Source: Sulfurospirillum diekertiae
GTDB taxonomy: Bacteria > Campylobacterota > Campylobacteria > Campylobacterales > Sulfurospirillaceae
Reading direction: 5' to 3'
Length of the DNA: 64,000 bases
Assembly (NCBI RefSeq): GCF_011769985.2
Contig: NZ_CP039734.2
Location: 992,001 to 1,056,000 of the forward strand
Part shown: positions 1 to 64,000 of the stretch, piece by piece
Numbering within the stretch: the first letter of the stretch is position 1
Layout: every line of letters starts with the position of its first letter
Position numbers and translations under genes: made by a program
Notes under the pieces: generated by a model
What the model saw: the letters and a program-made list of their open reading frames with translations, nothing else
What the model was told of the DNA's origin: nothing
The model's database searches: none

Positions 1-609
1 GATAGCAAGCAGCGTTTGATCATCGGCAAAGATCATCATTTCGATGACGCTGCCAATTTTCTGCTTAAAGACAATCTTAAAGCTATTGGTCTTGTAAACA
101 ACCAACTCATGTGAAAAAGAGGCGTAAGCAGATAGATGATACTCTTCAGAAAGTGCTACGGCACTAATGGAATCGCTTGCGACAGGGAGATTGGCTTGGA
201 TCGTACCATCTTCTGGGTTAAGAATATAACTACGTCCGCGTTCATTGCCGGTAATGAGTAAAAGATCATTTTCGCTAAAAGCAGCTTTGGTTACGACATC
301 ATGCTGATTGTAATGAAAGGTACTCAGGGGAACGATTTTGGATTGCGTATCAATCACATATTCTGTCCCTTGTTGTGCAAAAGAGATATAGGCAAGATTT
401 TTACCAACGGTAAAAGGTCGTTTGTAGTAGTCAAAAAGATCATGTTGTGGTAGAACTGAAAGTGGCGCATTTTTAATTACTTTGAGTTCATTGAGGTCTA
501 TTTTATGCAAATGGCATTGGTTATCAATGACTTGTAATGTCGATTCATTCGCGATACTGGCAGCGGAAATCGCTGTATGAAACGTTATCTCTCTTGAACT
601 TGGCAGCAT
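1..609 (-). CDS. Propeller-like (WD40-type) repeat protein, 3' part cut by window edge
   Basis: The minus strand is open from an ATG at 609 to the window edge, giving 203 residues with no stop. A GAGG ribosome binding site lies about 10 bases upstream of the ATG. The protein alternates short beta-rich segments (for example LAYISFAQQGTEYVIDTQ, LLLITGNERGRSYILNPEDG, LSAYASFSHELVVYKTN), the spacing expected of WD40/beta-propeller blades. No signal peptide or membrane helix is visible. The start overlaps the end of the REC-PAS gene by 25 bases, so the two are probably cotranscribed and translationally coupled. A scaffold or signalling role is inferred only from the neighbours; the specific function is unknown. 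Confidence 0.6.
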   Translation of the reverse strand, partial: MLPSSREITFHTAISAASIANESTLQVIDNQCHLHKIDLNELKVIKNAPLSVLPQHDLFDYYKRPFTVGKNLAYISFAQQGTEYVIDTQSKIVPLSTFHYNQHDVVTKAAFSENDLLLITGNERGRSYILNPEDGTIQANLPVASDSISAVALSEEYHLSAYASFSHELVVYKTNSFKIVFKQKIGSVIEMMIFADDQTLLAI

Positions 610-1874
610 AATTCAAAATCCTCTTGTTTGACGATGCAAATGATGTAGCGATTAGGTTCATATTGACTGATTTTGACAAGCACTTCAAGCAGATGCCCAA
701 TGGATCGAATAACACCTTTAAACGTGATATCACCATCATAAGGCCAATTATTTTTAATAGCTTCAATACTATTAAAATAATCCATCTCTTCAAAATTGAC
801 TAATTCTGAAAGATGAAGTGTGTGCGTTGTCAGTTTTCCCAGTAATGTTTCATCAACATGATTATTGACAATTTCTTCAAAACGTGTATTGTGGTTTTCA
901 AAATGAAGATCGTCCAAAAGGAGAGCTGAAGCAAAAGGAATCTGTTTTAAGAGGTCATTTTCTTTAACATTGATTGCACGTTCAATATTTTCTTTAGTCG
1001 TTTCTTCATTGTGTTTATAAAGTTCCGTAAGATCTTGTGCAATACTAATTAATTTTATAAATTCACCCTTAGCATCTAAGATGGGAACAATGGTTTTATA
1101 ATTGTACAGAGGTGTTAATGCACGTGTTTGATTGATAATCAGACCTTGCCATGTTTTCTTAGCCAAGAGACAAGACCAAATATCTTTATAGATTTCTTTG
1201 CTCATGGAAGGATGGTAGAGAACATCATATTTTTGCCCAATAATCTCTTCTTTACTGTAGCCAGTTGCTTTACAGAAATTCTCATTAACATCGGTAATAA
1301 TGCCATTTTTATCTGTCAATGAAACAATGGTTGCTTTATCGAGAGCCTCTTGATAGGCTCTGAGCAGAGAGTCTTTCAAATCAATAGATTGTGATTGAAT
1401 ATGCGCTATTTTTTTAAGTTTTTGGTTGGTAATTTCGAGTTCGTTTTTATAGTGTTTGAGTTCTTGTTCATCATGAATATGCTTAACAATGCTATGTAAA
1501 ACTCTAAAAATTTGTTCACTTTGGAGAGGTTTTGTGATGAAATTATCGACATTAAGATTGATGAGTTTGATAAGATGGTCACTCTCATTATGAGCAGAGG
1601 TAACAAGAATAGGCAGTGAGGGATAGAGCCTTTTGATGTTTTCAATCATCTCTATACCATTCATCAGGGGCATTTTGATATCGGTAATGACAAAGTCATA
1701 ATGCGTGAGAGAGAGTTTTTGTAGTCCTTCTTCACCATTGGAGGCTAAATCAACTTGTGTAAAAATATCACTGAGGAAAAGACATACTTCTTCACGAAGA
1801 GCAAGGTCATCTTCGACATATAATATTTTTAGTTCTTTACTCCAAGCAATCAGCTGATCAATTTGGTTTTCCAT
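585..1874 (-). CDS. Response regulator with receiver and PAS domains
   Basis: Residues 15-130 form a CheY-like receiver: acidic pocket YVEDD at 20-23, phosphoacceptor Asp65 in VITDIKMP, switch residue Ser/Thr near SAH and conserved Lys115 in ITKP. A coiled-coil linker (about 135-175) leads to a PAS domain (about 180-290; TDVNENFCKATGYSKEEIIG). The C-terminal 130 residues contain no DNA-binding or catalytic domain that I recognise. It probably relays a phospho-signal by protein contact. It lies in a sensory block with two HWRQP kinases and a c-di-GMP phosphodiesterase on the same strand, and is divergent from the OmpR-type regulator at 2001. The ATG at 1874 begins the MENQ sequence and leaves a 126 bp divergent promoter region. 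Confidence 0.8.
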   Translation of the reverse strand: MENQIDQLIAWSKELKILYVEDDLALREEVCLFLSDIFTQVDLASNGEEGLQKLSLTHYDFVITDIKMPLMNGIEMIENIKRLYPSLPILVTSAHNESDHLIKLINLNVDNFITKPLQSEQIFRVLHSIVKHIHDEQELKHYKNELEITNQKLKKIAHIQSQSIDLKDSLLRAYQEALDKATIVSLTDKNGIITDVNENFCKATGYSKEEIIGQKYDVLYHPSMSKEIYKDIWSCLLAKKTWQGLIINQTRALTPLYNYKTIVPILDAKGEFIKLISIAQDLTELYKHNEETTKENIERAINVKENDLLKQIPFASALLLDDLHFENHNTRFEEIVNNHVDETLLGKLTTHTLHLSELVNFEEMDYFNSIEAIKNNWPYDGDITFKGVIRSIGHLLEVLVKISQYEPNRYIICIVKQEDFELCCQVQER

Positions 1875-1922
1875 TACGGCTCTCCATACGGATTTTATGA
1901 CTCTATTATATACTTTTGAGCG

Positions 1923-1950
1923 TTGTATTTGAGTTGTTTTTTGCTATACT
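1923..1950 (+). promoter_or_regulatory. Sigma-70-like promoter of the OmpR-type regulator
   Basis: TTGTAT at 1923-1928 is followed after 16 bases by TATACT at 1945-1950. A TG one base before the -10 makes it an extended -10. It lies 50 bases upstream of the ATG at 2001 in the divergent intergenic region. The call rests on sequence resemblance only. Confidence 0.45.
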
Positions 1951-2000
1951 TATCTTAATTACAGGCGATTAACAGACAATTTACTCATTGAGGAAAAAAA

Positions 2001-2696
2001 ATGAGCGAACCGTTATCTTTACTTCTCGTGGAAGATGATATTTCTTTGAAAGAAGAACTGAGCATTTTTTTGTCAGATTTCTTTGATACGATAGATGCTT
2101 TTGGCTCTGCTGAAGAAGCGTATGAGCACTATTTAACTTCTATCTACGATCTGATTATAACCGACATTGAGCTTCCCAATCAAAATGGTCTTAGTTTAGT
2201 TGAAAAAATTAAGAAAAAAAATCCTTCGCAACTTGTGATCGTCATCTCAGCTTATAAAGAGGTGGATTATTTTCTTAAAAGTATTGATCTAGGTATTTTT
2301 TGTTTTTTAACAAAGCCTTTTGATTCTCAGCTTTTGATCAATACGATGATCAAGGTCACCAATCAACTGCACCGACAATACACAAAAAATGATGCTCCTA
2401 GCGTTGTGATATTAGACAAAGGTATTAGCTTTGATTTGAAAACAAAATGTTTACATGTAAAGGGCACTTTACAAGAACTTACGACTAAAGAGGAACTTTT
2501 ACTCGCTCTTCTAGTCAAAAATGCCAATACATTTGTGCGCAATGAACAGCTTTGTCAAGAAATATGGCAAAGTGATGAGGTTAATAATTCGACACTACGC
2601 GCCCTTGTAAAACGTGTACGCGATAAATTAGGGTATGAAGCGTGTATTGTCAATCTTAAAAACAGAGGTTATAAACTTACTGCTCATGGTTTATAG
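2001..2696 (+). CDS. OmpR/PhoB-family response regulator
   Basis: 231 residues. N-terminal receiver (1-125) with VEDD acidic pocket, phosphoacceptor Asp55 in IITDIELP and Lys105 in LTKPF. A C-terminal winged-helix DNA-binding domain follows (about 135-230), ending in the typical RVRDKLGYEA / LKNRGYKL pattern. This is the ordinary size and order for the OmpR family, so it should bind DNA as a dimer once phosphorylated. The start is supported by GAGG seven or eight bases before the ATG. It converges with the REC-GGDEF-EAL gene, with which its 3' end overlaps by 20 bases. The partner kinase is probably one of the two HWRQP kinases in the block, by position only. A TTTACATGTAAA palindrome lies inside the gene at 2450-2461 and encodes LHVK. 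Confidence 0.9.
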   Translation: MSEPLSLLLVEDDISLKEELSIFLSDFFDTIDAFGSAEEAYEHYLTSIYDLIITDIELPNQNGLSLVEKIKKKNPSQLVIVISAYKEVDYFLKSIDLGIFCFLTKPFDSQLLINTMIKVTNQLHRQYTKNDAPSVVILDKGISFDLKTKCLHVKGTLQELTTKEELLLALLVKNANTFVRNEQLCQEIWQSDEVNNSTLRALVKRVRDKLGYEACIVNLKNRGYKLTAHGL

Positions 2697-4416
2697 GCAA
2701 TTTTAGAGGTGCATTGAAAAAATAACCTTGAGAATATTCAACCCCTAAGTGTTTGACCATCTCAAATTCTTCTTTGGTGGATACAAATTCTGCAATGACA
2801 GGCATATTCAATTTTTTTGCCATGGTGCTAATAGATTCTACAATATCTTGATTTCGAGTGATTGTATCGATATTTTTAATAAACTGACCATCAATTTTTA
2901 AAAAATCCACACCTAATTTTTCTAAACGGTTAAAGTTTGAGCGATCACTTCCAAAATCATCCAGTGCCAAAAGGTAGCCCATACTTTTAAGTATATGTAA
3001 ATTCTCTAAAGGGATATGGTTTGCATCACTGATAATAATGTCTTCTAAAATTTCAAATGTTACTAAAGATGGTTCTATATTGTAGCTTTTTTGTTTTGCC
3101 TGTAAAAAATCAATGAAGTTTGAATTGAGCAGGTCTTCATTGGTAATATTGAGTGAAAATGCCACGTTTTGTCCAGAGAACGTTTTGTAGGACTTGTTAA
3201 TCATGAGACGTGTAAGATTACTCATCAAGCCACTACGTCGTGCCGCTTCTAAAAAATGAGCAGGTGAGATAATCTCACCATCATCTTCAATACGTGCTAA
3301 ACACTCATATTTGACGATTTCACCGGTTGCATTATCAATAATAGGCTGAAAATAAGGAATAATACGATCTTCTTCCATCGCTATACGAAATTTTTGAATC
3401 CATTCCGTTTCTATTTTGGTTTGTTTTAAAAAAGCATCATGCGTATTGTAAATGTTATATTGGTTTGGAATACCACGCATTCTCGCTTCGCGAAGTGCTA
3501 TACGTGCATTAGGAAGTAGCAATGCAGGGTTTGTTGCCGTAGCAATGCCGCATGAGAGTGTAATGTACACAGGCTGCTCTTCATATTCACCAATAGGAGT
3601 TTCTCTGAAAAAGGCTTGGATTTGAATGGCAACAAATTCGGGGTTGATGATTTGTGGATCAAAAATAATGACAAATTCATCCGAGTTGTAACGGTAGAGA
3701 TGTACTTCTTTAGAGAGATTGTATTGTAAATATTCGCCCACTTTAAAGAGTGCTTCATCGGCGAAGTCTGTACTATAGGTTTGATTGATAAAGCTAAAAT
3801 TGTCAATGTTATAGAGCATAATAGTTAAGGCATGGTCTTGTACAAAAGTATCTAAAAAGTTGTAAAGTACCGTGGCATTTTGAAGTTTGGTGATTTTGTC
3901 AATCGTTAAAAATTCATGAACGGTTTGAGAATTTTCTGCCAGCAATAAGGATTGCTCTTCGAGTTTTTCTTGTAATTTAGTCTGGTTTTTAGCTTTTTCT
4001 TGACGCTCTTTAACCAATGAAGCAACTTTGTAAATGGTTTCCACAAGTTGATTGAAGTCGATTGGTTTTAAAATATAGCCATTCACATTGTTGCGAATAC
4101 TCTCTAAAAAATATTCGGTTTCATTGTGTGCAGAAACAACAATAATAGGTTGTTTGGGGTTGATAATTTGAATATTTTTAATCAGATCCATTCCGTTCAT
4201 TTGAGGCATATTGAGATCAGTGATGACGATGTCATAGAAGTTTTCAGATTTTTTGTAGAGTAATAAGGCTTCATTTCCATCACTTGCCTCGTGGATTTCT
4301 CCAAAAAGATCATGTAAAAGGGCAATAGTGTTTTCTCGCAATACAACATCATCTTCCACATATAAAATGCGTAAAGATGAGGTCAAGGTCAAAAGATCTT
4401 TAAGGCTAATTGTCAC
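2677..4416 (-). CDS. Response regulator: REC, degenerate GGDEF and EAL domains (c-di-GMP phosphodiesterase candidate)
   Basis: Domain order is receiver (ILYVEDD, VITDLNMP, LKPID), coiled coil, GGDEF and EAL. The GGDEF signature reads YNSDEF, so diguanylate cyclase activity is unlikely. The EAL domain reads ECLAR instead of EALVR but keeps the downstream metal-binding and catalytic positions (EILED, ALDDFGS, LKIDG, AEFV and the QGYFF end), so phosphodiesterase activity is plausible. The chosen start is GTG 4416, which has GGAG seven bases upstream; a longer form from GTG 4452 would overlap the kinase gene by 47 bases. It is a paralogue of the protein at 41483-43264. The gene lies directly downstream of an HWRQP kinase, its likely phospho-donor by position. 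Confidence 0.82.
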   Translation of the reverse strand: MTISLKDLLTLTSSLRILYVEDDVVLRENTIALLHDLFGEIHEASDGNEALLLYKKSENFYDIVITDLNMPQMNGMDLIKNIQIINPKQPIIVVSAHNETEYFLESIRNNVNGYILKPIDFNQLVETIYKVASLVKERQEKAKNQTKLQEKLEEQSLLLAENSQTVHEFLTIDKITKLQNATVLYNFLDTFVQDHALTIMLYNIDNFSFINQTYSTDFADEALFKVGEYLQYNLSKEVHLYRYNSDEFVIIFDPQIINPEFVAIQIQAFFRETPIGEYEEQPVYITLSCGIATATNPALLLPNARIALREARMRGIPNQYNIYNTHDAFLKQTKIETEWIQKFRIAMEEDRIIPYFQPIIDNATGEIVKYECLARIEDDGEIISPAHFLEAARRSGLMSNLTRLMINKSYKTFSGQNVAFSLNITNEDLLNSNFIDFLQAKQKSYNIEPSLVTFEILEDIIISDANHIPLENLHILKSMGYLLALDDFGSDRSNFNRLEKLGVDFLKIDGQFIKNIDTITRNQDIVESISTMAKKLNMPVIAEFVSTKEEFEMVKHLGVEYSQGYFFNAPLKLPINHEQ

Positions 4417-6556
4417 TGTATTCTCCAGATATTTTAATGATAAATTTTGCACCTTTCAACGTATTTGTGACTTGTAAAGAGCCATGACAATGCTCTTCAA
4501 TAATTGCTTTTGACATATAAAGTCCTAATCCTGTACCATTTTTTTGAGCTTTAGTTGAAAAATAAGGATCAAATATTTTACGGATATTTTCATCCGGAAT
4601 TCCCCCAGCGTTATCTTCAATTTCAATGATAAAAAATGAATTTTCCTCATAAGTATTAATCCATATCGTACCATCTTTTAACTTCTTTTCAAAAATGGCA
4701 TCTTGTGCATTTTGGATAATATTGATCAAAACTTGCATAATTTGTGTCTCATAAGTGATAATTTCGCGAGTTGAACTATTCTTTACATGTAATGCTATCT
4801 GGTGTACTTCCAGGCTTTTGCCAATAATTTTAATTGCTTTCTCAATAATAATGGGAAGAGAGCTTTTCTCGCAATGTTGATTTGGTTTAAAAAAGTTTCT
4901 AAAATCATCGACAGTATTGGTTAAGAATTGGACATAACTTTCGATTTTACCAATGGCTGTATTTAAAAATACATCTTGCTCTTCTCGTCCTTCTTCTGTT
5001 GTTAAATCAAATTTATTAAGGCTTTGTTTGAGTCTAATGCTGGCAGTGACAGTGGAAATAGCACCTAAAGGTTGACGCCATTGATGGGCTATCATACTGA
5101 TCATTTCACCCATTTGTGCTAAGCGTGATTGATAAATGAGCATTTTTTGTGTCTCCATATTTTCGATGACACCTTCTTTGATCTTGCGTTCCATTGAATT
5201 ATATAACCCTTGCAATTCTTGACTCATTGCCATAAAATTTTCCAACAGAATATTGATTTCCACAATATTGGAGTATTCTATCTGAGTTGTGACAAGTTTA
5301 TCTTTAAATTGTTTTGTTGCTTCAATGAGATCGTGCAATGGTGCTAGAATTTGGTGTGAAAATTTATCGGCTCGTGCTAGAAATATGTAAAGAAAAATGA
5401 GATAAAACAGCGCCATTAAACCTAGTGCGATATATCCGATAAAATTGGTTTTTGCTTTAAGTCTTGTGGTCGTTGCAAGCAATGAATCTTGGTCAAGTAA
5501 GAGGACCACTTTCCAATGTGTTTCGGGGATGGCATTTTGTGTGATGAGAAAATCAGCATGCTGATCATGAAATTCTATCATAGGACTGTTCTCTTGTAAA
5601 ATGCGGCCAAGCGACATGGCCAAAAGGTTGGTCTTATTGGTAAAAAGGTTTAAATTATCAGCTTTATGCTCTGTTGGCATTGGTGTTGACGATTGCATGC
5701 CAAGATACGGTTTTAAAGCCTCATTCATCCCTAAAATATTACCATTTTCATCAACCAGCATTGTCATAGAAGTATAGGGGAGTTTGAGAGAGAGAATATT
5801 GCTGATAAGTTGGTCAATCGTCACATCAATACCGACAACACCTTCAAGAAAGTCTTCTTTATATACAGGCGCAATGGCACTGATCATCCATCCCTTTCCT
5901 GCGGGATCCAAGTAAGTGTTTGTCCAGACTACTTTTTTTTGCGGGTTATGTTTTTCGTCGGCAAGGTAGTAAAAATTATAGGTAGGAATATCTATATCGT
6001 GAGCATATTGTCCTAGTGCATCAGGCATAAAAGGACAAAGCCTGTTCATGGAGTCATAACTGTTAAAATAGACTTGGGCGATGTTGGTATTTGTTTGCAA
6101 GACGGCATTGTAAAAAACATCAAGTTTTTCAGTTGCAATGGCCTTTTCTAAACGGTTAGGAGTCTCTTTTTGTATGTTGGAATAAAAGAGAGTACAGGAA
6201 TCTTCATGTTTTTTGGTATTGGTAATAACTCCAGTTTTGGTAAGGCTGTATGTATGGTCTTGGGTGTTTACATGTAAAGGTTCATAGGAAGCGAAAAAGT
6301 TTTCGTGCTCTTTTTGAAAGAGAAGTGTAATATTTGAAATCATTTTAAATTCATTATTGATAATGGTCGCTGAGCGTTTACTGATCTCTTTAATCTGTGC
6401 TTTTGTCTCTTCAATCAGTGCATTTTTATTTGTTTCATTAACGTAAGCATTGCTCCAAAAATAAGCCAAAAGGAGCATCATTTCAATAAGGAGTAAAGGG
6501 AAAATAATTGATTTAAGATATTCTTTTTTGATAAGTTTGGAAAGAGTATTTTGCAT
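4406..6556 (-). CDS. Membrane histidine kinase with extracytoplasmic Cache-type sensor (HWRQP family)
   Basis: About 716 residues. A transmembrane helix near the N terminus (IIFPLLLIEMMLLLAYFW) and a second near residue 395 (YIALGLMALFYLIFLYIFL) bracket a periplasmic region of about 330 residues with Cache-like features (GWMISAIAPVY, GVVGIDVTIDQL). The cytoplasmic part has the phosphoacceptor box MISMIAHQWRQPLGA and an HATPase domain with DNAGGIP and GTGLGLYMSK. ATG 6556 is preferred over an upstream start at 6598, because it removes a 35-base overlap with the preceding gene and follows AAGG. The stop overlaps the start of the REC-GGDEF-EAL gene. Ligand unknown; Cache sensors usually bind small organic molecules. 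Confidence 0.88.
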   Translation of the reverse strand: MQNTLSKLIKKEYLKSIIFPLLLIEMMLLLAYFWSNAYVNETNKNALIEETKAQIKEISKRSATIINNEFKMISNITLLFQKEHENFFASYEPLHVNTQDHTYSLTKTGVITNTKKHEDSCTLFYSNIQKETPNRLEKAIATEKLDVFYNAVLQTNTNIAQVYFNSYDSMNRLCPFMPDALGQYAHDIDIPTYNFYYLADEKHNPQKKVVWTNTYLDPAGKGWMISAIAPVYKEDFLEGVVGIDVTIDQLISNILSLKLPYTSMTMLVDENGNILGMNEALKPYLGMQSSTPMPTEHKADNLNLFTNKTNLLAMSLGRILQENSPMIEFHDQHADFLITQNAIPETHWKVVLLLDQDSLLATTTRLKAKTNFIGYIALGLMALFYLIFLYIFLARADKFSHQILAPLHDLIEATKQFKDKLVTTQIEYSNIVEINILLENFMAMSQELQGLYNSMERKIKEGVIENMETQKMLIYQSRLAQMGEMISMIAHQWRQPLGAISTVTASIRLKQSLNKFDLTTEEGREEQDVFLNTAIGKIESYVQFLTNTVDDFRNFFKPNQHCEKSSLPIIIEKAIKIIGKSLEVHQIALHVKNSSTREIITYETQIMQVLINIIQNAQDAIFEKKLKDGTIWINTYEENSFFIIEIEDNAGGIPDENIRKIFDPYFSTKAQKNGTGLGLYMSKAIIEEHCHGSLQVTNTLKGAKFIIKISGEYSDN

Positions 6557-6563
6557 TATAGAA

Positions 6564-7781
6564 TTAACCTTCTTTGAGCTTAATGGTAAATTGGGCACCT
6601 GTTGGCGTATTGGTTGCTAGTATTTGACCTCCACAATGCTCTTCGATGATCGTTTTTGACATATAGAGTCCCAACCCTGTTCCATTTTTTTCTTGTTTCG
6701 TAGAAAAATATGGCTCAAAAATATGAGGTAGAACCGTTGCCGGTATGCCTCCTGCATTATCGGTAATAGAGATGGTTTGCCATGCGTCTTCCGTACCAAT
6801 GGTAATCTGTATATTTGGGTTTATGATCTCTCTTTCTTTGATAACATCTTCCGCATTTTTGAGAATGTTGAGTATTACTTGGGTGACTTCATTGGCATAG
6901 GTAAAAATTTCAGTGGTAGCATGTGTTTGAATATTGATCGTAATGCCATTAATTTCAAGCGCTTTTCCGATGATTTCCAGTGTTCGGTTGATAAGCTGAG
7001 AGAGCGTAATGCTCTCTTTTTGTTTATTGGGTTTGAAAAAGTTACGAAAATCATCAATGGTTCGTGTGAGAAATTGCACATAAGATTCGATTTTACTCAT
7101 CGCTTCTTCTAAAAAAGCTTTGCTGGCTTCTTGCCCTTCAATCGTTGAATAGTCAAAACGATTCAGCATGATTTTCAGTTTAATAGACGCTGCAACTGTT
7201 GAAATAGAACCCAGTGGTTGCCTCCATTGGTGGGCAATCATACTGATCATCTCTCCCATTTGTGCTAAGCGGGACTGTTGCAAGATGTGTTTGTCTTTTT
7301 CTCTATTTTTAGCGACTTCTTCTTCAATGCGTCGCTCTAGCGTTTGATTGATCTCTATGAGTTCCAGATGGTTCTTACAGGCGCAAACAGCGTTTTCAAG
7401 TTTTGCTTGAAATAAGGAGATAATCTCTTGAATCAGATCCATTTCAGCTTTGGTTGCATCAAAAATGAAGACAATCCAATCGTCCATAATCTTTACATGT
7501 AAAAGGTATTTGCCATTGGTTTCATTAAAAGTAATGGTGTCATACTGAGTAAGCGATGAAGGTAGCACTAAAAGGTCTTGAAACGCTTTTTTACCATAGA
7601 AACAGATTTGCTTGTGTTTTTGTGTATGTTTGTCATATTCCCAGTAAATTGAAGCCAATGCTCCAGTCTTGCGTGAAAATACTTTTAAAAAATGCTCCAT
7701 CATCTCTGTGAGTTGAAGCGAAGTACCGATGGCGCTGACACATTCAAAGGTAATTAAAAGTTGTTCATTAAGCTGTTGCAT
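6564..7781 (-). CDS. Soluble histidine kinase with N-terminal GAF-like region (HWRQP family)
   Basis: 405 residues without a transmembrane helix. The first 130 residues (TFECVSAIGTSLQLTEMMEHFLKVF) resemble a GAF-type sensor, which I cannot confirm by eye. A coiled coil (about 140-175) leads to MISMIAHQWRQPLGS and an HATPase domain with DNAGGIP, GTGLGLYMSK and TGAQFTIKL. The kinase core is closely similar to that of the next gene, so the pair arose by duplication of the kinase half with different sensors. It is first in a minus-strand run (kinase, kinase, REC-GGDEF-EAL). A TTTACATGTAAA copy sits inside the gene at 7492-7503. Confidence 0.85.
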   Translation of the reverse strand: MQQLNEQLLITFECVSAIGTSLQLTEMMEHFLKVFSRKTGALASIYWEYDKHTQKHKQICFYGKKAFQDLLVLPSSLTQYDTITFNETNGKYLLHVKIMDDWIVFIFDATKAEMDLIQEIISLFQAKLENAVCACKNHLELIEINQTLERRIEEEVAKNREKDKHILQQSRLAQMGEMISMIAHQWRQPLGSISTVAASIKLKIMLNRFDYSTIEGQEASKAFLEEAMSKIESYVQFLTRTIDDFRNFFKPNKQKESITLSQLINRTLEIIGKALEINGITINIQTHATTEIFTYANEVTQVILNILKNAEDVIKEREIINPNIQITIGTEDAWQTISITDNAGGIPATVLPHIFEPYFSTKQEKNGTGLGLYMSKTIIEEHCGGQILATNTPTGAQFTIKLKEG

Positions 7782-7872
7782 AAAATACTCCTAAGAGACA
7801 AGGTATTCATAAATGTGAGAGGCAAGAATAAAATACCATAAAGATCCTAATACACACAATGTATGACAGTAT

Positions 7873-8925
7873 TTAAAGTGTACCCACGACACAGGTATTA
7901 TTGTAAAATTCGATGCACTCTTGATCGGCATTGGCAATTTCACCAAGACTGAGGATGCCCCAAATCATTGTTTTAGATGGATAGGCATTGGCAATGGCTT
8001 TGATCTCTTTTGAGAAATCTTTATCTAAAAATAAAAAACGAGAAATACAATCGACGAGTAACACGGATTGAATCGACTCATCAGGGATCTCACAACGTGA
8101 AAGTAAAGCGGCATCGTGTGCGGCGCTGATAATCTCCTCTTTTTCTCCTTTAAGAATAGACAAAACAGAATTTGAGTCAAGCTTCCCCACTAAAACAATA
8201 TTTTTTCCATTGGTTGTGACAGGTTCTCTGACAATAAAATCTTTCTTATACCGCACAATTCCCAGTGGGTATCGTTGTGAAATTTGAAAAAAAGGAGTCG
8301 TATCAAAATCTAAGCCCCCGTCTTTTTCTATGGCTTCTTTATAGACATCAAAGGCATCTTTAAAGTTGATTTTTTCTAAGATATTGTCATGGCTATTGGT
8401 TGCGATGAAAGGTCCAACGAGAGGTTTCCACCCATGTTTGACACCCAGTCCAATGGTACTGACAGATGAAAGGATGATGGCATTATTGAGGTAATAGCGT
8501 TGCATGTCAAAGATAACGGGTTCTTGTATCAGGTTTGATTTCCCTGCCCCACCACCAATTAATTTTGTATTTTTGGGAATCAGCGAGTAAAATTCTTCCA
8601 AAAACTCATCTATTCGTGCTGAAAATCCATCAAGAATCGCAAAAATAGAGCAGATATTTTGAGGAGGATCGAATCTCGAAAGATCACTAATATCAATGAT
8701 TTGCATGGTTGTCGTAGGGAGGAGCTTTGCTACAATAATGCCTTCAGCAAAACTTTTTCCATTAAAAATAACTCTTGGGAAAATAGCACCACATACCTCG
8801 ACATCTGCCATTTTTTGGATTTCCAAAAAGGGTGTTTCTTCTGCTATTAGTAAAAGATAAGAGCCTTTTTTAAGCACCCTTGGCAAATCTTCAACTCGCT
8901 TAATAAAGGAGATACTTTCAAACAT
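7873..8925 (-). CDS. FIST-domain sensory protein
   Basis: 350 residues that match the FIST N + FIST C layout: an N-terminal GGGAGKSN-type glycine loop near the middle (LIGGGAGKSNLIQ) and a C-terminal end NNTCVVGTL typical of FIST_C. FIST proteins are predicted small-ligand (amino-acid) sensors, often encoded beside signalling genes, as here beside a kinase block. ATG 8925 is chosen because GGGAG lies six bases upstream; an in-frame start at 8967 has no such site. No membrane segment is visible. The protein stands alone without an output domain, so it must act through a partner. Confidence 0.8.
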   Translation of the reverse strand: MFESISFIKRVEDLPRVLKKGSYLLLIAEETPFLEIQKMADVEVCGAIFPRVIFNGKSFAEGIIVAKLLPTTTMQIIDISDLSRFDPPQNICSIFAILDGFSARIDEFLEEFYSLIPKNTKLIGGGAGKSNLIQEPVIFDMQRYYLNNAIILSSVSTIGLGVKHGWKPLVGPFIATNSHDNILEKINFKDAFDVYKEAIEKDGGLDFDTTPFFQISQRYPLGIVRYKKDFIVREPVTTNGKNIVLVGKLDSNSVLSILKGEKEEIISAAHDAALLSRCEIPDESIQSVLLVDCISRFLFLDKDFSKEIKAIANAYPSKTMIWGILSLGEIANADQECIEFYNNTCVVGTL

Positions 8926-9007
8926 TCTTTTCTCCCAATGTTTTGTTGAAAGCATTGTATATGACAAGTGTGATAAATGCGTTGCAAAATCTTTACATGT
9001 AAAAAAT

Positions 9008-9487
9008 TTACAGCTTTATTAAAGGCTCACAGATGGCTTTAGATGCTTGTATAAGAATAGTCGGCGCTAGGTAAAGTTGCACACCTCGAAGCCCTGCGCT
9101 GACATAAACTTTCTCGTGCGTGGTGATCGATGTGTCGATAAACGTTGGATAGGCTTTTTTCATCGCAAGGGGTGAACAGCCACCACGAATGTATCCTGTA
9201 AGTCCTAATAGCTCTTTAACCGCAACGAGTTCACAGCGTTTTACACCAGCCACTTTGGCTAAGGCTTTGAGGTCAATCTCCTCAGCGGCAGGAATACATG
9301 CTACAATAATATGTTTTGCGTCATCTCTCGCAACCAGTGTTTTAAACACACACGCCGCATCTACCCCAAGTGCATGTGCTGCATGTGTCGCACTCAAATC
9401 TTCTTCATCCACTTCATACGAAGTCATCTCATACGGTAGTTTGAGCGTATCCAAAAAACGCGCCGCATTGGTTTTTTTTAGGCTCAT
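9008..9487 (-). CDS. ybaK: YbaK/EbsC-family Cys-tRNA(Pro) deacylase
   Basis: 159 residues, the usual length of the family. The sequence has the YbaK pattern: KTNAARFLDTLKLPYEM at the start, VFKTLVARDD with the conserved Lys, and a C-terminal GGCSPLAMKK loop followed by VSAGLRGVQL. Family members hydrolyse Cys-tRNA(Pro) mischarged by ProRS. The start overlaps the end of the upstream membrane-protein gene by 4 bases (ATGA), so the two are coupled. A TTTACATGTAAA copy (8992-9003) lies just after the stop. High confidence in family, moderate in exact substrate. Confidence 0.9.
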   Translation of the reverse strand: MSLKKTNAARFLDTLKLPYEMTSYEVDEEDLSATHAAHALGVDAACVFKTLVARDDAKHIIVACIPAAEEIDLKALAKVAGVKRCELVAVKELLGLTGYIRGGCSPLAMKKAYPTFIDTSITTHEKVYVSAGLRGVQLYLAPTILIQASKAICEPLIKL

Positions 9488-10098
9488 TTTTCAACTTTTC
9501 TATAATTTGTTTTGACACCGAAAAGATCGGACTCAATATTTTTATCATCTTTGAGTACAAAGGTAATGCTTGTGTTGGTAAGTGGGTTTATAATACGAAT
9601 GTTAGAATGATCAATCTTGTAATGTACGATGGTAGTTGCACCCATCATTTGGACTTTATCCTTAAAAAATTCTATATCGCCTGTGGGAGGAAAAACATTT
9701 TTGCCTTGTGGTTTCCATTTCCCAATGAGAGGATTAGGTGCTTCATACAGTATCATTGCTACAACGACAGAGCCAAGAAGTACACAGGCTACAGTGATGA
9801 CAATTTTAGGGTGATGTTTGGGATTCCAGTCTCGCTCTTTCATACATTGGCTCATTTTTTTCAAAACAGATTCGCGCGAGATATTTTGTTTAGGGGCCGA
9901 ACGAGGTTCTTTATAGGTATTTTGACGCTCAGATGTGTTCTCTTCCTCTTCTAATTGACGAAAAAATTCATCTTCTTCCTCTTGATTTAAAGGGTCTTTT
10001 AAAACACGTTTTTTCTTTTTAAGCAGTTTATCGGGATCCATATAATCAAGTGTCTCGTCCTCTTTAACTTCAAAAAATTTCATAAATTTAGAAAACAT
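9484..10098 (-). CDS. Single-pass membrane protein of unknown function
   Basis: 204 residues: a highly charged cytoplasmic N terminus (about 1-105, rich in Glu and Lys), one transmembrane helix (about 108-128; IVITVACVLLGSVVVAMIL), then a small domain beginning PNPLIGKWKP. The C-terminal domain pattern (GKW, DIEFFKDKVQM, YKID) resembles that of the divergent gene at 10254 (PNPLLGKWRT, MEIEFDRKSM, YDVE), so the two are distant paralogues sharing a promoter region. The lipocalin-like beta-strand pattern is only suggestive. The AAGG site before ATG 10098 supports the start. It is coupled to ybaK by a 4-base overlap. Confidence 0.6.
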   Translation of the reverse strand: MFSKFMKFFEVKEDETLDYMDPDKLLKKKKRVLKDPLNQEEEDEFFRQLEEEENTSERQNTYKEPRSAPKQNISRESVLKKMSQCMKERDWNPKHHPKIVITVACVLLGSVVVAMILYEAPNPLIGKWKPQGKNVFPPTGDIEFFKDKVQMMGATTIVHYKIDHSNIRIINPLTNTSITFVLKDDKNIESDLFGVKTNYRKVEK

Positions 10099-10213
10099 TA
10101 TGTACCTTATGTGTTAGTTTTTTTGATTAAAAATTATAGCACTAGAACCTTTTAAGGACGATGAGAGAGCTAAAAAAGCTTACATGTAAAATAAAATAAG
10201 ACCATTTTTAACA

Positions 10214-10222
10214 TGCTATAAT
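10214..10222 (+). promoter_or_regulatory. Extended -10 promoter
   Basis: TGCTATAAT at 10214-10222 is a near-perfect extended -10 element, 32 bases before the ATG at 10254. No convincing -35 hexamer is visible, as is common in Campylobacterota. Confidence 0.45.
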
Positions 10223-10253
10223 GATGAGAGTCTAATCAATAATAAGGTGTTGA

Positions 10254-10718
10254 ATGTTTGATGATAAGAAAATCCAAAAAAAAGATAAATCGAGACAATT
10301 ACAATCTTTAAAACCAAAAACATTGCGTAGGGCAAGGGTATCAAGACCTCGTAAACGTACTCCTCAAAAGCAGGTTCTCAAAAGTCATTTTTTCGTGTTT
10401 AAACTTTTTCTAGGGAGCATTATGGCTGTTGTAATGATACTGGCTCTTAAATATATTATCGAGCCACTTATCAGTCCAAACCCGTTGCTTGGAAAATGGA
10501 GAACACAGACAGCTTTAGGCATTATGGAAATTGAGTTTGATCGAAAGAGTATGTCCTCTTTTGGTACAAAAAATCCTGTAAGTTATGATGTTGAAGAGAA
10601 CAAAGTCATTGTATTTGATGACACGATTAAAGTAGGAAATGCTTATAAAATTATTGATCAGAATACGATTTCTACCGAAGCTGGCGGTTATAAAACAGTG
10701 TATAAAAGGGTGAAGTAA
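10254..10718 (+). CDS. Single-pass membrane protein, distant paralogue of the divergent gene
   Basis: 154 residues: a very basic N terminus (1-48, many Lys/Arg), one transmembrane helix (about 50-70; LFLGSIMAVVMILALKYII) and a compact C-terminal domain opening with PNPLLGKWRT. The order charged tail, helix, PNPLxGKW domain matches the product of 9484-10098. The opposite charge of the two tails (acidic there, basic here) is visible and could let them pair, but that is speculation. Function unknown. Confidence 0.6.
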   Translation: MFDDKKIQKKDKSRQLQSLKPKTLRRARVSRPRKRTPQKQVLKSHFFVFKLFLGSIMAVVMILALKYIIEPLISPNPLLGKWRTQTALGIMEIEFDRKSMSSFGTKNPVSYDVEENKVIVFDDTIKVGNAYKIIDQNTISTEAGGYKTVYKRVK

Positions 10719-10794
10719 TTTTTTTTATAGTCTTCTTGTTCTTATCCAAAGCGATCAATGTGTCAGTGGCTCAAACCTTAATAACACAAGCGTG

Positions 10795-11133
10795 TTAAAG
10801 AGGTCGTATCACAACGTTAAAGGGCATGTTGTTATGTTTTTGGCTTGATGCTCCATGTATTGTAAAGCTATTTTGCATCTCATCAAACTTATATTCTTGA
10901 TAACGCTGTGAAAATCCTGTATGGTACTGGTGAGAATCTAGCTCTCCTATAGTAATAGTATCCACAAATTCTGGATTATTCATATAAAACGTCACTGTTG
11001 CAATCATGGATTCTACAAGGTCATGATTGATATAATAATTTACAGAAAACTTCTCTTTTCCCACGCCGGAATCATAAGCTATTTCGTTTTTATCTAAAAA
11101 TGCTTTCATCATTGCAGTTGCTTCATCGCCCAT
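10795..11133 (-). CDS. Hypothetical protein
   Basis: 112 residues, soluble, no recognised domain. The sequence has a predicted alpha start (GDEATAMMKAFLDKN) followed by beta-rich segments (FSVNYYINHD, SMIATVTFYMNN, NSFTIHG). AGAGG five bases before ATG 11133 supports the start. It stands alone between two convergent or tandem genes with gaps of 76 and 160 bases. Confidence 0.55.
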   Translation of the reverse strand: MGDEATAMMKAFLDKNEIAYDSGVGKEKFSVNYYINHDLVESMIATVTFYMNNPEFVDTITIGELDSHQYHTGFSQRYQEYKFDEMQNSFTIHGASSQKHNNMPFNVVIRPL

Positions 11134-11293
11134 TCAATCCCTCTGATCATTCAAATTTATACAATTTTATACTGTCTAATTCGTATTCTATCTTAAAGAT
11201 TATGGTTAAGGCAATAGGTATATATTCACTTGTACAACAGGCGAATATATAGCCTAAAATAGGTCAATGCGTCATGGATCTTACGGTTTACTA

Positions 11294-11803
11294 TTATCGG
11301 CACAATTTATTCATAACATCATAATTAATTGCCCAAAGACCTTTTTTCTCTTCCTTCGCATTTTTCAAAGCTTTTTCAAGCTCACCAGGATAGGCAGCTT
11401 TTTTATTAATACAGGCAAAACCATCTTCAATCATTTGTAATGAGTAATCAACACTATTTTTATTTACGGTTGCGAGTATTCGTCCCGCTTGATCTTTTTT
11501 GTCTGACTCAACAATAACCTTGTCACCTTTTTTAAAAAACTTAGAAGCATAGTCGCTTGCCAACTTTCCTAATTCTTGGATATCTTTTGCAGGAACACCT
11601 AGTTTTTTAGCATCTCTATTTAGCTTTGCATTACTAAATTTTTCCGGTACATCGATGTAGAGGATTCTAACGGTTTCCTCAGATTGCCCTAACACCATAT
11701 GTAGTGTAGAACTATCAGAAATTTTAGTAACAACGCCAGCACTCTCTATGGCAAGAAGCGGAAATGTTGCGAGTAGAGATACTATGATGAGTTTTTTATA
11801 CAT
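11294..11803 (-). CDS. Secreted staphylococcal-nuclease-like (SNase) protein
   Basis: 169 residues from ATG 11803: a signal peptide (MYKKLIIVSLLATFPLLAIESA), then an SNase-fold domain with VRILYIDVPE (the Arg and acidic residues of the nuclease active site), a D-x-A-G-R segment (KKDQAGRILATV) and the GLWA ending typical of thermonuclease homologues. The key Arg of the second motif is present; the catalytic Glu position is occupied by an acidic residue, so activity is plausible but unproven. ATG 11803 has AAAGG upstream; an earlier start at 11842 would overlap the upstream gene and spoil the signal peptide. Predicted periplasmic. Confidence 0.78.
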   Translation of the reverse strand: MYKKLIIVSLLATFPLLAIESAGVVTKISDSSTLHMVLGQSEETVRILYIDVPEKFSNAKLNRDAKKLGVPAKDIQELGKLASDYASKFFKKGDKVIVESDKKDQAGRILATVNKNSVDYSLQMIEDGFACINKKAAYPGELEKALKNAKEEKKGLWAINYDVMNKLCR

Positions 11804-11813
11804 ATTTATACCT

Positions 11814-12173
11814 TTATTTTTGTTCTTTGTGTGTATTGGCATTTTCGATAGCTTTTTGTGTCTCTTGTTGCATTTCTAATAATTCACTACTGACGGTTTT
11901 TTGAATCGTTGAGAGTGCATCAGATACATTGTTTATTTGGCTGAAATCCATTCCTCTCAGTATGTAAACAAGCATACCAATCATAGCTAAATACCATAGA
12001 AAATTAGGGATACCAAAGGTGTGATTTTTCTCTTTTTTATCCGTTTTGCTTATAAATTGTCCTAATTCTCTATAGATGTTATTTTGGGGTTCATCTTCAC
12101 TGTTTTGAGACTGAGCATTTTTTTGTGAGTATTGACCTAGCAGATCAAGGGTATTGTTCTCTTTATGAAACAT
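11814..12173 (-). CDS. Small single-pass membrane protein, unknown function
   Basis: 119 residues. The N terminus is polar (Gln/Asn-rich). One transmembrane helix lies at about 55-71 (FLWYLAMIGMLVYILRG) and a C-terminal coiled-coil-like helix follows (SSELLEMQQETQKAIENA). It lies 10 bases upstream of the nuclease gene and is likely in the same transcript. No family recognised. Confidence 0.55.
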   Translation of the reverse strand: MFHKENNTLDLLGQYSQKNAQSQNSEDEPQNNIYRELGQFISKTDKKEKNHTFGIPNFLWYLAMIGMLVYILRGMDFSQINNVSDALSTIQKTVSSELLEMQQETQKAIENANTHKEQK

Positions 12174-12453
12174 CTAAAACGCTTTTTTTCTTTAGTTCTG
12201 GACATTGACTCAATAAACGATCATTCATATTTCTGATTTCGTAGTAGATTTGGTTTCATTCTAAAACCATTGGTGAATTATAGCACTTTGGTATCAATCT
12301 TTTAATTTACTATTTAAATAGATAGATATAATACATTATAACAATGTGGTGAAAATTGAGGAATAGGTAACATTAAACCCAAAAGAGTTCATAGATAAGA
12401 TTTTATGAATATTGAAAGTGTTTGTGAAGTTTGATTTTAGAAAGAACGGTGGA

Positions 12454-12524
12454 TGGGGATACAGGATTCGAACCTGTGAATGTCACGACCAAAACGTGAT
12501 GCCTTACCGCTTGGCGAATCCCCA
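12454..12524 (-). tRNA. tRNA-Gln (anticodon TTG)
   Basis: The minus strand starts TGGGGAT and ends ATCCCCA, a perfect 7 bp acceptor stem. The anticodon stem TCACG/CGTGA carries the loop TTTTGGT with TTG. The T arm is ACAGG TTCGAAT CCTGT. The D arm GCC..GGC is present. CCA is not encoded. Confidence 0.93.
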
Positions 12525-12542
12525 AGAAGATTTAGAAATAAC

Positions 12543-12618
<76 letters not shown>

Positions 12619-12623
12619 ATATT

Positions 12624-12694
12624 TTCTCTAAAGGGAATCGAACCCTGATAACTGGATGAAACCAGCTTCTCTTAGCGCTTGGCGATATTCAACC
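12624..12694 (-). pseudogene. Decayed tRNA-like sequence
   Basis: Directly downstream (in transcription) of the tRNA-fMet sequence on the same strand lies a T arm (AGGG TTCGATT CCCT), a D-loop-like CCAAGCGCTAA closely resembling that of the nearby tRNA-Gln, and an anticodon-like hairpin CTGG TTTCAT CCAG. The loop has six bases, the acceptor halves do not pair and the D stem is broken. I read it as a relic of a tRNA gene; a functional but unusual RNA cannot be excluded. Confidence 0.4.
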
Positions 12695-12786
12695 AAGTCG
12701 TTAATTGAGGTGAAATTATAGTCATTTTTAATTTGTTTGTCAAGGGTAATTTACTATAATCATTTAAAATCAATTTTGGAGCGAAA

Positions 12787-13809
12787 ATGCCGATACAAAG
12801 AGTCAAACAAGCGATAGAAGATATCAAGCATGGCAAGATGGTAATGATGGTGGATGATGAAGATAGGGAAAACGAGGGTGACCTTGTTTTTGCAGCAACA
12901 TTTTCGACTCCTGATAAAGTCAACTTTATGGCTTCGGAAGCCAAAGGTTTGATCTGTGCACCTGTTACAGAAGAGATCGCTAATCGTTTGAATCTTAATC
13001 CAATGGTGAAGAACAATGACTCTCAGCACGAAACTGCCTTTACGGTTTCCGTGGATGCTCGTGTGTGTACGACGGGAATTTCTGCGTATGAGCGCGACAT
13101 TACGATCAAAATTCTTGCGGATGCGCTCAGCCAACCTTCCGAGCTTGTTAAACCAGGTCATATCTTCCCACTCATAGCGCGTAAAGGTGGAACACTGGTT
13201 CGTACGGGGCATACAGAGGGTTCGGTTGATCTGTGCCGTTTAGCAGGTCTTTATGAAGTTGCTGTTATTTGTGAAGTGATGAAAGAAGATGGTCACATGG
13301 CACGCCGTGATGATCTAGATATTTTTTGTAAAAAACATGATATGAATATTGTTTACATTTCAGATATTGTGGCGTATCGTATGCAATCAGAGTCATTGGT
13401 GCGAGAAGTATTTTCGTCCAATGCTCAGTTTTTTGGGGCACAAACTCGTAAAATTGATATGGTTGATCATGAAGGAAACCATCATATCGTTTATGCTTTT
13501 GGTGAAATTGGAAAGACGAGTGCAGTGAAGTTTCACCATATTTTGCCAGACAATGAGCTTTTTGCTAATGAAAAAAAATACCAAGGTATTTTAAAAGCGA
13601 TTGAGTATCTTAAAAAGAACAATGGTGTTTTCATTTTTGTCGATAGCGAATACACCACCAACCCAGAACTTCGAGAGTTTGGTATTGGAGCGCAAATTCT
13701 TAAAAAATTGGGCATTGAAAATATTGATCTTATTTCGATTACGTCACGTAAAGATTATGTTGGCTTGTCAGGTTTTGGGCTCAATATCAATCAAGAGATC
13801 GTTCTTTAA
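12787..13809 (+). CDS. ribB: Bifunctional-type RibBA: DHBP synthase with degenerate GTP cyclohydrolase II half
   Basis: 340 residues. Residues 1-200 are 3,4-dihydroxy-2-butanone-4-phosphate synthase (VDDEDRENEGDL, FSTPDKVNFM, RTGHTEGSVDL, HMARRDDL), which makes the four-carbon unit of riboflavin from ribulose 5-phosphate. Residues 210-340 have the GTP cyclohydrolase II fold but lack the zinc-binding cysteines and catalytic motif, so this half is probably not active as RibA. The same arrangement is known in other Campylobacterota. GGAG lies seven bases before the ATG. It heads a plus-strand set with the antiporter and lipoprotein genes. No FMN riboswitch is visible upstream. Confidence 0.9.
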   Translation: MPIQRVKQAIEDIKHGKMVMMVDDEDRENEGDLVFAATFSTPDKVNFMASEAKGLICAPVTEEIANRLNLNPMVKNNDSQHETAFTVSVDARVCTTGISAYERDITIKILADALSQPSELVKPGHIFPLIARKGGTLVRTGHTEGSVDLCRLAGLYEVAVICEVMKEDGHMARRDDLDIFCKKHDMNIVYISDIVAYRMQSESLVREVFSSNAQFFGAQTRKIDMVDHEGNHHIVYAFGEIGKTSAVKFHHILPDNELFANEKKYQGILKAIEYLKKNNGVFIFVDSEYTTNPELREFGIGAQILKKLGIENIDLISITSRKDYVGLSGFGLNINQEIVL

Positions 13810-13831
13810 TCTTTACATGTAAAGGGGTCCC

Positions 13832-15520
13832 ATGGATTTTTTTCTTCTTTCAGCACTAGTACTTTTAGCGGTAACGGCTATTATGGTGACCATCTCCAAA
13901 CATATGGGGCTTGGTTCTATCTTAGGCTTGCTGATTGCGGGAATTATCGTGGGGCCTCATACCCCTGGACCTATTGTTACCAGTGAAGTCGAAAATTTAC
14001 GCCATTTTACGGAATTTGGTGTGGTGATGTTGCTTTTTATCATTGGTCTTGAAATGCAGCCTGCCAAATTATGGTCTATGCGTAAAGAGGTCTTTGGTTT
14101 AGGTTCGCTTCAAGTCATCGTTTCAGGTGTGATTCTTGGGTTTTACATGAGCTTTTTTGTCGATCGTTTGAGTGTAGCAATGCTGTTAGGCTTTACCTTG
14201 GCACTATCTTCGACAGCATTTGTCATGCAGATTTTGCAAGAAAAAGGTAAAGTTAATACAGAGCATGGCAAAAACGCTTTTGCAATTCTCCTCCTTCAAG
14301 ATTTAGCCGTTGTACCTCTTTTAGCTGTACTTCCTTTGCTCTCAATGCAACCAAAAACAACCAATGTTTCATGGTTTGAATCTTTAGCAACCGTGGTTGT
14401 TATGTTTGGACTTTTAATTGTTTTTGGGCGCTATATCATTCCTAAAGCGCTGGATAAAGTGGCTAAACAGCGTAATAAAGATGCTTTTTTACTGCTTACG
14501 TTGCTGAGTGTTGTCCTTTCAGCGTACTTGATGGATCATGCAGGGCTGTCGATGGCACTGGGTGCTTTTTTAATGGGTATGTTTCTCTCTACCTCACGTT
14601 ACAGTTTTCAAATCGAATCGAGCCTTGAGCCTTTTAAAGGTATTTTGATGAGCCTTTTCTTTATTGCGGTGGGTATGTCAATCGATTTTAAAGCTATTAT
14701 GAGTGCCCCTTGGGTTTTTAGCGAACATATTGTGGTTATTTTAGTGCTTAAAGCGTTGATTATCTTTGTGTTGATGCTTGCTTTTGGAGCAACGAAAAGT
14801 GGTGCGATTAAACTAGCTTTTTTACTCAATCAAAGCGGTGAGTTTGGCTTTGTTCTCTTTGGTGCGGCAAAGGCATTGGGGATTATTGACGACCAGCTTT
14901 TTGTTGTCGGCATTGGTGTCATTTCAATTAGTATGCTTTTTACTCCAGTCCTGTATAGCTTTGGGTGTTCGTTAGCGAACAAACTAGCGAAGGTTTCTCA
15001 GTTTTCATACTTTGAAAATGCGAGTATGGAGCAAAAAGTAGTTGTTGCGGGTTATGGAAGCACGGGCAAAGTGATTGCCAAGATGCTTAAAAGTAGTGGC
15101 ATTCCGTTTATGGTGTTTGATATCAATGCCAACGAAGTAGCGCTTGGTCGTAAAGAAGGGTTCCCAGTTTTTTTTGGGGACATTACAGACTTAAAACTGC
15201 TCAATACCATTAAGCTAGATCAAGCTTCAATGATCATTGTCTCGATTGATCATAGTCTTAATGCGATTAAAGTCGTTAAGCATATTAAAGATAACTATCC
15301 GCACATCAAGATTTTAGCACGAGCACTGGATATCAAAGCAATGGACAAGATGCTTTTTGCAGGAGCCAGTTGGGTAATAGCTGAAACGTTAGAAAGTAGC
15401 ATTCGCACGGGCTCAGAAGCACTCAGTCAACTGGGTGTCCAACCAGATGAAATCACTACTTTGTTAGAGTCATTACGTAAAAATGAGTACGAACTTATCC
15501 GCGAGATTACCAAAGCATAA
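13832..15520 (+). CDS. KefB/CPA2-type cation:proton antiporter with RCK domain
   Basis: 562 residues. The first 380 form about 12 membrane helices of the CPA2 family (GLGSILGLLIAGIIVGP, LLFIIGLEMQP, LLQDLAVVPLL). Residues 405-520 form a TrkA-N/RCK nucleotide-binding domain (VVVAGYGSTGKVIAKML with a GxGxxG-like loop, then VFFGDITD). Members of this family exchange K+ or Na+ for H+ and are gated by NAD(H) or glutathione adducts. The start follows AAGGGG. A TTTACATGTAAA copy lies between the ribBA stop and this ribosome binding site. Confidence 0.88.
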   Translation: MDFFLLSALVLLAVTAIMVTISKHMGLGSILGLLIAGIIVGPHTPGPIVTSEVENLRHFTEFGVVMLLFIIGLEMQPAKLWSMRKEVFGLGSLQVIVSGVILGFYMSFFVDRLSVAMLLGFTLALSSTAFVMQILQEKGKVNTEHGKNAFAILLLQDLAVVPLLAVLPLLSMQPKTTNVSWFESLATVVVMFGLLIVFGRYIIPKALDKVAKQRNKDAFLLLTLLSVVLSAYLMDHAGLSMALGAFLMGMFLSTSRYSFQIESSLEPFKGILMSLFFIAVGMSIDFKAIMSAPWVFSEHIVVILVLKALIIFVLMLAFGATKSGAIKLAFLLNQSGEFGFVLFGAAKALGIIDDQLFVVGIGVISISMLFTPVLYSFGCSLANKLAKVSQFSYFENASMEQKVVVAGYGSTGKVIAKMLKSSGIPFMVFDINANEVALGRKEGFPVFFGDITDLKLLNTIKLDQASMIIVSIDHSLNAIKVVKHIKDNYPHIKILARALDIKAMDKMLFAGASWVIAETLESSIRTGSEALSQLGVQPDEITTLLESLRKNEYELIREITKA

Positions 15521-15553
15521 GTCACTTTACATGTAAAAGGAGAAAGAGAAAAA

Positions 15554-16051
15554 ATGAGTCGTTTATCTATTGTTTTATCAACACTTATGAGTAGTATCAT
15601 CATCCTTGGATGTACCCCATCGACACCCAATTCACCCTCAATCAGCGCCGAAACCAATCAAACGAAGAGTGCGGATAATGCTTCTGAAACAACGGCTGTA
15701 CAAAGAGTACAAGAGGTGTATTGGAAGTTGATTGGTGTTGAGGGTAAAGCTGTCATGGAAGATCCTAATGGACGAGAGGCGTATATCATTTTGAAATTAG
15801 AAGACAATCGTCTGCAAGGTTTTGGTGGATGCAATATTTTGCTAGGAAGCTATGAGTTGAATGAAAGCGATCATACCGTACATTTTTTACGTGTTGCTTC
15901 AACCATGATGGCCTGTTCACGAATAGCGGATGAATCTGAATTTTTAAAAGCATTAGAGAAAGTCGATCATTATAAAATCGATGAAGGTGTCCTTCTTCTT
16001 CAAAAAGCGGATAAAACTGTCGCCACATTTGAAGCGTCTTATCAGCCTTGA
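15554..16051 (+). CDS. Lipoprotein with META (HslJ-like) domain
   Basis: 165 residues: a signal peptide with lipobox IILGC (acylated Cys at about 20), a Ser/Thr/Asn-rich linker, then a META domain (VYWKLIGVEG, RLQGFGGCNILLGSYEL, STMMACSR, EFLKALEKVDHYKI). META proteins such as HslJ are envelope stress or heat-associated lipoproteins. GGAG lies 12 bases before the ATG. The 3' end overlaps the convergent truncated-kinase gene by 10 bases. Confidence 0.82.
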   Translation: MSRLSIVLSTLMSSIIILGCTPSTPNSPSISAETNQTKSADNASETTAVQRVQEVYWKLIGVEGKAVMEDPNGREAYIILKLEDNRLQGFGGCNILLGSYELNESDHTVHFLRVASTMMACSRIADESEFLKALEKVDHYKIDEGVLLLQKADKTVATFEASYQP

Positions 16052-16722
16052 GAAGCGTGTAAACAGGAGGCTCTTTGTAAATCTAAAAGGTTTTTTTCGT
16101 GCGATGGAAAGCTTTTTAAAACATGACTCGCTTTCATAAAATCATATTCTGCAAGAAACAGTAATGCTTCCATCTTCTTTTGTAACGTTGTAATCTCTTC
16201 AAGTTGTGTGGACAAAATTGTTTGGTACTCATTGCATGTGCGCACTTTCCGCAATGCTATTTCAATTTCTCCTCGCATAATGGTTAAAGGCGTACGCAGT
16301 TCATGCGATGTTTGGGTATTGAACTCTTTGATGCTTATAAAAGAGTTTTCCAAGCGCTCTAGCATGGCATTAAAGGCAATGGCAAGCTGATTGATCTCAT
16401 CATCACTACAGCGTGTTTTAATGCGTTTAGAGAGCTCTTTTGCGCTTATCATCTGGATGTTCTTCAGCATCTCTTTGAGCGGTTTAAAATACCTGCTCAT
16501 TAAGAAATAGCCCCCAAAACTTGACAATATCACAATAAAGGGCGTCAATAACCACTGTGTTCTTAAAAAGTGTTCAATGGCTTCATGTATCTGAATAACA
16601 CCCGAGTTATTTTCCCTTAGGTTGTGCTCAACATTGATAAAAAGCGCATAGTTAAAGCTGACTAAAACAACGGTTTGAATAAGAAGGTACCATAAAATCA
16701 ATTTGAATTTAATGCTCAACAT
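16042..16722 (-). CDS. Truncated membrane histidine kinase lacking the ATPase domain
   Basis: 226 residues: two membrane helices (about 8-27 and 55-77), a HAMP domain (SRYFKPLKEMLKNIQ) and a HisKA dimerisation domain with the phosphoacceptor His in TSHELRTPL. The reading frame ends about 45 residues later, before any HATPase motif (no N, G1 or G2 box). It can be phosphorylated only in trans, or is a decaying gene. It is last in the overlapping minus-strand operon (14 bases of overlap with the phosphoesterase gene), and no response regulator gene is adjacent. Truncation by an old frameshift or deletion is likely. Confidence 0.75.
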   Translation of the reverse strand: MLSIKFKLILWYLLIQTVVLVSFNYALFINVEHNLRENNSGVIQIHEAIEHFLRTQWLLTPFIVILSSFGGYFLMSRYFKPLKEMLKNIQMISAKELSKRIKTRCSDDEINQLAIAFNAMLERLENSFISIKEFNTQTSHELRTPLTIMRGEIEIALRKVRTCNEYQTILSTQLEEITTLQKKMEALLFLAEYDFMKASHVLKSFPSHEKNLLDLQRASCLHASQG

Positions 16723-17476
16723 GTGCGTCCTTGGTAAGCCGTATAATCACAATTTCACTAGGAACGCGAAAGCGAAAGTTCAATCCCCAACTACCATACC
16801 CCGTAGTGACAAAAATCTGTGTTTTGCCATAACGATGTAAGCCTTGCAGGTAAGGCTGAAAAAGCCTAACAATATACCCAAAAGGATAAATCTGTCCACC
16901 GTGCGTATGACCACTCAGTTGTAAGTCAATAGAGGCATTTTGAGTCAAGCGAATATCTTTGGGTTGATGTGCCAATAAGATAGCAGGTACATCGGGATTG
17001 AGGTTTGTAAAAAGCTCTTTTTCATGGCGTTTGATGCCAAAGTAGTGACTAAAAGCATCGCTCAAACCTACAAATTGCAGGCGATCATCGCCTCTGCAAA
17101 AAGTGAGAACACGATTGTCTAAACGGGTAAAGCCCAGTGCTTCAATCTCTTTGGAGAGGACTTTACATGTAAAAAGAAGATCGTGATTGCCACTGACAAA
17201 ATAGACAGGATGCTTGATCTTTTTTAAAATATCCAGATGCGCTCGTATCTTAGAAGGAAAAGTATCGAATAGATCGCCCGTGAGAGCGACCATTGTGATA
17301 CTCAGTGCATTGATTTTTGCAACTAAGTTTTCAAGCGCATGAAGCGGTGTTTTAGCGTTTACATGTAAATCGCTCAGATGCACCATTGTAAAATTTTCAA
17401 AAGAAGGCGGCAGCTTTTCGATACCAATCGTCATACTTTTAAAATTCAGTTTTTCATACGCTTTTTCAAACATCAT
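16709..17476 (-). CDS. Calcineurin-like metallophosphoesterase (YaeI type)
   Basis: About 255 residues with the full set of metal-binding motifs: HLSDLH, GDLFD, GNHD, AHQP and SGHTHGGQIYP. The order and length match the YaeI/Lpx-like group acting on phosphate esters near the membrane; no signal peptide is visible. Two tandem ATGs (17476, 17473) are possible starts. Two TTTACATGTAAA copies lie inside the gene (17162-17173, 17358-17369). It is cotranscribed with yceI (8-base gap) and overlaps the next gene. Confidence 0.85.
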   Translation of the reverse strand: MMFEKAYEKLNFKSMTIGIEKLPPSFENFTMVHLSDLHVNAKTPLHALENLVAKINALSITMVALTGDLFDTFPSKIRAHLDILKKIKHPVYFVSGNHDLLFTCKVLSKEIEALGFTRLDNRVLTFCRGDDRLQFVGLSDAFSHYFGIKRHEKELFTNLNPDVPAILLAHQPKDIRLTQNASIDLQLSGHTHGGQIYPFGYIVRLFQPYLQGLHRYGKTQIFVTTGYGSWGLNFRFRVPSEIVIIRLTKDAHVEH

Positions 17477-17484
17477 CGCATCTT

Positions 17485-18024
17485 TTAATTTTTTGCCAAC
17501 GTAAGGTCATAAGAGATGGCAACTTCATCACGCACACTTAAGAAGAGAAGGGTTGGAGGCTCAATACCAAAGTCGCTCATTTTGATGTTAAAGCCACCTT
17601 TGAGATTTAAATGATCATTTTGATCGGCGATATCCGCTTTGGTGTCGATCTCTTTGACCTGTTTATTGAGGGTGAGTGTTCCAAAAAGATGGTAGCCATC
17701 CGCCTCTTTTTTGACCTCTTTAAGTTTGAAAGTCGTGCTTGGTTGTGCTTTTACATGTAAAGCTTCGTACATGTGTTCATCACGTTTATCATTTTCACTT
17801 TTAAGATTTAAAAGATCGAGGGAAATATCGCCTTTGAGGGACTCAACGGCATCGTCCATACTGAGCTTTGCCACAACTTGAGAGCTTTTAGGGTTGATAT
17901 TGCTATCACCTAAAATTTCCGTTTGTGCTCCAATAGTGCCTTCTTTGAAACTAAGCTCTTTAGCATACATGCTACCACAAAGTAGAGAAGCGCTTATCAG
18001 TGAAAACGCGATTTTATTGAACAT
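17485..18024 (-). CDS. Periplasmic YceI-family (lipocalin-like) protein
   Basis: About 179 residues from ATG 18024: a signal peptide (MFNKIAFSLISASLLCGSMYA) then a YceI beta-barrel domain (SFKEGTIGAQTEILG, DISLDLLNLKSEN, YHLFGTLTLNKQVKEI, GFNIKMSDFGIEPP). YceI proteins bind isoprenoid or other hydrophobic ligands and are often encoded with b-type cytochromes. AAAGGA lies eight bases before the ATG. The start overlaps the end of the IS-split membrane protein gene by 11 bases, so translation was originally coupled to it. A TTTACATGTAAA copy encodes LHVK within the gene. Confidence 0.85.
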   Translation of the reverse strand: MFNKIAFSLISASLLCGSMYAKELSFKEGTIGAQTEILGDSNINPKSSQVVAKLSMDDAVESLKGDISLDLLNLKSENDKRDEHMYEALHVKAQPSTTFKLKEVKKEADGYHLFGTLTLNKQVKEIDTKADIADQNDHLNLKGGFNIKMSDFGIEPPTLLFLSVRDEVAISYDLTLAKN

Positions 18025-18716
18025 TGTTAATCCTTTTTTGAGAAGTTTGATAGATAAAGCTATAGATTTCTGCGCACAAAAGTAAGCAGATAAATATAAC
18101 GCCAACATAGGTGTAGCCGCCAAGTGCGCTAAGGAGCCCACCACCGCCTGCGATCCAGCCTGTTAAGACCATGATCATTCCTAAAAGCCGTAAATTTCCT
18201 AACTTTGAGAGTCGTTTGAGAATGACAAAGTTATAGTACGAAATCACAAAAGGGTACACCATGCTCAAAAGCACCGCTTCGCGCGAGGCATAGAGCATGT
18301 AACTTAGGGCAAACAAAGAGACAATGATAAACGAATGATGCTCTTTGAGGGTATCACGAAGCAGATACGCTGCGCCCATTCCCACTAAATGAAATACCAA
18401 AATGATGTGCCATGTTTGGGCTCTCCAGATAGACATGTCAGGACTGCGTGAAAGCGTTTCAAAAAGATTAGCATCTAAAAATGCCCAAATCGCCATCGAT
18501 AAAACCGCATAAACACTCAAACTCTGCGACTCAATCTCGACCCTATGCTCTGGCAAACGGTGAATAAAAAAGCTACATGTAAAGGCAACCAAAGAGAGTG
18601 CAATGGCGAGATTGCCTCGTAAAAGTGGTGCATAAGTAAAAAGTGCTGTCGAAATGGCATAGGTAACACCAAGGGCGATGGCGATTTCCGTATAGCGACC
18701 TTTGGTAAATTTAATA

Positions 18717-19630
18717 GACATCTTGCAAAACTCAAATAAAAGGCACTAAAAATGCTTGGCAAGAGGCATGAAAAAATATGAACAAATGCAAAAGCATAAA
18801 CCCAAAGATTTTAAGCGCCATATTGGCGTTAATGAAGAGACATTTAACGCAATGATAGAGGTGTTTAGGCAATACGATGAGAATCGTAAAAAAGGATTAG
18901 GTGTAGGAGGGAGGAGATCTCTTTCACCAGAAAATAAAGTACTTTTGATGCTTGGCTATTATCGTGAGTATCGCACCCTTGAACATATTGGATTTGATTA
19001 TGGTGTGAGTGAATCAACGGCTTCAAGGATTGTATGTGAAGTAGAAGAAGTGTTGATTAAGTCTGGTAGATTTTCATTGCCAAGCAAGAGAGAACTCTAT
19101 AAAAGTGATGTTGCCCTCTCTTTTGTTGTCATTGATGCGACAGAAACGCCTTGTCAAAGACCCAAAAAAAGCAAAGAGAGTACTACTCAGGTAAGCAAAA
19201 GCGTCATACCCTTAAAGGACAGATTGTGATTGATAAAGAGGAGAGGATTATGTGTGTGCATACCGCTAAAGGTACGACACATGATTTTAGACTGTTTCAA
19301 GAATCTAATCTCCCCTTGATGCCCAAGACCTGTGTTTATGTTGATTTGGGATATCTGGGTATTGCCAAAGAACATAGCCATTGTCAAATTCCCCATAAAG
19401 CCTCCAAACTTCATCCTTTGAGTGAGGAGCAAAAAGAGGAAAACAGACAAAAAGCAAGTGCTAGAATATGTGTTGAACATGTGAATGCTAAAATCAAAAC
19501 ATTTCAGATACTCACCCAAAAATACAGAAACAGAAGAAAACGATTCAATCTACGCTTTAATTTGATATGTGGATTAATCAACTTTGACCGTGGTTTTGCT
19601 GTGGAATACAAATGAGTTTTGCAAGATGTC
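18717..19630 (+). mobile_element. IS5-family-like insertion sequence, 914 bp
   Basis: Perfect 18 bp terminal inverted repeats: GACATCTTGCAAAACTCA at 18717-18734 and its complement at 19613-19630. They are flanked by direct repeats TAATA (18712-18716 and 19631-19635), a 5 bp target duplication that could also be read as TA only. One transposase is encoded in two overlapping frames. The clean ends and intact repeats indicate a recent insertion. Confidence 0.9.
18768..19615 (+). CDS. IS5-type DDE transposase, two frames joined by a probable -1 frameshift
   Basis: The first frame (to 19229) encodes an N-terminal helix-turn-helix-like part and the first catalytic Asp (VVIDATETP). The second frame (from about 19151 to 19615) carries the second Asp (VYVDLGYLG) and the Glu (VEHVNAKIK). 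The frames are offset by -1 and meet at a run of seven A after CCC (19164-19170), followed by G, a classic slippery site. A -1 shift gives the usual IS5 sequence QRPKK-QREYYSGKQKRHTLK. A TTG at 18756 is an alternative start. Intact catalytic residues suggest a functional element. Confidence 0.85.
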
Positions 19631-19926
19631 TAATAAGTAACGGTGCGCTCATACCAAGGCTAACGCCAAGAGCTCCCAAAACCACAAGGTTTAACGAAGG
19701 GTAAAAAAGTGAACAAAATGCTTGAAGCCCCACAAAAAAGATGATCTTCTTTTGATCGGAATTGAGCCAACCAAACGAGCGGTACACCAGTAAACTTCCC
19801 AGCACACCCCCTAAAGGAAGGGTAAAGAAGGCTTGAATGTTGGAGTGAAACACTTCGATAATTCCCGTTTGCGCGATAAGTAAGTAGTAGCAAAACTCAC
19901 TCGCAACAAAGAGTGTAAAGAGGACA

Positions 19927-21504
19927 TTAAACATAAAGACTCCTTTCAAATTTTGCTTGAAAAATGACATAAATGGACGCAAATGCAAGGTCGTAAACAG
20001 CGATCAGCATCGCTTCAACGCCTAGTTGATGGGAAAGGTAAAGCGATAAAAACATCGCAGAAACAGCAATGCGGTTAAAGGCACTTAGTTTGGCAAGCAT
20101 GTGCGCATAGGGTGGTTGCGTTAATCCAAAAAGGTGAAGAATCCCCGTCGTTGTCATAAATGCAAAGACGACGTACTCATACTTTCCCTCAAAACCAAAG
20201 CCTAAAAGTGGATAGAGTGTGTCAGCAAAGATAAACAAAAAGATACCGCCCAGTGCATCGGAGAGAAAACCTGTTAAATGATACAGTCTTAAAGCATCGA
20301 ATTTTTCAATTCTTAGTCCTAATTGTGGGTAGAAAAAACCAGTCGTGACCAAAATAATAAACAGTCCACAGAGCATCCTGATTGTCCACAAAAGGCTAAT
20401 ATCTGCTTGAATAAAGCCTGCTTCCATCATACCCGCCATGGAAAGAGCGATGAGCATAAGAGCAAAACCCAGTGTGTAAAAGAGCACAAAAGAGCGTTGG
20501 TTGAGCTTTTTAAGATAGGGTGAAACCACCGCCATTGCCATGAAGAAGACTCCCACACCCATAGCGATGTGCGCATGCGCAACAATGAGGTCATTGCGGT
20601 GGAACAACCATCGAAGCGTTGGTATAAACAAGATGTTTCCCTCAACATCCACAAACAAAAAGGAGTAGATCGAAATGACTAAGAAAGGGTTGTTTTTAAA
20701 GGTGATGTTGGCATCTTTAAGCCATTTGAGCAGGAGAGGAACATAACAAAAGGTCAGGTACTGAAAAAACCATTCTTGGTTGTAGCTAAGCTCGCCTATC
20801 AAAATGCGATGCGCGACAGAGCCGATGTAGCCCACAAGAGGAATGATCCACATAGCGTGGTATTTTGCGACAAACGTCTCTTTGGCATGCAGTTTAATCA
20901 GCAAGTAAAAAATAGGAATCAGTGTAAAACTCATCCCCAGCGTGTTATCACCATGCGGTCCTTGAATCGTCTTTTCCACTTGTCCGATGATGGGATTCAT
21001 CAACACTAAAAGGGCGATGGGAGAAGCGATGACAAGGTATAAAGAGACTTTGATCCATAACGGTATGACCTTGTAGACTTTGATGTAGTCATACAGCGCT
21101 AAGATGTAAAAAAGTCCTGAAAAGGCGAGAATAAAGTTAAGCTCATAGGCAAAGTCGTAAAAAACCAGTCCACGATGCACACCCATCAAAAGACTTAGCG
21201 TCATAAAGACTAAGAAAATACACCAAAGCGTAAAGTAGATTTTCAGTTTTTCAAGCCCTTTTTCACTGTGAATATGCTCCTTTTCCATTAAAACAAATGG
21301 CAAAAAGGAGAGCATCAACGGTACAAAACCATAGAGCATCAACGAGACATGCACGCTTCTCGCATTGGGAGCCGTAATGATGGAAGAGGGCAGAAAATAA
21401 CCCAATAGGTTGAGTGAATACTCAAATCCAAATGCCAAACCGAGCACTAAAAAAAGTGAGCTTACGGCAAAGGCTTTTTGTATAAAACTAGAGAATTTTT
21501 CCAT
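19927..21504 (-). CDS. Divergent haem-copper-oxidase-like (CcoN/NorB-type) membrane protein
   Basis: 525 residues, about 12-14 membrane helices. Helix II has the low-spin haem His pattern (SVHVSLMLYGFVPLML). A GPHGDNTLGMSF segment matches the CuB-ligand helix VI of CcoN. Helix X carries the AHAHIAMGVG pair. The helix VII pair, HH in oxidases, reads AHR, so one CuB ligand appears missing. It could be a nitric oxide reductase or oxidase relative with a changed metal site; I cannot assign its reaction. The gene overlaps the ABC ATPase gene upstream by 17 bases and the split membrane protein gene downstream by 8 bases. No cytochrome c subunit gene is adjacent. Confidence 0.7.
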   Translation of the reverse strand: MEKFSSFIQKAFAVSSLFLVLGLAFGFEYSLNLLGYFLPSSIITAPNARSVHVSLMLYGFVPLMLSFLPFVLMEKEHIHSEKGLEKLKIYFTLWCIFLVFMTLSLLMGVHRGLVFYDFAYELNFILAFSGLFYILALYDYIKVYKVIPLWIKVSLYLVIASPIALLVLMNPIIGQVEKTIQGPHGDNTLGMSFTLIPIFYLLIKLHAKETFVAKYHAMWIIPLVGYIGSVAHRILIGELSYNQEWFFQYLTFCYVPLLLKWLKDANITFKNNPFLVISIYSFLFVDVEGNILFIPTLRWLFHRNDLIVAHAHIAMGVGVFFMAMAVVSPYLKKLNQRSFVLFYTLGFALMLIALSMAGMMEAGFIQADISLLWTIRMLCGLFIILVTTGFFYPQLGLRIEKFDALRLYHLTGFLSDALGGIFLFIFADTLYPLLGFGFEGKYEYVVFAFMTTTGILHLFGLTQPPYAHMLAKLSAFNRIAVSAMFLSLYLSHQLGVEAMLIAVYDLAFASIYVIFQAKFERSLYV

Positions 21505-22114
21505 CTTTTACCTCGATAATTTTGTCTGCATAATCCGATACATGGCGATCATGTGTCGCAATGATGATCGTTGTGCCACTTTTGGAGAGTGTTTTAAAAA
21601 GTTCATAGATTGTCTGTGAATTGCGTGAGTCTAGGTTGCCTGTGGGTTCATCGGCAAAGATGATTTTGGGCGTATTCACAAGAGCTCGCACGATGGCGGC
21701 ACGCTGGCGTTGACCGCCAGAAATCTCATCGGGGTATTTATTTTTGATTGCTTCAATACCACATTGTTTAAAGAGCGTATCCATGTAGCTGCTTTTTTTA
21801 TGAATAGCGGCGAGTTTGATGTTTTCCAAAATCGTTAAATAGCCGATGAGGTAGTGAAACTGAAAGATAAACCCCACCTCTTTTTGACGAAACGCATCAA
21901 TGTCTTTAATAAGCGTGTACGCCTTGCCTTCAAAAAAGAGCTCACCATGGCTTGGACGAAGTAAAGAAGAGAGAATGGAAAGAAGCGTCGATTTACCACT
22001 ACCACTTTCCCCCACAATGGCGATAAATTCACCTTTTTTGGCCTCAAAATTGACATTATCAAGCGCTAAATCATTTTTATAGTAATGGGTAATGCCACCC
22101 GCTTGAAGAATCAT
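21488..22114 (-). CDS. ABC transporter ATP-binding protein (LolD/MacB type)
   Basis: 208 residues with Walker A GESGSGKST, Q loop (FIFQFHYLI), signature SGGQRQRAAI, Walker B IIFADEPTGNLDS and the switch His (IIATHD). This is the MacB/LolD class that powers FtsX-type permeases working on periplasmic or membrane substrates rather than classical import. It overlaps the permease gene by 4 bases (ATGA) and the haem-copper-oxidase-like gene by 17 bases. The pair may export or deliver a cofactor for the neighbouring membrane proteins; this is inferred from operon context. Confidence 0.9.
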   Translation of the reverse strand: MILQAGGITHYYKNDLALDNVNFEAKKGEFIAIVGESGSGKSTLLSILSSLLRPSHGELFFEGKAYTLIKDIDAFRQKEVGFIFQFHYLIGYLTILENIKLAAIHKKSSYMDTLFKQCGIEAIKNKYPDEISGGQRQRAAIVRALVNTPKIIFADEPTGNLDSRNSQTIYELFKTLSKSGTTIIIATHDRHVSDYADKIIEVKDGKIL

Positions 22115-23190
22115 AGTGCACCCCTTTGAATAAGGATGATCGGGTCGATCTTTGAAGCACTATATGCTGGCAACAGTGCGCCTAAAAGCGCCATAAAAAG
22201 CGAGAAGCCAAAGACGCTTAAAATCGTCTCTAGGCTTAGCTCACCATTGACATAGCCTTGAAATTTCTCGATGTGTGCGATCATAAACAGAAGCACTTTG
22301 GAAAGCAGAAGTGCCGAGATGAAGCCAACACAAGTGATAATAAACGTCTCACCCACGACCATTGTCATAATGAAATTAGACGACTTCCCAATGGCTCTTA
22401 AAATGCCAAATTCACTGCGACGTTCATTGATCGTGATGCTAATGAGGCTCGCAATGCCAAGCAATCCCATTAAAAATGCCACTGCGCTGATAACATTTGC
22501 GGAGGTTTCGATGATCTTAAATTGATTGTAATTGTCCACAAACTCGTGTGTGGTTTTTGCTTCGATGTCTGGGGTTAGCGCGTTGATATGCTCTATCAAT
22601 TCTTCGACATCTGTCTCTTTATTGATGCTCACCAGTAAGATAGACGCTTCTTTGTTAAAGATGGCACTGGCGTCTTCACGGTTTAAGACGGCTCCACCAT
22701 CTTCAAAGCCGACACCGTTTTCAAAGATGCCTGAAACGTTGAAGGTTTTGTTGGAGATCGAGACGGATTTGGGTGAATGAAGGCGTGCATTGATGTTTTT
22801 ACCCAAAATGACTTCGCCCTTTTTGGGGTAAGCACCTTCTGTGAGCGCATAGGTTTTAAAACGATTTTCACTCACACCGTAAATCGCAGCGATAGGGAGT
22901 TCGTTGATAGGGCTTGCCCCTAGAATGATCGCATACACATCATTAACGCCTGCAATGTTTTGAATCTTATCGCTAAGCGAAGCGTTCACATCGCTGAAAA
23001 AGGTATCGGCGATTTTGGCTTGCGTGACGATGATGTCGCCTTCGGTTTTAAGCATCGTAGAGTACATGCCGATGATGCCCCGTGAAATCGAGGTTATCAT
23101 AAAGATAGCCGTGATCGCAACGGTGATGCTCGTATAAATCAAAAAGGTTTTAAAGCGGTTGCGATTCAGCGCTTTAACGAAAAGTGACAT
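22111..23190 (-). CDS. FtsX/MacB-type ABC transporter permease
   Basis: About 359 residues: one N-terminal helix (FLIYTSITVAITAIFMITSI), a periplasmic MacB-PCD-like domain of about 200 residues and three C-terminal helices (AVAFLMGLLGIASLISI; FIITCVGFISALLLSKVL; GFSLFMALLGALLPAYSA) with the FtsX ending. ATG 23190 follows AAGGAAA; an upstream TTG at 23193 is less likely. It is the first gene of the minus-strand operon running to 16042. Substrate unknown. Confidence 0.88.
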   Translation of the reverse strand: MSLFVKALNRNRFKTFLIYTSITVAITAIFMITSISRGIIGMYSTMLKTEGDIIVTQAKIADTFFSDVNASLSDKIQNIAGVNDVYAIILGASPINELPIAAIYGVSENRFKTYALTEGAYPKKGEVILGKNINARLHSPKSVSISNKTFNVSGIFENGVGFEDGGAVLNREDASAIFNKEASILLVSINKETDVEELIEHINALTPDIEAKTTHEFVDNYNQFKIIETSANVISAVAFLMGLLGIASLISITINERRSEFGILRAIGKSSNFIMTMVVGETFIITCVGFISALLLSKVLLFMIAHIEKFQGYVNGELSLETILSVFGFSLFMALLGALLPAYSASKIDPIILIQRGAL

Positions 23191-23267
23191 CAATAGAATT
23201 TCCTTACGAGTTATAATTTAATGACAATTTTAGATGAATAAGATGAATTGAGTATGAATTTATATAA

Positions 23268-23285
23268 GACTTCTTGCAGAACTCT
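23268..23285. repeat. Relic inverted-repeat end of an IS related to the 914 bp element
   Basis: GACTTCTTGCAGAACTCT matches the terminal repeat of the IS at 18717 in 15 of 18 positions. No transposase or second end is nearby. It abuts the dispersed repeat at 23285, suggesting that an old insertion decayed here. Confidence 0.4.
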
Positions 23286-23369
23286 TGACACGTTTTAAAA
23301 GTAAAGCTTTAAAAACTACGTTAACACTGTGTTTTCTTCGGCAGAAAGCCCTTGCACCTTTGGTGCTTA
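23285..23369 (+). repeat. Dispersed intergenic repeat, copy 1
   Basis: About 85 bp, closely similar (roughly three quarters identical, ungapped over long blocks) to the reverse complement of 37897-37983. It contains a hairpin around GTTTTAAA / TTTAAAAAC, a TTTTCTTCGGCAGAAA motif and a GCACC TTT GGTGC hairpin. It lies between the permease gene and the exonuclease gene and is followed by a near-copy of the TTTACATGTAAA palindrome. Confidence 0.75.
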
Positions 23370-23456
23370 GACTTTTTGCAAAAAGTCTCTTACATGTAAA
23401 AGAGTTAAAAGCTAGTTTGACGTACAATGAAACCCATATAACGATGAAGGTGCGCC

Positions 23457-24341
23457 ATGAAGATTATTGTATTAGATACCGAAACGACAGGCATGCTTGA
23501 AAAAGACCGCATCTGCCAGCTCAGTTATTTAGTGATGAATGAAGAGTTTGAGATAGAGGAAATTCATAACGACCTTTGCACACCACCCCTTCCGATCTCG
23601 TTCGAAGCGATGGCGATTCACCACATTACCCCTGAAATGGTTGAAGGTGAGCCAACGTGCGTGCAAACCAAAGCTTATAAAAGACTGTGTGAACTCAACA
23701 TACCAATCAACATCATCGTCATTCAAAATGCTGCGTTTGATCTTGGTATGCTTGCCAAAGAGGGCTTTAGCTCACAGATGAATCTCATCGACACCTTTCG
23801 CATTTTACGTGCCTACTATCCGCTTGAGGGCTCATTTAGCTTACAGTTTAAACGCTACCAATGGGGACTCTACAAAGAAGAAGAGGAGTTGGCTCAAAAG
23901 CTTAGCATTACCATCAAGGCACATGACGCACTGGGAGATGTTATCGTACTCAAACACCTCTTTGAACGCCTGTGTGAAGAACACTCCATACCCAAAATGA
24001 TTCTTCTCTGCTCCGAGCCTATCATCTTAAGTTACATTCCTTATGGAAAAAACAAAGGCAAAAAGTTTGTCGATGTTGCAAAAACCGATCGCCAAGACCT
24101 CCACTACATGCTAAACGCCAACGGACTAGACGCCGATGTCAAAGCCTCTATACTCCACGCCCTAGATGCTACAAAAGAGAACGTCACTCTAACCATCAGC
24201 TTCGGTAAATACGCAGGCAAAACGCCCGAGGAAGTTTTAGAGCTTGATCGTAACTATCTTGTATGGATGGTGACTAAGATGGATAACCTGAATGCAGAAC
24301 TCAAAGAGGCGATCGAGAAAGTTTTAGTGTCGTATCCGTAG
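23457..24341 (+). CDS. DnaQ-like 3'-5' exonuclease with two ExoX C-terminal-type domains
   Basis: 294 residues. Residues 1-170 are a DEDD exonuclease: VLDTETTG (Asp/Glu pair), IQNAAFDLGML (second Asp) and HDALGDV (His/Asp of the HxxxD motif). Two copies of a short domain follow: YIPYGKNKGKKFVDV with LHYML (about 200-225) and ISFGKYAGKTPEEVLELD with YLVWMV (about 250-280). This GKxxGKxxxEV motif is the C-terminal domain of exodeoxyribonuclease X. Likely a DNA repair or trimming nuclease. AAGG lies about seven bases before the ATG. Confidence 0.85.
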   Translation: MKIIVLDTETTGMLEKDRICQLSYLVMNEEFEIEEIHNDLCTPPLPISFEAMAIHHITPEMVEGEPTCVQTKAYKRLCELNIPINIIVIQNAAFDLGMLAKEGFSSQMNLIDTFRILRAYYPLEGSFSLQFKRYQWGLYKEEEELAQKLSITIKAHDALGDVIVLKHLFERLCEEHSIPKMILLCSEPIILSYIPYGKNKGKKFVDVAKTDRQDLHYMLNANGLDADVKASILHALDATKENVTLTISFGKYAGKTPEEVLELDRNYLVWMVTKMDNLNAELKEAIEKVLVSYP

Positions 24342-24537
24342 AGTTTATATGAAAATAATAGTGAGTTTATAAAAATTTGAGAGGGTGCAAGGGGTAGACT
24401 TTGAAAATAAGGAGTGGAAAAAAAGTTTAAAGATTAACTCAACTCTTTTTTATGTCTAGGCTATTTTCGATAAACTTTGAATAATGACCCTTTATTTTCA
24501 TTGATTATTTTTAACCTTATAGTTTTTTTTCATAGTG

Positions 24538-24546
24538 TGATATAAT
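24538..24546 (+). promoter_or_regulatory. Extended -10 promoter
   Basis: TGATATAAT at 24538-24546, 28 bases upstream of the ATG at 24574, within a very AT-rich stretch. It fits an extended -10 element. The 230 bp before the gene otherwise hold nothing that I recognise. Confidence 0.4.
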
Positions 24547-24573
24547 TTTTTTAATACGCTTATAGGGGGCATA

Positions 24574-25044
24574 ATGGCAGAAGATAAAGATTTGAATAAT
24601 AGTTTAAAAATAGAGCAAGAAAAATATTATTACAACTTAAATATTGAATCTTTTAAAGCATTACTTGAAAGTGGTAAAAATGCTATGAGGGCTCCAATGC
24701 TAATAAATTCAGGTGCTTCTATTGCAATGCTGACATTTATAACAAAACTTATGGCGGATGAAAATATATCACTAGCAAAAGATTTGTCTCTTTATCTTGC
24801 TTTATACGTAATCGGAGTATTTTGTGCTGCAGTATCTTATGGTATAACATACTTTACTCAGCTCTATAATTATAAAGTTGTTGAAAAGCTTACAGGTAAA
24901 ATAAAAGTTTATGATAGAAAATCTCAAACTATCGGAAAGCGTATTAACATAATTAGCATGATTTTAGTATTTGCTTCTTTTACTTTATTTGCTTATTCAA
25001 GTTTAAAATTTTATTGCTTCATTCAATCATACCAAATAAGTTAG
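24574..25044 (+). CDS. Small membrane protein of unknown function, AT-rich
   Basis: 156 residues. A polar N terminus (1-35) precedes membrane helices at about 45-62 (LINSGASIAMLTFITKLM), 73-97 (LYLALYVIGVFCAAVSYGITYF) and 128-150 (IISMILVFASFTLFAYSSL). Codon use is more AT-rich than in neighbouring genes (many AAA, ATA, TTA), and both sides are non-coding, consistent with acquired DNA. The strong ribosome binding site AGGGGGC supports ATG 24574. The helix layout recalls small SLATT-like effector membrane proteins, but no assignment is claimed. Confidence 0.6.
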   Translation: MAEDKDLNNSLKIEQEKYYYNLNIESFKALLESGKNAMRAPMLINSGASIAMLTFITKLMADENISLAKDLSLYLALYVIGVFCAAVSYGITYFTQLYNYKVVEKLTGKIKVYDRKSQTIGKRINIISMILVFASFTLFAYSSLKFYCFIQSYQIS

Positions 25045-25067
25045 GAAAGAAGAAAAAGGGGTCAGGA

Positions 25068-25805
25068 TTAAATTTTTAACTTTTTTCCCAACTCTTCCTT
25101 TACATGTAAAAGCAACGTCTCAAAATCTTCAAAATACCCAAGTGAGCGTTTACGCAGTTCTGCTTCATCATTTTTTGCGTATGTATCGAAGATCGTTATA
25201 ACTTCGATGCCTGCATTATGTGCTGCTTCAACTCCTACCAAAGAGTCCTCAACAACTAAGCACTCATGAGGTTCTGCTTTAAGTTCTTGCATGATGACGT
25301 AGTGCACTTCAGGGTGGGGTTTTATTTTACGCACGACTTCTCGCCCTAAGATCAGGGAAAATGTTTTTTCAAAATCTACTTTTTGTCTCATGGCATTATT
25401 TTCATGAATGTAGATATTTAGATTATTTTGACTGGTGGTGCTGGCGATGACGAGCTGATAGCCTTGCTCCTTAAGGTAGTGCAATAGCGTATGTGCATTT
25501 GGTTTGAAGTCGATGACATTTTTGAGATAGTGCTGAGCAATGGCATAGCGCATGGCGCGGATCTCTTCTTTGGACAAGGTGGCATTGTAAGTTTGTGCTA
25601 AAAAGTTGCAGTATGCTAGGTACGCATCTTGGGTATGGCTAAACGTGCGTAAAAGTTCATCGCGTCGTTGTTGGATGTTTTCTTCAGGTAAAGTCTCTCC
25701 GCCAAGACGCGCTATAAGCTCTTTATCGACAGCGTTCCAGATGCCAACCGAATCAATGAGCGTGCCATCCATATCGAAGATGATGACTTTTTTTTGATGA
25801 AACAT
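25068..25805 (-). CDS. HAD-superfamily phosphatase (beta-phosphoglucomutase-like)
   Basis: About 245 residues with HAD motif I FDMDGTLIDS, motif II ASTTS, a Lys in RKIKPHPE and motif IV VVEDSLVGVEAA. The helical cap of the PGM-like subfamily lies between motifs I and II. Probably a sugar-phosphate or nucleotide phosphatase. ATG 25805 is chosen because AAGG lies seven bases upstream and the HAD motif normally begins within ten residues of the start; an in-frame start at 25856 is less likely. A TTTACATGTAAA copy near the 3' end encodes LHVK. Confidence 0.87.
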   Translation of the reverse strand: MFHQKKVIIFDMDGTLIDSVGIWNAVDKELIARLGGETLPEENIQQRRDELLRTFSHTQDAYLAYCNFLAQTYNATLSKEEIRAMRYAIAQHYLKNVIDFKPNAHTLLHYLKEQGYQLVIASTTSQNNLNIYIHENNAMRQKVDFEKTFSLILGREVVRKIKPHPEVHYVIMQELKAEPHECLVVEDSLVGVEAAHNAGIEVITIFDTYAKNDEAELRKRSLGYFEDFETLLLHVKEELGKKLKI

Positions 25806-26046
25806 AAGAATCCTTGAGGCGTTTTTATTGTTAAATTTTTGCCCATTGAGAGTCATTGTATATTTTTATGAAGAAAACGTCAAATCTTAGCGTCATCAAG
25901 ATGAAAAAACAGTTTACATGTAAAGATTTTAGTGACGTTTTAAGCGTCGATAGCGAAGGGTTGTTTGGTGAAATTACGTAGAGCTTTTCTTTAAGTTTGG
26001 TTGTGTTAGCATGAATGCAATGTTCCTTTATGGGAGGATCAAAAGA

Positions 26047-27198
26047 ATGATTAAACATATTGAGCTATCCTTGCGAAAATGCGTTGCTCCCGAGTTTGTG
26101 TTTGGCGTAGATGCTCGAAAAATGGCGGGAAAATATGCCAAAAATTTAGGTATAAAAAAGGTTTTAATCGTTACCGATCCTGGAGTCATTCGCGCTGGTT
26201 GGGTTGAAGATGTTACGAAAGCATTGGAAGCGGAAAATATTTACTCGATACTCTTTGATGATGTCGTCCCCAATCCAAGAGATACCAATGTTTTAGCCGG
26301 TGTGAAGCTTTACCGTGAGCATAAATGCGATGGTATTGTGACCATTGGTGGTGGAAGTCCGATGGATTGCGCTAAAGGTATTGGCATTGTTGTTGCCAAT
26401 ATGGGCGACGTTTTAGCGTATGAAGGTGTCGATAAAATTCTCTACCCTTTGCCTCCCCTTATTTGTATTCCCACAACCGCAGGAACGGCAGCGGATGTTT
26501 CTCAATTTGCGATTATTAACGATATTAAACGGCATGTGAAGATTGCGATTATTAGTAAGTCTATCGTGCCGGATGTTTCATTGATTGACCCAGAAACAAC
26601 GATGAGCATGGATAAAGAACTCACGATCAACACTGGACTTGATGCGATGACCCATGCTGTTGAAGCGTATGTCTCCAATGCCAACTCGGCGATTACGGAT
26701 TTATATGCTTTGGAAGCTATTTCGCTTTTAGCAAAAAATTTACCCCGTGTCGTTGAACAGCCTTTTGATATACAAGCGCGCGCTTCGGTGATGATGGCAA
26801 GTCTGCTTGCCGGTCTTGCTTTTTCCAATGCTTCGCTGGGTGTGATCCACGCGATAGCGCACTCTTTAGGAGGATGGCTTGATTTACCGCATGGGCTGTG
26901 CAATGCTATTTTACTGGAGCATGCGGTGGCATATAATTTTCCTCATGCGAAAGAGCGCTATCAAACGATTGCCTCCTATAAGGATATGAAAGGTACTCCT
27001 AATTGCGATGAAATCGTACAGGATATCCGTGAGTTTAAGCTCTCACTCGGATTGACACAACGTTTAGGTGCGCTAGGTGTTACCAAAGAGATCATTCCCC
27101 ATCTTGCTTCGATGGCACTGCAAGATGCGTGCATTGTGACCAATCCCATTATGCCAAGCCAGCATGATGTTGAAGAGATTTTGATCCATGCCTTATGA
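26047..27198 (+). CDS. Iron-containing alcohol dehydrogenase (group III)
   Basis: 383 residues. NAD-binding region with GGGSPMD (about 96-102), the TTAGTAADVS loop, and the metal-binding signature GLDAMTHAVEAY plus GVIHAIAHSLGG and LPHGLCNAI, which supply the Asp and three His ligands. Likely oxidises or reduces short-chain alcohols or aldehydes (1,3-propanediol or ethanol dehydrogenase type). ATG 26047 follows GGGAGG; an upstream in-frame ATG at 26011 lacks a site. The 3' end overlaps the next gene by 11 bases, linking metabolism and c-di-GMP signalling in one transcript. Confidence 0.9.
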   Translation: MIKHIELSLRKCVAPEFVFGVDARKMAGKYAKNLGIKKVLIVTDPGVIRAGWVEDVTKALEAENIYSILFDDVVPNPRDTNVLAGVKLYREHKCDGIVTIGGGSPMDCAKGIGIVVANMGDVLAYEGVDKILYPLPPLICIPTTAGTAADVSQFAIINDIKRHVKIAIISKSIVPDVSLIDPETTMSMDKELTINTGLDAMTHAVEAYVSNANSAITDLYALEAISLLAKNLPRVVEQPFDIQARASVMMASLLAGLAFSNASLGVIHAIAHSLGGWLDLPHGLCNAILLEHAVAYNFPHAKERYQTIASYKDMKGTPNCDEIVQDIREFKLSLGLTQRLGALGVTKEIIPHLASMALQDACIVTNPIMPSQHDVEEILIHAL

Positions 27199-28951
27199 GA
27201 ACAGTGACGACTTACGCACTAAAATTATTGGCTTAGGGGAGAGTTCTGTTCGTAAAAGCTACTATCCACAGCTTCAAGATAGAATCGTAGAACTGGAGCG
27301 TTTTCATGGTCTTTTGGATCGTTCACGCGAGTTAATTTTTTTAGTCGATGCAGAGAGTTTACGCATTATCGATACTAATGCCATTGTCTGTTCAACCTTT
27401 GAAGCATCCAAAGAGAGTTTAATGGGAAGTGAGCTTGTGCAGTGGTTTCCTCCTCATGTCATGGATGCTTTGAATGCTTTGTCTCAAGAGTGTGAACATT
27501 GTTCTATCGTTGAGACGATCATTGAAAATTCTTCGGGCGCAGTTCCCATGGAATTTGTACTGCAATATGTCAACTTTAGTGCGCAAAATTATTATGTCAT
27601 TTTGGGTAAAGATATTTCTGAGCGCAAGCATGCAGAGTCTAAGATTCATACCTTAGCTTTTTATGACTCTCTAACTCACCTTCCCAATCGCCAGCTGCTT
27701 CATGATCGTATGGCAATGGCTCTGGCTAAAAGCCAACGGCATCACAAAGTAGGTGCACTTTTGATGATAGATCTTGACAATTTTAAAGCGTTAAATGACA
27801 CCAAAGGTCATCACATTGGGGATGAACTCTTAATTCAGGTGGCAAGTAGGCTTCAAAGTGTTCTTCGCGATGGTGATACGTTAGCGCGTATGAGCGGTGA
27901 TGAGTTTATTATTTTACTAGAAGGACTTCATGCCGAAGAAGACAAAGCAGCCTTGGAGGCTGAAAAGTTTGCGACACGCATCAAATATCTCCTAAATGAG
28001 CCCTACAATCTTTTAGGCTATGAACATACGTGCTCTTCGAGTATTGGTATTGCGCTGTTTAACGCTAAACCAAAAAGTAAAGAGACATTACTAAAGCAAG
28101 CCGATATTGCCATGTATCAAGCTAAAAAACTAGGGCGGAATCGTATCTGTTTTTATGACCCTGTGATGCAAGAGAATATTGAGCAAAAAACAACGATGGA
28201 GCATGAACTAAGAATTGCGCTTACTCAAGATGAGTTGACGCTTTTTTACCAACCCCAAGTCAACTTAAAGGGTGAAATAGTGGGTGTTGAAGCACTGGTG
28301 CGGTGGAATCATCCTCAAAAAGGGCTCGTCCCTCCCAATGCGTTTATTCCATTAGCGGAAGAGACTGGGCTGATTATTCCTGTGGGAATTTGGGTGCTCA
28401 ATAAAGCATGCGAACAACTTAGCCAATGGATAAAAATGTATCCAGATCGACATTTACATGTATCGATTAATGTGAGCGTCAAACAGTTTCAAGAGGCCTC
28501 TTTTTACGACACGGTTGCTGAGGTTGTTGCAAAAAGTGGCGTAGAGACGGGGAAGGTAAAATTGGAGTTAACCGAGAGTTTAATTGTCGAGAATGTAAGT
28601 GAAACGATTGTGAAGATAGAGTCACTCCGTTCCCTTGGCATCGGCTTTTCACTCGATGATTTTGGTACAGGCTACTCTTCGCTTTCTTATTTGAAGCGCT
28701 TACCCTTAGATGAACTCAAAATCGACCAATCCTTTGTCCGTGACATTGGCAATGACAACAATGATGCGATGATTGTCAAGACCATTATAGAGATGGCGCA
28801 CAACTTTGACTTGGATGTGATTGCCGAAGGTGTTGAGGATCAAGAACAATTTAATTTTTTAGAAGAAAATGGCTGTACGTTGTTCCAAGGGTATTTTTTT
28901 GGAAAACCAATGCCTGCTAAAGAGATAGAACGCCTCTTTTTAGATACGTAA
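27188..28951 (+). CDS. PAS-GGDEF-EAL c-di-GMP protein
   Basis: 587 residues: PAS domain (about 35-155; LIFLVDAESLRIIDTN), GGDEF domain (about 160-320) with signature MSGDEF, an accepted active variant, and EAL domain (about 335-580) with EALVRW, the LELTES, LDDFGTGYSS, LKIDQSF and AEGVE motifs all intact. Both synthesis and breakdown of c-di-GMP are possible; phosphodiesterase activity is the safer prediction. It starts inside the alcohol dehydrogenase gene. No membrane segment is visible, so the PAS domain probably senses an internal cue such as redox or a cofactor. Confidence 0.88.
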   Translation: MPYENSDDLRTKIIGLGESSVRKSYYPQLQDRIVELERFHGLLDRSRELIFLVDAESLRIIDTNAIVCSTFEASKESLMGSELVQWFPPHVMDALNALSQECEHCSIVETIIENSSGAVPMEFVLQYVNFSAQNYYVILGKDISERKHAESKIHTLAFYDSLTHLPNRQLLHDRMAMALAKSQRHHKVGALLMIDLDNFKALNDTKGHHIGDELLIQVASRLQSVLRDGDTLARMSGDEFIILLEGLHAEEDKAALEAEKFATRIKYLLNEPYNLLGYEHTCSSSIGIALFNAKPKSKETLLKQADIAMYQAKKLGRNRICFYDPVMQENIEQKTTMEHELRIALTQDELTLFYQPQVNLKGEIVGVEALVRWNHPQKGLVPPNAFIPLAEETGLIIPVGIWVLNKACEQLSQWIKMYPDRHLHVSINVSVKQFQEASFYDTVAEVVAKSGVETGKVKLELTESLIVENVSETIVKIESLRSLGIGFSLDDFGTGYSSLSYLKRLPLDELKIDQSFVRDIGNDNNDAMIVKTIIEMAHNFDLDVIAEGVEDQEQFNFLEENGCTLFQGYFFGKPMPAKEIERLFLDT

Positions 28952-28974
28952 CGCATTACATGTAAAAAAATCCT

Positions 28975-29763
28975 CTAACAGACAAGGCTAAATTCTTTTA
29001 AAAGAGCACATTTTGAGAAGAGCACCACACCTTTAATCGATTTATTTTCAGAGACGATGCGATTGTCTACCATGATGTCATGTAAAATGGCGTCTATTTT
29101 CTCTTCTTGTGGAAAGATTTGGCGGTTTAAGAGTTGTTTATAGGCATAGTTCTTGGCCTCTTCATAGGTATAAGCGCGTTTCCATGTTGTTGGAAAATAG
29201 TGTACATTGTACGCGATAGAGGCTTTTTCTAAAGTGTGTAGAAACTCTTTAACTTCTACACTTCGATTGGAATAGTGTTCGGGTGCGTTATGGGCTAAGA
29301 GTAAGAGATCAAGTAAAGTATTGTTTTCATATCTTTTCCATCCCACAAAGATACCAAGAGACTTTGTTGCCTGAAGCATACAGTCAATGTCATAGGTAGA
29401 GCTGATCGCAGGTGTCATCGATGCAAGGACAATGTCAAAAGTTTGTGCACGTGAAAAGGTACTCCAGCTGTCATGTTGAAGGGTAATGAAAGCACCTACA
29501 TCGCATTCTACACTTTTGTCATGGACGATTTTGAGCATATCATAAGAGATATCAAGTGCTGTGATATGAGCCTTTTTCTGTGCTAAAGGAATTGAAAAAG
29601 CACCCGTACCGCACCCAATGTCTAAGAGCGAATAATTTTCAAAAGAGATTCCATGACTCTCGATCCATTCAATAATATAATGAGCATCTTTGTTGATGGA
29701 AGCATCGTCTTGCTGGGGGTATTGCTTTGAAAAAGAGTTCCAAAGTGCTATATTTGAGCTCAT
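28975..29763 (-). CDS. Class I SAM-dependent methyltransferase
   Basis: 262 residues. Motif I LLDIGCGTGAFSIPLA (about 46-61), motif II ITALDIS and post-motif FDIVLASM show the class I Rossmann methyltransferase fold. The substrate cannot be inferred. It is convergent with the PAS-GGDEF-EAL gene; the short gap contains a near-copy of the dispersed palindrome. Confidence 0.82.
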   Translation of the reverse strand: MSSNIALWNSFSKQYPQQDDASINKDAHYIIEWIESHGISFENYSLLDIGCGTGAFSIPLAQKKAHITALDISYDMLKIVHDKSVECDVGAFITLQHDSWSTFSRAQTFDIVLASMTPAISSTYDIDCMLQATKSLGIFVGWKRYENNTLLDLLLLAHNAPEHYSNRSVEVKEFLHTLEKASIAYNVHYFPTTWKRAYTYEEAKNYAYKQLLNRQIFPQEEKIDAILHDIMVDNRIVSENKSIKGVVLFSKCALLKEFSLVC

Positions 29764-29825
29764 GAAAAATCCTTAAAATCATTATATATTTAAAAATATA
29801 ACGAAATTTACTTTAATGTCAAGAC

Positions 29826-30287
29826 CTATAAAACAAACGGAATAATTCTTTTTGTCTTTTGCCTATAATTTTGATACTCACAAGACTGCTTTATCCACAA
29901 CATCTCCTCTTTTTGTGCTTTCAAAAATAACGTTACAACTAAAAGCATATAGATAAAAAGACTGAGAATTGCAGGCTGAGACACCACAATCCCCAGCATC
30001 ATCAAAAGGACTGAAAAATACATGGGATGCCTGATGTAGCGGTAGGCTCCTGTGGTAATGAGTGAGGCGTTTTCTTTGATTTCGGGTGTGATGTTGAAAT
30101 TGCCAAGTGGGTTGTGTCTTACCGTATAAAGTCCAAAGCCACAGCCTAGCAAAAAGATGAATAAAGCAAAGTTACTGGGTATGTGCAAGCCATGTTCTAT
30201 CAGTAAGATTGCGATGAAAATGAATTGTAACGATACTAAGAGGTAAGAGTAGGTTTGGCTCTTCATTTTAACTCTTTGCATAAACAT
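29826..30287 (-). CDS. Isoprenylcysteine carboxyl methyltransferase-like membrane protein
   Basis: About 153 residues (146 if ATG 30266 is used). Four membrane helices and the ICMT/phospholipid-methyltransferase motif GAYRYIRHPMYFSVLL with downstream KAQKEEMLW. In bacteria such proteins methylate small lipids or amines; the substrate is unknown. No start has a clear ribosome binding site. Confidence 0.78.
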   Translation of the reverse strand: MFMQRVKMKSQTYSYLLVSLQFIFIAILLIEHGLHIPSNFALFIFLLGCGFGLYTVRHNPLGNFNITPEIKENASLITTGAYRYIRHPMYFSVLLMMLGIVVSQPAILSLFIYMLLVVTLFLKAQKEEMLWIKQSCEYQNYRQKTKRIIPFVL

Positions 30288-30330
30288 TTTAAAGCCCCAA
30301 TTTTAGGTATTGAGGCTTTACATGTAAAGA

Positions 30331-30642
30331 TTATTTTTTCTCTTCTACGACTTTAGCAGGCGTGGCAGGTTTTTTAGCAGGTACAGCGATGATTTCGACA
30401 TAACACTCGCTCCATTTTGCACTGTGCGCTTTGTCGATTTCTTCACTAAGATCGGCTTGGTGAACGGCTTCTGCATTTTCGCTTGTTTCACCAAAACGGC
30501 ACTCAAAGTCCCAAAAATGGAAGCCCTCAGGTGCTTTTTTCGCACGTTCACGTTTAATATATTTACGAATTTCATGTTTGATGGCATCTACAAGTCGGTC
30601 ACTGTTTTTATTCTCAACTTGGAGGTGAAATATCTTTTTCAA
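30331..30642 (-). CDS. DUF6172-like small protein
   Basis: 103 residues. KHEIRKYIKRERAKKAPEGFHFWDFECRFG is the recognisable conserved block of a proteobacterial family (split here in reading: KHEIRKYIKRER, then PEGFHFWDF). A Lys/Pro/Ala-rich tail follows. Function unknown. The stop is followed by a TTTACATGTAAA copy at 30317-30328. Confidence 0.7.
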   Translation of the reverse strand: MKKIFHLQVENKNSDRLVDAIKHEIRKYIKRERAKKAPEGFHFWDFECRFGETSENAEAVHQADLSEEIDKAHSAKWSECYVEIIAVPAKKPATPAKVVEEKK

Positions 30643-30705
30643 GGCTTGCCTTTTAGATTTTATTTAAGTGTGACATTGTACTTCATTTCACCTTTGAGCG
30701 CGAAT

Positions 30706-31098
30706 TTATTTAAATTCTGTTTTGTAGGCTTCATCAAGAATGGCCATAAAGGCAGGAGGATCCATATAACCTGTGTACCCTTCAAGAATGGTGTGGCGAG
30801 TGGGGGAGAGAATAGCATTGGCAGGGGTATATTTGGTATGCAAATCATCGGGCAAAGCAGGATCCATCTGATCAATAACAACCAAAACATATTTCTGGTC
30901 AATCTTGTTACGGTAGGTAGGATTATTGAAAACCTCTTTCGTCATTTGCTTGCAGTACGGGCAATTTTCACTCACAATATTGACAAGAATAAGCTTTTTT
31001 TCTTTAATCGCTTTGGCACTCTCTTCTTCTAAAAAACTGGCATGCAGTGTTGCCATACTGAACAATACGACACACAATACTCTAAGAAATGCGTACAT
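30706..31098 (-). CDS. Periplasmic thioredoxin-fold protein (SoxW-like)
   Basis: 130 residues: signal peptide (MYAFLRVLCVVLFSMATLHA), then a thioredoxin fold with active site ENCPYCKQM, cis-proline region SPTRHTI and a GYTGYMDP loop. The CPYC motif suggests disulfide reduction in the periplasm, in the manner of SoxW or DsbD-fed proteins. It is divergent from def. Confidence 0.82.
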   Translation of the reverse strand: MYAFLRVLCVVLFSMATLHASFLEEESAKAIKEKKLILVNIVSENCPYCKQMTKEVFNNPTYRNKIDQKYVLVVIDQMDPALPDDLHTKYTPANAILSPTRHTILEGYTGYMDPPAFMAILDEAYKTEFK

Positions 31099-31241
31099 GT
31101 TTTAACCTTTGTAATGAAAGATAATAAAATCAAAACTCTAACACAAGCTTGATAAAAGCACATTGAACTAGGGAAATAGGTATAGTTAAAGTGTTGATAT
31201 GTTAAATTACACGCTATTTTAATGCCAAGGAATACACAATC

Positions 31242-31769
31242 ATGGCAAATATTCGTGAAATTTACCAATTAGGCTCTCCTGTTATCCGAAATATGGCCGC
31301 AAGAGTTGAGGATGTCTCTTCCCCTCAGATTCAAACACTCATTGATGATATGATCGTTACATGTAAAGACTCCCAAGGGGTGGGTATTGCAGCTCTTCAA
31401 GTGAATTGCTCTTTGGCGATTGTGATTATTGCCTCTGAACCGAGTGAGCGTTACCCTTCTGCGCCTCAGATGGAGCCAACCGCACTGATCAATCCCAAAA
31501 TTATCTCACATTCCCACAAGATGCTTAAAGACTGGGAAGGGTGTCTTAGTCTTCCAGGAATCAGGGCGCAAGTGCCCCGTTACAGCGAAATCGAGGTTGC
31601 TTACACCGACAGAGACGGAAATGAACACAAGGTCATCTACAGCGACTTTGTTGCACGTGTCTTTCAGCATGAATACGACCATCTCATCGGTAAAGTCTTT
31701 ATTGATAGAGTAGAATCAACCTATGACATTGTGATGGAAAAAGAGTATCAACGTATCCTTGCACAGTAA
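31242..31769 (+). CDS. def: Peptide deformylase
   Basis: 175 residues with all three deformylase motifs: GVGIAALQV, EGCLSLPG and QHEYDH, giving the Cys and two His metal ligands and the catalytic Glu. It removes the N-formyl group from nascent proteins. Length and motif spacing are normal. The next gene, a thioesterase, begins 25 bases downstream. Confidence 0.95.
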   Translation: MANIREIYQLGSPVIRNMAARVEDVSSPQIQTLIDDMIVTCKDSQGVGIAALQVNCSLAIVIIASEPSERYPSAPQMEPTALINPKIISHSHKMLKDWEGCLSLPGIRAQVPRYSEIEVAYTDRDGNEHKVIYSDFVARVFQHEYDHLIGKVFIDRVESTYDIVMEKEYQRILAQ

Positions 31770-31794
31770 ACTATAAAACAGAAGGAGTAGGATT

Positions 31795-32169
31795 TTGAAA
31801 ACACGCATTTACTATGATGATACCGACGCAGGCGGTGTGGTTTATCATGCCAATTACCTTAAATTTTGTGAGCGTTCCCGTAGTGATCTTTTTTATGAAC
31901 ATGGAAGAAGTCCTGCCGTGAATGGTGGGCATTTTGTGGTACGTCATCTTGAAGCAGATTTCTTAAAATCCGCCAAATTGGGTGATCTTATTGAGGTCAA
32001 AAATGAACTGATTGAGCTTAAAAACGCTTCATTGATTTTGAAGCAAGAAGTCTGGAAAGACGATGTAAAACTTTTTGCTATGACTTCCACACTTGCGTAT
32101 GTCAAAGAGGGGAAGCCCTGCAAAATTGATGATGAGACAAAAGCCTTTTTTAGAGACCTTTTACTTTAA
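31795..32169 (+). CDS. ybgC: YbgC-type acyl-CoA thioesterase
   Basis: 124 residues of the hot-dog fold with the YbgC signature YYDDTDAGGVVYHANYLKF carrying the catalytic Asp. Enzymes of this group cleave acyl-CoA or acyl-ACP and act near phospholipid synthesis. The start is TTG 31795, supported by AGAAGGAG a few bases upstream. It overlaps the convergent MFS gene by 4 bases. Confidence 0.9.
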   Translation: MKTRIYYDDTDAGGVVYHANYLKFCERSRSDLFYEHGRSPAVNGGHFVVRHLEADFLKSAKLGDLIEVKNELIELKNASLILKQEVWKDDVKLFAMTSTLAYVKEGKPCKIDDETKAFFRDLLL

Positions 32170-33341
32170 GGTCGTTGTTCCTTTTCGCTCAACATACCTT
32201 TGGCATAAAAAAGAATAAATGCTAAGGCAAAAGCTCCAAGCGTGACGATGCGAAAAAGAGTTTGTGCATCGTAATGATCCCAGATATAACCAGCCATCGT
32301 TAAAGAAATAAAGGTTGCCGTTCCCACACATCCATAATAAATACCATATGCTGAAGCTTTAAGCTCTTTGGGTGTGGTATCGGATATGATGGCTTTTGCT
32401 AAGGCATTAAAACCGCCTGCAAAAAATCCATAACACCCAAATCCGATCCATGCACCTATGGGACTTTGCCATGTCATAAACCATGAGGACAATCCAAAAG
32501 AGGCATACATGAAACTCAGCATCATGGGTTTACCTACGCGATCCGCCAGTTTTCCAATGGGAATTGCAAAGAGAGACTGTGCGAAATTATAAAGCGTATA
32601 TGCCAAAGGTATCATCATGAGGGCAAGCCCATTATCGCCTGATTTTAAGACCATAAACGAGTAATTCATAGCGATAAGGCTAAACGCTACTTGAAAGATA
32701 ACTAGCGTATAAAATTGTTTTGAAAGCGAAAAAGGTCTAAATGAGCGAAAAGGAATCGGCGGAGTCCTGACATCCGATACAAACACAATCAAAATCAGCA
32801 GAGCCAACATACCAGGAACAAAACTAAGTGCAAATACAAGTCTAAATGTTGTTTCACTCTCTCCATAGAAATGCAAAAATAAGAATGCGGATAATGATCC
32901 TGCAATGGCACCAGCACTATCCATCATTTTATGAAAACCAAAGATAAAACCACTTCTTTGCGCTGGTGAAAATGCCGAAATTAAGGCATCTCTTGGTGCG
33001 CTTCTGACCCCTTTACCAAAACGATCGCCCACACGGACAATACCAACCATCAGTGCGCTACTGGCAAAATAGGCTAAAGGCTTAATAAGATTTGAAAATC
33101 CATACCCTACGATTGTGAGCATTTTTCGATGCCCTAATTTGTCGGATAAAAATCCTGAAATAGCAATCAAAAGAGCAACGCCAAGTTCTGCAAATCCTTC
33201 GATCATGCCAATATTAGATTTTGTAGTATGTAAAAATCGTTCCAAAAAAAGCGGTAAGAGAGGAAGGATCATCTCAATTGCAAAATCAGTAAAAAAACTG
33301 TTCACACCTAACGCGATAATGTTTTTATTGATGTTTTCCAT
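32166..33341 (-). CDS. MFS transporter
   Basis: 391 residues and 11-12 membrane helices. Between helices 2 and 3 lies GFLSDKLGHRKM, the major facilitator signature, with a second copy IGKLADRVGKPMM between helices 8 and 9. The RFGKGVRSAPRD segment is typical of a bacterial family near arabinose/drug efflux proteins. Substrate unknown. Confidence 0.87.
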   Translation of the reverse strand: MENINKNIIALGVNSFFTDFAIEMILPLLPLFLERFLHTTKSNIGMIEGFAELGVALLIAISGFLSDKLGHRKMLTIVGYGFSNLIKPLAYFASSALMVGIVRVGDRFGKGVRSAPRDALISAFSPAQRSGFIFGFHKMMDSAGAIAGSLSAFLFLHFYGESETTFRLVFALSFVPGMLALLILIVFVSDVRTPPIPFRSFRPFSLSKQFYTLVIFQVAFSLIAMNYSFMVLKSGDNGLALMMIPLAYTLYNFAQSLFAIPIGKLADRVGKPMMLSFMYASFGLSSWFMTWQSPIGAWIGFGCYGFFAGGFNALAKAIISDTTPKELKASAYGIYYGCVGTATFISLTMAGYIWDHYDAQTLFRIVTLGAFALAFILFYAKGMLSEKEQRP

Positions 33342-33432
33342 TACAGTGTTCCAAATTTAATGGCGAATTTTATATAAAAAACGGTAGATACTACACTTTA
33401 AAAAAGAAGGATTTCCTGTATAACTTTTAATG

Positions 33433-33464
33433 AGAAGCTGCTACTTTATTGTGTAACAGCTTCT
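33433..33464 (-). terminator. Hairpin after the lipoprotein gene
   Basis: AGAAGCTG at 33433-33440 pairs perfectly with CAGCTTCT at 33457-33464 (8 bp stem, 16-base loop), 11 bases beyond the stop at 33475. The downstream strand is AT-rich but has no long T run, so termination is likely but may be weak. Confidence 0.5.
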
Positions 33465-33474
33465 TCACTAACGT

Positions 33475-34821
33475 CTAATTTGCTCGGATGAACTCATTGC
33501 GACCGGGTTGGTACAATGAGGTGTTGTATACCACTTGGTTACCAGAGATATTCTCTTTAAAGGTTCGTGATATCTTTCCATCAAAGAATTGTTGGCAGAG
33601 ATAATCGGCTCCAACAGAGGTTGAGTAGTTGACCCAATCATAAACAATGTCATGTCCAAATAAAGCATTGATCTCTTCAAGTGAAGGAGGTGCTTTTTGG
33701 ATGGAGTTGGCAATATACATTTGGTCACGATCTTCATACTGTGTTAGAGAAAGCAGTAAAGGGTTATAGTTGATCTGTGTTGAGAGTAACATGTATGGAT
33801 TAATACCATTGGCACGAAGCTGTGAAGCGATGAGGCTGGATGTAACCAATGGTGTATTGAGATAAAGTGATGCGTTATTTAAAGAGCTATTCCCTTTAAA
33901 GAGTTGTTTATAGTTCATTTTAGAATTTTCGACGCGCTTCTCATAAAAGACATGATTGCTGTTTTTCTTAATGAGTCCATTGAGTTGATAGCTTAGGCTA
34001 CTTCCATCCTCAAATGTTCCAACACGATCATTTGCTTTTGTTGCCAAGAGGGCGATTTGTTGGTCATAATCGATACCACCAAAGATGATATTAGAGCCAG
34101 CACTTCGTACATTGGAGCGATTGAGTGTAGGAATAAAGACAAGGGTATCTTGTACATTGTTCGCAATGATTTGTGCACCATCTGCTGTTACAGGAGCAAT
34201 GATGTAGTGGTATCCACCTGCTTTAATGTCAGAGAGTGCTTTAGCAATTGAATCTTCTCTTTCATCCCCTGTATTGAAAACATTGAGATCAAAATAGTAG
34301 TTTTTATACAATAAATATGCAATGACGGAGTTCACTGAAGTAATAGCATATTTTTTAATGGTTTTCTGAGGGACTAAAACAGCAATTTTGATGATAGTGC
34401 TGTCATCATTCAGCGGCTTTGGCATAGAGGCGGCAGGAACAGGTACTAAGGTTGATACAGAGGTATCTGTTTCTTGTGAAGAGGAGGTTGCTTCTTCTGT
34501 GCTTATAGGCTGTTTTGGTTGTTCAACGGTTGTACTCGGTGTCGGTGTCGCCATCGCAATTGTGGTTGATGTAATCGTATTGTCAATCGTCACAGGGGCT
34601 GAAGAGGACTGTGTCTCGGTATTTTTTAAATTGCTAGAGGGGGTTGTTGCTTTGGCAAGCGGTTTTTCAGAGCCCGGATACGTTGAAGTATTTTTTTGAT
34701 TAGGAGCTTTTTTCATACTCGTTGATACATTGTAGGTACTGGGTGTGTAAGGCTCTGGGGCTTGGGTTGTACAGCCTGCAAAGATGAATAAACTGAGGGA
34801 TAATGTCAACCAAAATCTCAT
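33475..34821 (-). CDS. Lipoprotein with periplasmic-binding-protein-like domain
   Basis: 448 residues: signal peptide with lipobox FIFAGC (Cys16), a low-complexity Ser/Thr/Pro/Glu linker of about 120 residues and a C-terminal type 1 periplasmic-binding fold (about 145-440; IIKIAVLVPQ, HYIIAPVTADGAQIIAN, LVFIPTLNRSNV, NIIFGGIDYDQQ). The layout (lipid anchor, linker, binding-protein domain) recalls LpoA, an activator of peptidoglycan synthases, but no specific homology is claimed. The start overlaps the uracil-DNA glycosylase gene by 4 bases. Confidence 0.75.
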   Translation of the reverse strand: MRFWLTLSLSLFIFAGCTTQAPEPYTPSTYNVSTSMKKAPNQKNTSTYPGSEKPLAKATTPSSNLKNTETQSSSAPVTIDNTITSTTIAMATPTPSTTVEQPKQPISTEEATSSSQETDTSVSTLVPVPAASMPKPLNDDSTIIKIAVLVPQKTIKKYAITSVNSVIAYLLYKNYYFDLNVFNTGDEREDSIAKALSDIKAGGYHYIIAPVTADGAQIIANNVQDTLVFIPTLNRSNVRSAGSNIIFGGIDYDQQIALLATKANDRVGTFEDGSSLSYQLNGLIKKNSNHVFYEKRVENSKMNYKQLFKGNSSLNNASLYLNTPLVTSSLIASQLRANGINPYMLLSTQINYNPLLLSLTQYEDRDQMYIANSIQKAPPSLEEINALFGHDIVYDWVNYSTSVGADYLCQQFFDGKISRTFKENISGNQVVYNTSLYQPGRNEFIRAN

Positions 34822-35480
34822 AACATGCTCCTTATTTTTAGCATATCTGCAAAAACCTCTTTTTTAGCGCTGGGGTTTCGCAGTAAAAAACTTGGGTGGA
34901 ACGTTGGAATCAATTTGGCTTCACCAAAATTGAGCACGGTGCCACGTATTTTATCAATGGGTGTATCATACTCTCCTGTGAGATGATGAAAACTGGTCGA
35001 TCCAAGTGCAACAATAATTTGTGGTCGAATGGTTTGAATCTGTTGCATTACATGCGGTTTGCAACAAGCAACTTCTTCAGGTGTTGGAACACGATTATCG
35101 GGTGTTTTACACTTCAAAATCGTGGTGACATAGACATCTTCTTTGGGGATCAAAAGAACTTTTTCGATCATGTTTGCGAGCAATTCGCCGCTTTTACCCG
35201 TAAAGAGCATTCCTGTTTCATCTTCGCTAACGCCTGGGTTATCGCCTATAAACATCACTTTAGCTTTCAGATTACCTGCACCAAAAATGACATTTTTACG
35301 ACTCTTTGCAAGTGCACAAAGATGACATCCTGCGACACTACTTTTTAACTCTTCTAAATTCTGTGACAGGGCAGGTTGTGTGCTCAACGAGAGCGGTCGA
35401 TACTCTTGGAAGAATTCAAATCCAAGAGCTCTGTACTGGTATAAAAGTTTTAAAAGTCGTATCTTTTCAATGTGAGTCAT
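34818..35480 (-). CDS. Family 4 uracil-DNA glycosylase (iron-sulfur type)
   Basis: 220 residues. Two cysteines in CHLCALAKSR and two further ones in LKCKTP and VACCKPHV provide the 4Fe-4S cluster. Active-site motif GDNPGVSED, FTGKSGELL and the C-terminal HPSFLLRN complete the family 4 pattern. It removes uracil from DNA as the first step of base excision repair. The next gene, coding the lipoprotein, overlaps by ATGA. Confidence 0.92.
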   Translation of the reverse strand: MTHIEKIRLLKLLYQYRALGFEFFQEYRPLSLSTQPALSQNLEELKSSVAGCHLCALAKSRKNVIFGAGNLKAKVMFIGDNPGVSEDETGMLFTGKSGELLANMIEKVLLIPKEDVYVTTILKCKTPDNRVPTPEEVACCKPHVMQQIQTIRPQIIVALGSTSFHHLTGEYDTPIDKIRGTVLNFGEAKLIPTFHPSFLLRNPSAKKEVFADMLKIRSML

Positions 35481-35515
35481 TCTTATATGGTAGCCTAGCG
35501 GGAGTTAAAATATCC

Positions 35516-36511
35516 TTATTCGATGTCACAATACTCTAAAGTTGGGAGGTCTGGCTTTTGCAAATTGTGGTTATTGGCAATAAAAAGATTTTTGAGGTTT
35601 GTCAGCTTTTGAATGGATTCTGGAAGGCTTTCTAGGAGGTTTTCTTCGACATCTAATTCATAAAGGTGCAATAGATTTCCAATGCATTCAGGGAGGTTTT
35701 TGAGACGGTTAGCACTCAAATCCAAAGAGGTGAGTTTGGAGAGTTTGCACAGTGTGTTTGGTACACTCTCTAAGAGGTTGTTTGCCAAAGAGAGAATTTG
35801 TAAATCTTCTAATTTTGAAATATCAAAGTCAATGGAGGTGAGATGGTTGGAGGCAAGGTTGAGTTTGACCAGCATATCGTGCGCCTCTAATGAAGGAAGA
35901 TTTTGCAAAAGATTGCCTTCTAAAATAAGGGTTTCAAGCTCTTTGATTTCACCAAGAGATTTAGGCAATGTGGTGAGTTTATTAAATGAAAGATCGAGAT
36001 AATAGAGCGATTGCATCGAGCCAAAGACTTCGGGGAGAGACTCAAAATAATTGGTATCCAAGCTTACATGTAAAAGTTTTTTGAGGTTTTTAAAAGCAGC
36101 ATCTAAATGGCTTAAACGGTTGACAGCAAGAGTGAGCCTCGTAAGCTTGGAGAGCGCATAAAAACTTTGTGGCAGTGTCGTCAGTTGATTTCCATTGAGG
36201 TTTAAAATGACTAAAGAGCTTAGTTCTCCAAAGTTTTCGGGGAGACTTTGTAAAAGGTTGTTTTCGCACTGCAAATTACGAAGATTTTTAAGGGTGCAAA
36301 TGCTTTGTGGAAGCTCTGTAAGCCTATTGCCTGAAATTTTAAGTATGCTAAGATTTTGAAGGGCATAAATGCTTTCAGGTAGACTTTTGAGCTTTTTCCG
36401 ACTGAGATCAAGTGTAGTGATGCTTTCAAGTTTTGAGAGTTCACGAGGCAAGGTGTGTTCCAATCCTTGGGATTTTATCCAATGTGCAAAATCGCGAATA
36501 CTCTCACTCAT
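35516..36511 (-). CDS. Leucine-rich-repeat protein linked to nif genes
   Basis: 331 residues made of about 12 repeats of 22-23 residues with the pattern LxxLxLxxNxLxxLP (for example LVILNLNGNQLTTLPQSF and LYYLDLSFNKLTTLPKSL). No signal peptide or catalytic domain. ATG 36511 is chosen because AAGGAG lies just upstream; it overlaps the end of the small cysteine-rich gene by 8 bases. It is transcribed with nifV and nifB, so a protein-protein interaction role in nitrogenase assembly or regulation is likely, but inferred. Confidence 0.85.
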   Translation of the reverse strand: MSESIRDFAHWIKSQGLEHTLPRELSKLESITTLDLSRKKLKSLPESIYALQNLSILKISGNRLTELPQSICTLKNLRNLQCENNLLQSLPENFGELSSLVILNLNGNQLTTLPQSFYALSKLTRLTLAVNRLSHLDAAFKNLKKLLHVSLDTNYFESLPEVFGSMQSLYYLDLSFNKLTTLPKSLGEIKELETLILEGNLLQNLPSLEAHDMLVKLNLASNHLTSIDFDISKLEDLQILSLANNLLESVPNTLCKLSKLTSLDLSANRLKNLPECIGNLLHLYELDVEENLLESLPESIQKLTNLKNLFIANNHNLQKPDLPTLEYCDIE

Positions 36512-36761
36512 CACTCTCTCCTTGCTCAAATCTACTATTTTTTTGATCAATTAAAAAGGCAATCTCTTCGTAATCAATTTCACCGAATTCTACCATATTA
36601 AAGAGTGCCATTAAAGGTCTACGACAACAGGTTTGATTACACCCAGTGACAAGTTTTTTGGCTTTTTTATAGGGGAGGGTAGTAGATTTAAAAATATCAA
36701 TAGCTTCCTGAATGGTTTTTTGACCGCATTCACAGATGATTTTAGAGGCATATTCTTCCAT
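36504..36761 (-). CDS. BFD-like [2Fe-2S] small protein in nif operon
   Basis: 85 residues. Cys10 and Cys12 (CEC), then Cys41 and Cys45 (GCNQTC) after about 28 residues, the spacing of bacterioferritin-associated-ferredoxin / NifU middle-domain [2Fe-2S] sites. Another Cys (46) follows. It lies four bases downstream of nifV and overlaps the LRR gene. It probably transfers electrons or iron-sulfur units for nitrogenase maturation; this is inferred. Confidence 0.72.
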   Translation of the reverse strand: MEEYASKIICECGQKTIQEAIDIFKSTTLPYKKAKKLVTGCNQTCCRRPLMALFNMVEFGEIDYEEIAFLIDQKNSRFEQGESDE

Positions 36762-36765
36762 TAAT

Positions 36766-37881
36766 TTATCCAGCTTTTGAAGCGATATAGAGCGCTCTTA
36801 GCTCCTTTTTGTTGAGAACTTTTTTACGATTGGTGACCATTTCACGCACTTGTGGAAGCATTTTATTGATGACTTCATTTTCGGGTTCATACCCCATCGC
36901 ACGAAGATGAAAGAGAAGTGTTGAACTGCCTGAATGTTTTCCAATAGGATAACTTCGTGTCATTCCGACACTTTGAGGTGAAAAGGCTTCATAAGCTTTA
37001 TCGTGCTTAATCATGCCATTGACATGAATGCCCGATTCATGTGAAAAGATATTTTTACCGACAATCGGCATCGTAGCAGAGATACTTTGGTTGGACGCTT
37101 TTTCAACCAACTGCACGACATGTTTTAGTGCATCGGGGTTAATCACACGCTCTTCGCCAAAAAGATGAGCCAGGCTCATTAGAACCTGCTCAAAGCTCGC
37201 ATTTCCAGCGCGTTCACCGAGTCCAATGACGGTTGTATTGACACTGAGCGCTCCTGCTTCGAGTCCACTGATGGCATTAGCGGTTGCCATACCAAAGTCA
37301 TTGTGCGTGTGCATTTCTATCTCTAAAAGATTGAGGCCTGTGAGGTAGGAAATATGCTCGTAAATTTGATGAGGACGCATAATGCCCACCGTGTCACAGT
37401 AACGGAAACGATTGGCTCCTAGACTGGCTCCTAACTCCATGACCTCTTTCAAAAAGCCTCTATCTGCTCTAGAGCTATCTTCGCCCCCAATGCAGGCAAA
37501 AATACCCTCAGATTTGCTTACATGTAAAACCTCTTCAAGGTTTTTTAAAAGGCGTGCTTTATCGCCTCCAAATTTTGCTTCAATGAGAATGTCTGATACA
37601 GGAATAGAGAGATCAACTGCTTTAAGTCCACAAGAGAGTGATGCTTCTAAATCACTCATCGTGGCACGATTCCAACTCATAATGCGAAGCGGAAGATCAA
37701 GGGCAAGGATTTCTTTGATATCCGCTTGCTCTTTTGCACCCATCGCTGGAATACCCACTTCAAGCTCATCGGCACCTGCAAGGTAAAGTGCCGATGCGAT
37801 GGCGATTTTTTCATCGGTGTTAAAGGCAACGTAAGGTGCTTGTTCACCATCTCTAAGTGTGGTATCGTTGATAATCATCAT
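36766..37881 (-). CDS. nifV: Homocitrate synthase
   Basis: 371 residues from ATG 37881, which is preferred to 37893 because the codons between hold the AAGGA site. NDTTLRDGEQAPYVAF is the catalytic start of the isopropylmalate/homocitrate synthase family; EMHTHNDFGMATANA carries the metal-binding His pair, and GERAGNASFEQV and SHESGIHVNGM follow. NifV joins acetyl-CoA and 2-oxoglutarate to homocitrate, the organic ligand of FeMo-co. Its nif neighbours decide against LeuA. Confidence 0.92.
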   Translation of the reverse strand: MMIINDTTLRDGEQAPYVAFNTDEKIAIASALYLAGADELEVGIPAMGAKEQADIKEILALDLPLRIMSWNRATMSDLEASLSCGLKAVDLSIPVSDILIEAKFGGDKARLLKNLEEVLHVSKSEGIFACIGGEDSSRADRGFLKEVMELGASLGANRFRYCDTVGIMRPHQIYEHISYLTGLNLLEIEMHTHNDFGMATANAISGLEAGALSVNTTVIGLGERAGNASFEQVLMSLAHLFGEERVINPDALKHVVQLVEKASNQSISATMPIVGKNIFSHESGIHVNGMIKHDKAYEAFSPQSVGMTRSYPIGKHSGSSTLLFHLRAMGYEPENEVINKMLPQVREMVTNRKKVLNKKELRALYIASKAG

Positions 37882-37896
37882 TTTTTCCTTCATTCA

Positions 37897-37983
37897 TAAG
37901 CACCAAGGGTGCGTGGGCTTTCTGCCGAAGAAAACTAAGCGTTAGCGTAGCTTTTAGAGCTTTGCCCTAAAAGCGTGTCACTT
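37897..37983 (-). repeat. Dispersed intergenic repeat, copy 2, between nifB and nifV
   Basis: On the minus strand it matches copy 1 at 23285-23369. The first hairpin is GCTTTTAG / CTAAAAGC, in which C-G and G-C pairs replace T-A and A-T pairs of copy 1, compensatory changes. A second hairpin is GCACC CTT GGTGC. It fills almost the whole 104 bp gap between nifB and nifV and could act as an attenuator or mRNA processing site. Confidence 0.75.
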
Positions 37984-37985
37984 AA

Positions 37986-39416
37986 TTAAGAAGCAGCAAA
38001 AAAGTGCTTACGCACACCTTTTAGAACAGAAAGCTCAATAGGCTCATCCGCAAAACTCTCATCACATGTGAGGTGAATACTCTCTAACTCTTTTTGTGGA
38101 CATTCGCCAATTTTTTGGGTTAAGAGAAGATGACAATCTGAGAGGGCATTTTTGATCTCTTCGATAGGGTAGGTTCCATTGCAGTTCTCTTTTCCCATAC
38201 AGTAAGAATTTTCAACTTTACGGTGCATAATAAATTTAATCGCTTTATCGCCTGCTTCGTAGATCAAAAACTCTTTCGCACTCCCAAAGTGGTCGTTAAT
38301 AAGTCCATTTCCACGCGTGGTAACGGCTACAAGCATTGTATCGCCAGTAGAGCTAAGCTCATCTTTATTTGTCGCGTCTTCTTGAGTAATTTTACCATTG
38401 GCAGCTCGGAGTGCTCTTCTCCATGTTTCGATATTCTCATGGGTTTTCATACGTTGGTTAAGGTTGTAATGGTGAGAAAGCTCTGCAAAACTTTTGTCAG
38501 CAAAACTCTCTTTGAAAAATTCATCACTACGATCTTCACCGAGTAAACCAACCGCGTCAGCTCTGCATTGGCGACAATGGCGCATCAATTTGACATTGAT
38601 ATCACAGGCTTCTTGTGCTTTCATAAGTTGTTTATGCGTAGCACTTGGAACGCCATCGAGTCCAAATTTAGTACCGTATTCTGGTTTTGAGATGATTGGC
38701 ATAACGTTTTGAATAAAAACACCCAACTCTTTGACTTTTTTAGCAACGAGAGGAAGATGCTCATCGTTGATGCCTGGAATTAAGACTGAGTTCACTTTGA
38801 CAAGAATGCCTCGCTCAACGAGCATTTGAATACCAAGAAGCTGTTTTTCAAGCAATAATTTTGCACCTTCTACACCACGGTGTTTTTTATGTTCGTAAAA
38901 AACCCATGGGTAGATTTTAGAACCAATTTCACCGCTCTCATCAACAGAGTTAAGCGTTACGGTAACATGCTCAATGTTGTATTTAGCAATCTCATCAATA
39001 TGTTTGTGAATCATCAAACCATTCGTTGAAAGACAGAGTTTGATATCAGGCGCATATTTCTTAAGCAGGGCAAATGTCTCGAACGTTTGCTTAGGATTGG
39101 CAAGTCCATCGCCGGGTCCTGCAATGCCCACGACGCTGAGTTGTTGAATAAGTCCGCCTACATGTAAGACTTTTTTCACCGCCTCTTCGGGGCTTAGTTT
39201 ATAGCTCGTAACACCGGGACGACTTTCATTTGAACAGTCGTACTTACGGTTACAGTAGTTGCATTGGATATTACATGCAGGAGCTACTGCAACATGGATA
39301 CGCGCATAATGTTGGTGGGCATCTTGGCTATAACAAGGGTGGTTGTTAATCTTTTGCATGATGCTAGCATGAAGTTCATTTTGTGTGTTGGTGGATGATG
39401 TGCAAGAACAACTCAT
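37986..39416 (-). CDS. nifB: FeMo-cofactor biosynthesis radical SAM protein NifB
   Basis: 476 residues. Radical SAM motif CNIQCNYC with Cys48, Cys52 and Cys55, then VGIAGPGDGLANP. The C-terminal 110 residues are a NifX-like domain (VAVTTRGNGLINDHFG). NifB fuses two 4Fe-4S clusters into the NifB-co precursor of FeMo-co, so this is a key marker of real nitrogen fixation. The N terminus (MSCSCTSST) has extra cysteines. A sigma-54-like promoter lies about 35-50 bases upstream. Confidence 0.96.
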   Translation of the reverse strand: MSCSCTSSTNTQNELHASIMQKINNHPCYSQDAHQHYARIHVAVAPACNIQCNYCNRKYDCSNESRPGVTSYKLSPEEAVKKVLHVGGLIQQLSVVGIAGPGDGLANPKQTFETFALLKKYAPDIKLCLSTNGLMIHKHIDEIAKYNIEHVTVTLNSVDESGEIGSKIYPWVFYEHKKHRGVEGAKLLLEKQLLGIQMLVERGILVKVNSVLIPGINDEHLPLVAKKVKELGVFIQNVMPIISKPEYGTKFGLDGVPSATHKQLMKAQEACDINVKLMRHCRQCRADAVGLLGEDRSDEFFKESFADKSFAELSHHYNLNQRMKTHENIETWRRALRAANGKITQEDATNKDELSSTGDTMLVAVTTRGNGLINDHFGSAKEFLIYEAGDKAIKFIMHRKVENSYCMGKENCNGTYPIEEIKNALSDCHLLLTQKIGECPQKELESIHLTCDESFADEPIELSVLKGVRKHFFAAS

Positions 39417-39449
39417 GTGCGATCCTTTAGAATTTCTTTACTCTAAAGT

Positions 39450-39467
39450 TTGCACAAACTGTTCCTT
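39450..39467 (-). promoter_or_regulatory. Sigma-54-like promoter of nifB
   Basis: The minus strand reads AAGGAACAGTTTGTGCAA: GG, ten bases, GC, the -24/-12 spacing. It ends 34 bases before the nifB ATG, giving a leader of roughly 25 bases. It aligns with the three other GGAACA sites in the window. Confidence 0.6.
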
Positions 39468-39507
39468 GGAAAATAAAGAGCGAGTCTTTAAATTTAAGAA
39501 GGTTTTC

Positions 39508-40599
39508 CTAATCTCGTAGTTCTAAATAAATAGCACGAATTCTTTCAATATTTTCACTAAAAAGGTCAATTAATATAGGGTCAAAGTGTGTTCCTCTGTT
39601 TTTTTTGAGAAATTCATATGCCTCTTCAAAACTCCAAGCGGGTTTATAGGTGCGCACAGAAATAAGTGCATCAAACACATCGGCGATAGCAACAATTCTT
39701 CCAAAAATAGAAATTTCTTCACCTTTTTTACCCAATGGATAGCCAGTTCCATCCCATTTTTCATGATGTTCCAGTGCAATGAGTGCGGCAGTTTTAAGGT
39801 ATTCGTTTTCGCTGTCAAATAAAAGGTCATAACCTATTTGAGTGTGTGTCTTTACAATGTCAAATTCTTCTTGATCGAGTCTATCAGGTTTAAGCAAGAT
39901 AGTATCGGTAATGCCGATTTTTCCTGCATCGTGCATGGGAGCAGCGAGTTCAATTTTATAAATATCATCTTGATTTAAACCCATCTTGTCGGCTAAGAGT
40001 GCACTGTAGAGCCCTACGCGTTTGGTGTGTTTGGATGTTTCTTGGTCTTTAAATTCTGCAACAGAAGCGAGTTTATTGATAATCTTAGTTTGGGTATCAC
40101 GTAGTTTGTCATATAAAATGGCATTTTCAATGGCTGAAGCGGCGTAGTTAGAGATAAGAAGTAACAGCTCAGCATCAACGTTGGTAAAAAAACCTTCTTT
40201 TTTATTGAGCGCTTGAAAGACGCCAATGGTGTTTTCTTGATTGTCAAGTAAGGGAACAGCGAGAATAGTGTGTGTCAAATAGCCTGTGGCTTTATCGACA
40301 TCAGGATTAAAACGGTAGTCATTGTAAGCATCCACAACAATTTGTGTCTCTTTTGAAAGGGCAGAATACCCTGCAACACCTTTTTGGGTACTAATATGAA
40401 TGGGATGAACTTCATGTGCCACTTTTGACCAGAGTTCTTCTTTCTCTTTATTGTAGACAAAAATAGAACAACGATCTGCTTGTAAGATGTCCCGTGCAAA
40501 ATTTGCCATAGACTCCAAAACATCGTTCAAACTTTTGGTTTTGTTAATGACTTTACCAAACTCCAATAAAATGGCAAGCTGTTTTTCCGCTGAATTCAT
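39508..40599 (-). CDS. GAF-HD-GYP c-di-GMP phosphodiesterase
   Basis: 363 residues: GAF domain (about 15-165; ILQADRCSIFVYNKEKEELWS) and an HD-GYP domain (about 180-350) with MHDAGKIGI, THTQIGYDLL, LEHHEKWDGTGYP and VAIADVFDAL. HD-GYP proteins hydrolyse c-di-GMP. No membrane helix; the GAF domain probably binds a small ligand. Located in a signalling block between nifB and the flavodiiron operon. Confidence 0.9.
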   Translation of the reverse strand: MNSAEKQLAILLEFGKVINKTKSLNDVLESMANFARDILQADRCSIFVYNKEKEELWSKVAHEVHPIHISTQKGVAGYSALSKETQIVVDAYNDYRFNPDVDKATGYLTHTILAVPLLDNQENTIGVFQALNKKEGFFTNVDAELLLLISNYAASAIENAILYDKLRDTQTKIINKLASVAEFKDQETSKHTKRVGLYSALLADKMGLNQDDIYKIELAAPMHDAGKIGITDTILLKPDRLDQEEFDIVKTHTQIGYDLLFDSENEYLKTAALIALEHHEKWDGTGYPLGKKGEEISIFGRIVAIADVFDALISVRTYKPAWSFEEAYEFLKKNRGTHFDPILIDLFSENIERIRAIYLELRD

Positions 40600-40667
40600 G
40601 GTTTTCTCTTACGTGGAAGGATATAACCGTATTATAACCAAGTTTTCATATTCTTGTAGGCAAAATT

Positions 40668-41387
40668 ATGAGCTTTATGTATAATACAAAATCAGAAAAG
40701 TTTGGAGTAAGAATTCAAATGCAAAAAAAAATTAAAGTTCTTTTAATCGAAGACAATTATGAAGAAGCGACTCAAGTTGCCCAATATTTGGAGAGTGTGG
40801 GTTTTGAATTGGATATTTCAGAAACGGCGGTTGATGGGCTTTTAAAGCTTTCGGCACAGCATTATGATCTTCTACTTCTCGACCTTAGCCTGCCTGATTT
40901 CAGCGGTTTCGAGGTGATTAAACAGATCAATAATCGAACAAGTATTCCTATTATTGTATTAAGTGCCCATTCTGATTTAGAAGCGAAAGTACAAGCCTTT
41001 CGTTTTGGGGTAGATGACTATTTATGCAAACCGTTTATGCTTGAAGAGTTAGAAGTGCGTATGTGGGCAATTTTGAGACGCTGTTCTATGATTAAACTGG
41101 AATACAATAAAAATAATCTTGCCATTGATTACAATAGTCAAACAATCTTGCTCAATCAAAAACCACTCTCACTTACCGCAATTGAGTATAAAATACTTTC
41201 TTTCCTCATAGAAAACAAAAATAGAGTGGTTTATCGCAATGTTTTAGCGATTCATCTCTCCTCTTTAAGCTCTCCACAATCTCTAAATTACCATATTCAA
41301 AATATTCGTAAAAAGCTTGATGATGACCCAAAAAAGCCAAAATACATTATGACAGAGTATGGAACAGGCTATCGTTTAGTATTATAA
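40668..41387 (+). CDS. OmpR/PhoB-family response regulator
   Basis: Up to 239 residues: receiver (LLIEDN, phosphoacceptor Asp in LLLLDLSLPDFSG, LCKPF) and a C-terminal winged helix ending KYIMTEYGTGYRLVL. ATG 40719 (start of MQKKIKVLLIEDN) is an alternative start that matches the usual receiver length better; neither has a strong ribosome binding site. Divergent from the HD-GYP gene. Partner kinase unknown, perhaps the one at 43252. Confidence 0.85.
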   Translation: MSFMYNTKSEKFGVRIQMQKKIKVLLIEDNYEEATQVAQYLESVGFELDISETAVDGLLKLSAQHYDLLLLDLSLPDFSGFEVIKQINNRTSIPIIVLSAHSDLEAKVQAFRFGVDDYLCKPFMLEELEVRMWAILRRCSMIKLEYNKNNLAIDYNSQTILLNQKPLSLTAIEYKILSFLIENKNRVVYRNVLAIHLSSLSSPQSLNYHIQNIRKKLDDDPKKPKYIMTEYGTGYRLVL

Positions 41388-41482
41388 GCCTCCCATTTCC
41401 TAATAATCCTCATACAAAACTGATAATAAACCATTTCTTTGGTGTATAATCAAAAAATTGATCCAAGATGATGAGGAAAATG

Positions 41483-43264
41483 ATGGAAGCATCAGCAATG
41501 GAGGACCTAAGATCTCGTTGTAAAAATTTGAAGATTTTATATGTTGAAGACGATGAAGTTACTAGAAAATACACTCATTCTATTTTAAGTGAATTTTTTG
41601 ATTGCATTGATGTTTCGAGTGATGGAAAAAATGCTTATGATATGTTCTTTGATGCTGAAATTGCCATACCTCAATTGGGTATTTCACAAGAACCTCAAAT
41701 ACAAAAATACGACCTTTTAATTACAGATCTAAAAATACCTAGATTAGATGGTATTTCTTTAATTACTAAAATTCGTAAATTTTGTAAAGAGACGGCTATT
41801 ATTGTTACATCAGCCCATAATGATGTGGAATTTTTGATTGAAACAATTCGTTTGGGTGTCGATGGTTATATTTTAAAACCTATTGAACTCGATCAGTTTT
41901 TTGATTCCTTAAGCTCTACTGTGGAAAAAATTCTTCTCAAAGCACAATATCGTGCTTATACGAATGATTTAAAGAACACAATAGTATTGCAGAAAAGTGC
42001 CCTTGAAGAACAGCTGCATACAGATGCACTCACAAAGCTTCCTAATAAATACACTTTGGATCGTATTTTAGAACAGATACAGCCCTCAGAAGTTCCCACA
42101 TTATTTTTAATCAATATTGATAATTTTACAAATTACAATAAGCTCTATGGCATTGAAGCAGGCAATCAAATTTTAAAAGAGTTTTCACACCATTTTAAAG
42201 AGGTCGCAACATCCCTTTGTTACGATGTTTTTCGTATCTCTTCTAATGAATTTGCAATGCTTCGTTTGAGCACACAGCTTGATCCTGAAAAAATCTATGA
42301 AGATATTGCCCAAACACTGGGCATTTTAAATGGTATCGAGATAAAAGTCGAAGGACTTATTGAAAAAATATTGGTTCATATCTCCATGGGTGTAACGTTC
42401 GATCAAGAAAATCTTTTTAAAAAAGCGTTTACGGCTCTTGATTTTGCCAAACAAACCAATAAAGCTTTTGTTGTTTATACCAGCAATTTAGATGAGACGG
42501 AATCGTTAGCCAATGATTTTTATTGGCAAGATGTCATTGCTGATACGCTCAATAAAGACAATATTGTTCCTTTCTTTCAGCCTATTTGCGACAAAGAGAG
42601 GGAGATTATTAAATATGAAGCGCTGATTCGTATCAAAACAAAGGATAAATTTGATCAAGATCAGTATGTTTCACCCTATTATTTTTTAGACATTTCATGT
42701 CGAACGAAACAATATGATAGTCTTAGTTACAGAATGATCGAAAAAGTATTTGCGATGATGGTGTTATATCCAGAGATGACATTTTCGATTAACCTTAGTT
42801 TCCGAGACATGCTTAACAAAGAAATACGTGACTTTATGCGATCTAAAATTCTTGAGTTTAAAAACGAAAGCAGAGCGGTTCATCTCGTTTTTGAAGTGGT
42901 TGAAAGTGAAAAGGTAACGGACTATACGACCATTATAAATTTTTTACACTATATTAAGTACGATGATGCACCGATTGCTATTGATGACTTTGGTACAGGC
43001 TATTCCAATTTTTCACATTTATTGGAATTAAATCCAGTCTATCTCAAAATTGACGGTAGTTTGGTTCAAAATCTTGATAAAGATGTGAAGTCATTGAAGC
43101 TTGTTAAGGGCATTGTTTCGTTTGCACATGCTTTACATGTAAAGACGATTGCTGAATACGTGCATAAAAAAGAGATCTTTGATCTTTTGGTGGAAATGGG
43201 CGTAGATGAGTTTCAAGGGTATTTTATTGGCGAGCCATGTTTGGAGCTACAATGTTCTCACTAA
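41483..43264 (+). CDS. REC, degenerate GGDEF and EAL response regulator
   Basis: About 593 residues: receiver (ILYVEDDE, LLITDLKIP, ILKPIE) with an insertion of about 15 residues (AEIAIPQLGISQEPQIQ) before the phosphoacceptor strand. The GGDEF domain has SSNEF in place of the signature, so it is not a cyclase. The EAL domain has YEALIRI, EVVESE, AIDDFGTGYS and LKIDGSL intact, so it can be a phosphodiesterase. Paralogue of the protein at 2677-4416. ATG 41483 follows GAGG by six bases; ATGs at 41468 and 41480 are alternatives. Confidence 0.85.
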   Translation: MEASAMEDLRSRCKNLKILYVEDDEVTRKYTHSILSEFFDCIDVSSDGKNAYDMFFDAEIAIPQLGISQEPQIQKYDLLITDLKIPRLDGISLITKIRKFCKETAIIVTSAHNDVEFLIETIRLGVDGYILKPIELDQFFDSLSSTVEKILLKAQYRAYTNDLKNTIVLQKSALEEQLHTDALTKLPNKYTLDRILEQIQPSEVPTLFLINIDNFTNYNKLYGIEAGNQILKEFSHHFKEVATSLCYDVFRISSNEFAMLRLSTQLDPEKIYEDIAQTLGILNGIEIKVEGLIEKILVHISMGVTFDQENLFKKAFTALDFAKQTNKAFVVYTSNLDETESLANDFYWQDVIADTLNKDNIVPFFQPICDKEREIIKYEALIRIKTKDKFDQDQYVSPYYFLDISCRTKQYDSLSYRMIEKVFAMMVLYPEMTFSINLSFRDMLNKEIRDFMRSKILEFKNESRAVHLVFEVVESEKVTDYTTIINFLHYIKYDDAPIAIDDFGTGYSNFSHLLELNPVYLKIDGSLVQNLDKDVKSLKLVKGIVSFAHALHVKTIAEYVHKKEIFDLLVEMGVDEFQGYFIGEPCLELQCSH

Positions 43265-44466
43265 CACCATTCACGATCCTTTTATTTTTAGCCTTAGTCC
43301 TTTTTGTTGGATTTATGTGGAGTTATTTACGTTTAAAGCAGCATCAAAAATTTAAGCAGTTGATTGATTTTGCGATTGAAGGATTGGTGGTTTCTCATAA
43401 GGGATGTATTGTCGAGATTAATGAGCAAGCTTTAAAGCTATTTGGAGGCGAGAGCAAAGAGGAGATGATTGGTAAGTCGATGGTCGATTTTGTAGCTGCT
43501 ACATCCAAAAAGCTGATACGCGAAAAATCTATGAAAAATACGGGTATCTATGAATGTATGCTTCTACGCAAAGATGGAAGCTCTTTTCCCGCATTAGTGA
43601 AAGGCTCCATCGTTCGTAGTGTTGGAAAAACCATGCGAATTTCTGCTGTTATCGATCTCAGTGAGCTTAAAGAAACACAGTATGCACTCCAAACGCTCAA
43701 TAGAACTTTAGAAAATCAAGTGCAAGAACAAATTGAAAAAAATCGTCAGCAAGAGATGATGCTTTTCCAGCAATCTCGTCATGCGCAAATGGGTGAAATG
43801 ATTAGTATGATTGCACATCAATGGCGACAACCTCTCAATGTCCTCTCTTTGCTAGCCCAAAATATTGCTTTCAAATATAAACTTCAAAAACTTGATGATA
43901 CCATCATGGATGAGTTTAAAGAGGACTCTATGCGTCAGATTTTGCAGATGTCAAAAACCATTGATGATTTTAGGGATTTTTTTAAACCCGATAAATCTCA
44001 GAAAGTTTTTGATGTTAAACAACAGCTTGCACATACGGTTGAAATGGTGAAACCTATTGTTTCAGCACATGGTATTGAGCTCTCTTTTGTCGCCGAAGAA
44101 GGTTTACATGTAAAGAGTTTTCCCAATGAGTTTGGTCAGTCGATCATCAACATCTTTAACAATGCTAAAGACGTTCTTTTAGAGAGTTGCGGTGATCATA
44201 CAAAGCAGATTATTGTTGAGGCAAAAAGAGAGAAATCTGACACGATTATTGTTTCAATAGAAGACAATGGTGGCGGTATTGATACGCTTGTGATGCCTTA
44301 CATTTTTGAACCTTATTTCTCCACAAAAGGTTCACAAAATGGGACGGGGCTTGGACTTTATATGACTAAAATTATTGTTGAAGAGCATATGAATGGACGT
44401 ATTCGTGTGGCAAATACTGCCTCAGGTGCGCGATTTGAAATTATATTGCAGGGATTGGTATCATGA
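43252..44466 (+). CDS. PAS histidine kinase (HWRQP family)
   Basis: About 404 residues: one N-terminal membrane helix (FTILLFLALVLFVGFMWSYL), PAS domain (about 35-150; IDFAIEGLVVSHKGCIVEINEQ), coiled coil, phosphoacceptor box MISMIAHQWRQPLNV and HATPase with DNGGGID and GTGLGLYMTK. ATG 43252 has GGAG seven bases upstream; it starts 13 bases inside the REC-EAL gene, so the two are translationally coupled. It overlaps the following receiver gene by 4 bases and is its likely partner. Confidence 0.88.
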   Translation: MFSLTPFTILLFLALVLFVGFMWSYLRLKQHQKFKQLIDFAIEGLVVSHKGCIVEINEQALKLFGGESKEEMIGKSMVDFVAATSKKLIREKSMKNTGIYECMLLRKDGSSFPALVKGSIVRSVGKTMRISAVIDLSELKETQYALQTLNRTLENQVQEQIEKNRQQEMMLFQQSRHAQMGEMISMIAHQWRQPLNVLSLLAQNIAFKYKLQKLDDTIMDEFKEDSMRQILQMSKTIDDFRDFFKPDKSQKVFDVKQQLAHTVEMVKPIVSAHGIELSFVAEEGLHVKSFPNEFGQSIINIFNNAKDVLLESCGDHTKQIIVEAKREKSDTIIVSIEDNGGGIDTLVMPYIFEPYFSTKGSQNGTGLGLYMTKIIVEEHMNGRIRVANTASGARFEIILQGLVS

Positions 44467-44882
44467 AGTTGAATGATCTGAAAGAGGTTCGTCCTTTGAT
44501 TGTGGAAGATGAACACAATGTTTTAGACTCTTTATTCTCCGTTTTTAATACGGTGTTTGATGAATTTTATACGGCTCGAAATGGTGAAGAGGGATTGTAT
44601 CGGTTTTATAAAGATGCTCCTGATATTATTATTACGGACCTACAAATGCCTTTTATGAGTGGATTTCGTATGCTCAATCGCATTCGCATTGAAAATCCAA
44701 CAATTCCAATCATTATTACATCAGCATATAGTAGTCAAGATCAACGTGAACAAGCTGAAAAATTAGGCGTGAATGGTTATTTGGTAAAGCCCTATGATAT
44801 GGATATGTTATTTGCAAAAATTGATGAATGCTGTTGTAACTCTACTTTAGGTAAGATCGATCTCGACCAATTTTCCGTTTAA
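44463..44882 (+). CDS. Single-domain response regulator (CheY-like)
   Basis: 139 residues: receiver only, with PLIVEDE, phosphoacceptor Asp in IIITDLQMPFMSGF, TSAY and LVKPYD. It ends in CCCNSTLGKIDLDQFSV, with three adjacent cysteines near the C terminus. It begins in the last codon of the kinase gene and converges with the flavodiiron gene, with a 36-base overlap of the coding ends. Likely a phosphorelay shuttle for the kinase at 43252. Confidence 0.87.
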   Translation: MKLNDLKEVRPLIVEDEHNVLDSLFSVFNTVFDEFYTARNGEEGLYRFYKDAPDIIITDLQMPFMSGFRMLNRIRIENPTIPIIITSAYSSQDQREQAEKLGVNGYLVKPYDMDMLFAKIDECCCNSTLGKIDLDQFSV

Positions 44883-46082
44883 AATCTCAGCAAATTCGAC
44901 CCCAAACTGGTAACATTCTTCAAGTTCGGATTGACTTGGAATCAGTTTTATTTTAAGCGGTGTAAGTGGTGGCACACGAAGTTTAAGTGACTTAAGACGA
45001 GCTAGAATATGGTCGACCGCTTCGCCACTCCATCCGTACGATCCAAACGCTCCGGCACATTTACCTTGTTTTTCTAAAAACATCAAACACGAAAGCAAGT
45101 CCCAAACAGGTTTAGGGGCATCGGCATTGATGGTGGGTGTGCCGATTAAAAAGCCGTCACTCTCTTCTAAAATCGCTATCATATTTTGTGATTCGATAGA
45201 GGCAAGATCATACATATTGGCGACCACACCTTCTATACTTTCACACCCCTCAAAAATGGCTTGTGCCATCTCTTGGGTATTTTTATAACTGGTAAGGTAA
45301 AAAATAGAGAGTATTTTTTTGCCACTACCTTTATTCGTGTCAACTTTATGGCTCCATTGTTTATACGCATCAATATATTGATATGGATTTTCGCGTAATA
45401 TTGGACCATGAAGAGGTGCAATCAGTTCAATTTTAAAACGTTCGTAGAGTTTTAGTGCACTTCTGACATAGCTTTGAAATGGGCGCATAATATGGTCATA
45501 GTAGTATTGAAATGCGTATGAAAAGTCACCTACTTTATTGTTGAAAAGGCGTTTATCATAATAGTGTGAACCAAAAACATCCCCACTAAAAAGTAGCTTG
45601 TCTTCCTGTACGTAACTGCTCATGGTCTCTGGCCAATGCAGATAGGGTGTCGTGAGAAACGTAATGGTCTTGCCTCCAAGATGAAGCTGTTTATTGGTCC
45701 AAATTGTTTCAAAATTGATCTCTTCGCTGTTGGTAAGCGCTTTAAGCATCGTTGTGGCTTGAGGGGAAATAAGCACTTTGGCGTGCGGTGCTCTTCGGAT
45801 GAGTTCTGGCAGCGCCCCTGAGTGATCAGGCTCAATGTGATGGATAATGACATATTTGATTTCATCATAGGAACACAGTGCTTCTACATGGCGGAAGAAA
45901 TCATCTTGAAACTCTTTTTTAACGGTATCAACAATAATGACACCCTCAGCAGTTTTAATGAGATACGCATTATAACTAGAACCATTCGCGGTTCGCATGA
46001 CGATGTCAAACGTTCGAATATCGGGATCAAATACACCTATAAAATAGATGTCCTTAGCTATGGTTATGGGGTGATGGTGCAT
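44847..46082 (-). CDS. Flavodiiron protein (oxygen or NO reductase)
   Basis: 411 residues. A metallo-beta-lactamase-like diiron domain (1-250) holds the site His82-x-Glu84-x-Asp86-His87 (HIEPDHSG), a later His in LHWPE, Asp in FSGDVFG and His in PLHGP. A flavodoxin domain follows (about 258-400; SIFYLTSYKNTQEMAQAI). Such enzymes reduce O2 to water or NO to N2O. It is third in the operon after a ferredoxin and a NifX-like gene under a sigma-54-like promoter, so it probably protects nitrogenase from oxygen; this is inferred. Confidence 0.93.
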   Translation of the reverse strand: MHHHPITIAKDIYFIGVFDPDIRTFDIVMRTANGSSYNAYLIKTAEGVIIVDTVKKEFQDDFFRHVEALCSYDEIKYVIIHHIEPDHSGALPELIRRAPHAKVLISPQATTMLKALTNSEEINFETIWTNKQLHLGGKTITFLTTPYLHWPETMSSYVQEDKLLFSGDVFGSHYYDKRLFNNKVGDFSYAFQYYYDHIMRPFQSYVRSALKLYERFKIELIAPLHGPILRENPYQYIDAYKQWSHKVDTNKGSGKKILSIFYLTSYKNTQEMAQAIFEGCESIEGVVANMYDLASIESQNMIAILEESDGFLIGTPTINADAPKPVWDLLSCLMFLEKQGKCAGAFGSYGWSGEAVDHILARLKSLKLRVPPLTPLKIKLIPSQSELEECYQFGVEFAEILNGKLVEIDLT

Positions 46083-46437
46083 GGAGAAACCTTTGCATCC
46101 AAAGAGGCGGATTGCTATTTTTTAATGTGAGTAGGGTGTTTAACAGGGTATCAATGCGCTCATTTTCTTTCTCAGACTTCAGTACAAAGATACCAGAGCC
46201 TTTCACCATTAAAGAAGCGCGCGGTCCAATATGTGAAGCGCACAAAATGTTAGCATCTTCTAAGCATTCAATTTTATAAGCTAGTTTATCACCTTCTTCA
46301 GTGAGTTCATTGGGTGATTCGAGTGCTCTTAAAAAAACAAACGACTCTTCTTGAAGCTCATAGAGATAAAAGCATTTGCACCAGCCAAAATGGTCATTGA
46401 CATGGATGTTGTCCGTGGATGCAAATGCTATTTTCAT
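46054..46437 (-). CDS. NifX/NifB-C-like FeMo-cofactor-binding protein
   Basis: 127 residues of the dinitrogenase iron-molybdenum cofactor family: MKIAFASTDNIHVNDHFGWCKCFYLYEL, IGPRASLMVKGSGIFV, then a short His-rich end (HAPSPHNHS). The first motif (HFG) matches NifX and the C-terminal part of NifB. It may carry NifB-co or an intermediate. It overlaps the flavodiiron gene by 29 bases and lies three bases after the ferredoxin gene. It is not the same as nifX at 60314. Confidence 0.82.
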   Translation of the reverse strand: MKIAFASTDNIHVNDHFGWCKCFYLYELQEESFVFLRALESPNELTEEGDKLAYKIECLEDANILCASHIGPRASLMVKGSGIFVLKSEKENERIDTLLNTLLTLKNSNPPLWMQRFLHAPSPHNHS

Positions 46438-46440
46438 CGT

Positions 46441-46818
46441 TTATTCCGCTACTGGAGTGTGTGCTTGGCGATTAGCAATCGAGATCGCTTCACGGTAAGG
46501 TTTAGGAGAAACTTCTGGGAACATGATGCCATTTTTCTTATGCTCACGAATGTTGTAGATGCCACTCTCATGACCCGCAACATAATAGGCATTGTATTCA
46601 GCAGTGTAGGGCATATCCCATACAATTGCACCTTCGGTTGGACAGGCATCTGCACATTTTGGCATCGTGCCATCAGAACATTCAATGCATTTTTCTGGTT
46701 TAACATAAGTGTTGTCACCATTGACCGGTGAGTCGCTTGCACTGACAATAGCGGTTGCGGGACACTCGTCAATACAACTGTCACAATTGATACAAAGTTC
46801 TGTAATTTTTACTGCCAT
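46441..46818 (-). CDS. 2[4Fe-4S] ferredoxin of nif type
   Basis: 125 residues. Two cluster motifs: CINCDSCIDECP and CIECSDGTMPKCADACP, the second with an eight-residue insertion typical of FdxN/nif ferredoxins. A C-terminal extension (NIREHKKNGIMFPEVSP) follows. It probably donates electrons to nitrogenase maturation or to the flavodiiron partner encoded downstream. First gene of the minus-strand operon. Confidence 0.88.
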   Translation of the reverse strand: MAVKITELCINCDSCIDECPATAIVSASDSPVNGDNTYVKPEKCIECSDGTMPKCADACPTEGAIVWDMPYTAEYNAYYVAGHESGIYNIREHKKNGIMFPEVSPKPYREAISIANRQAHTPVAE

Positions 46819-46874
46819 GGTAAATCCTTTTGATGGGAATGGATTAGTAACTCTAAAAAACCTTGCTTGAATGT

Positions 46875-46911
46875 ACCCACGATGTGAAAAGGGCTTGATC
46901 GCATCGTGGGT
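46875..46911. promoter_or_regulatory. 10 bp inverted repeat in the divergent nif intergenic region
   Basis: ACCCACGATG at 46875-46884 and CATCGTGGGT at 46902-46911 are perfectly complementary with a 17-base spacer. It lies in the leader of the ferredoxin operon, between its promoter and its ATG, so it may be an RNA hairpin or an operator for a regulator. Confidence 0.45.
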
Positions 46912-46949
46912 GTTGAGTAAGGGTTTTTAAAGGTACACACCCCTTTTTA

Positions 46950-46965
46950 TGCAAGAGCTGTTCCG
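46950..46965 (-). promoter_or_regulatory. Sigma-54-like promoter of the ferredoxin/flavodiiron operon
   Basis: The minus strand reads CGGAACAGCTCTTGCA, with GG-N10-GC at the -24/-12 positions. The expected start point is about 46938, leaving a leader of about 120 bases that includes the inverted repeat at 46875. No convincing promoter for the divergent nifE was found. Confidence 0.6.
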
Positions 46966-47110
46966 TTAAAGATTTTTTTTAAATACAACACGAAGTTTTT
47001 TTCTTTATGTGGTATTTTTTTGTTTAGAAACTGCATTAAGAGTTTTGTTTCAGGGCTACTGTAAAAAGGTGCAATGTAAAAACTCTAAATGGAATGGATT
47101 GTGCAAATCT

Positions 47111-48463
47111 ATGACTATGGTAAATAGAAAACTGATCAAGGATTTGTTAAACGAGAGTGCTTGTTCTCATAACAAAACCAAAAAAGCGAGCTGTGATAAA
47201 CCGAAACCTGGAGCGACGAGCGGAGGGTGTGCGTTTGAGGGAGCGCAAATATCACTCTTTCCTTATGCGGATGCTGTGCATTTGGTGCATGGCCCCGACA
47301 CTTGTCTTGGCGCTTCATGGGAAACCAGAGCAACGCTTACAAGCTATGAAGGTGAAAACAACACACCACTGGGCTATTGCACGAATGTCAGCACCCAAGA
47401 CATCATTTTTGGTGGTGACAAAAAGCTTTCAGATGCTCTCTCTTACATCGTAGAGCATAAAAAACCTAAGGCGATTTTTGTCTATGAAACGTGTGTCACA
47501 GCGATGATCGGGGATAATATTGACTTTACATGTAAAACCGCAGAAGAGCTGTTTCACATTCCCATCGTGCCTGTGCACGCCCCTGGTTTTGTGGGCAGTA
47601 AAAACTTAGGATCACGCCTTGCCGGTGAAGCGGTGTTGGACGCTCTTGTAGGTACGCGTGAGCCTGAAGAGATTCATCCTTTTGGCATTAACTTGATCGG
47701 TGATTATAATGTAACGGGCGATATGTGGCAATATAAGCCTCTTTTGGAGCGTATTGGCATCAAAGTTGTTTCCTCTCTTTCAGGGGATGGCAGAATAGAG
47801 CAGATCCAAACGGCGCACACGGCAAAGCTCAATGTCATTGTCTGTGCAAAGTCGTTGGTGACGTTGTGTCGTAAAATGCAAGAGCGCTACAACATCCCTT
47901 ATGTGAGCGTCTCTTTTTATGGTAAACGTGATACCTCCAATGCGATTCGCTCCATCGTCAATGCGTTTGGCGATGCGGAATTGATCGCGAAAGCGGAAAC
48001 GATCATTGCTGAAGAAGAGGCGAAATTGGAAACGCGTTTGAAGCTGTACCATCCGATGCTCAAAGGCAAAAAAGCGATTTTAAACACAGGCGGAAACAAG
48101 TCATGGTCGATCGCCTCAGCACTTCAAGACATTGGCATCGAAGTGGTCGCCACCTGTGTGCAAAAAGCTACGGAAGAGGATGTAGCGATAGCGAGTGAAT
48201 ATGTGCCTATTTTATTTAAAGCACCCGGTGTCGATCAGCCTCGTTTGATTGATGAGCATAAAGTCGACATTTTACTTGCGGGTGGGCGTAGTCTTTACAC
48301 GGCGATTAAAAAGCGCATTGCCTTTGTCGATGTCAATCAAGAGAAAAAAGTGAGTTACGGTGCATACGGTGGGCTTGAAAACCTCGCCATTGATGTCTGT
48401 GCTGCCCTTTCAAACCCTGTCTTTAAACTGGTTGGAAAACAAGCGCCGTGGGACGCGGCATAA
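47111..48463 (+). CDS. nifE: Nitrogenase cofactor scaffold subunit NifE
   Basis: About 450 residues. GATSGGCAFEGAQISLFPYADAV and HGPDTCLGASW are diagnostic of NifE; VYETCVTAMIGDNI and NLIGDYNVTGDMWQ follow, and the cluster cysteines are kept. NifE with NifN is the scaffold on which NifB-co is made into FeMo-co. ATG 47111 or 47117 starts MTMVNRKL; residues upstream in the same frame show no conservation pattern. The preceding 290 bases contain the divergent regulatory region. nifN follows after 18 bases. A TTTACATGTAAA copy inside the gene encodes FTCK. Confidence 0.94.
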   Translation: MTMVNRKLIKDLLNESACSHNKTKKASCDKPKPGATSGGCAFEGAQISLFPYADAVHLVHGPDTCLGASWETRATLTSYEGENNTPLGYCTNVSTQDIIFGGDKKLSDALSYIVEHKKPKAIFVYETCVTAMIGDNIDFTCKTAEELFHIPIVPVHAPGFVGSKNLGSRLAGEAVLDALVGTREPEEIHPFGINLIGDYNVTGDMWQYKPLLERIGIKVVSSLSGDGRIEQIQTAHTAKLNVIVCAKSLVTLCRKMQERYNIPYVSVSFYGKRDTSNAIRSIVNAFGDAELIAKAETIIAEEEAKLETRLKLYHPMLKGKKAILNTGGNKSWSIASALQDIGIEVVATCVQKATEEDVAIASEYVPILFKAPGVDQPRLIDEHKVDILLAGGRSLYTAIKKRIAFVDVNQEKKVSYGAYGGLENLAIDVCAALSNPVFKLVGKQAPWDAA

Positions 48464-48481
48464 ATAAATGAGGAGGAAAAC

Positions 48482-49771
48482 ATGAGCTTTATTAACCCCA
48501 AAGAGATGAAAACAACCACGATGAAGCCTTTACATGTAAACCCTCTTAAGCTCTCACAACCGATGGGTGCGACACTTGCCTTTTTGGGCATTAAAAACTG
48601 TATGCCTCTGATGCATGGGGCGCAAGGGTGTGCTTCCTTTACCAAGGTACTCTTTACACGACATTTTAACGACCCGATCGCCATTCAAACTACTGCTGTT
48701 AATGATATAACCGCCGTCATTGATGGAGGCGATAAAGGCATCTCCGAAGCGGTGGAAAACATCACCAAAAAAGTAACGCCTGATTTGGTCGGACTTTTTA
48801 CGACAGGCATGACAGAAACCAAAGGCGATGATATCAAGGGTGCAACGCTTCTTTTAAAAGAGAAGCAAAAAATGGTATATGTGCATACGCCCGATTTTGA
48901 AGGTGGGCTTGAGAGCGGTTGGAGCTTGAGTATCCAAAACATTATTACTCAGCTCATTGAGCCAACCACCCATGTTCGAAAAGATAAAGTCCTTTTTGTC
49001 CCCAATGTCAACTTTAGTCCCATTGAAGTTGAAAAACTCAAAGAAGCACTCGAACTTCTGGACTTGGAAGTCTATGCGCTTCCTGATCTTAGCGATTCCC
49101 TTGATGGTCATTTAGGTGTCAAACAAGGTGCACTCAGCAGTGGAGGTATTAGCGTTTCAGACATTGAAAAACTGGGTGATGCGGGTGCTGTCATCACCAT
49201 AGGACGTTCGGTTAAAAAATGCGGGGAACTTTTTTATGAGAAATTTCCTCAAAGTACGCATTTGCATTTTGATAGCCTTATGGGCTTAGAAGCAAGTGAT
49301 GAGTTTTATGCCAAACTGTTTGAATTCTTGGAATGTAAAAGTGTGCCCAGTGTGGTCAAACGTTGGCGTGCTCGCTTGCAAGATGTGCTCTTAGATACGC
49401 ATTTTACCTTGGGAAAAGCAAAAATTCTTATCGCCGATGAACCTGATAGTGCTTATGCCATCTCTAAAGCTTTAAAAGAAGCGGGTGGTTCGTGTGAGGC
49501 ATATATTGCACAACGCAGTGAGGTGCAAGAAGCCTTTACATGTAAAGTTTCCATTGGCGATTTGGAAGAGGTGGAAAAAGCCCTTCCTGCTATGGATCTG
49601 CTCATTACCAACTACCATGGTGAGCGTCTAGCCCATAAACACCACAAAGAACTGCTCATTCGAGGTTTCCCCAATTATGAGCAAGTCGGTATTGGACTAC
49701 GCCATAACATATTATATGAAGGCAGTTGTGCTTTTTTATGCGAAGTAACCAATCTATTAGTCCATCATTAA
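48482..49771 (+). CDS. nifN: Nitrogenase cofactor scaffold subunit NifN
   Basis: 429 residues. VNPLKLSQPMGATLAFLGI and MPLMHGAQGCASFTKVL are typical of NifN, with FTTGMTETKGDDI and VPNVNFSPIE. It pairs with NifE. AGGAGG lies a few bases before the ATG. Two TTTACATGTAAA copies lie in the gene, one at codons for PLHV near the start and one encoding FTCK. The transcript probably ends at the hairpin 49793-49809. Confidence 0.94.
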   Translation: MSFINPKEMKTTTMKPLHVNPLKLSQPMGATLAFLGIKNCMPLMHGAQGCASFTKVLFTRHFNDPIAIQTTAVNDITAVIDGGDKGISEAVENITKKVTPDLVGLFTTGMTETKGDDIKGATLLLKEKQKMVYVHTPDFEGGLESGWSLSIQNIITQLIEPTTHVRKDKVLFVPNVNFSPIEVEKLKEALELLDLEVYALPDLSDSLDGHLGVKQGALSSGGISVSDIEKLGDAGAVITIGRSVKKCGELFYEKFPQSTHLHFDSLMGLEASDEFYAKLFEFLECKSVPSVVKRWRARLQDVLLDTHFTLGKAKILIADEPDSAYAISKALKEAGGSCEAYIAQRSEVQEAFTCKVSIGDLEEVEKALPAMDLLITNYHGERLAHKHHKELLIRGFPNYEQVGIGLRHNILYEGSCAFLCEVTNLLVHH

Positions 49772-49792
49772 TAAACTTCAATACTTTCAATA

Positions 49793-49809
49793 GGGCACAT
49801 TTTGTGCCC
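49793..49809 (+). terminator. Hairpin after nifN
   Basis: GGGCAC ATTTT GTGCCC is a perfect 6 bp stem with a 5-base loop, 22 bases after the nifN stop. No T run follows at once, though the next 40 bases are T-rich. The same bases also fit GG-N10-GC, so a sigma-54 promoter reading is possible but less likely. Confidence 0.5.
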
Positions 49810-49950
49810 AACTCATAATTTCCTTTATCCTTTTTTACTCTATTAAACTTCTTTTCGCAATCAATTTAGAAGTAATTTGGAGTTTTTTATACCTTTTTTG
49901 ATTCATATTGTGAAAGAATCAATACTTTTTTCGTCAAAAGCAATGATATT

Positions 49951-49977
49951 TCACATATCTCACATTAAATCTCACAT
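49951..49977 (+). promoter_or_regulatory. Three TCACAT direct repeats upstream of the flavoprotein gene
   Basis: TCACAT occurs at 49951, 49960 and 49972, 58-84 bases before the ATG at 50035. Closely spaced direct repeats are typical of OmpR-type binding sites, and an OmpR-type regulator gene lies at the end of this operon. The link is inferred. Confidence 0.4.
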
Positions 49978-50034
49978 TTAGTTATTAAAATTAAGTTAGA
50001 AATAAAAAACACTATTTCAAAAAGGAGTAATACA

Positions 50035-51615
50035 ATGAGTAAAGAGACGATGTCAAGAAGAGACGCTCTAAAGTTGGGCGTAGTTGGGGCAGGTGCAGCC
50101 ATGTTAAGTGCAGCCAATGCAATGGCAGCAGCACCAACTGAAAAAGATGTCAAATTTGATGAAGAGTACGATGTTATCATCATTGGTTCTGGTTTTGCGG
50201 GTCTCGCAGCAGCAGCTAAATCAGCAGAACGTGGTTATAAAGTATTGATTCTTGAAAAAATGGGTCGTGTTGGTGGTAATTCAGCTATTAATGGTGGTGC
50301 GTTTGCCGTTCCAATGAATAGAGATCAAAAACAATTTGGTATTGAAGATTCTAAAGCGCTTTTTATTAAAGATGCTTTAAAAGCAGGACTTGGTATTAAC
50401 CACGTAGAAATGCTAGAGCTAATTGCAGATCGTGCGCAAGAGACATTTGACTTTGCCGTAAAATGTGGTGCAAAATTCCAAACAGGTAAAAAACCAACAT
50501 GGTTTGGTGGTCATTCAGTGCCTAGAACTATTGTTACTGAAAATATGAGTGGCTCAGGCATTATTCAACCAATGGCAGCATTTGTCGAAAAACTTCCCGG
50601 TTGTAAAATGGTAACACGCGCAAAAATGGATGATTTTGTGATGAGTAATGATGGTACAACGGTTATCGGTGTAACTGCACGTATTAATTACCGTTTTGAT
50701 AATAAACTTCACAATGATGACATTGAAAACAAGACAGGTGAGAAAAAAGCTTATCGCGCTAAAAAAGGTGTTGTTTTAGCAAGTGGAGGTTTTTCTATGG
50801 ATAGAGACTTTAGACAACTTCAAGACCCACGTATGACACCCGATATGGATGCAACAAACCATGATGGTGCAACGGCTGGAGCACTTTTAAAAGCTTTCCA
50901 AATTGGAGCACTTCCTGTACATATTAGTTGGATTCAAGAAGGACCATGGGCAAGTCCAGATGAGAGAGGTTTTGGTGTAGCACCACTCTTAACACAACAA
51001 GGTTTATTCAAATTTGGTGTTGCAGTTGATGTTAGAAATGGTAAACGATTCATGAATGAGATGGCTGATCGTAAAACACGAGCGGATGCTGAGTATGTTA
51101 TCTTAAGGGAAGCGCCAAAAATGTATCCGGTAGCCATTGGTACGTACAATACATTTGAAGAGCAAATTTATGCAGCGATCGATAAAGGTCTACAAGGTGG
51201 CGTTATGAAGAAATTCGATACGCTTGACGCTCTTGCTGCAAACTATAAAATTCCAGCAGATGCACTTAAGGCAACGATTAAAAAATATAATGAAGATGTC
51301 AAAAATAGTGTTGAGGATGAGTTTAAAAAACCAACACTTAAAGGTGACTCTCTGAAAGAACTTAAAGGTGGTGATCCTATCGATATGAAAGGACCATTTT
51401 ACGCAATTCGTTTATGTCCAAAACCTCACCATACCATGGGCGGCTTAAAAATTAATACAAAAGCTCAAGTCATTTCAGCCAATACGAACAAACCGATCCC
51501 AGGTTTCTTTGCAGCGGGCGAAGTAACGGGAGGGACACACGGTGCAAGTCGTCTAGGTAGCTGTGCAATTGCTGACTGCTTAGTATGTGGTATGGTCGCA
51601 GGAGAAAATATATAA
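50035..51615 (+). CDS. Periplasmic FAD-dependent reductase (fumarate/urocanate reductase-like flavoprotein)
   Basis: 526 residues with a twin-arginine signal (MSRRDALKLGVVGAGAAML), then a FAD-binding domain (DVIIIGSGFAGLAAAAKSAE, NSAINGGAF) and the C-terminal HHTMGG and GEVTGGTHGASRLGS motifs of fumarate-reductase-type flavoproteins. The catalytic arginines are in GKRFMNEMADRKT and GASRLG. The substrate-pocket segment (HISWIQEGPWASPDERG) differs from fumarate-specific FccA and suits other unsaturated acids (urocanate, acrylate or methacrylate type). No attached haem or FMN domain; the haem subunit is the next gene. AAGGAG precedes the ATG. Confidence 0.85.
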   Translation: MSKETMSRRDALKLGVVGAGAAMLSAANAMAAAPTEKDVKFDEEYDVIIIGSGFAGLAAAAKSAERGYKVLILEKMGRVGGNSAINGGAFAVPMNRDQKQFGIEDSKALFIKDALKAGLGINHVEMLELIADRAQETFDFAVKCGAKFQTGKKPTWFGGHSVPRTIVTENMSGSGIIQPMAAFVEKLPGCKMVTRAKMDDFVMSNDGTTVIGVTARINYRFDNKLHNDDIENKTGEKKAYRAKKGVVLASGGFSMDRDFRQLQDPRMTPDMDATNHDGATAGALLKAFQIGALPVHISWIQEGPWASPDERGFGVAPLLTQQGLFKFGVAVDVRNGKRFMNEMADRKTRADAEYVILREAPKMYPVAIGTYNTFEEQIYAAIDKGLQGGVMKKFDTLDALAANYKIPADALKATIKKYNEDVKNSVEDEFKKPTLKGDSLKELKGGDPIDMKGPFYAIRLCPKPHHTMGGLKINTKAQVISANTNKPIPGFFAAGEVTGGTHGASRLGSCAIADCLVCGMVAGENI

Positions 51616-52050
51616 ATGCGTAAGAAAAGAACTCTTTGTGTCTTAGGGTTCTTTTTCATTTTCAGTGTCATGTCTCTTTTTGGTGTGGATACAAATACGT
51701 CATCGCCCAAAATCAATATGACACCTGAACTTAAAAAAGAGTTTCCCATTAAGGCTCATCATGAAAAGCTGTCTCTTAGCTGTACGGATTGTCATGAAGG
51801 TCAGGGTGATGACCCAAAAGATTTGAAATTGATTGGGGATAAAGGGTGCTTGTCATGTCATAAAACAAAACAATTTTTGGCAGATAGGCTAAAGTTTATG
51901 GATGCATTACATACCAATCCACATAATTCTATTCATGATGGACCAAAACTTTATTGTGATGAGTGTCACAATGAGCATAAGCCATCTGAAAATATGTGCT
52001 TGTCTTGCCATAGTAATGATGTTAAAATTTGGATGAGGCCGACACCATGA
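51616..52050 (+). CDS. Tetrahaem periplasmic cytochrome c
   Basis: 144 residues: signal peptide (about 1-25), then four CxxCH motifs CTDCH, CLSCH, CDECH and CLSCH. Size and motif count resemble the cytochrome domain that is fused to the flavoprotein in FccA-like enzymes. It should pass electrons from the membrane NrfH-type protein to the flavoprotein. It begins at the base after the flavoprotein stop and overlaps the next gene by 4 bases. Confidence 0.9.
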   Translation: MRKKRTLCVLGFFFIFSVMSLFGVDTNTSSPKINMTPELKKEFPIKAHHEKLSLSCTDCHEGQGDDPKDLKLIGDKGCLSCHKTKQFLADRLKFMDALHTNPHNSIHDGPKLYCDECHNEHKPSENMCLSCHSNDVKIWMRPTP

Positions 52051-52679
52051 TCAAAAAAATATTTCTCATCATCAAAAATAACATTCTGCTAATGGGCTTA
52101 GTAGGCATTTTGATCGGGCTACTCAGTTCATGGATTCTTTATGAGGGACTGCATCGAACCAGTGATGATCGTTTTTGTATCGTGTGCCATGAAATGAAAC
52201 CAATGGTTGCTGCCTATCATAATGATGTGCATGGTGGAAATGGTAAAGTAGGCATTAAAGTATCGTGTGTTACGTGCCATTTACCTCATGACAATGTGAT
52301 TGCCTATATTGCAACAAAAGCTCGAAACGGCGTTGTCGAAGGAGCGATTCACTTCTTTGGTAATCCTGATGCAATTAATTGGCAGGCAAACCGTGCCAAT
52401 CGTCAACATTTTGTTCGTGATGAAGCGTGTTATGGTTGTCATACCAACTATAAAACCAATGAAGCGATCAGTGTAAAAGGACGTGAAATGCACGAGCATT
52501 ATGCCAGCCTCAAAGGAACAGATAAAGAGATAAGCTGTGCTTCTTGCCACGTTGAAATTGGGCACAAAGGGCTTAGAAGCATGCTTAATTACTATAAGCC
52601 TGAGTATGAATACTACAAAGGCAAGTTAGATACAAAAAAAGATGAGGCTGAGAAAAAATTAGCCGAAGAGATGAAATAA
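52047..52679 (+). CDS. NapC/NrfH-type membrane tetrahaem quinol dehydrogenase
   Basis: About 210 residues. One membrane helix (about 10-35; IIKNNILLMGLVGILIGLLSS) anchors four CxxCH motifs: CIVCH, CVTCH, CYGCH and CASCH. It oxidises menaquinol and feeds the tetrahaem cytochrome. ATG 52047 follows GAGG; an upstream start at 52029 is unlikely because it would enlarge the overlap. A hairpin follows before the porin gene. The C-terminal Lys/Glu-rich tail is unusual but has no recognised role. Confidence 0.9.
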   Translation: MIKKIFLIIKNNILLMGLVGILIGLLSSWILYEGLHRTSDDRFCIVCHEMKPMVAAYHNDVHGGNGKVGIKVSCVTCHLPHDNVIAYIATKARNGVVEGAIHFFGNPDAINWQANRANRQHFVRDEACYGCHTNYKTNEAISVKGREMHEHYASLKGTDKEISCASCHVEIGHKGLRSMLNYYKPEYEYYKGKLDTKKDEAEKKLAEEMK

Positions 52680-52694
52680 GCATTATAAAGAGAA

Positions 52695-52726
52695 GCCCCA
52701 TTGGTTTTGCGGTAAACGAATGGGGC
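52695..52726 (+). terminator. Hairpin between quinol dehydrogenase and porin genes
   Basis: GCCCCATT at 52695-52702 pairs with AATGGGGC at 52719-52726 (8 bp stem, 16-base loop). It is followed by a TTTACATGTAAA copy rather than a T run. It could end part of the transcripts or stabilise the upstream mRNA. Confidence 0.45.
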
Positions 52727-52777
52727 AGATAGTGTTTTACATGTAAAGCACAAAAATGGGCAAAAAAAGGAGAAAAG

Positions 52778-54175
52778 ATGAAACTTACTAAATTAAGTAT
52801 GGTTGCAATTGCCATTTTAGGACTTGGTAGTCATGTTTATGCGGCAGATACACTGGCAGATGCTTTCAAAAATGGTAAAGTAAATGGCACGTTAAAAGCG
52901 TGGTATTGGGATCGAAATGATGATGGTAACTTCTATCCAAAAGCTGATCATCAAAATATTTTGAATGTTGGTGTAGAGCTTGGTTATGTAACCGATACTT
53001 TATATGGTTTAAGACTTGGTTTTACATACCAAGGTAGTTCTACTCCATTTGCAACAGATGATGCAAAAAAACTTTTCAATAAAGAAGAATCTGGTCAAGG
53101 TTCAGTCCTCTCTGAAGCGTATTTGGGTTACCAAATTGGAAAAACAGATGTGAAAGTTGGACGACAATACATTACAACGCCTCTTATTTCAGGTAATCCA
53201 ACACGTTTCTTTAGAGAGTCTTTTGAGGGTGCGACAATTACCAATATGGATTTACCTCAAACAACACTTTATGCAAACTATGTGGGTAAATTCCAAGGTA
53301 GAACAGGTGATGTCTTTAATGGTAATTTTTTAACACCTACTGGGGCTAATAATTATTCTTATGATGCGCCAGAATTTACAAAACAAATTATTATAGCTGG
53401 AGCTGGCCCAACTGCATTTGGATTTGATGGTGCTTATTCATTGGGGGCTATTAACAAATCTGTTTCAAATCTTACATTATCCGCACAATTTGCTCAAGCA
53501 CATGATGTGGTTATGAGTGGTGTTAATGGTAAAGGTCCTTATGGTGCTTCTTTTGCTAGTGCAACAGATGATATTTCATTTTATTACTCAGAAGCAAATT
53601 ATGTTCTTCCTATGAGTAATTATAAGCTTCTCTTCGATGCAAACTACAGAGGTTCACGTGCAGGTAGTGGACTTGATGTGGCACATATAGATGGTAATAT
53701 GTTGGGACTTCGTGCTGGTTTCTCTGAGCTTTATGGCTTTGGTGGAACTATTGCATATACAACTGTAAGTAATGGAGATGATGCACTTCTTGGTCTTGGT
53801 AATGGACCATCATGTTATACTATGCTTTCCATTCGAGGACCTTTGGTATTTAATAGCTTTGCAGGTATGGATACCTATAGATTTGGTGCAACCTATAATT
53901 TCTCACAAGTGGGTATTATAGGACTTACCTCTGAATTAGCGTATGTGACGGCAAAACAAGATACTCAATCTACAGCAACTATTTCAACTGCAACCAATGC
54001 GAAAGCAGAGATTGAAGGCTATTCAGCAAGGCTTACTTATGCAGTTCCTGCACTTAAAGGGTTAACAACTGAAGTCACTTATGTATCCTTTGACAAAGAT
54101 TATTTTGTTTCTGGTGCAAAAATAAAATCTTATGATACTGACGAATTATGGTTTAACGTAAATTATAAGTTTTAG
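52778..54175 (+). CDS. Outer-membrane porin (OprD/Campylobacterota type)
   Basis: 465 residues: signal peptide (MKLTKLSMVAIAILGLGSHVYA), then a beta-barrel pattern of alternating residues with aromatic girdles (GTLKAWYWDRNDDG, GLRLGFTYQGSS, VGRQYITTPLI, RFFRESFEG) and a terminal Phe (LWFNVNYKF) needed for outer-membrane insertion. The GRQYITTPLI and FFRESF motifs suit the OprD-like family. By position it imports the reductase substrate. AAAGGAG lies just before ATG 52778. Confidence 0.85.
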   Translation: MKLTKLSMVAIAILGLGSHVYAADTLADAFKNGKVNGTLKAWYWDRNDDGNFYPKADHQNILNVGVELGYVTDTLYGLRLGFTYQGSSTPFATDDAKKLFNKEESGQGSVLSEAYLGYQIGKTDVKVGRQYITTPLISGNPTRFFRESFEGATITNMDLPQTTLYANYVGKFQGRTGDVFNGNFLTPTGANNYSYDAPEFTKQIIIAGAGPTAFGFDGAYSLGAINKSVSNLTLSAQFAQAHDVVMSGVNGKGPYGASFASATDDISFYYSEANYVLPMSNYKLLFDANYRGSRAGSGLDVAHIDGNMLGLRAGFSELYGFGGTIAYTTVSNGDDALLGLGNGPSCYTMLSIRGPLVFNSFAGMDTYRFGATYNFSQVGIIGLTSELAYVTAKQDTQSTATISTATNAKAEIEGYSARLTYAVPALKGLTTEVTYVSFDKDYFVSGAKIKSYDTDELWFNVNYKF

Positions 54176-54179
54176 TCTA

Positions 54180-54212
54180 TTGAGTGATTCCAAGTAATTT
54201 GGAATCATTCAA
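54180..54212 (+). terminator. Rho-independent-like terminator after the porin gene
   Basis: TTGAGTGATTCCAA at 54180-54193 pairs with TTGGAATCATTCAA at 54199-54212 (one G-T pair; loop of five), followed by ATTTTTGTTTG. It lies five bases after the porin stop. Confidence 0.7.
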
Positions 54213-54337
54213 ATTTTTGTTTGAAAAACCTAGTACGCTAATCATTCTTGGTATAATAAATTAATTATAGTATTAAAGAATATCATTAGAAATAGTGTTA
54301 TTGCAAAATCATAACTAATACAACGAAAAGGAGAAAA

Positions 54338-55096
54338 GTGAAAGTTCTTTTTCTTGAACCAGATCGGGAGTTAGCAGATCATGTTGACGTTTACCTCAAT
54401 GGATTACGTTTAAAAATGAATATGAAGAAAATACAATCTGAAGAAGAGATCATGCAAGAAGGCTCTTCTTTACTAGACTATTCTCTTTTTATTCTCAACC
54501 TCAAAAATCCTACCGACCCTTCTATGATGAAATTTATCAGGCAAAGAGGAAGTGACGCTCCTATTTTACTCATTTTAGACAAAGTGGCTAATTCTCGTAT
54601 GCTACAAACCCTTTATTATCTCTCATACGATGATGTTATTATCAAAGATTTTTCTCCTGATGAGATCGCTTTTAGGATTTACAAATTGTGTCATATTTGG
54701 AATGATGATACTTTTTGTTTAGCAAAAGACGTTTGTTTTGATTTTAAAAATGCTCTCTTTATTTATAAAGAAGATAAGATTTTTTTAGGTAGGAAAGAAG
54801 CACTGTTCCTCAAATATTTACTAGCCAAATCTCCACATATCGTTTCATCAGACGAAATCGTATGTTATGTTTACCATAATGAAGTGATTAGCCAAGAGCG
54901 CATTAGATCACTTGTGCGACAGTTGCGCGCTAAACTCTTGCCATTTCATCTCATCGAAACGGTTAAAGGTGAGGGATATAGAATAGTCAATACAAAAATA
55001 GAAGAAGAAATGGACAGTACAAGTAGTACGATCATAAAATTTTGCCTACCTTTATTGCCCGTTTTTGCAGATTCGTGTTTGTATGCTGCTTTATAG
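54338..55096 (+). CDS. OmpR-family regulator with pseudo-receiver domain
   Basis: 252 residues from GTG 54338, which has AAAAGGAG four bases upstream. The receiver fold is kept, but the phosphoacceptor position reads ILNLKNP, with Asn in place of Asp, and the acidic pocket is altered (FLEPD). The C-terminal winged helix (about 130-220) is intact (GRKEALFLKYLLA, RSLVRQLRAKL, VKGEGYRIV). It is followed by a C-terminal hydrophobic tail (IIKFCLPLLPVFADSCLYAAL) unlike ordinary regulators. It probably controls the reductase-porin operon independently of phosphorylation. Confidence 0.8.
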   Translation: MKVLFLEPDRELADHVDVYLNGLRLKMNMKKIQSEEEIMQEGSSLLDYSLFILNLKNPTDPSMMKFIRQRGSDAPILLILDKVANSRMLQTLYYLSYDDVIIKDFSPDEIAFRIYKLCHIWNDDTFCLAKDVCFDFKNALFIYKEDKIFLGRKEALFLKYLLAKSPHIVSSDEIVCYVYHNEVISQERIRSLVRQLRAKLLPFHLIETVKGEGYRIVNTKIEEEMDSTSSTIIKFCLPLLPVFADSCLYAAL

Positions 55097-55124
55097 TCAT
55101 GCAATGATCAAATTAGGATAGTCT

Positions 55125-55502
55125 ATGAACCCTATTCGTGAAATATTAGCAAAGCAAAAAGTGCTTATTATTGATGGTGCCTTTGGTACAGAATGAGAGC
55201 GTAAAGGCTATGATATCAACGATTCTCTTTGGTCCGCTAAGTTTTTAATGGAAAACCCAGAGGCCATTGGTGAAGTTCATAAAGACTATCTTGAAGCGGG
55301 TTCTTCTAAACCTATCATCGTATACCCCAATGGTGGGGCGACCTACAATGCACTCACTAAAACATGGGACGGACTCTCTAAAAGTGCATCCTATGGAAAA
55401 ATGGCGCATATCTGGTATAAAAAGGGTGCAAGCATCATCGGTGGATGTTGTCAAACAACGCCTTTTGATATTGCGCAAATTGCACAATGGGTAAGATACT
55501 AA
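55125..55502 (+). pseudogene. Remnant of homocysteine S-methyltransferase (MmuM/BHMT type)
   Basis: The reading frame starts MNPIREILAKQKVL and has the family start (IIDGAFGTE), then a TGA in frame where the family has an ordinary residue. It continues ERKGYDINDSLWSAKFLMENPE and reaches DYLEAGS. It then jumps to the C-terminal part (KPIIVYPNGGATYNA, and the zinc-site GGCCQT). About 180-200 residues between are missing. The result is a nonsense plus deletion pseudogene of 126 codons. Confidence 0.85.
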
Positions 55503-55596
55503 TCCTTCTTTAAAATAATGCTGTGAAGTGAATTATTTTCAGTTCACAGCGCTTCCTGAAAACTTTTTTATCTTTACATGTAAAGTATATTTTCTA

Positions 55597-55612
55597 CGGA
55601 ACACTTCTTGTA
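55597..55612 (+). promoter_or_regulatory. Sigma-54-like promoter upstream of the Cache-CheW gene
   Basis: CGGAACACTTCTTGTA, identical over 16 bases to the site before nifX at 60261. It is GG-N10-GT, one base off the consensus GC. It lies 102 bases before ATG 55715. A TTTACATGTAAA copy is 12 bases upstream. Confidence 0.5.
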
Positions 55613-55714
55613 TAGTGTTTAAAAAAGTGACTTTTTTAGTCGTAATAGTGATAAAAATCTTTTGCATTGTGGTATCAAGCATCCTCTTCCTATTTAAAAA
55701 AAAGGTCTATCATC

Positions 55715-58240
55715 ATGTCAGAGCAAAGCCGTACATCTCGTTATAATGCCTATATCCCTGAAGTTGTTGCATATCAAAAAGCATTGGACCAGCTCTCTGA
55801 ACGGTGGAATTTACTCTCTCTTTTGGGACAAATGAGTAATATTGGTATGGACATATCAGAGACGAGACAGGCCTTTAGTAATCTGTCAGAGCAACTGTTA
55901 CAAAGACTTTCCGAAGAGACTGTCAAAAAACTTGCAACAGAACTTGGTGCAAAAGCACAAGTCGCAATAGATATTTTAATTCGTAATCTTTTTGAGCGTA
56001 CAGCAGATATTGGTTTTTTAGCGATGGATACGATCATTTGTGACTTTGCTCGCATGAACAACGAGGAACAGAAAGTCTCTTTATCCGCACTGCAAAACCG
56101 TTTTCTTGAGTATATTGAAAAGTACAGTGTTTATAATGATGTTTTGCTCTTTTCGCTTGATGGTACGCTTATCGCTTCTACTAAAGATGAAAAAATAGGG
56201 AAGCAGGTAGAGAGTTCATTGATCTATGAAGCAATACACACATCCAAAGAGTATGTTGAGAGTTTTGGTGTTTTCCCATTAGTAAGTGAAAAAGAGAGTT
56301 TACTGTACAGTTATCGTGTGTGTGATGAGAATGGTACACCCCTTGCGGTGCTCTGTTTAGTCTTTAAATTTCAAGATGAGATGCGCGTTATTATCTCCAA
56401 CCTTATCGAAAATGAGACATGGGCTGATATGCTTGTCTTAGATGAAAATCAGTGTACGATTTACAGTAGTGACCCCTTTCATTATACTCTTGGAGCTCCC
56501 CAAAAAACGGCACTTAAAAACTTTGATATCGTTCCTTTTGCTGGAAGTGAGTATGTGGCAAAAACACAATCAACCAAAGGGTATCAAGGTTTTTATGGGC
56601 TAGGTTGGATGGGACATGCGCTCATGCCTCTCTCTTTTGCCTTTAATCAAAAACATGAACATGTCCCTTTTACAGAAGAACAGATAAAAATTATAAAAAA
56701 TTCTTCACTATTTTCTGAAGAGTTTACAAGCATTCCGACAAAAGCTGAGGCGATTCAACGACGTCTTGATCTGACCATTTGGAATGGAAATGTGCAAATT
56801 GCCAATCAAAAAAGTGGCGATAACTCTTTTTCAAAATCACTCTTAAATGAAATTTCTCGTACAGGTGCACAAACCAAAAAGACATTTGAAGAATCCATCA
56901 GTAACCTTAACTGGACGGTTGTTGCTTCATTTATCAATCATGCGGCATTTAATGCAAAACTTGCCATTGATATTATGGATCGAAACCTTTATGAGCGTGC
57001 CAATGACTGTAGATGGTGGGCTTTAAGTCCTGTATTTATCAAAGCATTTAGCGCAAAATATAAAGAGTGTACGACAATCCGAAAAGAATTTGGGCATGAA
57101 ATCACCGAAGTTTTGGGAGCTATTAATTCACTGTATACAGTCTATAGCAATCTCTTTTTATTTGATACTCAAGGGTGTGTTATCGCTGTCAGTCAAGAAA
57201 AGTATGCTCATTTAATTGGTAAGCGCATAGGGGCACATTATATCGCGCAAACATTAGCGCTCAAAAGTTCCAAAGAGTATGTGGTCAGTCCTTTTGAAAA
57301 AACGGAACTCTATGATGGAAAATACACCTACATCTATAGTGCGCCCATTTTTATTGAAGGGGCAAAAGAGGCGCAAGGGGGTATTGGCATTGTTTTTGAT
57401 GCAGAAGTTCAATTTGAAGCTATGCTTAAAGATGTGGTAGGGGAAGATGAACGTTCCTTTGCTCTTTTCTTAGAAAGTAAAACCAACAATGTTATTGCTT
57501 CAACCAATCCTGCTATTTGCATTGGAGAGCGATGTACTTTTTGTGATTCAATGGAAAATATGGTTCTGATTAAAAATGAGTATTATATTATTGGAAAAGG
57601 TAAATCTCAAGGCTATAGAGAGTTTAAATGCAGCGACGGTTACTGTAATGACGTAACCGCAATTGTCTGCATCAAGATAGCAAACCAAGATGCGTGTGTG
57701 GAGGATATTTCAAAACAGACTAAAAAGCAGTACCTCTATCCCAAAATTGGTGCATCGGAAAAAACGGTTGAGCTTTCTACTTTCTGGATGAACGGCAATC
57801 TCTTTGCTATCGAGAGTCAGCAGATATACGCTGCTCTTGAAGGTCAAGATGTTACACAAGTGATCGGGTGCGATGAAATTTATGTTGGGATGATTACGTG
57901 GAATAACAAAACGATTCCTGTGGCTTCTTTAGCGAAGTATTTTCATCACAATATTGCGTATAACAAAGAGATACACCACATTGTTGTGCTTAAAGGAAGC
58001 GACGAAAAGCCTTTTGGTTTGGTGATAGACATGGTGCAAGACAGCCCAGAAGTTCCTGTGCGTTGTGTGGATGAGACAAGCCAAGCGATGATGGGTCAAC
58101 AGACCCTCACGAAAGCTATCGTTAAGGCAGATGCGGGTCAAGAGAAAGCAGAGATGCTTTCCATTCTTGATCCTCTCAAAATAGAAAAATATTTACTGAT
58201 GGAAAAAACAATTTCCAACAGTGAAATGAGAGTCAATTAA
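55715..58240 (+). CDS. Cytoplasmic protein with two Cache-like modules and a CheW domain
   Basis: 841 residues from ATG 55715 (AAAGG upstream). Two internally duplicated modules begin with matching helices, AIDILIRNLFERTADIGFLA and AIDIMDRNLYERANDCRWWA, each followed by a Cache/PAS-like sensor (NDVLLFSLDGTLIAST; SNLFLFDTQGCVIAV). A CheW domain closes the protein (about 690-830; STFWMNGNLFAIESQQIYAAL and VGMITWNNKTIPVASLA). No membrane helix is visible, so it is soluble. It probably links an internal sensory state to chemotaxis kinase arrays. The site before it suggests sigma-54 control, as for nif genes. Confidence 0.85.
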   Translation: MSEQSRTSRYNAYIPEVVAYQKALDQLSERWNLLSLLGQMSNIGMDISETRQAFSNLSEQLLQRLSEETVKKLATELGAKAQVAIDILIRNLFERTADIGFLAMDTIICDFARMNNEEQKVSLSALQNRFLEYIEKYSVYNDVLLFSLDGTLIASTKDEKIGKQVESSLIYEAIHTSKEYVESFGVFPLVSEKESLLYSYRVCDENGTPLAVLCLVFKFQDEMRVIISNLIENETWADMLVLDENQCTIYSSDPFHYTLGAPQKTALKNFDIVPFAGSEYVAKTQSTKGYQGFYGLGWMGHALMPLSFAFNQKHEHVPFTEEQIKIIKNSSLFSEEFTSIPTKAEAIQRRLDLTIWNGNVQIANQKSGDNSFSKSLLNEISRTGAQTKKTFEESISNLNWTVVASFINHAAFNAKLAIDIMDRNLYERANDCRWWALSPVFIKAFSAKYKECTTIRKEFGHEITEVLGAINSLYTVYSNLFLFDTQGCVIAVSQEKYAHLIGKRIGAHYIAQTLALKSSKEYVVSPFEKTELYDGKYTYIYSAPIFIEGAKEAQGGIGIVFDAEVQFEAMLKDVVGEDERSFALFLESKTNNVIASTNPAICIGERCTFCDSMENMVLIKNEYYIIGKGKSQGYREFKCSDGYCNDVTAIVCIKIANQDACVEDISKQTKKQYLYPKIGASEKTVELSTFWMNGNLFAIESQQIYAALEGQDVTQVIGCDEIYVGMITWNNKTIPVASLAKYFHHNIAYNKEIHHIVVLKGSDEKPFGLVIDMVQDSPEVPVRCVDETSQAMMGQQTLTKAIVKADAGQEKAEMLSILDPLKIEKYLLMEKTISNSEMRVN

Positions 58241-60090
58241 TCTTTTATCATTGCTTCTTTATCTTTTGTTTCAATAGAGGACAAAAGCGATAAATGAACA
58301 TTTTCATCAATACTTTTAAGATGTAAATCGTGCTGTGGGAAAGGAATCTCAATACCATTGGCATACAGTGTGTTGTAGATAATAATCAGAAATCTTGAAA
58401 TAGTTTTGCTCGGTGCTAAAATTTCTTCACCATGAATCCATACTTGCAGTGCAAAATCAACACTACTGCTACCCATTCCCGTCATAATAACATTAGTGTA
58501 TTTATCACGGGTAGAAAGAATATCTGGATAGCCACTCTTTGCAACCGCTTCTATAATCACAGCAATCACATGTTCTGGTTTTGTGCCATAGGCAACACCA
58601 AAAGGAATATCGAAACGTTTGAGTTTATCGTGCATCGTCCAGTTAATCACATTGCCTTCAATGAAATTACGATTGGGAACGATAACATCGATATTACCGT
58701 TAGTATTGAGTGTGGTTGAACGCATGCGAATATCGGAGACATGACCGCGTAAGGTATCGGACAACTCAACAAAATCTCCAATTTTGATGCTTCGCTCAAA
58801 CATTAAGATAATGCCAGAAACAAAGTTTGAGACAATATTTTGCAGACCAAAACCAATACCCACTGAAAGTGCTCCAGCAACCAGTGCAATAGAGGAGAGG
58901 TCAATGCCCATGACGTTCAGTGCCACAAAAAAAGCTGTGATGACAATAACGTAGTAGCCGATATTGGATAAAATTGTGCGTGTCGCTAGGTTGATAGACT
59001 TACTATTATGTGTCATCCTTTTAATGCTGGTTTTATAAAAACCTCCACCAAAAATACCAATGAGAAAAACAAATAAGGCTAAGATCATTTTCAACATACT
59101 AATAGGTGAACCATTCACTGTAAAAATGGGTTCACTCATAATATTCCAAGACATTTTCAGGATATTTTTGAACTCTTGTACGGTTGAGCCTTTAAGGGTA
59201 TCTATTGTGCCAAAATAATTTTTTTCCATATTATGCAGTAAAGTGGCAATGGACTCTTGGATAACCTTTGCATTTTCTAGACTAGAAACCGCATCAAGAA
59301 TATTTTTTTCTAAAACAAATACTTTTTTGTTTTTAGATTTTAAGGCATCTGAAAATTCTGAAAATAATGAAGTGATCGTTGCTCTGACTGCTTTATTGTA
59401 GGCATCTTCTTTGGTATTGATTGCCGCAGTTGAAATACCTTTGTCGTGCGTATCCCCTAAGAGTTCAAAACGCTCTTTTTTAACTAAAAAATTATCAATC
59501 GTTGCACGTAATTTCAAAGCTTCATCTTGCGCCATGACGGTTTTTTTAGGCAGATTTTCAGAATCAAAGGTAATGCTTTTTAGCGATTCATTCAACATTT
59601 TATCGATGGAGAGTATCTCATTGACCATCATTTCATTTTGGTCTTTATACTCTAGAAATGACTTTGTGTACAGAGCACTTTGAAGCTCCAGTGTACGCTC
59701 TGAGGAATTGTTGTTCTCTAAACTTTTTATTTCTTTGGTTAAGGATTTTATTTTGGTGTCAATCGATTGAATTTTTTTCGTCAGAGAATCTTTTTTAAGC
59801 GTATCATCAATGTAACGATTAAAAAGAGCGTTATATTCATCAACATTTGTAGGTACACTTAAGGTAATATTGGTAACGGTTGAGGGGATGGTATTGATCA
59901 ATTTTTCAAGCAATACTTTTTGTAAAGCAATTTCATCATTTGATACTTTTGACTCTTTGATCGTTTTTAAGAGGTTAATATAGACGGATTTATCTGCATT
60001 AATTAAAGAGGAATTTTGGTCATCTGCAAGAGCATTATATGAGATGAACAAAAGTAAAAGTATGAACGATTTTAGGACACGCATAACCAT
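58237..60090 (-). CDS. MscS-family mechanosensitive channel, large form
   Basis: 617 residues from ATG 60090 (GGAG upstream; an earlier ATG at 60105 is less likely). Signal peptide (MVMRVLKSFILLLLFISYNALA), about 300 residues of periplasmic coiled coil, four membrane helices (about 335-450) and the MscS pore and beta domain (ALSVGIGFGLQNIVSNFVSGI, VELSDTLRGHVSDIRMRST, IVPNRNFIEGNVINWT). It resembles the long MscK/YbdG type. The 4-base overlap of coding ends with the convergent gene is visible. Confidence 0.88.
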   Translation of the reverse strand: MVMRVLKSFILLLLFISYNALADDQNSSLINADKSVYINLLKTIKESKVSNDEIALQKVLLEKLINTIPSTVTNITLSVPTNVDEYNALFNRYIDDTLKKDSLTKKIQSIDTKIKSLTKEIKSLENNNSSERTLELQSALYTKSFLEYKDQNEMMVNEILSIDKMLNESLKSITFDSENLPKKTVMAQDEALKLRATIDNFLVKKERFELLGDTHDKGISTAAINTKEDAYNKAVRATITSLFSEFSDALKSKNKKVFVLEKNILDAVSSLENAKVIQESIATLLHNMEKNYFGTIDTLKGSTVQEFKNILKMSWNIMSEPIFTVNGSPISMLKMILALFVFLIGIFGGGFYKTSIKRMTHNSKSINLATRTILSNIGYYVIVITAFFVALNVMGIDLSSIALVAGALSVGIGFGLQNIVSNFVSGIILMFERSIKIGDFVELSDTLRGHVSDIRMRSTTLNTNGNIDVIVPNRNFIEGNVINWTMHDKLKRFDIPFGVAYGTKPEHVIAVIIEAVAKSGYPDILSTRDKYTNVIMTGMGSSSVDFALQVWIHGEEILAPSKTISRFLIIIYNTLYANGIEIPFPQHDLHLKSIDENVHLSLLSSIETKDKEAMIKD

Positions 60091-60260
60091 TTGATTCTCC
60101 AACATTGAATAGGCATTTTAAAAGCTAATTATACCTTCTCTGTATTTAAAACACATTTGCAATACATTAATACATTATTCATAAGGTTTTGATAGGTAAA
60201 CTCTCACAAATGTGAAGATATAAACTCCTTTTCTTGCTCTTTTAATATAATCATTTCCAA

Positions 60261-60276
60261 CGGAACACTTCTTGTA
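60261..60276 (+). promoter_or_regulatory. Sigma-54-like promoter of nifX operon
   Basis: CGGAACACTTCTTGTA, the same 16 bases as at 55597. It ends 37 bases before the nifX ATG, giving a leader of about 26 bases. Confidence 0.55.
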
Positions 60277-60313
60277 AATGTATGAATAACGTTTAGCATA
60301 GGAGGATAAAAAG

Positions 60314-60670
60314 ATGGTCAAGGTAGCGTTTTTTACAAACGATCTCAAAAACATTGATGCCCATTTTGGTTCAGGAGAGCAATTTGCCGTGTACGACGTA
60401 GGTGCTGAGGGTTTTTCACTCTCTAGCGTTGTTCAAACAGGTGAAGAGCGAACGGAAGGCAGAGTCGAGATGTTACAACATGAGAACATTGACATTATGT
60501 ACTGCATCGAAATTGGACCTGCAGCGGCTGCCAAAGTCGTCAACGGTAAAATCTTTCCTATCAAATACAAAGAAGTAGTGAGCATTGAAACAGAGCTGAA
60601 TAAACTTCAAACCATGATAGCAACGAATCCTCCACCGTTTATCAAAAAAATCTTAGAAGCGAGAGGATAA
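60314..60670 (+). CDS. nifX: Cofactor-carrier protein NifX
   Basis: 118 residues: VKVAFFTNDLKNIDAHFGSGEQFAVYDV and IEIGPAAAAKVVNGKIFPIKY are typical of NifX, which carries NifB-co or a precursor between NifB, NifEN and nitrogenase. GGAGG lies 9 bases upstream of the ATG. It starts the operon nifX, DUF269, flavodoxin, nifW, nifZ, two ferredoxin-fold genes. Confidence 0.88.
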   Translation: MVKVAFFTNDLKNIDAHFGSGEQFAVYDVGAEGFSLSSVVQTGEERTEGRVEMLQHENIDIMYCIEIGPAAAAKVVNGKIFPIKYKEVVSIETELNKLQTMIATNPPPFIKKILEARG

Positions 60671-60674
60671 GGCT

Positions 60675-61106
60675 ATGAATGAACTTGAAAAGTTGTTCAT
60701 AGAGACTCTAACATCTCAGATGAGAGCACTTGACCAATTTGGTACTTGGGCAAAAAAAAGCGATGAAGAAGTTTTGAGTGAAAAATATATTAAGAGTAAA
60801 GATGCACTGAAAAATATTCCTATTATTGCGGATATTGATGAGATGCAAATCCAAGATATTCGTCTGATTTTTCAATCAATTGCGCTTGCTTTTGAGCTTA
60901 AAACAAACATTATGTGTTCTGTGGTCATGGAAATGAGCCACGAAGGATTCGGGCGTGCGGTTGTTATAGCTGAAAAAATTGTTGTCACCAATAAGTTTTT
61001 CAAAGATGCCCATCGTTACAGTTTTAGAACGTATGAAGATCTCGTTAAAGAAGGTGGCAAAATGTTAAAAGATGCTATCGAAATTTACGAAACCTATAAA
61101 AAATAA
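60675..61106 (+). CDS. NifX-associated protein (DUF269)
   Basis: 143 residues matching the DUF269 family found beside nifX (LFIETLTSQMRALDQFGTWAKKSDEE, SFRTYEDLVKEGGKMLKDAIE). It is all-alpha by appearance and has one Cys (IMCSVV). Its function is not known beyond association with nitrogenase maturation. It begins four bases after nifX. Confidence 0.88.
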   Translation: MNELEKLFIETLTSQMRALDQFGTWAKKSDEEVLSEKYIKSKDALKNIPIIADIDEMQIQDIRLIFQSIALAFELKTNIMCSVVMEMSHEGFGRAVVIAEKIVVTNKFFKDAHRYSFRTYEDLVKEGGKMLKDAIEIYETYKK

Positions 61107-61118
61107 TCAGGATAGAAC

Positions 61119-61634
61119 ATGGCAAAGGTTGGTATATTTTACGCAAGTGCGGGCGGTAATACAACATTGGTAGCGGAGGCTTTAAAAGAAGCCTATGAGC
61201 TTGAAGATGATGATTGTATTTTAATGGAAGATGATTTTGACAGTGTTGAGCAATTTGACAATTATGATGCACTTTTTATTGGTTCTTCAACATGGGGTCA
61301 AGGCGATGTGCATTTTAGTTGGGTTGATCCACTCTTTGAAATCACTTCTGAAAACATTAGTTTTACAGGTAAAAAAGTTGCATTTTTTGGTGCAGGTGAT
61401 AGCAAAACACACGGTGAACATTTTTGTTCAGCTCTTGGCAAATTCAATCAAATCTTTACCAAAGCAGGAGCAAATGTCATCGGTTTTGTTGACAAAGAAG
61501 GGTATACCTATACGGCATCTTTAGCTGAAGTTGGCGATAAACTCTGTGGTTTAGCGATTGATAATATTAACGAAGAAGATAAAACAAGTGAACGTATTGA
61601 AAATTGGATAGAACAGTTAAAAGGCGAATTATAA
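61119..61634 (+). CDS. nifF: Flavodoxin, electron donor to nitrogenase
   Basis: 171 residues of the long-chain flavodoxin fold: phosphate loop YASAGGNTTLVAEAL, FMN loops STWGQGDVHFSW and GAGDSKTHGEHFCSALG, and FVDKEGYTY. Flavodoxins such as NifF reduce dinitrogenase reductase. Context in the nifX operon supports that use. A TTTACATGTAAA copy follows the stop at 61649-61660. Confidence 0.88.
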   Translation: MAKVGIFYASAGGNTTLVAEALKEAYELEDDDCILMEDDFDSVEQFDNYDALFIGSSTWGQGDVHFSWVDPLFEITSENISFTGKKVAFFGAGDSKTHGEHFCSALGKFNQIFTKAGANVIGFVDKEGYTYTASLAEVGDKLCGLAIDNINEEDKTSERIENWIEQLKGEL

Positions 61635-61722
61635 AAGCGTGAATAAGCTTTACATGTAAACATGAGGTCAAGCTTCTTGTTTTGTGTTAAAGCATCTATA
61701 AAAATAGTGAAAAGGATAAAAA

Positions 61723-62055
61723 ATGAAAACGTTGGATCAATATTACAAACTAAAAGATGCAGAAGATTTTTTTGAGTTTTTTGGTGTTGAGTACGATAAG
61801 CACATCGTTGAAGTCAAGCGTTTTCATATTATGAAAGAGTATGGAACCCTTATTAAAAAAGGGTTTGAGAATTTTAATGGTAATGAAAAATACCTGATGG
61901 ATTTTCTAAAGTTTGCTTTGATTCGTGTTTATATGGATTACAAACATGGACATGCTCCTAGTGCGGCCGAAGTCTGGGGAATGTTGGAAGACGGCAAAGC
62001 CAAAGGGTGTTTAGCATGTGCTATATCATCGGAAGGAGGAAACTGTGCCTGCTAA
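61723..62055 (+). CDS. nifW: Nitrogenase-stabilising protein NifW
   Basis: 110 residues. DAEDFFEFFGVEYDKHIVEVKRFHIMKEY is the NifW core. A C-terminal tail with four cysteines (GCLACAISSEGGNCAC) is unusual and may bind metal. NifW helps keep the MoFe protein active in air. The gene overlaps nifZ by 11 bases. Confidence 0.88.
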   Translation: MKTLDQYYKLKDAEDFFEFFGVEYDKHIVEVKRFHIMKEYGTLIKKGFENFNGNEKYLMDFLKFALIRVYMDYKHGHAPSAAEVWGMLEDGKAKGCLACAISSEGGNCAC

Positions 62056-62410
62056 TGATGAAATTGTTTTGCATGATAGTGTGACCGCAAAACTTTCGGG
62101 GAAAGATGAGCCAAAAGCGAAATTTTTTCTGGGGCAAAAAGTACAACTTTTGGAAGATGTTAAGAATGATGGAACCTATCCTTATCTTAAAATCGGTGAG
62201 GTGATGATTAAAAAAGGCTCAGTGGGGTACATTCGTACTATTGGTGAGTTTTTACAAGTCATTCGTGTGTACGAAGTTCATTTTTTAGATGCAGAGGCGG
62301 TTGTTGAGGTCATTGGATGTCGGGAACATGAGCTTGAAGCACTTGAGCCTTATCGTGATCTTGAAGCCGAAGAAGTTGAATGGATGATGAATCACTATAA
62401 CCAAAGTTAA
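62045..62410 (+). CDS. nifZ: Nitrogenase maturation protein NifZ
   Basis: About 121 residues from GTG 62045, which has AAGGAGG five bases upstream. KFFLGQKVQLLEDVKNDGTYPY and GSVGYIRTIGEFLQVIRVYEVHFL are NifZ motifs. NifZ acts in P-cluster maturation of the MoFe protein. The frame upstream is open to a GTG at 62018, but that has no ribosome binding site. Confidence 0.87.
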   Translation: MPANDEIVLHDSVTAKLSGKDEPKAKFFLGQKVQLLEDVKNDGTYPYLKIGEVMIKKGSVGYIRTIGEFLQVIRVYEVHFLDAEAVVEVIGCREHELEALEPYRDLEAEEVEWMMNHYNQS

Positions 62411-62478
62411 TCATAAGAGTCATAAAAAAAGTTCTGAAAGAAAACGAATAAAACAAATCTTAGTAAGGAGGAAAAGTC

Positions 62479-62817
62479 ATGGCGAAAGTAATCTTTATGC
62501 ATTTTGATAAAGAAAAAGATGGTATCTACGATGCCAAAATAGGCGAACCAGTGGTGCGTTTAGCAAAAGAGAAGGGGATTCCTATCACTTTTGATCCTAA
62601 AGACCATTCAACATGTTTGATAAATGTTGAGAATATTAGCGAAGAAGAGCCTACCAGTTACATGGAAGACGAAGAGCTTGATGAGCTTGTAAAACTTGGC
62701 GCTATTAGCCAAGAAGATGCTGATATTTGCCAACAGTTCACAGTTAGCCCAAAAGTGCGCATCGCTTCAATGATGATGATCAAGGGCGATGTTTTAATTA
62801 AACCATTTAAAAAGTAA
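62479..62817 (+). CDS. Ferredoxin-fold protein lacking cluster cysteines
   Basis: 112 residues. RIASMMMIKGDVLIKPF at the C terminus aligns with the RLACQMKI end of [2Fe-2S] ferredoxins, and ITFDPKDHSTC aligns with the cluster loop, but only Cys46 and Cys84 remain and the four ligands are lost. It lies next to the intact ferredoxin gene at 62828, which suggests duplication and decay or a new regulatory role. AAGGAGG precedes the ATG. Confidence 0.7.
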   Translation: MAKVIFMHFDKEKDGIYDAKIGEPVVRLAKEKGIPITFDPKDHSTCLINVENISEEEPTSYMEDEELDELVKLGAISQEDADICQQFTVSPKVRIASMMMIKGDVLIKPFKK

Positions 62818-62827
62818 AGGATCACGT

Positions 62828-63124
62828 ATGACAACAAGAGTAGAAATTATCAATGATTTTTTAGCAATTAATGTAAAACCGGGCGCAACGATTCAAGATG
62901 TTGTTGAAGCAAGTGGTAGTGCGCTTCCTTTTGGTTGCCGTGATGGTCAATGTGGCACATGTGCTGTTGAGATCGTTCAAGGTATGGAGTTTTTGTCTCC
63001 AAAAAATGAAAAAGAAGTTAAAGTGCTTAAAGAGATCTGCTTTGGCACCTGTACTCCAAACACTCGTCTTGCATGTCAGATGAAAATCGACAAGCCAAAC
63101 GGCGTTGTAAGAATTAAATACTAA
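62828..63124 (+). CDS. [2Fe-2S] ferredoxin of nif operon
   Basis: 98 residues with plant/FdxB-type cluster motif Cys37-x4-Cys42-x2-Cys45 (CRDGQCGTC) and the last ligand Cys83 (RLACQM). Two extra cysteines at 71 and 75 (CFGTC). Likely donates electrons to nitrogenase or its assembly proteins. It starts ten bases after the cysteine-poor paralogue. Confidence 0.9.
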   Translation: MTTRVEIINDFLAINVKPGATIQDVVEASGSALPFGCRDGQCGTCAVEIVQGMEFLSPKNEKEVKVLKEICFGTCTPNTRLACQMKIDKPNGVVRIKY

Positions 63125-63134
63125 GATTGTTCTA

Positions 63135-63190
63135 AGAGTTCTTGAAGAACTCTAACGTAGTGTTCACAGTAATACTTTGCACACTACGTT
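63135..63190 (+). terminator. Two tandem hairpins after the ferredoxin gene
   Basis: AGAGTTCT TGA AGAACTCT at 63135-63153 and AACGTAGTG / CACTACGTT at 63154-63162 and 63182-63190. Both stems are perfect (8 and 9 bp). They follow the ferredoxin stop by 11 bases and precede rpoN, so they may end the nif transcript; no T run follows. Confidence 0.5.
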
Positions 63191-63234
63191 ATCTCTCCTG
63201 TACCTTTTCATCCAAATTCATATCTACATTGTTA

Positions 63235-63324
63235 TGGTGTTTCTGAAAAATACAAACTATATGCGTAAAAATTAAGCAGCAATAACTTCTAAAAACACCA
63301 GAGCTTTGGGCATAATTTACGCAT
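63235..63324 (+). promoter_or_regulatory. rpoN leader with two interleaved inverted repeats
   Basis: TGGTGTTT (63235-63242) pairs with AAACACCA (63293-63300); ATGCGTAAA (63261-63269) pairs with TTTACGCAT (63316-63324). The second pair includes the A and T of the rpoN ATG. The arms interleave, so the two stems would form a pseudoknot or compete. Confidence 0.45.
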
Positions 63325-64000
63325 GAGAAGTATCAACCTAGAATTCAAACAAAAGCAGAGTCTAAACCTCTCTTTAAAACTTTGGCTCCCACTGTTACAG
63401 CTTCCTCTTCAAGAGTTAAGTACGCACCTTGAAACATTGTCGTACGAAAACCCTTTTTTAGAGGTTAAGCGCCCCTTTGAACAAAACCTAGGTTCTAGCC
63501 ATGGTATCGTCGAAGAGTTGGTACTGGGTAGTGAGTCTTTGCATGAAAAAATCATTGAGCAGATTGTACCACCCCTTTTCCCAACACCTATTTCTCAAAA
63601 AGTCGCCCATGAAATACTGTGTGACATTACCGATGAGGGCTATTTTGATGGCGATATGGAAAAAATTGCACAGACGTGTGGTGTGTATACAGAATATGTT
63701 GAGCGTATTCGTCAGCGTTTTTCCAAACTTGAGCCATATGGTGTTGGTGCGCTAGATAGCAAAGAATCGTTTGTTTTTCAATTAGATGCTCTCAGCGATG
63801 ACATTGACGATGAACTATATAATCTAGTTCTCAAGATGATCGATCAGATGGCCAAGGTCGATAAATTTTCAAGGCATGGGCGTTTTGAAGAAGCCAAAGC
63901 GGTCATTAAAAAATTTGCGAATCCGCCCGCTTTAGAGTATCAATCAACACCTAAACAGATTATTCCCGATTTTTTTGTTGAAGTAGATGATGATATTAAA
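63323..64000 (+). CDS. rpoN: RNA polymerase sigma-54 factor, 5' part (runs off the window)
   Basis: 226 residues visible. The Gln/Leu-rich region I (LEFKQKQSLNLSLKLWLPLLQLPLQ, start of the domain that binds activators) and the core-binding region with ITDEGYFDGDMEKIAQTCG and FSKLEPYGVGALDSKE are diagnostic of RpoN. The start ATG 63323 lies in a hairpin-prone leader and has a poor ribosome binding site. A sigma-54 gene beside nif operons with GGAACA-type promoters suggests dedicated control. Confidence 0.9.
   Translation, partial: MRSINLEFKQKQSLNLSLKLWLPLLQLPLQELSTHLETLSYENPFLEVKRPFEQNLGSSHGIVEELVLGSESLHEKIIEQIVPPLFPTPISQKVAHEILCDITDEGYFDGDMEKIAQTCGVYTEYVERIRQRFSKLEPYGVGALDSKESFVFQLDALSDDIDDELYNLVLKMIDQMAKVDKFSRHGRFEEAKAVIKKFANPPALEYQSTPKQIIPDFFVEVDDDIK

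What the first reader, a model, noticed from the sequence alone, without database searches (positions are those of the whole stretch)
23285..23369. Novel inverted pair of structured intergenic repeats with compensatory base changes (copy 1)
This copy and the reverse complement of 37897-37983 align without gaps over long blocks. In the first hairpin two base pairs differ by paired changes (T-A for C-G, A-T for G-C), and the GCACC/GGTGC hairpin is kept. Covariation points to selection on structure: a repeated RNA element or a non-autonomous mobile element.
Basis: seen in the sequence. Interest (0 to 1): 0.6.

Follow-up and report, generated by a model that had tools for sequence, protein, structure and literature searches.

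The report
Phylum-wide structured leader RNA repeat
The two repeats are copies of an apparently undescribed folded RNA element found many times in Sulfurospirillum and related Campylobacterota, often just in front of genes as if to control translation, and in Sulfurospirillum it also hops around the genome inside a small transposon.

Summary
The pair belongs to a family with about 29 strong and over 20 weaker copies in this genome. It occurs in all 24 genomes of the genus tested and in 48 of 298 Campylobacterota genomes, and has no Rfam match. Covariation across 94 diverse copies is massive.

Outside the genus the element sits on that strand in mRNA leaders: a start codon follows within 80 nt in 43 copies, against 7 in the other orientation. 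Copies before the same gene in different species are more alike than copies before different genes. In Sulfurimonas-type leaders it precedes two mutually exclusive helices, one of which hides the Shine-Dalgarno sequence.

In Sulfurospirillum the core is also cargo of a ~136-bp MITE whose ends and 3-bp duplications match an IS5-type element in this window (18716-19631). Both window copies are insertions absent from congeners.

Best reading: a cis-acting leader RNA, captured by a MITE. Structure, strand and mobility are shown; regulation is inferred. The Y1-transposase (REP-type) explanation was tested and is not supported.

The parts
23267..23388 (.). Copy 1, long (MITE) form, 122 bp: left end AGACTTCTTGCAGAA (23267-23281), right end TTTTGCAAAAAGTCT (23374-23388)
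   Evidence: Ends match the IS ends in the window and the 136-bp genus MITE; site empty in 11 congeners
23286..23371 (-).
   Evidence: Member of alignment A1; strand from G.U/A.C asymmetry of the family
23292..23316 (-). Copy 1, hairpin 1
   Evidence: Alignment columns 7-32, helix 1
23320..23327 (-). Copy 1, mini-hairpin G-Y-[GUUA]-R-C (written on the RNA strand)
   Evidence: Covarying Y/R pair, 97.8% of cells paired
23329..23351 (-). Copy 1, hairpin 2, with a conserved internal loop on the RNA strand
   Evidence: Helix 3; strand comparison
23354..23366 (-). Copy 1, hairpin 3 (GCACC/GGTGC)
   Evidence: Helix 4, 97.4% of cells paired with changes on both sides at all five pairs
37895..37980 (+). 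Copy 2, 86-nt structured core without IS ends, between nifB (37986-39416, -) and nifV (36766-37893, -); selected RNA strand is plus, antisense to these genes. Hairpin 3 37900-37912, hairpin 2 37915-37937, mini-hairpin 37939-37946, hairpin 1 37950-37974
   Evidence: gene names from Pfam; insertion absent at the orthologous junction in 18 congeners
18716..19631 (+). IS5-type insertion sequence with ends AGACATCTTGCAAAACTCA / TGAGTTTTGCAAGATGTCT and AAT target duplication; likely source of the MITE ends and of the transposase that moves it
   Evidence: 8 copies in the genome; sequence and flanks
18756..19615 (+). Transposase of the IS in two overlapping frames (18756-19229 HTH_Tnp_4; 19151-19615 DDE_Tnp_4)
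   Evidence: ORFs, Pfam

Best explanation
Its main role in Campylobacterota is as a cis-acting element in mRNA leaders and between genes of operons, placed shortly upstream of the Shine-Dalgarno (SD) sequence of various housekeeping genes. In Sulfurimonas-type leaders it is joined to a translational switch. Segment B can pair either with segment A just after the core (SD free) or with segment C, which holds the SD. The core would bias this choice by folding or by binding a protein or ligand. In Sulfurospirillum the core was captured between the ends of an IS5-type element and spread as a ~136-bp MITE in both orientations, so many copies there, including the two in the window, are insertions that need not regulate anything. 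Shown: structure, strand, phylum-wide spread, leader position, MITE ends and target duplications, empty sites. Inferred: transcription, regulatory effect, the switch, and what the core senses.
For: Covariation 590 double-change cells against 183.5 shuffled. RNA strand: 165 G.U against 17 A.C on the complement, 75 copies against 1, RNAalifold -31.4 against -14.4 kcal/mol. Leader position outside the genus 43 against 7, P = 2e-7. Same-gene copies 79% identical across species, different-gene 66.5%, 0 of 5000 permutations. Switch: SD hairpin found beside cores and only once, degenerate, elsewhere in the fetched loci; A:B and B:C complementarity locus-specific, P < 0.0002 and 0.0004. MITE: ends shared with the window IS, typical size 136 bp, identical 3-bp flanks 12/21, P = 0.0012. 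Insertions: empty sites for both window copies.
Against: No expression data. No coherent regulon among the genes. Outside Sulfurimonas-type leaders the SD is no more hidden than in controls. Tandem arrays and flanking direct repeats look selfish rather than regulatory. The orientation bias is weak inside Sulfurospirillum (19 against 10, P = 0.14). Window copy 2 is antisense to its operon. The gene finder was crude and outside loci were partly chosen by an exact pattern.
Confidence: 0.6

Rival explanations
1. REP-like DNA element: a single-stranded DNA hairpin (GTAG plus palindrome on the selected strand) moved by a Y1 (RAYT-type) HUH transposase.
For: On the selected strand hairpin 1 is preceded by GUAG in most copies. 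Dispersed intergenic copies, tandem arrays and inverted pairs. Each genome of the genus but one has a Y1 gene.
Against: Y1 absent from 5 of 17 further core-bearing genomes including closed G231 and G206 and from G037 and G052, and present in genomes without the core. No core beside any of 13 Y1 genes. The own Y1 gene has different palindromic flanks. Leader bias and per-gene descent are not expected.
Confidence: 0.08
2. Purely selfish MITE of the ERIC or Correia kind, whose structure serves only its own transposition.
For: True for the long form in Sulfurospirillum: ends, size, target duplications, empty sites. Also tandem arrays and flanking direct repeats elsewhere.
Against: Outside the genus the core lacks these ends yet keeps its structure. 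Within G039, and within G110 and G318, copies are hardly more alike than between genomes, while copies before the same gene are alike across species. Conserved loops and G.U strand asymmetry indicate RNA.
Confidence: 0.17
3. A multicopy family of trans-acting small RNA genes.
For: Compact, strongly folded, strand-specific, many copies.
Against: Close coupling to downstream start codons, at 48-59 nt in Sulfurimonas-type leaders, and position inside operons point to a cis role. No promoter or terminator was established on the selected strand.
Confidence: 0.08
4. On the reader's strand it is a mobile intrinsic terminator (GCACC/GGTGC followed by T's).
For: Hairpin 3 is followed by TTTT in many copies.
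Against: Strand asymmetry and gene position favour the other strand. Hairpin 3 is short, and a terminator does not explain hairpins 1 and 2. Copies lie inside operons such as nusG-rplK and rplJ-rplL.
Confidence: 0.04

Closest known systems
MITEs of IS5-type insertion sequences
   Same: Genus long form: short, no gene, inverted ends like those of a resident IS, 3-bp A-N-T duplications, empty sites in relatives
   Different: Carries a structured RNA that exists independently, without these ends, across the phylum
ERIC and Correia repeats (general knowledge)
   Same: Short structured intergenic repeats, many copies per genome, transcribed-strand structure, MITE-like spread
   Different: No sequence relation established; leader position and covariation across families are much stronger here
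REP elements with RAYT transposases
   Same: GUAG followed by a hairpin on the selected strand; dispersed intergenic copies
   Different: No Y1 gene linked; three further conserved structural parts. A REP survey with RepRanger lists palindrome counts for Sulfurimonas gotlandica but, in the passages read, no such element (PMC12306157)
Translational riboswitches and RNA thermometers (general kind)
   Same: Conserved folded domain followed by alternative helices that hide or free the SD (Sulfurimonas-type leaders)
   Different: No ligand or temperature response known, no coherent regulon, dozens of copies with tandem arrays; no relevant Rfam match

Membership tests
MITE of an IS5-type element (genus long form, copy 1) | Inverted ends shared with an autonomous IS in the same genome | tested here: met
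   AGACTTCTTGCAGAA / TTTTGCAAAAAGTCT against IS AGACATCTTGCAAAA / TTTTGCAAGATGTCT
MITE of an IS5-type element (genus long form, copy 1) | Target duplication of the same kind as the IS | tested here: met
   For the family: 12 of 21 identical 3-bp flanks, P = 0.0012; IS AAT/AAT. Copy 1 itself shows none (ATA/CTT)
MITE of an IS5-type element (genus long form, copy 1) | Insertion absent from the same site in relatives | tested here: met
   Empty in 11 congeners
MITE of an IS5-type element (genus long form, copy 1) | Moved in trans by the IS transposase | not testable with these tools
   Needs a transposition assay
REP/RAYT system | Y1 transposase in genomes with the repeat | tested here: not met
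   Absent from 5 of 17 core-bearing genomes, two of them closed
REP/RAYT system | Repeats flanking the Y1 gene | tested here: not met
   No core within the loci of 13 Y1 genes
Any Rfam 15 family | Score at or above the family's gathering score | tested here: not met
   No relevant match at gathering or permissive thresholds
Translational riboswitch or thermometer | Conserved folded domain with covariation on the mRNA strand | tested here: met
Translational riboswitch or thermometer | Mutually exclusive helices controlling the SD | tested here: inconclusive
   Met in 19 Sulfurimonas-type leaders; no general SD hiding elsewhere
Translational riboswitch or thermometer | Response to a ligand or to temperature | not testable with these tools
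   Needs in-line or SHAPE probing and reporter assays

The most novel reading that the evidence does not exclude
A new phylum-wide class of regulatory leader RNA in free-living Campylobacterota: a ligand-, protein- or temperature-responsive translational control element in front of many unrelated housekeeping genes per genome, turned into transposon cargo in one genus, so that new genes can come under its control by insertion.
Probability: 0.33. Interest if true: 0.85.

Novelty: new variant of a known kind. Interest (0 to 1): 0.66.

Why it matters
A folded RNA repeated up to about 70 times per genome across free-living Campylobacterota, in front of genes such as dnaK, nifU and rplK, has no Rfam entry and turned up in no paper found here. 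If it controls translation it is a global regulatory layer in a phylum where RNA-based control is poorly charted. Its capture by an IS5-type MITE is a concrete case of a possible regulatory RNA module being spread by transposition, testable by comparing filled and empty sites in closely related Sulfurospirillum genomes.

Tried and rejected
Rfam scans at gathering and permissive thresholds: nothing relevant. Y1/RAYT as mobiliser: not supported. Genes between neighbouring copies as an autonomous partner: ordinary genes only. Phage or plasmid vehicle: no phage hit, one plasmid hit in Sulfurovum mangrovi, one viral contig. Replication-strand bias in the own genome: none apparent by eye from the positions. 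Reader-strand terminator: disfavoured by strand asymmetry. General SD sequestration outside Sulfurimonas-type leaders: not seen. Long direct repeats (19-37 bp, 5 loci) and 22-nt right-hand partial repeats ending at the hairpin 1 apex (6 loci): real but not resolved into a mechanism.

Full report
Observation. A third lies in a mini-hairpin of the linker (positions 36/41). The window is part of a 2.78-Mb genome. G021 has the same length (2,698,323) as the named record Sulfurospirillum cavolei UCH003 that turned up, so the genus is Sulfurospirillum.

Family. Copy 1 finds 25 places by blastn and copy 2 finds 26. A covariance model from 24 own copies finds 29 matches with E < 1e-10 and 57 with E < 1. 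All 22 other genus genomes first searched hold 7 to 71 copies, and sporadic copies occur in other families of the order. In an even draw of 298 Campylobacterota genomes, 48 have the element, in four families and 11 genera. There is no relevant Rfam match, no phage match, one plasmid match and one viral contig.

Structure. In 94 diverse copies hairpin 1 positions show all four Watson-Crick pairs, and 89.6% of cells pair against 67.6% in shuffles. Double-change cells number 590 against 183.5, and every slid control is far lower. That alignment was fitted to the model, so counts lean towards the structure. The first test used a free MAFFT alignment of own copies and was also clearly positive (45 against 19.7).

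Strand. Its conserved consensus includes GRGCnYnCYGCYGARGnRaACnnAGcGUuAgCGuAG, then hairpin 1, then CGU.

Position. Outside the genus a start codon with an SD follows within 80 nt in 43 of 100 copies on the selected strand and in 7 on the other (P = 2e-7). Inside the genus it is 19 against 10 (P = 0.14). Genes behind these leaders include dnaK (4 loci), nifU (4), rplK (2), hypA (2), glyQ (2), rplL, tpx, nusB, flgE, flgG, secF, miaB, cobA and homoserine dehydrogenase (some names read from the sequence). Cores before the same gene in different species are 79% identical, before different genes 66.5% (0 of 5000 permutations). Within G039, and within G110 and G318, copies are hardly more alike than between genomes; G037 is an exception. 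So most copies outside Sulfurospirillum look old, tied to their locus and constrained in structure.

Switch. In Sulfurimonas-type leaders the core is followed by an AU-rich hairpin whose 3' arm contains the SD, mostly 6-10 nt before the start codon. Scanning the fetched loci with this hairpin finds it beside cores, and only one degenerate match away from a core. Its 5' arm (B) is also complementary to the linker just after the core (A). Both pairings are locus-specific: own A:B energies beat swapped ones (0 of 5000 permutations) and so do B:C (P = 0.0004). Predicted folds fall on either side. This is the anatomy of a translational switch. It was not found in other clades, where the SD is no more hidden than in controls.

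Mobility in Sulfurospirillum. Many genus copies are embedded in a longer unit with ends AGAGTTCTTGCAGAA and TTTTGCAAGAAGTCT. A search for this end also finds a 916-bp IS with ends AGACATCTTGCAAAA / TTTTGCAAGATGTCT, 8 copies in this genome including window 18716-19631, and 5 in G008. It has an HTH_Tnp_4/DDE_Tnp_4 transposase in two overlapping frames. The long form is typically 136 bp, and 12 of 21 copies have identical 3-bp flanks, mostly of the A-N-T kind (P = 0.0012). The IS copy in the window has AAT/AAT. Assignment to the IS5 family, ISL2-type group, rests on general knowledge. Copy 1 (23267-23388, 122 bp) is such a MITE, somewhat shortened, and its site is empty in 11 congeners. Copy 2 has no such ends but is also an insertion, between nifB and nifV: a same-species genome has it and 18 congeners aligned do not.

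Other signs of instability. Tandem arrays have periods of 86 to 126 bp, and abutting inverted pairs occur. Five loci have direct repeats of 19 to 37 bp around the core, where mismatched flanks reach at most 12. Six loci have a second, 22-nt piece of the element (5' end to the apex of hairpin 1) within 6 nt of its right end, with no counterpart on the left. In some lineages other outer inverted repeats surround the core (CAATGCCATTAAG..CTTAATGGCATTG in L138, L147, L148, L164, L175). I have no mechanism for these.

Rejected mobiliser. Hairpin 1 is preceded by GUAG on the selected strand, which recalls REP elements. Y1 transposases are, however, absent from 5 of 17 further core-bearing genomes, including two closed ones, and no core lies near any of 13 Y1 genes.

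Conclusion. Shown: a real, phylum-wide, covarying RNA structure on the complement strand, in leader position outside Sulfurospirillum, and captured by an IS5-type MITE in Sulfurospirillum. Inferred: a cis-regulatory role in translation. Unknown: what it responds to, whether the window copies do anything, and how copies without the IS ends move.

Limits. The literature search covered open-access papers only.

Noticed in passing
window, 20 sites from 2450 to 61649 (e.g. 25099-25110, 30317-30328): The palindrome TTTACATGTAAA occurs 20 times in 64 kb where shuffles give none; it also recurs in the intergenic flanks of many relatives, next to but independent of the repeats. Possibly a regulator's binding site or a terminator-like palindrome.
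   Followed up: partly
L032:1380-2260 (own genome C1 around 315364): Single Y1 transposase-like gene (258 aa with a C-terminal helix-turn-helix), flanked by its own inverted palindromes GGGGTCAGGGCTAAA / TTTAGCCCTGACCCC, just upstream of a gyrA-like gene.
   Followed up: partly
L138, L147, L148, L164, L175: In other Campylobacterota the core lies inside a different outer inverted repeat, CAATGCCATTAAG..CTTAATGGCATTG, suggesting a second, independent capture by another small transposon.
   Followed up: partly
L144, L174, L157, L125, L109: Single cores flanked by direct repeats of 19-37 bp, sometimes including a gene's start region: long target duplications or remnants of in-place tandem duplication.
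   Followed up: partly
L159, L143, L132, L115, L058, L160: A 22-nt second piece of the element, always from its left end to the apex of hairpin 1, follows the core within 6 nt on the right only.
   Followed up: partly
L121 and L177: An extra hairpin (about 20 nt, CCCTCAAGGGG) is inserted exactly in the loop of hairpin 1, without disturbing its stem.
   Followed up: no
L055:232-290 (-): Sub-threshold match to SECIS_3 (33.3 bits, E = 9e-5) in a relative's contig, a possible selenocysteine insertion element.
   Followed up: no
window 35516-36550 (-): Leucine-rich-repeat protein (344 aa) encoded just downstream of nifV in the nif region, unusual company for nitrogen fixation genes.
   Followed up: no
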